Assembly (NCBI RefSeq): GCF_002289455.1
Contig: NZ_NTFS01000015.1
Location: 1-35,230, forward strand
Origin: Brunnivagina elsteri CCALA 953
GTDB lineage: Bacteria > Cyanobacteriota > Cyanobacteriia > Cyanobacteriales > Nostocaceae
Reading direction: 5' to 3'
Length of the DNA stretch: 35,230 nucleotides
Of this stretch, positions 1-35,230 are shown piece after piece. Below the pieces are notes generated by a model. It was not told where the DNA came from and searched no databases. It was given only the letters and a program-made list of their open reading frames with translations. A program made the position numbers and the translations under genes. Each line of letters opens with the position of its first letter. Position 1 is the stretch's first letter.

Positions 1-39
1 CACTCAACTCATAACTCATAACTCTCAACTCATAACTAT
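1..39. repeat. Short tandem repeat downstream of zwf
   Basis: Degenerate repetition of the words aactcat and aactctc directly after the zwf stop codon. This is the cyanobacterial heptamer type of short tandem repeat (STRR). The left end is cut by the window edge. No coding signal is seen. Confidence 0.6.
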
Positions 40-1569
40 TTAAAGTCTTCGCCAACGACGACCATCGCGGTTAAGCAATAGCTCGGCTTCGATTGGTTCC
101 CATGTGCCAGCTTCGTAAGTGGGAACTAGTAAAGGGTCAGAAGGAGCATCCCAGACACTCAAAGCTGGCGTGACTACTTGCCATGCAGCTTCCACTTCAT
201 CACCCCGTGTAAATAGGGTTTGGTCCCCCATCATGCAATCTAAAAATAAGCGATCGTATGCGTCGGAAGTTGCTTCAATCCCAAAGGAACCGTAACTAAA
301 ATCCATATCCACCGAGCGGGTACGGAAGTCAGCACCAGGCATTTTGACCTCAAACCGCAGCGAAATCCCTTCATTCGGTTGAATTCGCATCGTCAAAATA
401 TTGGCATTTACTTGCTGTGCCGCAGATTGGAAAATACGTGAAGGTACTTCGCGGAAATGAATCGAAATCTCGCTGACTTTTTTCGGCATCCGCTTACCCG
501 TCCGCAAGTAAAAGGGTACACCTTGCCAACGCCAGTTATCGATCGCAAATTTCATCGCCACAAAAGTAGGAGTCGTGGAACCTGGTTGAACTCCAGGTTC
601 TTCCCGATACCCAGGAACTTGCTTACCTTTCATCCAGCCAGCGCTGTATTGTCCTCTAATTGCGGATAAATCCAAGTTATTTACATCCGCAAGTCTAGTT
701 GCTTGTAGCACTTTGACTTTTTCTGTACGAATGCTTTCAGCGTCCATCGCATTAGGTACTTCCATTGCGGTCATACAGTACAGTTGCATGAGGTGGTTTT
801 GCAACATATCTCGTAATGCACCGGAAGATTCGTAGTAACCAGCACGGTCTTCAACACCGACGGTTTCAGCCACAGTTATTTGTACGTGGTCTACAAAACG
901 ACGATTCCACAAGGGTTCAAAGATGGCATTAGCAAAACGGAATACCAACAGGTTTTGAACCGTGTCTTTACCCAAATAGTGGTCGATCCGGTAAACCTGG
1001 TTCTCTTTGCAGTACTTCTGCACGATTGCATTCAAACTTTTTGCCGATGCTAAATCCCGACCAAAGGGTTTTTCAATTACCAAACGGTGCTTGTAGGGGT
1101 CATCAAGCATTTTTGCACTACCAAGCTGCTTAATGGCTTCGGGGAAAAGATTTGGTGCCAATGAGAGGTAATACATCCGATTACCTCGCGTTCCCCGCTT
1201 TTCGTCGAGTTCATTTAAAAGTTTGTTCAGTTTCTGGTAATCTTCGGGATTATCGGTATTCCCAGAACAGTAAAACAAACCTTGGGAAAAATCTTGCCAG
1301 AGTTCCTCTGGATGTACGCCACCGTGGGCTTCTTCCATACCTTTCCGCATTTGTTCGCGGAAGTATTCGTGCGTCCATTCACGACGAGCAACACCAACTA
1401 TGGTTGTTTCGGGGGGAATGCGCCGTTCTTTTCGCAGTTTGTACAGCGATGGCACAAGTTTGCGCCAAGTCAAATCTCCGGAAGCACCGAAGATAATGAT
1501 GATTTGGGGTTCGGGCATCCCTTGTTGTTGCAGACCAACCCGCAAAGGATTTTCTAGCAGACTGACCAT
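40..1569 (-). CDS. zwf: Glucose-6-phosphate 1-dehydrogenase
   Basis: Oxidises glucose 6-phosphate to 6-phosphogluconolactone with NADP, the entry step of the oxidative pentose phosphate pathway in the cytosol. The protein has 509 residues, normal for cyanobacterial G6PDH. The nucleotide-binding motif GASGDL is at about 28-33 and the substrate/catalytic motif RIDHYLGK at 194-201. Cys187, and a second cysteine at 445, match the thioredoxin-regulated cysteines described for Anabaena G6PDH (Cys187/Cys446), so redox inactivation in the light is expected. The ATG at 1569 gives the family N-terminus ([10 protein letters not shown]), although no Shine-Dalgarno is visible and heptamer repeats lie just upstream. 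fbp is upstream on the same strand with a 325-bp gap; the partner opcA, if present, would lie beyond the left edge. Identity is essentially certain. Confidence 0.98.
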
Positions 1570-1576
1570 AAATTTC

Positions 1577-1628
1577 AGATTTTAGATTTTAGATTTTAGA
1601 TTTTGGGCATTGGGCATTGGGCATTGGG
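1577..1628. repeat. Two adjacent heptamer tandem repeats (fbp-zwf gap)
   Basis: Four perfect copies of agatttt (1577-1604) are followed by three perfect copies of gggcatt (1605-1625) and a partial copy. Both are 7-bp STRRs of the kind known from heterocystous cyanobacteria. They occupy the position where the zwf ribosome binding site and leader should be. Confidence 0.85.
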
Positions 1629-1894
1629 AATGAGTATTTCTTATTTTGTCCTGCCCAATATCTATGTAACCAAGTTTGGGGTTTAAGTCCCTAGCAATCC
1701 CATAGGCAGCTTTGTTTTGTCTGGGAGTAAAATCCCCGTTACAAAGATTGCCCCTTACCCCACTACCTACACAGGCGAGAATAGCTTAACTTTGTCGAAT
1801 AAAGAGTTCATCAGTGACTCAAAGGGTTTGAAAAACTTATCGATGCTGGACGTAATATATCCCAGATGCGATATATTCCGTCTCTACATCATAA
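1629..1894. other. fbp-zwf intergenic remainder, with an inverted repeat
   Basis: No gene is seen. Close to the fbp stop codon there is a perfect 8-bp inverted repeat (1854-1861 with 1870-1877, 8-nt loop, AT-rich). It has no U tract on either strand, so it is a weak terminator or processing-site candidate. I saw no transaldolase-like translation here, although Nostocales usually carry tal in this place. Confidence 0.4.
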
Positions 1895-2953
1895 TTAATG
1901 ACCGTTTTGAATAAACGACTCGACTTTTGCCACATCTTGCTTGCTACCAATAATCAATGGAGTACGTTGGTGCAATTTTTTTGCAACCACATCCAAAATC
2001 TCCATATGTCCAGTAGTCGCACGACCACCAGCTTGTTCAATTACAAAAGCTAGTGGAGCAGTTTCATAGAGTAATCGCAATTTTCCTTCAGGTTTTTCGC
2101 GGGTTCCTGGATAAAGGAATACACCGCCTTGTAGTAATACTCTATGAATATCGCTAACCATTGCGCCACTATAGCGAGCGCTATATCCTTCTGTTCGATG
2201 GACGTAGCGAACGTACTCACGTATCGATTCATCCCACTGCCAGAAGTTACCCTCGTTAACGCTATAAACAGAGCCTTTGTCAGGAATCTTAATATTTTCT
2301 TGAGTAAGGATAAACTCTCCCAAACTAGGGTCAAGTGTAAACGAATGAACACCCTTACCTATAGTATAAACCAGCATAGTGCTGGGACCGTAGAGAATAT
2401 ATCCGGCGGCAATTTGGTTGCGTCCAGGTGTAAATAGGTCGCTGGCTGTCTCATCTACATCGTCCCCTTCCTGCTTGCGAATTGAGAAGATTGAACCAAG
2501 GCTAAGGTTATTATCTGTGTTTGATGAACCGTCTATGGGGTCGTAAAGCAAAGTATAACGACCAATCGGACAATTTTCGGGGATGTAATAGGGTTTTTCC
2601 ATCTCCTCCGATGCTAACCGACATACCAAGCCGCTTTGTTTAAATACGGAGATAAACACATCGTTAGCATAAACATCCATCTTTTTGACGGATTCACCCT
2701 GGACATTAACTTCCCCAGTAAACCCCAATACTCCTTCCATTAATCCCGCATGGCTGAGACGACGGGCAACTAATTTACCCGCAAGGGCAATCCGATTCAT
2801 CAAAGCGCTTAAATCTTGCGCTTCTGGGGAAAAACTTTGTAACTGCTGAAGCACGTGCCGTGATAATGTGGTGCAATCTCGGTCTAAAGTGCGATCGCTA
2901 CCATTATTATCCTTACTAGTTGATAAATCCAAAGATTCTGACGCTTGAGTCAT
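1895..2953 (-). CDS. fbp: Class I fructose-1,6-bisphosphatase
   Basis: Hydrolyses fructose 1,6-bisphosphate to fructose 6-phosphate for gluconeogenesis and the Calvin cycle. The protein has 352 residues, the usual length for cyanobacterial class I FBPase. It carries the metal/substrate motif DPIDGSSN and, upstream of it, the ASEEME segment. The C-terminal part ([21 protein letters not shown]) is family-typical. The ATG at 2953 is preceded by GAGGA with an 8-nt spacer, which supports this start. It lies upstream of zwf in the same direction, the conserved fbp-zwf order of cyanobacteria. In Nostoc punctiforme tal sits between them; here it does not. Confidence 0.97.
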
Positions 2954-3277
2954 GTTTCAAGTCCTCGCGGTTCTACTGGCAATTTGTTGGGTTGATTCGG
3001 GCTACTACCGGGTGTTTTGGACGGTAATACTTGCCGATTGTAAGCCGGAAAAGGAAAAGTACTAAAAATCAACTACTAAAAACATACTTCTGCCTCTATC
3101 TTAGAAAAGCGATCGCATAACTGAAGTGTGATTTTAGAGAAACTCAAGAAATTATTCTGTAACAAATGGGTAATTAGGCATTGGGCATTAGGCATTGGGC
3201 ATTGGAAACAAAATTCGCAATACTTCAAGCAATCTAAGGCAAACCACACTATTTCCTATTCCCCATTCCCAAACATC
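2954..3277. other. fbp upstream region with heptamer STRR
   Basis: A gene-free stretch that should contain the fbp promoter; no convincing -35/-10 pair could be fixed by eye. A HIP1 octamer lies near 3110. At 3174-3205 heptamers ttaggca and ttgggca alternate (four copies plus a partial one), the same word family as in the fbp-zwf gap. Confidence 0.5.
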
Positions 3278-3320
3278 AAAAACCGACAGTTGTGGCATTA
3301 GAAAATGACACAACTATCGG
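3278..3320 (-). terminator. Rho-independent terminator of the RRM gene
   Basis: A 12-bp stem with one G-U pair or mismatch (3283-3294 with 3309-3320) and a 14-nt loop. Read on the minus strand it is followed directly by TTTTT (AAAAA at 3278-3282). It lies about 100 nt after the stop of the minus-strand RNA-binding protein gene and before fbp, so fbp probably has its own promoter. Confidence 0.75.
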
Positions 3321-3421
3321 CTGGTTGTATATATACTTACATTTAATGGAATCGTTTCCTGTCAAGCTCTGCAACTAATTGCTTGCGTAACAAGAATACA
3401 ATTTGCTATGATAATAGTCCG

Positions 3422-3712
3422 TTATTCATAGGCTTCTTGTTTACTGTAACCACCTCGTCGGCTATTATCGTCTCGCGGTTTCGCCTTGTTGACTCTTAGT
3501 TGTCGCCCCATCCATTCAGCTCCATCCAGTTCTGTAATAGCTTTATCTTCTTGGGCTTCTTCAGTCATATCAACAAAAGCAAAGCCACGCATCCGACCAG
3601 TTTCTCGGTCAGTAGGTAGTACGACTCGTGTAACTTCGCCATAATCTGCGAATACTGCTCTTAAATCTGCTTCGGTAGCGCGGTAAGAGAGATTTCCAAC
3701 GTAAATAGTCAT
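3422..3712 (-). CDS. Single-RRM cyanobacterial RNA-binding protein
   Basis: A 96-residue protein of the cyanobacterial Rbp family: one RRM fold followed by a short basic tail. RNP2 (IYVGNL) is at residues 3-8 and RNP1 (RGFAFVDM) at 42-49. The tail is only about 15 residues (RRGGYSKQEAYE), so this is the short, weakly glycine-rich kind rather than a long Gly-rich RbpA. I chose the ATG at 3712 because the family begins MTIYVGNLSY; an in-frame start 24 nt further upstream would add MFKLNAIH, which does not fit. Members bind RNA and several are cold-induced or steer mRNA localisation; which applies here cannot be told. A terminator follows at 3278-3320. The rpsU gene sometimes found next to rbp genes is absent. 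Confidence 0.93.
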   Translation of the reverse strand: MTIYVGNLSYRATEADLRAVFADYGEVTRVVLPTDRETGRMRGFAFVDMTEEAQEDKAITELDGAEWMGRQLRVNKAKPRDDNSRRGGYSKQEAYE

Positions 3713-4229
3713 GTGGATCGCGTTAAGTTTGAACAAAGAGCATTGAGTTCAACTGCAAGATAAAAAACAACAGGAAGCTAATTAAATTAAGCTCCGATGT
3801 TGATTTTTAATTACCATTGGCTAGCGTTGTCTGCGACATTGACAAACAAGTATTTACAAACAAGCACTCATAAATAAGCACTTACTAAATAAAAATCTGT
3901 AACATCCCAAGCAGCGCAACCTCTGATTGAGCTGAACATCTACATACGCTCACAATAATAACTGATGTAGTCGTTTTTCAAAGTATGAGGTTTTACAAAG
4001 ACTGGAAAGTTAAAATCAGTCTAACTTATACCTGACTAATATTTAGTAATCTTTTAATATTTAATGTTTAAATGTGGTTTGACTTTTGAAACGGGATAAG
4101 CTCCGTTTAACGCCAAGTGCGTATCGTTTGTTGCACGTAACTTATAAACATGTGAAAAGTATTAATTAAACCGCACAAATCATTACGCTCTGGACTTAGA
4201 GCGGATATTAGCAAGCTATTTATACATGA
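3713..4229. other. Gene-free region upstream of the RRM gene
   Basis: 517 bp without a plausible gene, AT-rich. It probably holds a promoter and a long 5' leader for the minus-strand RRM gene, as is usual for cold-responsive rbp genes, but no Shine-Dalgarno or clear promoter was identified. Two short perfect hairpins are visible: 4089-4094 with 4103-4108, and 4186-4191 with 4198-4203. The second lies about 27 nt after the stop of the next gene and may help end its transcript, although it has no U tract. Confidence 0.4.
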
Positions 4230-4646
4230 CTACATGGTATAACCTGTAGCTTTTTCGATATAATCCACAACCTTTTGATAAGATTCTGGATTACTTGCGG
4301 GATTAATAATTATCGGGATTGTACTATCAGGCAACCAAAAAGTTATCCTACCATTGGGTTCGCGACAAAACGAACTAATGCAGGTGAGGTTGATTATATA
4401 CTCGTTTCTTTCATAAACAATTTTTACCCAGTAAGCATTTTCGCTCAACTCCGTAACTTTGGCTGTATAGTCGAGAATCTTTTGATAGTCTGTTTGGTTG
4501 CTTTGTGGATTAATCACAATTGGAATGGCATTATCCGGCAACCAAAATGTTACTCTACTATTCGGCTCGGAGCAAAAAGCAGAAACACGCTCAAAGTTGA
4601 CGATGTATTCTTTCTTTTGATAAATAATTTTCTCCCAGTAAGCCAC
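4230..4646 (-). CDS. Small protein made of two tandem ~63-residue modules (function unknown)
   Basis: I do not recognise the family. The 138 residues are an internal duplication: residues 2-64 and 71-133 align with a constant offset of 69. Both halves share Y-W-x-K-I-x-Y near the start, an EYI[VI]N segment, a single cysteine (FC-x-EPN), a [VI]TFWLPD core, IP-I-x-INP and YQK-x-x-DY near the end. No signal peptide or membrane segment is seen, so it is probably cytosolic. The start is a GTG with a strong AAGGAG five bases upstream, so translation looks real. It is a monocistron between the pyrG 3' end and the RRM gene. The pattern suggests two copies of a small beta-rich domain; no function is inferred. 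Confidence 0.8.
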   Translation of the reverse strand: MAYWEKIIYQKKEYIVNFERVSAFCSEPNSRVTFWLPDNAIPIVINPQSNQTDYQKILDYTAKVTELSENAYWVKIVYERNEYIINLTCISSFCREPNGRITFWLPDSTIPIIINPASNPESYQKVVDYIEKATGYTM

Positions 4647-4793
4647 AATTTCTCCTTAAAACCCAAATTTGGTAGCAAGTATGTAGCAAACCATACTTTT
4701 ACCAGTATGACTTATCCAATATTTTACTGGTATAGCCAAACTCAAAAACTCCCCCCATTCGCTGGGTGGAAAATATCAACCTCGAAGCATTTG

Positions 4794-4824
4794 CAAAATT
4801 CAAAACTAAATATTTTGAATTTTG
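4794..4824 (-). terminator. AT-rich inverted repeat after pyrG
   Basis: A perfect 12-bp inverted repeat (4794-4805 with 4813-4824, 7-nt loop) lies 33 bp beyond the pyrG stop codon. The stem is AT-rich and lacks a clean U tract, so terminator function is only likely. Confidence 0.4.
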
Positions 4825-4856
4825 TGGTTGCTTCTCGATCGAAATATTTATGCTAT

Positions 4857-8378
<3,522 letters not shown>

Positions 8379-8383
8379 CCCAC

Positions 8384-8418
8384 GTAGAGACGTTCCACCG
8401 GAACGTCTTAAATTTTTA
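8384..8418. repeat. Dispersed palindrome AGACGTTCC-ACC-GGAACGTCT (copy 1)
   Basis: A perfect 9-bp stem with a 3-nt loop (8388-8396, 8400-8408), followed on the plus strand by a TAAATTTTTA tail. An identical stem-loop occurs at 28611-28631. Both copies lie at gene 3' ends, so the element may double as a terminator. This word is a familiar interspersed repeat of filamentous cyanobacteria. Confidence 0.8.
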
Positions 8419-8670
8419 TTGCATTGTATTTTATTCCCCTAATGACCATTACACTTTTTATACTGACAATAAGTATGCAATAATACCTGTGGCTAGATTT
8501 ATTCACAAAATATTCCCATAGATGTATTCCCTGCGACTTGCATGAACTTTTTTTCAGTCATAATTGTTACAATTGTGTGAAATTATGATTAAATATAATC
8601 GTTGTCAAATTTATTTGGGAATAATAAGTATTTATTTGACTATGCGATCGCTTTTAGTACATAATCATTC

Positions 8671-8714
8671 GTAACAAAGTATACTAATTCGCGAGGGTGG
8701 GTATTTATTAATAT
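8671..8714 (+). promoter_or_regulatory. Possible NtcA-activated promoter
   Basis: A perfect GTA-N8-TAC NtcA box (8671-8684) is followed 24 nt later by TAATAT (8709-8714), which fits the TAN3T -10 box and the 20-24 nt spacing of class II NtcA promoters. It would give a leader of about 255 nt for the lectin-like gene at 8976. A GTAN8TAC match arises by chance several times in 35 kb, so the evidence is the box plus the spacing only. Confidence 0.4.
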
Positions 8715-8724
8715 ACGAATCTTT

Positions 8725-8758
8725 GTAGGTTGGGTGTCAGCGAGTGCGTAACCCAACA
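8725..8758. repeat. Dispersed GTAGGTTGGGT...ACCCAAC repeat
   Basis: A 7-bp inverted repeat GTTGGGT/ACCCAAC (8729-8735 with 8751-8757) around a spacer containing gcgagtgcg. It is recognisable as a common cyanobacterial interspersed repeat. It would fall within the leader of the next gene. The rest of 8419-8975 is AT-rich and holds no gene. Confidence 0.65.
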
Positions 8759-8975
8759 CAAATACTACACAATCAAGAGTTGTATTTAATTTAATTCAAA
8801 CTCCTAAGTGAAGCAGATTTTTTTTAAGTGTCTCCCAAAAACCCTATCCCGCAAGCATTGGGTTTTATAGAAATTCAGGGGCTTCTATTACCTGTTCGGG
8901 CTGGATGTGGGTTTATCTTGCAGAACCTAAAATTTACACCAGCAAAAATATTTAATCAATTGTGAGGATTTAACT

Positions 8976-11174
8976 GTGCAAAATACTGATTTAGTAATCT
9001 CCTACACGGAAATAACAAATAACACTAGCAATACACTTGACCAAAATCTTCCAGTTTCTACTTCTACTTCATCCGACCCAACTGCTGCGGCTGTTGGTGG
9101 AGACCAAACACTAATAACCGTTGCGGGTACTAAAAATTATGCGGCTACAACGCTCATTGTCGATCCGAATTTAAATGTTGCGGGTACTACAAATTTAAAT
9201 GGAGCCAGAGTCTTAATTGGCGGTTTTATTAAAGCTAAAGACGAATTAGGTGTCTCTGGACAAACTGGAACTGTAACTGGAGATATAACTACTGGTAGTA
9301 GTTCTCTCACTGGTGGAATTACTTGGAGTTACAACGACACAACCGGAGTTCTATCTTTAGATGGAGATTCATCTGTTGCTAACTACCAAGCAGCTCTACG
9401 TTCTATCACATATACCAACGCTACCCCTGCTGACCCTGGAACAGCCCGCACAATTCGCTTTTCCTTGGGTAAGCTGTTATCCAACCCAGTAAACGGTCAC
9501 TTTTATGAATTTGTTCCTAGCACTGGAATTGCTTGGACTGCGGCTAATACAGCTGCCAACGATACTGGTAATAAATACTTTGGTAGACAAGGCTACTTAG
9601 CAACAATTACCAGCAGCACAGAACAGAATTTTGTTCAACAGCGAGTAGCTGGTAATGGTTGGATTGGTGCCAGCGATACAGAAAATGAAGGTACATGGAA
9701 ATGGGTTGCAGGTCCAGAAAGCGGAACTACATTCTGGAATGGAGCAGTTAATGGTACTGTTGGTACTGTTGACCCTGGTCGATATGCTAACTGGGTTCCA
9801 GGAGATGAACCAAACGACTTTGGTGGTGAAGATTATGCCCACGTCATTGGTACTGACGCAATTCTAAAAAGCAGCGATGGTACTTCCGCTAGAGGTTTTT
9901 GGAATGACCTTGCGAATAGTGGCTCGACTGGTAATTACCAAGTTCAGGGTTCAATTTATGAGTACGGCGGTTTAGCAGAAGATAGTACCCAGTTGATCGC
10001 AGGTAACGTTACTATTAACTTTGGTGGAACTACTCTCAATAACCCAATTACTGCACCCGATTTCAACAATGATGGGAATCCCGAACTTCTCTGGCGTAAC
10101 TATAGAACATCTGGTGGAGATTCTGGTAAAAACGCAGCTTGGGTACTTGACTACAACCAAGCAGCTACCAATAACAAGTTCCCATTAATTAATCCAGGTA
10201 CAAAATTCATCACCCCAACACCAGACACTGGCTGGGAAGTAGAAGGGCTGTTTGATGTCAATAAAGACGGCATTACCGATATCTTCTGGCGCAATTACGG
10301 AACAGGTGCTGATAGTGGTAAAAATGCTATTTGGGTAATGAAGAATGATGCTAACGGTATTGATATAGATACAACTAAAAGCGCTACCTTAACAACAGTC
10401 GTTACTGACACTAACTGGGTAATTGAAGGGGTTGCGGATTTAGATAAAGACGGCAACGCAAATATTCTCTGGCGCAATTACGCTACAGGTGAAAACGCGA
10501 TTTGGGAAATTGATTACAATGATACACCTAGCACTCCCGCCGGACGCTTTACCCTGAATACTGCCGAAACTAAGTTCATCACACCAGTCGCAGATACCGA
10601 CTGGGAAATTGAAGGTTGGTCTGATATGACTGGAGATGGAACACTCGATATTATTTGGCGTAATTATGGAACAGGTGCTGATAAAGGTAAAAATGCTGTT
10701 TGGAAGTTAAGTAATACTCCTAGCGCCACTACTCCTTACTTTAACCCCGCTACAGATGGCTATTTCATTACTCCAGTTGCCGATACAAGTTGGGAAATCG
10801 AAGATGTAATTGACTTTGATAAGGACGGTATCGGTGATATCTTGTGGCGTAATTATGGAACAGGTGTTGATAAAGGTAAAAATGCTGTTTGGGTAATGAC
10901 TCCTGGAGGCGACTTTAATGCTGCTAAAACTGATTTCATTACTCCAGTTGCCGATACTAATTGGGAAATGGAAGGTGTTGCTGACTACACCAGAGATGGT
11001 ATCCCCGATATTGTTTGGCGCAATTACGCAACAGGCGAAAATGCAATTTGGGGTATGCAAGTTTCACCTGCTGGTAAAGTTGCGATTGACCTAACGAAAA
11101 CCTCATTTATTACTCCTGTTACCGATTTAGCATGGGAAATCGAAGGTCCTAGCCCAAATAATGACATAGTTTAA
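8976..11174 (+). CDS. C-type-lectin-like protein with six DG-rich (FG-GAP-like) repeats
   Basis: 732 residues, acidic and Gly/Thr/Asn/Asp-rich, with no cysteine seen. Residues about 40-165 resemble the cadherin/VCBS-like modules of large secreted bacterial proteins. Residues about 174-330 look like a C-type lectin-like domain: WIGASDTENEGTWKWV, then W-x-x-GDEPN (EPN at 278-280, the mannose-type calcium motif of animal lectins) and WND at 309-311. Residues 355-732 hold six repeats of about 60 residues, each with D-x-[ND]-x-DG (from 362, 427, 488, 550, 613 and 670), an LWRNY core and a WE[IVM]EG tail, like FG-GAP/integrin-type calcium-binding propeller blades. There is no Sec signal peptide, so type I-like secretion is possible. 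The GTG start at 8976 has GAGGA 7 nt upstream. A strong terminator follows. It lies just before the polysaccharide cluster; glycan binding outside the cell is the likely role, the ligand unknown. Confidence 0.85.
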   Translation: MQNTDLVISYTEITNNTSNTLDQNLPVSTSTSSDPTAAAVGGDQTLITVAGTKNYAATTLIVDPNLNVAGTTNLNGARVLIGGFIKAKDELGVSGQTGTVTGDITTGSSSLTGGITWSYNDTTGVLSLDGDSSVANYQAALRSITYTNATPADPGTARTIRFSLGKLLSNPVNGHFYEFVPSTGIAWTAANTAANDTGNKYFGRQGYLATITSSTEQNFVQQRVAGNGWIGASDTENEGTWKWVAGPESGTTFWNGAVNGTVGTVDPGRYANWVPGDEPNDFGGEDYAHVIGTDAILKSSDGTSARGFWNDLANSGSTGNYQVQGSIYEYGGLAEDSTQLIAGNVTINFGGTTLNNPITAPDFNNDGNPELLWRNYRTSGGDSGKNAAWVLDYNQAATNNKFPLINPGTKFITPTPDTGWEVEGLFDVNKDGITDIFWRNYGTGADSGKNAIWVMKNDANGIDIDTTKSATLTTVVTDTNWVIEGVADLDKDGNANILWRNYATGENAIWEIDYNDTPSTPAGRFTLNTAETKFITPVADTDWEIEGWSDMTGDGTLDIIWRNYGTGADKGKNAVWKLSNTPSATTPYFNPATDGYFITPVADTSWEIEDVIDFDKDGIGDILWRNYGTGVDKGKNAVWVMTPGGDFNAAKTDFITPVADTNWEMEGVADYTRDGIPDIVWRNYATGENAIWGMQVSPAGKVAIDLTKTSFITPVTDLAWEIEGPSPNNDIV

Positions 11175-11243
11175 TCAGCAAATAATTCTCATTGAATTAT
11201 TCTGTTTAATTAATTGTCGAATTGATACTTGATTTATAACTAC

Positions 11244-11283
11244 AAGCATGGTGAGATATAACGCTTACCATGCTTATTTTTTT
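11244..11283 (+). terminator. Rho-independent terminator of the lectin-like gene
   Basis: A 12-bp stem including one G-U pair (11244-11255 with 11264-11275), an 8-nt loop, then A and seven T (11277-11283). It is the clearest terminator in the window and separates the lectin-like gene from the polysaccharide cluster. Confidence 0.9.
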
Positions 11284-11947
11284 AGTACAGAAATCAAAGT
11301 CCACTCGACATTGTAATTTAGTTATTTTTACCAATACCCATACTCAATAATCATTACCCAGGCTAATCATTGGCTTCTTTTCTACTGTCTCTTACGACTA
11401 CACGTTAAGCCTAAATATTAAATCTAAATTAAATAAAATGTATTCAGCAATACTTTATTAGTCATCTGGAATATTCTTTATAGGATATTTATTTATTGGC
11501 ATTTTTGTCGGCTTTATTGTTTCAATTATCACCAAGCAAATCCGGAAAAAAACTTAGGCTTTACATTTACTTCATAAACAATTATCTTTTTCTACATCTT
11601 AACTTCACAGTAGTTGTTGGATATTACCTAAAATCAAAGATATATTAAAGCTGACTATAGACGGATGTACTTAGCGGATATTGCTAGTAAAAAGTTGGTA
11701 TAAAGAACAGATTATTGGGAGTCTCTTTCTTGTAATCAGTCTTTTGTGTCATGGCTTGAACTTCAATTATTTGCGCTTCTACAGTGCAATTCTCAATCTG
11801 GCATCGCAGCAAATAGACTGGATTAAATAGATTTAGCTGGTTATTAACTGTATTTAAATGTGAATTTAAATGTGATGCGATCGCTCACATAACCTACCTA
11901 GATATATTCAAAAACCAAATAGTAATCCTATATAACTTATTCTAGTA
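11284..11947. other. Gene-free leader region of the polysaccharide cluster
   Basis: About 660 bp, AT-rich, that should hold the cluster promoter. Two things are visible. First, 11438-11557 reads as a short hydrophobic peptide (GIFFIGYLFIGIFVGFIV then KQIRKKT) but with a TAG at codon 8 and no good start, so any gene is dead or absent. Second, ATGTGA/TCACAT arms (11870-11875, 11885-11890) flank a HIP1 octamer and could be an operator or hairpin. No promoter could be assigned with confidence. Confidence 0.4.
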
Positions 11948-11953
11948 GTGGTG

Positions 11954-12751
11954 ATGAGGCAAATAAACTTACTAAATGTGACTATTCACAACATTAGAAT
12001 GCAGGAACTTCTAGGCAGACTGCGAAATGGTGGAATTGTATTTACTCCAAATGTGGATCATGTGATGAAGTTACAAAAAAATCGGGATTTTTATGGTGTC
12101 TACCAAGAGGCAGATTATCGAGTTTGCGATAGCAAAGTGTTGATGCATGTGTCTAATTTTTTGGGAACACCAATACAAGAAAAAATTTCTGGTTCAGATT
12201 TATTTCCAGCCTTTTATCACTATTATAAAGGTGATGAAAATATCACAATATTTCTGCTAGGTTCAGAAACAAAAGTAGTAGAGCAAGCACAGAAAAAAGT
12301 CAATACCAAAATTGGAAGAGATATAGTTGTTGCCGCACATTCTCCTTCATTTGGTTTTGAGGAGAACGAACAAGAATGTCAAAAAATAGTGGAGTTAATT
12401 AACCATTCCCAGGCAACTGTTTTGGCAATTGGAGTAGGTGCCCCCAAGCAAGAGATGTGGATTGTTAAGTATAGAGAACAGTTGAAACACGTCAAAATAT
12501 TTTTAGCGATTGGAGCGACGATCGAGTTTGAAGCTGGTAGTGTTCAACGCTCGCCAAAATGGATGAGTGAGATTGGTTTGGAATGGTTTTATAGGCTTGC
12601 CCTGGAGCCACAACGATTGTGGAAACGTTATGTCCTGAGTGCAGTTCCTTTCTGTTATTTAGTTCTACAACAACGATTGCAGTTGTACCAAAATCCTTGG
12701 TTAGTAGTTGAAGCGAAAAAATCGAAACGTTTGGTTTCGATGAAAAAATAG
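11954..12751 (+). CDS. WecG/TagA/CpsF family glycosyltransferase (GT26)
   Basis: Transfers a sugar (N-acetylmannosamine or its uronate in the characterised WecG and TagA) to an undecaprenyl-linked acceptor on the cytosolic side of the membrane. The 265 residues cover the whole family: TPNVDHVMKLQ near residue 30, the YRVCDSK segment, FLLGS, the GAPKQE motif and the C-terminal SPKWM-x-x-x-GLEWFYRL-x-x-EPQRLW-RY signature. Three start codons follow each other (GTG GTG ATG, 11948-11956). I chose the ATG (MRQINLLNV); no Shine-Dalgarno distinguishes them. It is the first gene of the polysaccharide cluster, followed by the Wzc-like gene after about 130-160 bp. The sugar used here cannot be told from sequence. 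Confidence 0.92.
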   Translation: MRQINLLNVTIHNIRMQELLGRLRNGGIVFTPNVDHVMKLQKNRDFYGVYQEADYRVCDSKVLMHVSNFLGTPIQEKISGSDLFPAFYHYYKGDENITIFLLGSETKVVEQAQKKVNTKIGRDIVVAAHSPSFGFEENEQECQKIVELINHSQATVLAIGVGAPKQEMWIVKYREQLKHVKIFLAIGATIEFEAGSVQRSPKWMSEIGLEWFYRLALEPQRLWKRYVLSAVPFCYLVLQQRLQLYQNPWLVVEAKKSKRLVSMKK

Positions 12752-12912
12752 TTTTAAGAAATAATTCAAATCAAGAAGGTAAGTCAATCACTTTATGTAC
12801 TAATTCTATTTGAACTCTGAATATTATGGAACCGCCAAGTCGCCAAGGGAAGAAGTTCATAAATTTGTACAAATTTTACTAAATGATTTTATTAGTGAAC
12901 AAGCAAAAAAAT

Positions 12913-15126
12913 ATGGAGAAGCAAAGTAATTCTGATGATTTAGATTTGCAAAACTATTGGTTAGTTTTGAAGCGACGCTGGCTAATTGCATCGGGAATTT
13001 TTTTGACATCGGTTGCATTATCTGGGTTTGTAATATCGCTGCAACGTGCAAATTATGAAGCTAAGGGGAAATTGCTCTTTCAAGCAAATCGAACTAATTC
13101 TTTGACTGGTGTTGATGGAAAATTTCGGGATTTGGAGAGTATAAGAAGGGAAGCAAATCCACTTTCGACTCAGGCTGTAATTTTGCAATCCCGTCCGATT
13201 TTACAAGCTGTAGTTGAAAAACTTAACTTGCGGGATAAGACGGGAAAACTCATAGAACCAGAATCATTGATTATTAAAGTCGAACCGATTGCTGGAACTG
13301 ATGTGCTTGATGTTGTTTATATTTCTGAGAATGGGAAAGAAGCAGCAGCAATAGTCAATCAACTGATGCGATCGTATGTAGAGAACAACATTAGAAATAA
13401 CCGTTCGGAAGCTTTAGCAGCACGTAAGTTTATTGAAGCACAATTACCACGGGCGAAAGGTGAATTGGATAAAACTGCCGAAGAATCGCGACGTTTCAAA
13501 GAACAAAACCAGATTATTAATTTAGAGGAAGAGTCGAACGAAACAGTTAAGACAATTGGTGAACTCGATAAGCAATTAAACGAAACACGGGGGCAGCTTG
13601 CAGAAGCAACTTCCCAACAAACTGAGCTGCGATCGCAGTTGAAAATTAAAAGCGATCGCGCTGTTGATGTTGCCTCTCTAAGTCTGATTCCTGGGGTACA
13701 GGAGGTTTTAGGGGAACTACAAAAAGTTCAATCCAAATTGGCAACTGCACAAAGTCGCTATACCAGTACTCATCCCTCCATAGCCAACTTGAAAGAAGAG
13801 GAAAAAGCCCTCACTAATTTATTGCAGCAGCGAGTTAGCCAATCAGTTCCCTCAAAAAATGTGAAAATTGACCCCAACAGTCTGCAATTAGGGGCACTCA
13901 AGGAACAGTTATTAGGAGAATCTGTCAGACTGCAAGCGCAGCGTTTGGGTTTTGAAAACAAAGTGCAAACATTGACAAATCTTCACCAAGAGTACAAAAA
14001 ACGTGCCAATATTTTACCAAATTTAGAGAAAAAGCAAGGAGACTTAGAACGACGACTAACGGTAGCTCAAGAAAGCTACAAACAACTACTAACGAGACTC
14101 CAAGAAGTTCGGGTTGCGGAAAATCAGAACGTTGGTAGCGCTCGCATTGTTCAGGATGCTGCTGTTTCTAACCAACCAGTACGCTCAAAATTGACAATGT
14201 ATCTAGCGGCAGGTGGGGTATTTGTTGGTTTAATGTTTGGGATTGCTGCTGCATTCCTAATTGATATCATCGATCGCTCAATAAAAACAATCAAGGAAGC
14301 TGAGACGATATTTGGTTACACATTGCTCGGTTTAATCCCGAAATTCGAGACTAACAACAATGCGATCGCACAAACATTCATCGAAGCAGCATCCCCAAGA
14401 ATAATTGTCGCAACTCTACCGCGATCGGTTATCCATGAAGCCTATCAAATGCTTCAGGCAAATCTCAACTTTATCAGTCATAAAAAAGTCCGTACTATTG
14501 TTGTCACAAGCTCGGTTGCTGGTGAAGGAAAATCAGAAGTATCCGCGAATTTAGCTGCTGTAATGGCACAAGCCGGAAAAAGGGTATTGATAATAGATGC
14601 AGATATGCGTAATCCCTCGCAACATCACCTGTGGGGGGTAATGAATTTGACAGGCTTGAGTAATGTAATTGTCGGTCAAGAACAAATTCGTCGTTGTATT
14701 CAATCTGTAACCCGAAATCTATCAGTATTGACTGCCGGAGTCATTCCCCCAAATCCCATAGCTTTACTGGATTCACAGAGTATGAATGCATTGATTCAAG
14801 CTTTGTCCGCTAGCTACGACTATATACTTTTTGATACCCCACCTCTGGCGGGAACTGCTGATGCAGCAGTCTTAGGGAAGATGGTAGATGGTGTTTTAGT
14901 CGTAGTCCGTCCTGGTGTTGCTGATACAGCCAGCGCCTTAGCAACTAAGTCTTTATTAGTCCGTTCGGAAGCAAATGTGTTGGGAATTGTTGCCAATGGC
15001 GTAAATGTCAAGCAGGAACCTGATAATTATTTTTATTACAACAATACTCGAACTGAATCGAGTAAGGAACAACTATTAGCCCAAGGTGCTAGTTCTGACA
15101 AGGAATACAGAAATGTGAGTAAGTAG
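12913..15126 (+). CDS. Wzc-like polysaccharide co-polymerase / BY-kinase
   Basis: An inner-membrane protein that controls polysaccharide chain length and export. Counting from the ATG at 12913 (737 residues), a Wzz domain with a first membrane segment at about 24-42 opens the protein. A long periplasmic coiled-coil region with a GNVR-like part follows, then a second membrane segment at about 429-451. The cytosolic tyrosine-kinase ATPase domain has Walker A SSVAGEGKS (533-541), Walker A' IDADMRNP and Walker B ILFDTPP. The C-terminal tail has only a small tyrosine cluster (YFYY plus one EY), fewer than E. coli Wzc. An ATG at 12883 would add MILLVNKQKN; MEKQSNSDD fits better before the conserved LQNYWLVLKRRW. 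No Wza or Wzb phosphatase gene lies nearby. The acetyltransferase starts 30 bp downstream, so the two are probably cotranscribed. Confidence 0.93.
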   Translation: MEKQSNSDDLDLQNYWLVLKRRWLIASGIFLTSVALSGFVISLQRANYEAKGKLLFQANRTNSLTGVDGKFRDLESIRREANPLSTQAVILQSRPILQAVVEKLNLRDKTGKLIEPESLIIKVEPIAGTDVLDVVYISENGKEAAAIVNQLMRSYVENNIRNNRSEALAARKFIEAQLPRAKGELDKTAEESRRFKEQNQIINLEEESNETVKTIGELDKQLNETRGQLAEATSQQTELRSQLKIKSDRAVDVASLSLIPGVQEVLGELQKVQSKLATAQSRYTSTHPSIANLKEEEKALTNLLQQRVSQSVPSKNVKIDPNSLQLGALKEQLLGESVRLQAQRLGFENKVQTLTNLHQEYKKRANILPNLEKKQGDLERRLTVAQESYKQLLTRLQEVRVAENQNVGSARIVQDAAVSNQPVRSKLTMYLAAGGVFVGLMFGIAAAFLIDIIDRSIKTIKEAETIFGYTLLGLIPKFETNNNAIAQTFIEAASPRIIVATLPRSVIHEAYQMLQANLNFISHKKVRTIVVTSSVAGEGKSEVSANLAAVMAQAGKRVLIIDADMRNPSQHHLWGVMNLTGLSNVIVGQEQIRRCIQSVTRNLSVLTAGVIPPNPIALLDSQSMNALIQALSASYDYILFDTPPLAGTADAAVLGKMVDGVLVVVRPGVADTASALATKSLLVRSEANVLGIVANGVNVKQEPDNYFYYNNTRTESSKEQLLAQGASSDKEYRNVSK

Positions 15127-15156
15127 AGAATTTAAAAGCTATGGGGAATATAACTT

Positions 15157-15774
15157 ATGGATGTTCGGGCAGAGTCAATTTCAAATAGTAATGACACAAA
15201 TAATACCCATGAGACGGGAATCGGCTTAAGTTTTTGGCAGCAAATCAAAGAAGACTGGATTGCCCACGGATGCGATTGGACAAAACCTGGATTTCGTGCG
15301 ATCGCAGTGTATCGTTTCGGAGTTTGGCGAATACAAGTTGAACCAAAGCTGGTGCGTGCCCCCCTTAGCATTTTGTACAGAATGCTGTATCGTAAGGTTC
15401 GTAATAGTTACGGAATTGAATTACCTTACACGGTAAAGTTAGGACGGCGTGTAGTCATTGAACACCAAGGAGCCATAGTTATTCATGGATATAGCACGAT
15501 TGGCGATGAATGTATAATTCGTCAAGGTGTCACTCTGGGAAATCGCTATTTAGAGAAGCCTCTAGCAGCACCTAGATTGGGAAAGCGCGTCAATATCGGT
15601 GCTGGAGCAAAGGTTTTTGGTGATGTGAACATCGGCGATAATGCCAATATTGGAGCTAATGCTGTTGTTTTGCTGGATGTTCCCCCAGGAGCTACAGCAG
15701 TAGGGGTTCCAGCCAAAATTATTGATAAAAAAGAAGAATTCAGAAGTCAGAATTCAGAAGTCAGAATCAATTAA
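15157..15774 (+). CDS. Serine acetyltransferase-like hexapeptide O-acetyltransferase
   Basis: 205 residues ending in a left-handed beta-helix of hexapeptide repeats: VVIEHQGAIVIHGYSTIG, then VNIGAGAKVFGDVNIGDNAN. The family (CysE-like, as in polysaccharide clusters) moves acetyl from acetyl-CoA to a hydroxyl group. The place within this cluster argues for decorating sugars rather than for cysteine synthesis, and the N-terminal part is shorter than in true CysE. The likely catalytic His lies in VIEHQG or VIHGYS. The last 13 residues (EEFRSQNSEVRIN) are encoded by a direct repeat of gaattcagaagtca, so the C-terminus has been extended or replaced by intergenic repeat DNA; the domain proper ends near PAKIIDKK. 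Confidence 0.88.
   Translation: MDVRAESISNSNDTNNTHETGIGLSFWQQIKEDWIAHGCDWTKPGFRAIAVYRFGVWRIQVEPKLVRAPLSILYRMLYRKVRNSYGIELPYTVKLGRRVVIEHQGAIVIHGYSTIGDECIIRQGVTLGNRYLEKPLAAPRLGKRVNIGAGAKVFGDVNIGDNANIGANAVVLLDVPPGATAVGVPAKIIDKKEEFRSQNSEVRIN
15739..15766. repeat. 14-bp tandem repeat forming the acetyltransferase C-terminus
   Basis: Two copies of gaattcagaagtca, an STRR-type sequence, run through the last codons of the acetyltransferase gene. The stop codon follows directly. Confidence 0.75.
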
Positions 15775-15833
15775 GTATGATTTTACACCACACTTAATTG
15801 TAGAGCGCCTTATAGATGCGGGGGTATTAAAAC

Positions 15834-15975
15834 AATTCGCAATTCGCAATTCGTAATTCGCAATTATGTTTTGTAACGGAGAGAAGTTTGTGGGGACGGT
15901 TTCCGTCCACAACACTACCCTAGCCCTTTCTAGGGCGGCTACGCCAACGGGAACGCGAAGCGCGAACGGAGGATT
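15834..15975. repeat. Cluster of STRR and dispersed palindromes
   Basis: This fills most of the 437-bp gap between the acetyltransferase and the next glycosyltransferase. Four heptamers aattcgc (one variant) cover 15834-15861. A hairpin around ggacggtttccgtcc lies at about 15887-15912. A perfect CCCTAG/CTAGGG hairpin is at 15918-15935. Then comes a ggctacgccaacggg / cgcgaagcgcg module typical of cyanobacterial interspersed repeats. From 15976 to 16211 I see no gene; a promoter for the next gene may be there. Confidence 0.7.
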
Positions 15976-16211
15976 TTACCCCGACACAAAACACCCTGCC
16001 TTTCTATTGCTGGGGAATTAAACAGAACAAGCTTGTTAAACCCTTTATTCATTCACCAGTCACAGAGAATACATTCCGTATTCTGGCTGCTGACTCCTGA
16101 ATTCTTTCTTGATAAATCAATCTAAGTCTAAGAATGATATTTCTGTGTATTTGTTTGTCTGACGTGATTGTGAGAAAGCAACACAAAGACAGCCCATGAG
16201 GTAAAAGCTAT

Positions 16212-17423
16212 ATGTCTATTGTTCAGTTTGTGCATCTATCTATTGAGGTATTTCTTTCAGTTGGAGCATTTGGGCTATTTATACTAGCTTTAGTTTTGCT
16301 CGTTGAGTGTGTCGCAGCACTTTTCCCGGCTATTAGACAAACAGATAATACTCTGGATGAATCATTACTCAATCCCAAAGTTGCGATTCTAGTTCCCGCT
16401 CATAATGAAGAAAACGTGATTAGTAGCACGTTAACAAAATTAATTTCTACGTTAAAACCCCAAGAATATGTGATTGCGATCGCAGATAATTGTAGTGATG
16501 CCACTGCCGAAATTGCCAGGAATGCAGGAGCTACAGTTATTGAAAGACATGACTCAGAGCGATTGGGGAAAGGATATGCACTCGATTATGGATTGCAGTA
16601 CCTGGAGAAGAGAGCGCCAGATGTGGTGGTGTTTATTGATGCCGATTGTCAAGTCAATCGAGATGCGATCGCAATCCTCACCAAAACTGCGATCGTAACG
16701 GGAAAACCAGTCCAAGCAAACTATTTGATGGCAAAACCTAATCAACCTAATCCCAAAGACTCAATTTCCGCATTCGCTTTCAAAGTCAAAAATCTCGTCC
16801 GTTCCTGTGGAATGACTCGCTTAGGATTACCCTGTCTGCTAGCAGGAACTGGGATGGCATTTCCTTGGTCAGTAATTCGTTCGATAAACGTCGCTAGCTC
16901 TGATATTGTTGAAGATATGAAACTAGGACTAGACTTGAGTATGGCAGGTCATCCACCCATTTTTTGCCCCGATGCGCGAGTTTTCGGAAATTTACCTCAA
17001 AATACCCAAGCAGCAAAAATTCAACGTACCCGTTGGGAACATGGTCATCTGCAAACCCTACTAACTTACGTTCCAAAATTAGTCTGGGCAGGGATAAAAC
17101 ACAAGCGATCGCAATTATTCTTCAGTGCCCTTGATTTGTGTATTCCACCACTGTCACTCTTGGTAGTCATGTGGGTATCTATGATGTTCATTTCACTACT
17201 TTTTTGTCTGGTCACATCACTGTGGATACCCGTAGTCATAACAACTATTGCCGGGTTGTTTATTATGACTGCAATTCTCCTATCTTGGGCAAAATTTGCC
17301 AGTTCAGATTTGCCATTACAAGAACTTCTAGCTGTGCCAATTTATATTCTCTGGAAGATTCCTTTATATTTCAAATTCTTAATCAAACCGCAGAAAGCTT
17401 GGATTCGTACCGAACGCGATTAA
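16212..17423 (+). CDS. Membrane-bound family 2 glycosyltransferase
   Basis: 403 residues: one N-terminal membrane segment (about 14-38), a cytosolic GT-A domain and two or three C-terminal membrane segments (about 305-360). GT2 motifs are complete: VPAHNEE at 61-67, ADNCSD near 91-96, the DxD metal motif D143-A-D145, an acidic ED at 234-235 as catalytic base, and QRTRW at 271-275, the Q-x-x-RW signature of processive-type synthases. This architecture fits a transferase adding sugars to a lipid-linked or growing chain. Substrates cannot be assigned. The ATG at 16212 has GAGG about 10 nt upstream. It stands alone between two repeat-rich gaps. Confidence 0.9.
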   Translation: MSIVQFVHLSIEVFLSVGAFGLFILALVLLVECVAALFPAIRQTDNTLDESLLNPKVAILVPAHNEENVISSTLTKLISTLKPQEYVIAIADNCSDATAEIARNAGATVIERHDSERLGKGYALDYGLQYLEKRAPDVVVFIDADCQVNRDAIAILTKTAIVTGKPVQANYLMAKPNQPNPKDSISAFAFKVKNLVRSCGMTRLGLPCLLAGTGMAFPWSVIRSINVASSDIVEDMKLGLDLSMAGHPPIFCPDARVFGNLPQNTQAAKIQRTRWEHGHLQTLLTYVPKLVWAGIKHKRSQLFFSALDLCIPPLSLLVVMWVSMMFISLLFCLVTSLWIPVVITTIAGLFIMTAILLSWAKFASSDLPLQELLAVPIYILWKIPLYFKFLIKPQKAWIRTERD

Positions 17424-17762
17424 TCATATCTCTAAAATTATGGACTTCCAGAAAATAAAATCTTCTTTCTCATATACTTACCAACACTATCATACGAAGG
17501 GTGGGGAGACTCCACCCCTACAACTGTCATGCTGACGAAGGAAGCATCTTCCCCAACTATCATTCCCAAACTGTCATGCTGACGAAGGAAGCATCTTCCT
17601 AGCATCTTGTAGAGAATGGGATACTAGTTTTTATTCTCAGTGGAAGAGACAAAAAACATCCTTACCCGCTCAAGAGAAAAAGTCAACCTGTGGATAGATG
17701 CAAATTTTTCACTTAGCCTAATAGTCTGAATTCTTTATTAATGTATCTAAAAATTAAACAAA
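17424..17762. repeat. Intergenic gap with 31-bp direct repeat and hairpin
   Basis: A 31-bp sequence starting aactgtcatgctgacgaag occurs twice, exactly 47 bp apart (17522-17552 and 17569-17599). Just before it a hairpin GGGTGG/CCACCC surrounds ggagact. The word tgtcatgctga belongs to a dispersed cyanobacterial repeat also seen inside the element at 35036-35224. No gene is seen; the promoter of the next gene is probably in 17600-17762. Confidence 0.75.
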
Positions 17763-18998
17763 ATGCCTAAAGAACTTCGAGTTTTATATGCTGTTGGACC
17801 AGAAAATGCTATAGAGTCTTACAACTGTTGGATCAAAGGAGAGGATGTTTCTTCCCAGGTATCAATTACCTATTCTAGCCAATTCTATGAAGCTTGTAGA
17901 AAAGTCAATGCCAAAGGTTATGTGATTGCCCAAGCGAGGAAAAAGCAAATAGTAAAAGATAAGCAATTTATAGTGGAACATCGTCCAGTTTCATTAGCGA
18001 ATGCAAAAGGTATTTTCTATCACTTGCAACAAATTTTATATGGGTTAAATTTATTAATTTCCAGCTATAAATTTCAGGCTAATGTGGCAGTAATAGATAG
18101 TGGTACAACTTACTGGTTTCTCTTATTACTATTTCGTGGTCTAGGAATTGAAATAATTCCATCACTACATTGTACATTGTGGCGAAAATATGGGAAACAA
18201 ACTTTAGGCGAAAAAATTATCTTAAAACTAAGTCAGACTATCTTTTCTAGCAGTTCTAAAGCGATTACCGTAGTGTCAAATGAAATAGCCGAACAAATTT
18301 CCCAACTAACAAAAGGTCATCATCCAAAAGTTTTCGCATTTTTACCAAGTTTTAACCCCGTTGATTTTGCCGATATTATTCAACCTCAAGATACTAAATC
18401 TAATCTCTTTCGAGTATTATATATCGGTCGAATTGAATCGAATAAAGGCGTATTTGACCTGTTAGAAATAGCCAAACGTTTCGCAGATGAGGGTAGAAAA
18501 CATATCATTTTTGATATTTGTGGTGATGGTTTAGCATTAGAAACTTTACATTTGGCAGTTAAAAATTTAGGAATAGAGTCAACTTTTCTTTGTCATGGCT
18601 ATTGCTATAAACCAAAAATTAAAGAAATGTTGAATCGTTCTCATGTCCTTATAGTACCAACTAAAAGCCAATTTGTAGAAGGTTTCAATCGGGTTATTGC
18701 TGAAAGTATTTTGTCTGGTCGTCCAGTTATTAGTTCTGCTGTATGTCCGGCAATATTCTATGTACGGGATGGAGTTTTTGAAGTCCCTCCCGATGATGTT
18801 GAAGCTTATGGGAATGCCTTAATCAATTTATCTGAAGATTATCAGCTTTATGAGCAAAAAAGACTTGCTTGTGTGAAATTACAGGAGCAGTTTTACGATA
18901 TTAATAATAGTTGGGGTACTGCACTCAAATCAATATTTTTAGAAATTCAAAAAGAACAAGAAATTAAAATATTGAAAGCAGGTTCAGCATTTGAATAA
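17763..18998 (+). CDS. Family 4 glycosyltransferase
   Basis: 411 residues with a GT-B fold of the GT4 kind. The C-terminal half has VLYIGRIESNKGVFDLLE, a nucleotide-sugar segment CGDG, and EGFNRVIAESILSGRPVI with the E-x7-E pattern that contacts the donor. The N-terminal half is divergent, as is usual for the acceptor domain. It is cytosolic or peripherally membrane-bound and adds one sugar of the repeat unit; donor and acceptor are unknown. It opens a tight run of four genes (17763-22430) with gaps of 39, 87 and 63 bp, probably one transcript. The ATG at 17763 is the only sensible start. Confidence 0.88.
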   Translation: MPKELRVLYAVGPENAIESYNCWIKGEDVSSQVSITYSSQFYEACRKVNAKGYVIAQARKKQIVKDKQFIVEHRPVSLANAKGIFYHLQQILYGLNLLISSYKFQANVAVIDSGTTYWFLLLLFRGLGIEIIPSLHCTLWRKYGKQTLGEKIILKLSQTIFSSSSKAITVVSNEIAEQISQLTKGHHPKVFAFLPSFNPVDFADIIQPQDTKSNLFRVLYIGRIESNKGVFDLLEIAKRFADEGRKHIIFDICGDGLALETLHLAVKNLGIESTFLCHGYCYKPKIKEMLNRSHVLIVPTKSQFVEGFNRVIAESILSGRPVISSAVCPAIFYVRDGVFEVPPDDVEAYGNALINLSEDYQLYEQKRLACVKLQEQFYDINNSWGTALKSIFLEIQKEQEIKILKAGSAFE

Positions 18999-19037
18999 TT
19001 ATTGGATTAATCGTTTATTTAACTCATTTTTACAAAC

Positions 19038-20288
19038 GTGATTAGTAACTTTGAAAAGTTGTATTCCCTCATTGGATTATTATTTTTTTCCGGTGCATTT
19101 TCCCAAATTATAAAAGGTCCATCAATGACTCTTCTCCGGTATGGAGTTTGGGTTATAGCAATTGTTTTACTCTGTCTGCGCTGGAAAAATTCAATTAAGA
19201 CGGCATTAGCAAATATATATATCTTATTACTAACAATTCTAATTCTCGTTTCTTTTCTATGGTCAGACGTATTTCTGAATACATTAAAAGATAATCGTGA
19301 AATTATGCAAATGACCTTTTTTGGATTGTATTTTGCTTCACGGTTTAAGATTAAAGAACAAATACAAATAATTGCAGCATCATTTTTTATTGGTGGAGTA
19401 ATGAGTTTAATTGTTGTTTTCACCGATCCAATCATTGGTTTGCATATTCTAGACCATCCTGGTGCTTGGAAGGGTGTTTTCGGATATAAGAATATTCTTG
19501 GTAGTATGATGTTGATTGGTACATTTACATTTATTTTGCTACCAAAATACGAAAATAGTAATTCGGGAATATCTTACAATAATAAGTCTTATAAATTCGA
19601 TACATTTTACAAATTTTATAAATACTGCGGATTACTACTTGCGGTGTTTTTAATTGTGCGTTCCACATCCAAAACATCCCTAATTGTTTCTATTGTGCTG
19701 TTATCAATTTTGTTTTTCTATAGTCAATATCGTTGGCAGGGAAAAATTACTGTTGTTTATCTTGATATTGCGATTCTAATTATTGCTAGTATCGCAACAG
19801 TTTTAATTGGTAACTGGTCAGAAATATTAACAGCAATAGGAAGGGATCCAACTTTGACAGGACGAACACCAATGTGGGGTGCAGCATTGGGTAAACTGAT
19901 GGAAAGACCATTATTTGGTTTTGGACGTGGTGCTTTTTGGTCTCCTGGCAGTCAGTATGCAAAAGATGTTGGTTTAGCTTTAACCGATGGTTTTACCCCT
20001 CCTCACGGTCATAATGGTTTCATTGATATGGCTCTTGATGTGGGATTGGTTGGATTATTTTTGTTTGCAATCAGCTTTTTTATCACCTATTCTCGCGCTC
20101 TCAAACTTGCTTATGCAACTCAAGAACCGGAAAATTTATGGTATCTGGCTTTTCTAATTTTTCTGGTGATGAATAATCTTACAGAGAGCTTTTTATTGTA
20201 CAAAACAAATATTTACTGGACTTTGTATCTAGTGGTTGCCTGGACTTTGGCAAAGAGGGAAAATATTAAATTAGAGACTTCCGAATAA
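19038..20288 (+). CDS. O-antigen polymerase/ligase family membrane protein (Wzy/WaaL type)
   Basis: 416 mostly hydrophobic residues with about 10-12 membrane segments. A large periplasmic loop contains GRTPMWGAAL, RPLFGFGRGAFW and the HGHN motif at about 323-326, followed by GFIDMALDVGLVGL. This is the Wzy_C (O-antigen ligase) pattern. In a cluster that also encodes Wzx and Wzc, polymerisation of flipped repeat units is more likely than ligation to lipid A core, but the two cannot be separated by sequence. The start is a GTG at 19038; the next in-frame ATG would remove the first membrane segment, so the GTG is preferred. Confidence 0.85.
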   Translation: MISNFEKLYSLIGLLFFSGAFSQIIKGPSMTLLRYGVWVIAIVLLCLRWKNSIKTALANIYILLLTILILVSFLWSDVFLNTLKDNREIMQMTFFGLYFASRFKIKEQIQIIAASFFIGGVMSLIVVFTDPIIGLHILDHPGAWKGVFGYKNILGSMMLIGTFTFILLPKYENSNSGISYNNKSYKFDTFYKFYKYCGLLLAVFLIVRSTSKTSLIVSIVLLSILFFYSQYRWQGKITVVYLDIAILIIASIATVLIGNWSEILTAIGRDPTLTGRTPMWGAALGKLMERPLFGFGRGAFWSPGSQYAKDVGLALTDGFTPPHGHNGFIDMALDVGLVGLFLFAISFFITYSRALKLAYATQEPENLWYLAFLIFLVMNNLTESFLLYKTNIYWTLYLVVAWTLAKRENIKLETSE

Positions 20289-20375
20289 ACTCAAAAAATG
20301 GGTGAGACATCGGCTATTCTAGAATCAGAAAAATAAAGTAAATCATCTTATTCAAAGTAATTACTGGGTGCTTCA

Positions 20376-21368
20376 ATGTTTGAAAAAGAACAATATGCTT
20401 TTGTTTGCTGTGTCGAATCAGGAGCGCTGGAATCACAAACACTACGAATGATTGAAAGCTTACGACGCTGGGGTGGAGTATTTGCCAATATGCCAGTGTT
20501 AGCTGTGATTCCACGTATGGGTATACCCCTAGCATCTAAGACAATACATGCTTTCGATCGCTTACAGGTTGATTATTTGTATTTTCAGAATCGCGATCGC
20601 TATGTTTGGGACAAATTTTTAAATAAACCCTATGCGGTTTTAGCAGCCGAAAACTATTTCCAAAGCGAATGCATTGTCTGGGTTGATAGCGATTTGCTGT
20701 TTGTTGGTGAACCGGAACAGTTGATATTGAGCGATGAAGAGGATTTTGTTGCCTGCGCTTCTGATAAGAATATTGGCACGAATGGAATTGATGATACAAA
20801 TGCACCCTATTGGCAAAATGCATGTCAAGTAGTTGGATTGGAAATAGGTTCTTTACCTTGGGTAATAACCGAACGGGAACAGGAACGCATCCGTCTGTAC
20901 TGGAACGGTGGAATTTTCGCCTATCGTCGTTCTACCAATTTTGCACAAACATATTTGGATACTTGTTTGTGTGTCTATGATTCCCAGGTGATTTCTTGTG
21001 AGTCGGGAATGTATTTCCACGAGCAGGTATCTCTGGGATTGGCAATGTTACGCGGACAATTACGATGGCGTAGTTTAAATGAAACACACAATTACAGTTT
21101 CGGCAGCAAAACATTTGAGAAATGGTATTGCGAAGAAAAACTACGTACAGCTAAAGTTCTTCACTATCATGATGCCATGTGGGATTGGTTTTGGGATACA
21201 TTTATTGATTGCTTGAATAAAACTCATCCAGATGTTGCTGACTGGGCAAAAACTCTTGGTGTCATGAAGAATGAAGCTCCAATACAATGGCGTGCGATCA
21301 AAAAATTACTAGATTTAGTCTACAAGCAGCAGCAAAGCCTTTACCTAAAATCCTGTCGCATTGTTTAG
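20376..21368 (+). CDS. Putative GT-A glycosyltransferase, GT8-like (family uncertain)
   Basis: 330 residues with no signal peptide or membrane segments. A hydrophobic strand leads to a DxD motif, IVWVDSDLLF (D104, D106), followed by RLYWNGGIFAYRR and EQVSLGLAM, then VLHYHDAMW. This order (DxD, N-x-G-x-F, [DE]Q, late HxH/D) is that of GT8-type retaining transferases, but overall similarity is not obvious, so the family call is an inference. It sits between the Wzy/WaaL-like gene and a GT2 gene in the same run and so probably contributes a sugar to the same polymer. The residue before the metal motif (VDSD) differs from the common DAD. Confidence 0.65.
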   Translation: MFEKEQYAFVCCVESGALESQTLRMIESLRRWGGVFANMPVLAVIPRMGIPLASKTIHAFDRLQVDYLYFQNRDRYVWDKFLNKPYAVLAAENYFQSECIVWVDSDLLFVGEPEQLILSDEEDFVACASDKNIGTNGIDDTNAPYWQNACQVVGLEIGSLPWVITEREQERIRLYWNGGIFAYRRSTNFAQTYLDTCLCVYDSQVISCESGMYFHEQVSLGLAMLRGQLRWRSLNETHNYSFGSKTFEKWYCEEKLRTAKVLHYHDAMWDWFWDTFIDCLNKTHPDVADWAKTLGVMKNEAPIQWRAIKKLLDLVYKQQQSLYLKSCRIV

Positions 21369-21431
21369 CCTTTTCGCGACAAAAAATTAACGAAAAAATC
21401 CTAACCTCAAACTATTTTAACTAAAGGAAAA

Positions 21432-22430
21432 ATGTCAAAATTGCAACTAGTTGGTGTTGTTGCGATCGCACGAAATGAAGGAACTCGACTTCATCAGTGT
21501 CTTTTATCATTGCAGTCAGAAGGAATAACTGTTGTTTATGTAGATTCTGGTTCCACAGATGACAGTGTGACTTTTGCCCGCTCTTTGGGTATGCATGTCA
21601 TCGAACTCGATGTGACGATTCCATTTACTGCTGCTCGTGCCAGAAATGCCGGATTTGAATATTTACTGACAATTGAACCTAATCTTGAATACGTTCAGTT
21701 TATCGATGGAGATTGCCGTATTGCCCCTGGATGGCTAGAATTTGCTGTGAGTGAGTTGAAGACAAATCCAGATGTTGTAGTTGTGGCAGGACGTAGACGG
21801 GAAGAATTTGTTAACGATTCGATTTATAATCGCTTGTGTGATATTGAATGGAATACGCCAGTGGGAGAAACCAAAGCTTGTGGTGGTGATTCCATGATGC
21901 GAGTCAGTGCTGTCAAAAAAGTCGGTGGTTTCGATCCGAGTTTGATTGCTGGGGAAGAACCGGAATTGTGTCTACGTTTGCGTCAAGCTGGAGGAAAGAT
22001 TTTACGCATTGATGGTGATATGACATTACATGATGCCAGAATGACAACTTGGGGTCAATGGTGGAAGCGATCGCAACGTGCTGGACATGCTTATGCTCAA
22101 GGTGCTTGGTTACATGGAAAAAGTCCCGAACGTCACTGGGTAAAGGAATGTTTGAGTATTTGGATTTGGAGTTTGGGTTTACCTTTAATTGCTATTACGA
22201 CTTTTTGGTTCACTTCTGGTTTCAGCTTGTTGTTAATACCTATCGCTTACATTTGGTTAAGCTTCAAAATCTATAAATCTTGTTTGGAACAGGGTTTGAC
22301 AGTCTCAGATGCTGTACTTTTTTCATTGAATTGCGTATTCTGTAAATTCCCCCAGCTACAGGGACAAATCCAATTTCTGCTAACACGTTTGCTCAAGCGT
22401 CAACCCAAATTAGTTGAATATAAATTATAG
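21432..22430 (+). CDS. Family 2 glycosyltransferase with C-terminal membrane anchor
   Basis: 332 residues. The GT-A domain has AIARNEG (11-17), VDSGSTDDS (38-46), the metal motif IDGDC (91-95), ACGGDSMMR, and GEEPELCLRLRQAGGKI, which holds the catalytic-base ED/EE position. Around residues 230-265 a hydrophobic stretch (LGLPLIAITTFWF onward) anchors it to the membrane. It is the last gene of the 17763-22430 run, followed by a 613-bp gap with a hairpin 66 bp after the stop. A conserved AAGGAAAA lies just before the ATG at 21432. Confidence 0.9.
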   Translation: MSKLQLVGVVAIARNEGTRLHQCLLSLQSEGITVVYVDSGSTDDSVTFARSLGMHVIELDVTIPFTAARARNAGFEYLLTIEPNLEYVQFIDGDCRIAPGWLEFAVSELKTNPDVVVVAGRRREEFVNDSIYNRLCDIEWNTPVGETKACGGDSMMRVSAVKKVGGFDPSLIAGEEPELCLRLRQAGGKILRIDGDMTLHDARMTTWGQWWKRSQRAGHAYAQGAWLHGKSPERHWVKECLSIWIWSLGLPLIAITTFWFTSGFSLLLIPIAYIWLSFKIYKSCLEQGLTVSDAVLFSLNCVFCKFPQLQGQIQFLLTRLLKRQPKLVEYKL

Positions 22431-22495
22431 CTAATTAAGCATATAATAGTCGTTCTTAATTTTAGTTAGATACATTTTGCGATTGATAATATTGT

Positions 22496-22518
22496 AGGGG
22501 CAAACGGTTGTTTGCCCT
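22496..22518 (+). repeat. Hairpin GGGCAAAC-GGTT-GTTTGCCC (dispersed repeat, possible terminator)
   Basis: A perfect 8-bp stem with a GGTT loop (22498-22505, 22510-22517), 66 bp after a gene end. The same word, as a larger structure, appears at 26961-27034. There is no U tract, so terminator function is unproven. Confidence 0.6.
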
Positions 22519-23049
22519 CATTTATTCACAGTTGTTTGCTTACGCAAAATTAAATTTTTCATCCTCAACACACAATATTTAGTGTATAAATATTTTCTTA
22601 ATATAGCGTGATACTTATCAACGCAACTTACTATAATCCTTACTTGGTGAGGTAAATCTCTGCATTTATTTCTAATTTTGAATTAGGATATTTTGTATCT
22701 ATTGATGCTAGTTACATACAAAAATAGGATTATCTTCACAATAACTTCATAAAGAGCGATAATTTTAAAGCTTAACTTCACATAAGCAAATTGATTTTCT
22801 CTCGATAAATTATTATCATCTGTGGGTGAGACTAGTAAAATTGAACATACGCCGAGTCTGCGTATGAAGTACTCCTTAGTACTTAAACTAAAGATTTAAC
22901 ACTTAAATATTTAACAATTGGAATTAAGTACCGCATACTTTTCGAGACGAATTTTCAGAGCCGAAGTTCAGAACTTTAAGCTCCAACAAAAAAAAATCAC
23001 TTGCATTGCCGATTGACTTTAGTATTAATGTGGTGCAATCAAGGTGAAC
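22519..23049. other. Gene-free region with two abutting hairpins
   Basis: AT-rich, with no gene seen. It should hold the promoter of the next glycosyltransferase. Two perfect 7-bp hairpins stand next to each other: CATACGC/GCGTATG (22846-22852, 22860-22866) and AAGTACT/AGTACTT with a 4-nt loop (22867-22873, 22878-22884). Neither has a U tract, so they could be an operator or a leader structure about 165 nt upstream of the start. Confidence 0.4.
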
Positions 23050-24318
23050 ATGAGAATTGCGTATCTGGTCAATAAATACCCGAAGGTGAGTCATAGTTTC
23101 ATCCGGCGTGAAATTGCAGCATTAGAAGCGATCGGTTTGTCAGTCGCAAGATTCTCAATTCGTTCTTGTGAATCTGAATTAGTAGATCCAAAAGACAAAC
23201 TCGAATTCCAAAAGACGCAAATCGTTTTGGACGTGGGATTACTAGGTTTACTGGTGAACTTTATGGGGTTTGCGATCGCGAAACCTATTTCTATCTTCAG
23301 AGGTATACACTTAGCTTTAAAAATCGGCTGGAAGTCAGATGCAGGAATCTTGCGACATTTGATTTACTTAGCAGAAGCTTGTGTTCTGTGGGGTTGGTTG
23401 CAAAAAGAGCAAGTGACTCACCTACACTCCCACTTCGGCACCAACTCAACCACCGTAGCGATGTTATGCAATGCGATTGGAGGTATCACCTACAGTTTTA
23501 CAGTTCATGGACCAGAAGAATTTGACCGTGCCGAAAATATTGCTTTGACGGAAAAAATCAATCGAGCCAAATTTGTGGTAGCGATTTGTTCATTCGGAAG
23601 AAGTCAGTTATATCGTTGGTGTGAATATCAGCAATGGCAGAAGATTCACTTAGTACGGTGTGGAGTTGATGAAGATTACTTCAACCAACCAGAAACATTC
23701 GTTTCCAATATAGCTTCTAATATCCCCAATTTGGTCTGTGTTGGACGGTTATGCGAACAAAAAGGTCAAATCCTGCTCTTGCAATCCATCAAAGCACTTG
23801 CAGAAGAAGGATTTGAGTTACTCTTAACCCTGGTGGGAGATGGGGAATTGCGATCGCAAATCGAAGCACTCATCCGTGAGTATGACTTGGAAAAACAAGT
23901 AAAAATCACAGGTTGGGCAAGCGGAACTCAAGTACAAAACCACATCATCAACGCTCGTGCTTTGATTTTACCAAGTTTTGCTGAAGGTTTACCAGTAGTT
24001 CTGATGGAAGCATTCGCACTTCACCGACCTGTGATTAGTACTTACGTTGCAGGTATTCCCGAACTCGTCCAATCCGATGTGAATGGCTGGCTTGTGCCCG
24101 CAGGCTCGGTAGAAGAGTTAACTTCAGCAATTCGTGAAGTGTTACGAATGTCACCCGATGAACTCAATCGTATGGGTAGTGCTGGCACAGTCTCAGTAAC
24201 TCAACACCACAATGTCACTCAAGAAGCAAAAAAACTAGCAAGATTATTTCATTCCCAACTTGAAAAAGAAAATTGGTCATTGGGAATAGGACATGAGGCA
24301 TTAGGCATGGGACATTAG
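23050..24318 (+). CDS. Family 4 glycosyltransferase with repeat-derived C-terminus
   Basis: 422 residues from the ATG at 23050; a GTG at 23044 adds two residues. AAGGTG lies directly upstream. GT4 features: N-terminal RIAYLVNKYPKVSHSFIRRE, a LHSHFGTNSTTVA segment, the HGPEEFD loop, LVCVGRLCEQKGQILLLQ, LVGDGELR, and FAEGLPVVLMEAFALHRPVI with E-x7-E. These are typical of colanic acid/EPS transferases, adding one sugar at the cytosolic membrane face. The domain ends near LARLFHSQL; the last residues (WSLGIGHEALGMGH and stop) come from the intergenic repeat type cattgggaat / cattaggcat. It starts the third sub-run of the cluster (with the flippase and the last transferase-like gene). Confidence 0.9.
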   Translation: MRIAYLVNKYPKVSHSFIRREIAALEAIGLSVARFSIRSCESELVDPKDKLEFQKTQIVLDVGLLGLLVNFMGFAIAKPISIFRGIHLALKIGWKSDAGILRHLIYLAEACVLWGWLQKEQVTHLHSHFGTNSTTVAMLCNAIGGITYSFTVHGPEEFDRAENIALTEKINRAKFVVAICSFGRSQLYRWCEYQQWQKIHLVRCGVDEDYFNQPETFVSNIASNIPNLVCVGRLCEQKGQILLLQSIKALAEEGFELLLTLVGDGELRSQIEALIREYDLEKQVKITGWASGTQVQNHIINARALILPSFAEGLPVVLMEAFALHRPVISTYVAGIPELVQSDVNGWLVPAGSVEELTSAIREVLRMSPDELNRMGSAGTVSVTQHHNVTQEAKKLARLFHSQLEKENWSLGIGHEALGMGH

Positions 24319-24420
24319 GTGTTAAATATTTAAGTATTAGTATTAGGTATTATATGAGTATTGGGTTGTACTTAACCCCTAACCCCAATTCATAACTCCT
24401 AATTCATAACTCCTAACTCT
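24283..24420. repeat. STRR block running from a gene end into the intergenic gap
   Basis: Degenerate heptamers of the gcattgg / gcattag type overlap the last codons of the preceding gene (about 24283-24318). A 14-bp unit aattcataactcct then occurs twice perfectly (24387-24414) and a third time partially. The gap to the flippase gene holds nothing else recognisable. Confidence 0.7.
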
Positions 24421-24428
24421 CCACCTAA

Positions 24429-25790
24429 ATGACAACTCTGAAAAAGCCAAGCTTGAAAAAACTTGCCGTCAATGGTGCAATCTGGACAATTACTGGTTAT
24501 GCCTTTAGTCAGTGTTTGCGATTTGGTTGCAACATTATCCTAACTAGATTACCTGGAATTCAACCTGAGTTTTTTGGTTTAATGGCGGTAGTAAATCGGC
24601 TTTTGATGGGTTTAGAATTATTTTCTGACCTTGGTATTGGTCAAAGCATCATCCAGAACAAGCATGGTGAAGAGGAAGAGTTTTTTAACACCGCTTGGAC
24701 ATTGCAAATCATTCGAGGATGTGCAATCTGGTTCATTTGCCTAATTATTACTTATCCGGCTGTCCGTTTTTATCAAGAACCCCGACTGCTATGGCTTTTG
24801 CCCATTATGGGACTGGTATCAATTATTCTTGGGTTTGCTTCACCATCCCAATCATTACTGAACCGTCGCATGGAACTAGGTAAAGTCATAATTTTTGACT
24901 TAATAGTTCAAGTTGTCTCTTTGAGTGCCCTAGTTATTCTTGCTTGGCAGATGAAGAGCTTGTGGGCATTTGCAATCAGTGGGATTATATCGGGAATTGT
25001 TCGTGCGATCGGTAGTCATTTTTTAATTCCAGGTAAAAAGACTAAATTTGCGTGGAATCAAGATGCGGTAAAAGAGCTTGTATCTTTTGGAAAATGGATG
25101 TTTGTTGCGACAGCGTTAATGTTTCTTGCGGAACAGGCAGATACGTTGCTTTTAGGTAAGTTATTGTCATTTGGGGTAGTAGGAGTTTATACCATTGCCG
25201 CAACCCTCGCAAATGTTCCACGTGAAGCAATTAAAAGTCTTAGCTTCCGCGTCATTTTTCCCACCATTTCCAATCAAGTTGACTTACCCAGAAGCGAGTT
25301 ACGATCCAAAATTATTCGCCAACGGTGGAAAATAGTCTTAGGTGCTGCTGTAGTGCTAGCTTTTCTAGTTAGTACTGGTGATTTAATCATTGCGACACTT
25401 TATGACCAAAGATACACCGAAGCGAGATGGATGATGCCGATACTTTCTTGCGGTGTTTGGTTTTCTATCTTGTTTTACACAACAAGCCCTGCATTACTCG
25501 CGCTAGGTAAGCCTTTATACGCTGCACAAAGTAACTTACTCAGATTTCTGATGATTAGTTTGGGAATGCCTCTTGCATTTACGCTGAAAGGTACTCTAGG
25601 AGTAATTATCATTATTGCATTAAGCGATTTGCCATTATATATAGCCAATTTGTATGGAATCTGGCGTGAAGGATTGTTTTGTTTTCTCCAAGATGTTCGT
25701 GCAACTGCCCTATTTCTGGGAGTGTTAATTTTATTTCTTTCGATTCGTAGTTTTTTGGGTTTTGGAAACCCATTTATTTTCATTAGTTAA
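24429..25790 (+). CDS. Wzx-type polysaccharide flippase (MOP superfamily)
   Basis: 453 residues with about 12-14 membrane segments, the topology of the RfbX/Wzx/MurJ superfamily. The N-terminus LAVNGAIWTITGYAFSQCLRFG, followed by the segment with LFSDLGIGQSIIQ, is characteristic of the lipopolysaccharide biosynthesis (WzxC-like) branch. It is expected to move undecaprenyl-linked repeat units from the cytosolic to the periplasmic face for the Wzy-type polymerase. Its presence with Wzy/WaaL and Wzc members marks the cluster as Wzx/Wzy-dependent. No Shine-Dalgarno is seen at the ATG; the upstream gap is STRR DNA. Confidence 0.9.
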   Translation: MTTLKKPSLKKLAVNGAIWTITGYAFSQCLRFGCNIILTRLPGIQPEFFGLMAVVNRLLMGLELFSDLGIGQSIIQNKHGEEEEFFNTAWTLQIIRGCAIWFICLIITYPAVRFYQEPRLLWLLPIMGLVSIILGFASPSQSLLNRRMELGKVIIFDLIVQVVSLSALVILAWQMKSLWAFAISGIISGIVRAIGSHFLIPGKKTKFAWNQDAVKELVSFGKWMFVATALMFLAEQADTLLLGKLLSFGVVGVYTIAATLANVPREAIKSLSFRVIFPTISNQVDLPRSELRSKIIRQRWKIVLGAAVVLAFLVSTGDLIIATLYDQRYTEARWMMPILSCGVWFSILFYTTSPALLALGKPLYAAQSNLLRFLMISLGMPLAFTLKGTLGVIIIIALSDLPLYIANLYGIWREGLFCFLQDVRATALFLGVLILFLSIRSFLGFGNPFIFIS

Positions 25791-25814
25791 TGGTTAATAA
25801 AATTTTCAGTTTTT

Positions 25815-25843
25815 CTAATTCCTAATTCCTAATTCATAACAAC
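25815..25843. repeat. Heptamer STRR ctaattc x3
   Basis: Three perfect copies of ctaattc (25815-25835) plus a partial copy occupy the short gap between the flippase gene and the next gene. Confidence 0.75.
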
Positions 25844-25848
25844 CAGTC

Positions 25849-26874
25849 ATGTTTAAAACTGCAACTCTTTGGAAGTGGCTATATTCAAGCTGGGAAAAAT
25901 CTATCGATAGACCAATTCCTGGCTACACAATTTTGTTACCTGTACCTGGTGACTTACCTGTTTTTCTCAAAATTGCCCTAGAAACTTGTTCTACTCAAAA
26001 AACTGACGGTTTAGTGGAAACTATTGTACTCCCTGACCAAATAGTTCCTGGTTTCTCCGAATTACTCCAAGAATGGGAAACCGAATATTTTCTGAGTCCA
26101 ATTCTTTTAATTAATCCTCAACCATTAGAGCAATTGATTTCACGCTACCGAAATAATCCCCATAACAATCATTGGTTGCAATTGATTCGTGGAATTAGTG
26201 CAACTCACAGTACTCATGCACTTTTACACGATGCTGATTTATTTATCACTGAAGATGTATTCATGAAAACTCACTACCAAAGCTGTGCGGAGAGGAATCT
26301 TGCCTGTTTGGGTGTTAGTCCAGTCTGGGATACTTGGTATCAAGAGCAAGGTTTAAATCATTTGACTGCGACTTGGGAAATGATGTTTAGTTTGGAATGG
26401 GCAAGAAGTTTCCAACCTTGGGAGCATCGAGGTCATGACGGTGAAATTGCAGGTCAAATTCACACATTCGATACAACACTTTATACTCAATGTCAGACAG
26501 TACCGGAGCGGATTAGCTACCATGAAAAAGAATGGGGTTTCATACACTTCAATTACGTCATCTGTACCTATCGTTGGTTTCAGAAGAGTAAAGGTTCGTT
26601 TGAAGACGAATGTTTCCGTATTCTTTTGATTCGATCGCTAATAAATGCCTTTGATAAATCGAACTGGAAGTATGATGTTCCTGAACTCGATCAATTAGTT
26701 AAAGGTATTACCGATACATCGAATTGTGTGACTTATACGCAACAGAAGACAAGGGAAAATTATGTAGAATTTCGCTCGAAGTTACAAACTCTTATCGACA
26801 GCAAACTTTTAAATGAGGAAAGGGTTGCTATTTTGATAGATAGTGTTGGTGATTTTGATAAGGCTTTTGGTTAA
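25849..26874 (+). CDS. Putative GT-A-like protein of unrecognised family
   Basis: 341 residues with no signal peptide or membrane segment. A motif HALLHDADLFI (D128-A-D130) after a hydrophobic strand looks like the metal-binding DxD of GT-A transferases. IPGYTILLPVPGD near residue 23 could be the first beta strand. Downstream, LTATWEMMFSLEW, HRGHDGEIAGQIHTFDTTLY and FIHFNYVICTYRWF are strong but not recognised motifs. I cannot name the family; a cytosolic glycosyltransferase is inferred from the DxD motif and from being the last gene of the polysaccharide cluster, 58 bp after the flippase gene. Confidence 0.65.
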   Translation: MFKTATLWKWLYSSWEKSIDRPIPGYTILLPVPGDLPVFLKIALETCSTQKTDGLVETIVLPDQIVPGFSELLQEWETEYFLSPILLINPQPLEQLISRYRNNPHNNHWLQLIRGISATHSTHALLHDADLFITEDVFMKTHYQSCAERNLACLGVSPVWDTWYQEQGLNHLTATWEMMFSLEWARSFQPWEHRGHDGEIAGQIHTFDTTLYTQCQTVPERISYHEKEWGFIHFNYVICTYRWFQKSKGSFEDECFRILLIRSLINAFDKSNWKYDVPELDQLVKGITDTSNCVTYTQQKTRENYVEFRSKLQTLIDSKLLNEERVAILIDSVGDFDKAFG

Positions 26875-26912
26875 AAATAATCCAGGGAATTTGGGCAAAC
26901 AGCCGTTAATTG

Positions 26913-27036
26913 GGGGAAATAATCGTGAATAAAGGAGGGGAAATAATCGTGAATAAAGGAGGGCAAACAGCCCTTCGGGTGCGTCAGTTTAGCGGGACGG
27001 AAACCGACACCGCTAACTGACTTACCGTTTGCCCCT
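26913..27036. repeat. 24-bp direct repeat followed by a nested stem-loop
   Basis: A 24-bp unit (starting ggggaaataatcgtgaat) is present twice in exact tandem (26913-26936, 26937-26960). It is followed by a nested inverted structure: GGGCAAAC/GTTTGCCC outer arms (26961-26968, 27027-27034), an inner stem with one bulge (26983-26995 with 27010-27021) and small cccttcggg and cggaaaccg hairpins inside. It lies between convergent genes and could terminate transcription in both directions. The outer arms match the hairpin at 22496-22518. Confidence 0.75.
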
Positions 27037-27091
27037 ACAATGTTTATGTCGATGGTGGTGCGATCGCAATTATCCCAATTATCCCAATTAA

Positions 27092-28570
27092 TTAAATAAA
27101 CACTCGTTCTACAAAATTCCCGTGTAAACCATAGGGAACATGATGTTTAAGATGTAACTTTGCTACTAACGTTAAATCTTTGGCATCCAAAATGACCACA
27201 TCTGAACGTTGGTGTTCGGAATCGTAAATTAACCCCAAAACCCAACCTTCATCTTCACTAGTCGCATTTGAACGCGGTACAAATATCGGTTCACTTGCAA
27301 AACCTCGTGGTGCTGCGCTCCAAAGTTGTTTTTTACGCGTTTCTATATCTACCTTGATAAAAGCTTGCAAAGGTGCATTACCTGTTTCATCATGTGCAGC
27401 AGCCATGTAAACATAACGATATTCCCGTCCAACTTTATTTGGATGCAAACTAGGAAATTCACAACTTCTTGATTCTATAATTTCACGGTTGACGGTTTCT
27501 GTTGCTAAATTCAGATGAAAACGCCAAAGTTGTCCAGGTTTAAGTGTATCAAAATTAGTTTGACGAAAATCACTTTCGGGTTCAACTTCTGGTAAATTCT
27601 CATAACAGATGGAATCAACAATTATTTCACCATCTTTTTCAAATGCATTTGCGTGGTGAAATACAAAACCTGATTCTATTTCTAATGTTTTGATTTCACG
27701 TTTTTGGGGATTTCTAGAAATCACAATTGCGCTGGTTGGTTGATTCTCTTGAAACTTGATACATTCACCAGCACCACGCATTCCTAAAGCAAAGGGAATT
27801 GGATTAAATTTAACAGGATTTTGGAAAAAGATACAGTAATTTTCAGTAATTGCGAAATCATGAATAAAGCAAAAGCCAGGAACATTATGGGCATGTTTTC
27901 TAATAATTGCACCAGTTATATCTAATTCAAAAACTGTAATTGTTGTTGAAAGTCCTGGTTTAATGGAGAAATTTACCATGCAAGGATTTCCACCATCCAT
28001 TGCACAACTTGGGTCAAAATGGGGATGGGCAGAAAATGCTTCACCTACCGATAAAACACCATTAAAATATTCTTTCCCTAAAGTCTCTAAGCTAGAAGTA
28101 TCTAAGTGATGGGGTTCAGCACCTTCCCACAATGCCAATAATTTTTCACCCCAATAAATAATATTTGTATTGGCAATATTTTTCAATTTGAAATCAAAGA
28201 TATTTGCCAACATTCCGCCGGATTTTTGTGTACCAAATACACCACGGTAGAGGATTTTACCAGCTTTTTGTTCTTCGATGTAGGCTTCTGTTTGCACAAA
28301 ACGATTGCGGTAATGTGCGCGTCCATTAGTAAAAGTAATTCGGCTAATCATCCCATCTCCATCGAAGGGATGATGTATTTGCTCCCCGTTGATGTCAAAT
28401 AAACCAGGACCATTTCTAAATAAAGTTCCTTCGAGTTCTGGAGGTATTTCCCCTTCAATATCGTCAATCCAATAATCATATTCTTGTTTCAGGGATTGGT
28501 ATCCACCTTGCCAGTCTTCACGAGTATAGGATTTTTTATTAGTGGTGGATGATTGTTCGTAGATACGCAT
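27092..28570 (-). CDS. Carotenoid cleavage oxygenase, apocarotenoid-15,15'-oxygenase (ACO/Diox1) type
   Basis: A non-haem iron enzyme that cleaves apocarotenoids; the characterised Synechocystis relative makes retinal from beta-apo-carotenals. From the ATG at 28570 it has 492 residues, the same size as Synechocystis Diox1. The four iron-ligand histidines are present: His182 (SAHPHFD), His237 (FIHDFA), one of the pair in FVFHHANAF (305/306) and His483 (GLHGNF). The N-terminal segment EYDYWIDDIEGEIPPELEGT and the YRGVFGTQ and LKNIANTN motifs are close to Diox1. An in-frame ATG at 28621 lies inside a dispersed palindrome and is rejected. The transporter gene ends 61 bp upstream on the same strand, so the pair may be one operon. 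Substrate and product are inferred from the family. Confidence 0.93.
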   Translation of the reverse strand: MRIYEQSSTTNKKSYTREDWQGGYQSLKQEYDYWIDDIEGEIPPELEGTLFRNGPGLFDINGEQIHHPFDGDGMISRITFTNGRAHYRNRFVQTEAYIEEQKAGKILYRGVFGTQKSGGMLANIFDFKLKNIANTNIIYWGEKLLALWEGAEPHHLDTSSLETLGKEYFNGVLSVGEAFSAHPHFDPSCAMDGGNPCMVNFSIKPGLSTTITVFELDITGAIIRKHAHNVPGFCFIHDFAITENYCIFFQNPVKFNPIPFALGMRGAGECIKFQENQPTSAIVISRNPQKREIKTLEIESGFVFHHANAFEKDGEIIVDSICYENLPEVEPESDFRQTNFDTLKPGQLWRFHLNLATETVNREIIESRSCEFPSLHPNKVGREYRYVYMAAAHDETGNAPLQAFIKVDIETRKKQLWSAAPRGFASEPIFVPRSNATSEDEGWVLGLIYDSEHQRSDVVILDAKDLTLVAKLHLKHHVPYGLHGNFVERVFI

Positions 28571-28610
28571 GGATTTTGATTTTTGGGTTATTTTTGAAGA
28601 TTTTTGAAGA

Positions 28611-28635
28611 AGACGTTCCACCGGAACGTCTCTAC
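28611..28635. repeat. Dispersed palindrome AGACGTTCC-ACC-GGAACGTCT (copy 2)
   Basis: A perfect 9-bp stem with 3-nt loop (28611-28619, 28623-28631), identical to 8388-8408. Its right flank (tctac) supplies the stop codon of the transporter gene, and it sits between that gene and the carotenoid oxygenase gene. Confidence 0.8.
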
Positions 28636-30068
28636 GGTTCGGTTGCTTCTTTTGGTGACTGTTGTAATATTAATTCTGGAACGAATTCGGGTATTAATGA
28701 TTGCTCGTGGGTTTGTCCGATTCCTGGTGGAAATGTACCTGTTGTAGCTTTGGAATCGGCAGCAGGCAACCAATTCAGAAATGGAAGTGGTAGAATAGTA
28801 CTAACATTGGTGATAATTACCAATAAAGCGAGGTTATCAAAGTTACTTTCGGTAATTCCCATTAAGTGCATCAATCCCGCACCTAATTCGTAAGAAAGCA
28901 ATCCCGCCAAATTGGAAACTGACATTAATAAAGCGAAAAAAGTCGCTTCCACACCAGGAGGACATAACCTTGCCGCAAGTACCAATACTGGCATATAAGC
29001 AATTTGTCCCATGACTGTGAGAACCAAACTATCACCCAAACTAAACCAATGGTCATCGATACCTAAACTACGGTTGGTATGGGTCACTAGTAGTAACATG
29101 GTCATTCCCAAAACTGCCGAAAGAACCGTACTCCAGCCAAAAATAACCCGAAAGGGAACAGTTTTCAGAAATCTTTGAAATATCCAAACTCCTGCCAATG
29201 AAGCAATACTTGTAACTAAACGTACTCTTCCTAAAAATTCGGGTTCAAAGTGCAATTCGTTGGTGGTGAAAAAGAAAAAGGCAGAATCTGCTGTTGGTGT
29301 AGCTTGCCAGAGAAAAACAAATGCTGTGGGTAGCCAAATCGCTCTTTGGGTTAAGGCTTGACGGAGTTGCTTTAATTGATGTTTGATAGGGACTGATTCG
29401 ACTTCAGGCTGATTTTTATCTTTGCTGATGGGTGTTTCCGCAATTAACCAAGCGACAGCAGAGACAATCAGGGGAAAAGAAGCGGTAATTCCAAAAATGG
29501 TGCGGGTACTGAAATGTTGCAGCAACATTCCACTAAAATAAGCAGTAATTAATCCACCCAGAGCAGAAGCACCCCAACATAGGGATTGTAGCGAACCTGC
29601 TGACTCTTGGGATTCGCCTCTAGCCCGTTCCACAACTAGGGAATCAACAATGACATCGCTAACCGCAACAGAGAGAGAACCTAATGCGATCGCAATTGTT
29701 GCTGCTACGGAAGTATTAACTACTGTTGCCAGGAATATCCAGGAAATTGTCCCTAGCAATCCCGACAAAATCAAGTAAGGACGACGACGATAGCCAAATA
29801 TGGGTAAACCGTCGGAAATAAAGCCAAATAAGGGCTTGATAATCCAAGGTAGGGCAACAATCCCTAAAAGTGCGGAAACCTGCGCTGGACTTAGCAGCAG
29901 TTCATCTTTGAGAAAGAAGCTGACGGCTAAACGCGCCAACCCCAAGATACCTTGGACAAAGTAAACAGTCAAAATCGCGATTAATTCGGCACTTGGTTCG
30001 TTACCGAAGAAAATTTTTTCTTTGACTGATTCTTTTACCTTGGACAAACTAGAGGAGGAAACCAGCAT
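28632..30068 (-). CDS. BT1 / folate-biopterin transporter family membrane protein
   Basis: 478 residues with about 12 membrane segments, MFS-like. It matches the plant/cyanobacterial FBT group (Synechocystis slr0642 type, for which folate transport was shown). Signatures: VYFVQGILGLARLAVSFF, LPWIIKPLFGFISDGLPIFGYRRRPY and SDVIVDSLVVERAR. Located in the cytoplasmic membrane. The substrate cannot be read from sequence; family members differ. The start at 30068 has no visible Shine-Dalgarno. The C-terminal tail after the last membrane segment is polar (EFVPELILQQSPKEATEP), and its stop codon TAG is part of the dispersed palindrome's flank, so the original end may have been different. Upstream of the carotenoid oxygenase in the same direction. 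Confidence 0.9.
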   Translation of the reverse strand: MLVSSSSLSKVKESVKEKIFFGNEPSAELIAILTVYFVQGILGLARLAVSFFLKDELLLSPAQVSALLGIVALPWIIKPLFGFISDGLPIFGYRRRPYLILSGLLGTISWIFLATVVNTSVAATIAIALGSLSVAVSDVIVDSLVVERARGESQESAGSLQSLCWGASALGGLITAYFSGMLLQHFSTRTIFGITASFPLIVSAVAWLIAETPISKDKNQPEVESVPIKHQLKQLRQALTQRAIWLPTAFVFLWQATPTADSAFFFFTTNELHFEPEFLGRVRLVTSIASLAGVWIFQRFLKTVPFRVIFGWSTVLSAVLGMTMLLLVTHTNRSLGIDDHWFSLGDSLVLTVMGQIAYMPVLVLAARLCPPGVEATFFALLMSVSNLAGLLSYELGAGLMHLMGITESNFDNLALLVIITNVSTILPLPFLNWLPAADSKATTGTFPPGIGQTHEQSLIPEFVPELILQQSPKEATEP

Positions 30069-30234
30069 TGATGAATATTTTTTAAGATTTATGACTTTTC
30101 TATCATATCTAGTTTTTCCAGAGAACTGTACGGGGGTAGGAATATGTCAGGGGATTTTGAAGGGGTGAGAGAAGCAGTAGAATGAAGAAATAATATGGAA
30201 ACGGTACAAACATAGCGACTGAAGAAGTTGATTT

Positions 30235-30507
30235 ATGCAAACAATCCTCTTAAGCCACGAAGAAGTCGCGCGACGTGCAAAATTAATTTATGAAAGTAGT
30301 ATTCGTCAACATGTCGAATCCGTAGATAACATCGGCAAAATGGTAATTATCGATATCGAGACAGGTGATTATAAAGTCGAGCAAAATGGTTTGCAAGCTG
30401 CACGTCATTTAAGCGAGAAGTATCCTCATGCCCGACTTTTTGGGATTAGAATTGGCTACAATGTAGCTGCTTCTTTGGGTGGTGTCATGGAGCGTGTAAA
30501 CACTTGA
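30235..30507 (+). CDS. Small conserved-looking cyanobacterial protein, first gene of a coupled pair
   Basis: 90 residues, soluble, with no membrane segment. N-terminal helix LSHEEVARRAKLIYESSIR, a strand-rich centre (KMVIIDIETGDYKVEQNG), another helix (LQAARHLSEKYP) and a C-terminal FGIRIGYNVAASLGGVMER. I recall similar ~80-90-residue proteins in cyanobacteria next to small clan-AA aspartic protease-like genes, in an arrangement often taken for a toxin-antitoxin-like pair; this is memory of the family, not a search result. The TGA stop overlaps a TTG start of a second, truncated frame (30504), a sign of translational coupling. The ATG at 30235 has only a weak GAAG upstream. Its own frame is intact. 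Confidence 0.75.
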   Translation: MQTILLSHEEVARRAKLIYESSIRQHVESVDNIGKMVIIDIETGDYKVEQNGLQAARHLSEKYPHARLFGIRIGYNVAASLGGVMERVNT

Positions 30508-30584
30508 TATCCGGTACTGTAAGTGATAGACACGCTACTGTTGCTGTAGTTTTTCGCCTTCCAAACTACTTCCGGAATAGTTAA
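30504..30584 (+). pseudogene. Truncated second gene (clan-AA aspartic protease-like N-terminus) cut by the repeat array
   Basis: From a TTG overlapping the upstream stop codon the frame reads LISGTVSDRHATVAVVFRLPN and then runs into the repeat unit (YFRNS) and a TAA at 30582. The first 21 residues resemble the start of small cyanobacterial clan-AA aspartic proteases (M-I-x-G-x-V then a beta strand), which would continue to a DTG active-site motif. That motif is missing because the tandem array begins here. I found no continuation after the array. The identification rests on a short stretch and recalled family features, so it is tentative; the abrupt change from gene-like sequence to repeat is directly visible. 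Confidence 0.5.
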
Positions 30585-32150
30585 ATTCAAGATGGTTTAT
30601 AGTGCGATCGCAAACTGTTCCGACTCCGGAATAGTTAAATTTGGGTTGGTTTATGGTGCTTACGCAAACTGTTCCAACTTCGGAATAGTTAAATTTGGGA
30701 TTGGTTTATAGTGCGATCGCAAACTGTTGCGACTCCGGAATAGTTGGATTTGGGATTGGTTTATAGTGCGATCGCAAACTGTTCCAACTTCGGAATAGTT
30801 AAATTTGGAATTGGTTTATAGCGCGATCGCAAACTGTTCCGCTTCCGGAATAGTTAAATTTGGGATGGGTTTATAGTGCGATCGCAAACTGTTGCGACTC
30901 CGGAATAGTTAAATTTGGATTGGTTTGATAGTGCTTACGCAAACTGTTCCAACTTCGGAATAGTTAAATTTGGAATTGGTTTATGATGCTTACGCAAACT
31001 GTTCCAACTTCGGAATAGTTGGATTTGGATTGGTTTGATAGCGCGATCGCAAACTGTTCCGACTCCGGAATAGTTAAATTCAAGATGGTTTATAGTGCGA
31101 TCGCAAACCGTTCCGACTCCGGAATAGTTAAATTTGGGATGGGTTGGTTGTGCGATCGCAAACTGTTCCGACTCCGGAATAGTTAAATTTGGAATTGGTT
31201 TATAGTGCTTACGCAAACTGTTCCGATTCCGGAATAGTTAAATTTGGGTTGATTTTTTTAGTGCTTACGCAAACTGTTCCAACTTCGGAATAGTTAAATT
31301 TGGAATTGGTTTGATAGTGTGATCGCAAACTGTTCCAACTTCGGAATAGTTAAATTTGGAATTGGTTTATAGCGCGATCGCAAACTGTTCCGCTTCCGGA
31401 ATAGTTAAATTTGGGATGGGTTTATAGTGCGATCGCAAACTGTTCCAACTTCGGAATAGTTGGATTTGGGATGGGTTTAATAGTGCGATCGCAAACTGTT
31501 CCGCTTCCGGAATAGTTAAATTTGGATTGGTTTGATAGTGCTTACGCAAACTGTTGCGACTCCGGAATAGTTGGATTTGGGATTGGTTTATAGTGTGATC
31601 GCAAACTGTTCCAACTTCGGAATAGTTGGATTTGGGATGGGTTTAATAGTGCGATCGCAAACTGTTCCGCTTCCGGAATAGTTAAATTTGGATTGGTTTG
31701 ATAGTGCTTACGCAAACTGTTGCGACTCCGGAATAGTTGGATTTGGGATTGGTTTATAGTGTGATCGCAAACTGTTCCAACTTCGGAATAGTTGGATTTG
31801 GGATGGGTTTAATAGTGCGATCGCAAACTGTTCCGCTTCCGGAATAGTTAAATTTGGATTGGTTTGATAGTGCTTACGCAAACTGTTGCGACTCCGGAAT
31901 AGTTGGATTTGGGATTGGTTTATAGTGTGATCGCAAACCGTTGCGACTTTGGAATAGTTAAATTTGGGATTGGTTTGATAGTGCGATCGCAAACTGTTGC
32001 AACTTCGGAATAGTTGGATTTGAGGTGGGTTTATAGTGCTTACGCAAACTGTTGCGACTCCGGAATAGTTGGATTTGGGATTGGTTTATAGTGCGATCGC
32101 AAACTGTTCCGCTTCCGGAATAGTTGGATTTGGGATGGGTTTTGCGACTT
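30567..32150. repeat. Long tandem repeat array, 29 copies of a ~55-bp unit
   Basis: The core cggaatagtt occurs 29 times between 30573 and 32125 with spacings of about 54-56 bp (mean 55.1). Each unit has cggaatagtt, then aaattt or ggattt, a variable ggattggtttatag part, a core linker, and aaactgttcc. Adjoining arms form an imperfect palindrome: AACTGTTCCG, 3-5 nt, CGGAATAGTT (10 pairs with one G-U as RNA). By eye the 28 linkers contain HIP1 GCGATCGC 15 times, GCTTACGC 9 times and a TGATCGC variant 4 times. Copies differ by only a few substitutions. It resembles, but is longer than, the 37-bp LTRR repeats of Nostocales. It is not CRISPR because the linkers are not unique. Confidence 0.95.
31441..31938. 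repeat. 166-bp higher-order repeat inside the array (3 copies)
   Basis: Three-unit blocks recur with an exact period of 166 bp: cores at 31452/31618/31784, 31508/31674/31840 and 31563/31729/31895. The blocks share the order HIP1, GCTTACGC, TGATCGC linkers and appear almost identical, so they are recent duplications. Confidence 0.85.
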
Positions 32151-32414
32151 TGTGGGATGTTTCCGAATGAATTATTCAGGGTTTTGTCGTTTTCAGAGAA
32201 ACCCAGTTTCTGAGTGAATAATTTGGGGATTATATAAAAATACATTTACTAAACCATGTTCGGGTATCCGAACATTCCAAAATGAAAACGTAATGACTAC
32301 AGTTAAAGAATAGTAAAAAGTGAATGGTTAATGGTATTGCGTCCAACAGACAATACCCAACAACTAAGAATCAATACTAAACTAAGTATTTACTTAACAA
32401 CTCACACAAAATCT
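32151..32414. other. Region between the array and the M3 peptidase, with two structured elements
   Basis: No gene. At 32170-32223 a 9-bp outer stem AATTATTCA/TGAATAATT encloses an AGAAAC-CCA-GTTTCT hairpin (32197-32211), a familiar cyanobacterial interspersed repeat. At 32256-32275 there is a perfect palindrome ATGTTCGG-GTAT-CCGAACAT, about 140 bp before the peptidase start, which could be an operator or a hairpin. The peptidase promoter should lie here. Confidence 0.5.
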
Positions 32415-34541
32415 ATGACAGAAAGTGCCATTCAATCAAAATCCAGCAATCCTTTATTAATTGGTTCGGGTTTGCCAAGTTTTACAGAGATTAAGCCAGA
32501 ACATGTAGTTCCAGCAGTAAATGAGTTAATTAGCCAACTAGAAAGCGAACTGACACAACTAGAAAGCAATGTCGAAGCAACTTGGACAGGCTTAGTCGAA
32601 CCGCTCGAAAAAATTAGCGATCGCATATACTGGACTTGGGGTATTGTCAGTCATCTGATGGGTGTAAAAAATAGCGATGAACTCCGCAAAGCTTACGAAA
32701 CTGTACAACCCTTGGTAGTTCAGTTTTCCAATAAACTCAGCCAAAGTCAACCCATTTACAACGCATTTAAATCTCTTCGTAATAGTAATAATTGGTCAAA
32801 ACTCGAACCCGCACAACAGCGCATCGTTGACTCGGCAATTCGCGATGCGGAACTTTCTGGTGTGGGTTTGCAAGGAGAGGCAAAAGAACGTTTTAATGCA
32901 ATTCAAATGGAATTAGCAGAACTTTCCACCAAATTCTCGAATAATGTTCTTGATGCTACAAAAGCGTTTACTTTAAAACTAACTAGTAAAGAAGAAATTG
33001 CCGGATTACCACCGAGTTTACTGAGTCTTGCTGCCCAAATTGCCCGAAGTACGGGAGATGGAGAAAGCGATAAAAATGCGACTCCCGAAACTGGTCCTTG
33101 GGTAATTACACTCGATGCACCCTGCTATGGACCCTTTTTACAACATAGTACCCGTCGCGATTTGCGCGAAAAATTATACCGAGCTTATATTACCCGTGCC
33201 TCTACTGGAGAACTGGATAACAATCCACTAATAGAACGAATTTTAGGATTACGGCAAGAACTAGCAGAATTATTAGGTTACAAAAAATACGCTGAAGTTA
33301 GTCTTGCCACTAAAATGGCTCCCAACGTCGAAGCTGTCGGAAATTTATTGGAAGAGCTACGCAGTTCGAGTTTCAATGCCGCAATTAAAGAATTAGAGGA
33401 ACTCAAAGCCTTTGCTACATCGAAAGGTGCTTCTGAAGCAATGGATTTGAAACACTGGGATATTAGTTTTTGGGCAGAACGTCAACGCGAAGCTAAATTT
33501 AATTTTACCGACGAAGAATTACGTCCTTATTTCCCCCTTCCCCAAGTTCTTGATGGTTTATTTGGTTTGGTCAAACGCTTGTTTGGTGTAACTGTTACCC
33601 CTGCTGATGGACAAGCTCCTATTTGGCAGGAAGACGTGGGTTACTTCCAAATCGCCGATGAAACTGGCGTACCTATAGCTTACTTCTATCTTGACCTCTA
33701 TAGTCGTCCAGGGGAAAAGCGTGGTGGTGCTTGGATGGATAGTTGCATTAACCGAGCAAAATTGGTGGAAAATGGGAAGATTTCAACCCGTTTACCTGTA
33801 GCTTATTTAATCTGTAACCAAACTCCACCGATTGATGGCAAACCCAGCTTAATGACATTCTACGAAGTTGAAACCCTGTTCCACGAGTTTGGACATGGTT
33901 TACAGCACATGCTCACCAAGGTTGACTATACGAGTGCGGCTGGTATTAATAATGTGGAATGGGATGCGGTAGAATTACCAAGCCAATTTATGGAAAATTG
34001 GTGCTACGAAAGTCGAACATTGTTTGGGATGGCAAAGCATTACGAAACAGGGGAAACCTTACCAGAACATTACTATGAGAAATTGCTTGCTGCTAAAAAT
34101 TATATGAGTGGTAGCGGGATGTTACGACAAATTCACTTTAGTGTTGTGGATGTGGAATTGCATAATAGTTATTCCCCTGGTGGTAATCAAACAGCAGCAG
34201 AGATGAGGAATGCGATCGCACAAAAAACGACTGCGATCGCACCACTTCCTGAAGATGCCTTTTTATGTGCGTTTAGCCACATTTTTGCTGGTGGATATGC
34301 GGCAGGATATTACAGTTATAAATGGGCAGAAGTATTGAGTGCTGATGCTTTTGCGGCATTTGAAGAAGTTGGGTTAGAAAATGAGACTGCTGTTAAAGAT
34401 ACAGGGAAACGCTACAGAGAAACCGTTCTTGCCCTTGGTGGCAGTAAACACCCAATGGAAGTATTTAGAGATTTCCGAGGACGGGAACCTAACACAGAGC
34501 CGTTACTGAGACATAATGGTTTAGCGATCGCATCTACTTAA
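32415..34541 (+). CDS. prlC: M3 family oligopeptidase (oligopeptidase A type)
   Basis: A cytosolic zinc metallopeptidase that degrades short peptides, including cleaved signal peptides. From the ATG at 32415 it has 708 residues, normal for the PrlC/OpdA branch. The zinc site is complete: H490-E-F-G-H494 in FHEFGHGLQHM and Glu520 in DAVELPSQFMENW. The N-terminus NPLLIGSGLPSFTEIKPEHVVPA is family-typical; an ATG at 32331 would add 28 unrelated residues. The C-terminal FSHIFAGGYAAGYYSYKWAEVLSADAF holds the substrate-contact tyrosines. It stands alone, after the repeat array and convergent with psaK, sharing a terminator. The gene symbol follows the E. coli homologue. Confidence 0.95.
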   Translation: MTESAIQSKSSNPLLIGSGLPSFTEIKPEHVVPAVNELISQLESELTQLESNVEATWTGLVEPLEKISDRIYWTWGIVSHLMGVKNSDELRKAYETVQPLVVQFSNKLSQSQPIYNAFKSLRNSNNWSKLEPAQQRIVDSAIRDAELSGVGLQGEAKERFNAIQMELAELSTKFSNNVLDATKAFTLKLTSKEEIAGLPPSLLSLAAQIARSTGDGESDKNATPETGPWVITLDAPCYGPFLQHSTRRDLREKLYRAYITRASTGELDNNPLIERILGLRQELAELLGYKKYAEVSLATKMAPNVEAVGNLLEELRSSSFNAAIKELEELKAFATSKGASEAMDLKHWDISFWAERQREAKFNFTDEELRPYFPLPQVLDGLFGLVKRLFGVTVTPADGQAPIWQEDVGYFQIADETGVPIAYFYLDLYSRPGEKRGGAWMDSCINRAKLVENGKISTRLPVAYLICNQTPPIDGKPSLMTFYEVETLFHEFGHGLQHMLTKVDYTSAAGINNVEWDAVELPSQFMENWCYESRTLFGMAKHYETGETLPEHYYEKLLAAKNYMSGSGMLRQIHFSVVDVELHNSYSPGGNQTAAEMRNAIAQKTTAIAPLPEDAFLCAFSHIFAGGYAAGYYSYKWAEVLSADAFAAFEEVGLENETAVKDTGKRYRETVLALGGSKHPMEVFRDFRGREPNTEPLLRHNGLAIAST

Positions 34542-34545
34542 TCAT

Positions 34546-34580
34546 AAAAATGGAGTCGGAAATATCCCGACTCCAATGTT
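34546..34580. terminator. Bidirectional terminator between the M3 peptidase gene and psaK
   Basis: A perfect 9-bp stem TGGAGTCGG/CCGACTCCA (34551-34559, 34567-34575) with a 7-nt loop. Read on the minus strand (psaK) it is followed by TTTTT; on the plus strand by a weaker atgtttatttt. It lies 9 bp after the peptidase stop and 34 bp after the psaK stop. Confidence 0.85.
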
Positions 34581-34609
34581 TATTTTCATGAAGCTTAATT
34601 TCTATGCAG

Positions 34610-34876
34610 CTAAATTCTGCCGATGCTGTGCAAACCCAAAATCACACCAATTCCCAAGATGTGACCAAAACTTGTGGAAGCCAAAACCGCAGGCAAGCCA
34701 AAACCACCAAACAAGTTACTAGCTGGCATTGCAGGTGGTGCATTCGGTATTTTGATGCTTGATTTAGCAAAAGCAATGGCAAGAATATTGCAAAAAACCA
34801 TGATTCCCCCTACAGTTGGACTCCATTCGAGAGGGGTTGCCGCAGCAGTTGTTGCAATTAAGGTCGATGTCAACAT
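34610..34876 (-). CDS. psaK: Photosystem I subunit PsaK
   Basis: An 88-residue peripheral PSI subunit with two thylakoid membrane helices, helping to bind antenna chlorophyll and, in some conditions, phycobilisome or IsiA energy transfer. Signatures: PLEWSPTVGGIMVFCNILAIAFAK for the first helix, the loop SNLFGGFGLPAVLAS and the second helix FGHILGIGVILGL. The N-terminal TSTLIATTAAATP is a short processed leader-like stretch, as in other PsaK. The ATG at 34876 has AAGGAG 8 nt upstream. A possible -10 TAATAT lies about 36 nt upstream on the minus strand (34913-34918); no HLR1 high-light element was recognised. Which PsaK paralogue it is cannot be told. Confidence 0.95.
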   Translation of the reverse strand: MLTSTLIATTAAATPLEWSPTVGGIMVFCNILAIAFAKSSIKIPNAPPAMPASNLFGGFGLPAVLASTSFGHILGIGVILGLHSIGRI

Positions 34877-35030
34877 GTGATTTGCTCCTTGGTGATTTTC
34901 TATTTTTTTAAAATATTACTTGAGAAGTTTTTAGCAAAAAAAGTGAATCTAAATCTCGTTTTCGCATTACTAGTTCACATTTTGTCTCAATACTTCATAT
35001 ATGCTCATAAATGCAGAGGGCAGAAGGAGC
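34877..35030. promoter_or_regulatory. psaK promoter region
   Basis: An AT-rich gap that should contain the psaK promoter. Seen on the minus strand: Shine-Dalgarno AAGGAG close to the start and a TAATAT -10 candidate at 34913-34918. No convincing -35 at 17 bp spacing was found. Confidence 0.35.
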
Positions 35031-35035
35031 CTAAG

Positions 35036-35224
35036 AGCATGTTTGAAAAGTTTTAGGATGTATAAATTGTCATTCTGAGTGGAGCTTTGCGGAACGTACG
35101 CGCTACGCGTTGCCGCAGGCTAGAATCTAGAGTTTAGCCTACGTACTGAGATGCTGAGTCCCAAGGGGACACGCTACGCGAACGTTCCTCAGCATGACAT
35201 AGAAGGAGACTTTTCAAACACCCT
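35036..35224. mobile_element. Probable 189-bp MITE with terminal inverted repeats
   Basis: The ends are inverted copies: left AGCATGTTTGAAAAGT (35036-35051), right reading inward AGGGTGTTTGAAAAGT (14 of 16 match, with 11 perfect: 35041-35051 and 35209-35219). Both ends are flanked by ctaag (35031-35035 and 35225-35229), which looks like a 5-bp target duplication. Inside are a second inverted pair around gtcattctgag / ctcagcatgac and two cgctacgcg modules typical of cyanobacterial repeats. No coding frame, so mobilisation would need a transposase elsewhere. A related word tgtcatgctga occurs at 17525. Confidence 0.7.
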
Positions 35225-35230
35225 CTAAGG

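Follow-up and report, generated by a model that had tools for sequence, protein, structure and literature searches.

An intergenic tandem array in Brunnivagina elsteri built on a 24-nt palindromic core that recurs in Calothrix-type Nostocaceae

What kind of repeat fills the space between two genes in Brunnivagina elsteri CCALA 953, and at what level, RNA or DNA, does its palindrome matter? The array lies in a stretch of 35,230 nucleotides (contig NZ_NTFS01000015.1, positions 1 to 35,230), here called the window. An initial annotation had read it as a possibly undescribed family of long tandem repeats, able to form a chain of hairpins in RNA or cruciforms in DNA. The features of the region, in window positions, are the following.

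28632..30068, minus strand: BT1/MFS transporter, left of the 90-aa gene (Pfam)
30235..30507, plus strand: 90-aa conserved cyanobacterial protein with no Pfam family, upstream of the array (ORF list, Pfam)
30571..32142, plus strand: tandem array of a ~55-bp unit, 28.5 copies (TRF and unit parsing)
Within 30571..32142, plus strand: unit made up of a 24-nt dyad core and a 30–32-bp linker (unit parsing)
30570..30582, plus strand: half core (TTCCGGAATAGTT) at the array start (pattern scan)
30613..30636, plus strand: first full core, AACTGTTCC-GACTCC-GGAATAGTT, one of 28 such cores up to 32125
30583..32101, no strand: linker octamers, namely HIP1 (GCGATCGC) 15 times, GCTTACGC nine times and TGATCGC variants four times (unit parsing)
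31328..31437, plus strand: two-unit block D-E, identical to the units at 30777-30886 (unit order)
31438..31935, plus strand: three-unit block N-O-P of 166 bp in three exact copies (unit order)
32415..34541, plus strand: M3-family oligopeptidase, downstream of the array (Pfam PF01432, PF19310)

TRF described the array by a period of 55 with 28.5 copies and 84% matches, and by a second period of 166 with 9.5 copies. The motif GGAATAGTT occurs 29 times at distances of 54–56 bp, which bears out the 29 cores and the period first described; full 24-nt cores number 28. A scan with TTCCGGAATAGTT, allowing up to two mismatches, returned 28 matches against 1.0 expected. Eighteen of the 27 parsed units are distinct in sequence, and they follow one another in the order A B C D E F G H I J K L M D E N O P N O P N O P Q R C, in which the threefold N-O-P is a recent segmental duplication. 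The linker columns have a mean conservation of ~87%. At one position of the unit, GCGATCGC (HIP1) and GCTTACGC take turns; since GCTTACGC occurs only a single time in the rest of the window, this alternation looks like block replacement and not like point mutation.

A coding role of the array was considered and rejected: the minus strand holds ORFs of 93–95 aa starting with TTG or ATG, and most unit lengths are not divisible by three. Neither Rfam, searched with the whole window, nor the plasmid and viral collections gave a match. Elsewhere in the window, TRF located tandem repeats of the STRR heptamer type at 1572-1628, 3167-3205 and 15735-15865, and a 24-bp tandem repeat (2.3 copies, 96% match) at 26913-26967.

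That the array was created by the assembly is hardly credible. The genome is admittedly a draft of 801 contigs, in which a second array is split by contig ends (C303/C508), but a unit diversity of 18 in 27 and the presence of the same array type at the same place in an independent assembly (G002, below) speak against an artefact. The copy number taken from such a draft, above all the threefold N-O-P, may nevertheless be a wrong count.

Of 60 relatives, 39 encode the 90-aa protein, often more than once, and the window's genome has four copies. In the sister genome G002 (Calothrix sp. CSU_2_0), the transporter and the M3 peptidase, whose start in the window was picked by eye against orthologues, flank approximately 3.5 (3–4) copies of this 55-bp type of unit, and no 90-aa gene is present at this orthologous site. 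Homology between the two loci stops on the left at 30167 and restarts on the right at 32258. In a third genome of the genus, G001, both the array and the transporter are missing next to the M3 peptidase, and the array and its gene order therefore probably arose within the genus. The copy number at the orthologous site is 28 in the window versus 3–4 in G002, which, together with the exact multi-unit duplications, indicates that copy number changes. As a repeat family, however, the 55-bp unit did not hold up: a search of its own genome and 60 relatives found G002 plus two matches shorter than 30 bp, so that the unit is confined to the window site and to the orthologous position in a single sister species.

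The element that does recur is the 24-nt core, AACTGTTCC-N6-GGAATAGTT, which forms approximately ten independent tandem arrays in Calothrix-type Nostocaceae. Nearly all of them are intergenic; their periods are 37, 39, 48, 55, 64/75, 76 and 77+139 bp. Linkers are mostly unrelated between arrays, orthologous arrays excepted, and most of the other arrays have linkers devoid of HIP1. The following lie outside the window.

Contigs C303 and C508 of the window's own genome: 48-bp-period array, same core, other linker
Genome G083: array with a period of 37 bp
Genome G033: arrays with periods of 64/75 and 76 bp
Genome G214: arrays with periods of 39, 76 and 77+139 bp

C303 and C508 both align to one G002 locus, and units of the C303 type are also found at a third locus (C258 / G002:C284). 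Orthologous 76-bp arrays stand directly after the same ~556-aa gene in G214 (C1:1068873-1070095) and G221 (C280:858-1109), with 15 versus 4 copies. The 39-bp array of G214, with a unit of 13 codons, has one open frame and may have a coding role.

Among 218 family genomes, the strict pattern AACTGTTCC-N{3,8}-GGAATAGTT matched 10, and its reversed control none; the centre was exactly 6 nt in every strict match, although 3–8 were allowed. When up to three mismatches were accepted, the core exceeded the control (14–99 versus 0–6) in all eight g76 genomes and in G000, G002, G033, G082 and G083, and no excess was seen in distant genera. A scan of 84,980 species confined the arrays to Calothrix and an unassigned Nostocaceae genome. 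Calothrix parasitica NIES-267 carries three of them. Single matches elsewhere were at chance level except inside Richelia and Calothrix genes, those outside cyanobacteria agreeing with our own estimate that 18 fixed bases would match ~7 times by chance in the collection. Exact core matches inside coding sequence (peptide ..ETIPTSEQLHTYGSLSELYG..) occur in several g76 species (L067, L059, L074); they exceed random expectation, but we read them as coding coincidences and kept them out of the array count.

In the window's genome the core was found in arrays only, the solitary near-matches that were checked falling within genes. Intergenic singlets are almost lacking there, and no regulon-like set of sites was seen. 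In some cores the 6-nt centre is replaced by ~25–50 bp with further hairpins, for instance CACGTTCGCGTAGCGTGTCCGAAGGACTCAGTGACTCCTTTGGAGTAT; such enlarged centres represent nested insertions, within the core, of a different small palindromic repeat. Their approximate positions are as follows.

L050:455-545 (G000 C303): hairpin-bearing centre
L051:3140-3200 (C508): hairpin-bearing centre
L175:2310-2360 (G002 C229): hairpin-bearing centre

Every unit junction had been credited with a 10-bp stem at the outset. This applies to about 11 of the 28 cores, which allow such a stem around a 4-nt loop (one of them with a C/A mismatch); nine have a 9-bp stem and a 6-nt loop, and in the remaining eight (TTGC...GGAA) a C-to-G change in one arm places a G/G mismatch in the stem. 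RNA folding gave no simple hairpin for single units with this mismatch. One G/T is kept in the stem by all 28 cores, so that as RNA only the plus strand pairs fully and forms the stronger hairpin (−14.7 kcal/mol, against −9.8 for the minus strand). On either strand, a 991-nt stretch of the array folded more stably than its shuffles (z = −11.4 and −8.7). A search for symmetric patterns showed that the arrays retain one G/T or C/A position and not a perfect stem.

These properties raise the possibility of an RNA element, either a hairpin chain in the 3′ region of the 90-aa gene or in the M3 gene's 5′ region, or else a small RNA in repeated copies resembling NsiR1. The G-U strand is here the strand of both flanking genes, the plus-strand hairpins are stable, and NsiR1 sets the precedent for tandem sRNA arrays in Nostocales (PMC9045159). 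Like NsiR1, the array has near-identical units in tandem, belongs to a heterocystous cyanobacterium and carries TCCGGA, which is present in 18 of the 29 window units; the trait of NsiR1 itself is heterocyst-specific transcripts of ~60 nt. We rejected identity with NsiR1, as hetF is not adjacent, the neighbours being the 90-aa protein, the M3 peptidase and the BT1/MFS transporter. Furthermore, there is no −10 at the DIF1 distance (TCCGGA as −35, 17-bp spacer, extended −10), the nearest −10-like TATAGT lying 22 nt from TCCGGA, and the G002 cores are devoid of TCCGGA.

The wider evidence also makes an RNA element unlikely. Across the arrays, the G/T strand runs with the neighbouring genes in some cases and is opposite or mixed in others. 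No covariation was found in 64 distinct cores, which contained one double change versus 6.3 in shuffles. Stems are mismatched in 8 of the 28 window units, and intrinsic terminators (a GC hairpin followed by a T run) were at chance level in the array region (3 found, 2.5 expected). Thus, the RNA hairpin chain first envisaged is possible on paper, but with neither covariation nor a constant strand relative to genes behind it. The DNA cruciforms proposed alongside it are unlikely to form from imperfect stems of 9–10 bp.

Within the window array, the arms showed 0.032 differences per site, compared with 0.289 for the 6-nt centre and 0.186 for the linker, and when the arm mask was rotated along the unit, the real position was the only one of 56 to reach such conservation. 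In most of the other arrays that hold enough units, the arms were less divergent than the linker, a contrast biased by the choice of their cores by similarity; the window array, in which no unit was skipped, is unaffected. In the short G002 array (3 units), the arms were no better conserved than the linker. Since arms and linker are copied together and the arms yet diverge less, something constrains the arm sequence inside the array. Conserved arms, a free centre of fixed length, and the lack of covariation and of a fixed strand would suit an RNA hairpin less well than a dyad read as DNA.

The same measurements bear on whether the array could be a neutral or selfish minisatellite, that is, slippage-prone DNA with no recognised site in which the hairpin merely promotes slippage. 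Such an origin would agree with the large copy-number gap between the sister species, with the lack of an array at the G001 M3 gene, and with the exact recent block duplications (N-O-P three times, D-E twice). We consider it rather unlikely, because the co-amplified arms diverge approximately six times less than the linker and the same core is found in unrelated arrays and genera. Moreover, template-directed correction of the palindrome would erase the G/T asymmetry, yet every one of the 28 units keeps it.

How does the array relate to repeats already described? It is neither STRR nor LTRR, as had been noted: the period is 55 bp, compared with 7 bp for STRR. We take LTRR to be a CRISPR-type repeat, and a CRISPR review cites the LTRR paper (Masepohl 1996). 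To call the array longer in period than LTRR is consequently to compare unlike things. The two share a name and a general idea, a long tandem repeat, but in the CRISPR-like LTRR the spacers differ, whereas the linkers here belong to the repeat, and the pattern of a constant repeat with unrelated spacers is missing. The sequences differ as well: the LTRR core of Anabaena PCC 7120, aaatccctatcagggattgaaac (PMC2408588), had no match in the array with up to eight substitutions. HIP1 is a genome-wide octamer that happens to lie in the linkers, and the array core is a separate palindrome.

Clusters of REP elements that iterate together with flanking DNA have been described (PMC3733652, PMC3116915). 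The present core resembles REP, BIME and REPIN elements in being a small intergenic palindrome iterated in tandem with flanking DNA, in about ten arrays, and differs from them in that the window's genome holds it in arrays, not as singlets or doublets. A REPIN-like non-autonomous element that depends for its mobility on a Y1 transposase (IS200/IS605 or RAYT type) is very unlikely here. A small, lineage-restricted palindrome at many loci would be expected of it, and the C303-type units at a third locus and the hairpins inserted into core centres also suggest mobility. Against this, the array contains no GTAG, CTAC, CGTC or GACG as a REP tag at the stem foot, and intergenic singlets are nearly absent. 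Y1_Tnp was present in 20 of 20 genomes, with counts that do not track the core: the window's genome has two weak matches, and G008 has 17 and no core family.

Elhai et al. 2008 reportedly described small dispersed repeats of Nostoc, SDR1-8, as 21–27-nt hairpins in Nostocales with other hairpins nested inside, and compensatory mutations are said to support the hairpin in some of these families. The 24-nt core falls within that size range and likewise has nested hairpins; it differs in being tandem and not dispersed and in showing no compensatory changes, SDR1-8 being compared here by description. No Nostoc record was among the exact core matches in the 84,980-species scan. The closest kinds are the SDR hairpins of Nostoc and those REP clusters that iterate along with flanking DNA.

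The explanation that we favour, with about even confidence, is an intergenic minisatellite built on a lineage-restricted palindromic element that is recognised as DNA and was amplified with its local flank. One 24-bp element, AACTGTTCC-N6-GGAATAGTT, would have been amplified in tandem together with 30–32 bp of local flanking DNA, and copy number would then shift when replication slips or units recombine unequally. The arms would stay near-constant, as observed, while linker and centre drift, most likely because a putative host protein recognises them as DNA in a REP/BIME-like manner. The lack of covariation and of a constant strand relative to flanking genes is the reason for favouring DNA recognition over RNA. 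No specific gene-regulatory role is implied, since the core exists in this genome only in arrays. Counting against this explanation, 8 of the 28 units tolerate the C-to-G change in one arm.

Thus, the locus is one expanding and shrinking array of a small palindromic repeat family, not a new kind of system. The array is ordinary in kind and its sequence apparently undescribed, SDR1-8 being set apart by description only. A bolder and quite improbable proposal is that a host factor reading AACTGTTCC-N6-GGAATAGTT drives or protects the amplification in tandem of any DNA that two cores enclose; if this were true, one short motif would have seeded minisatellites of differing period across a whole Calothrix lineage. 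Arrays of this type break assemblies, and they could serve as variable-number markers for Calothrix. The combination of a constant core with array-specific linkers separates the DNA that is kept from the DNA that is carried along, and gives a handle on how a palindromic repeat becomes a minisatellite in cyanobacteria.
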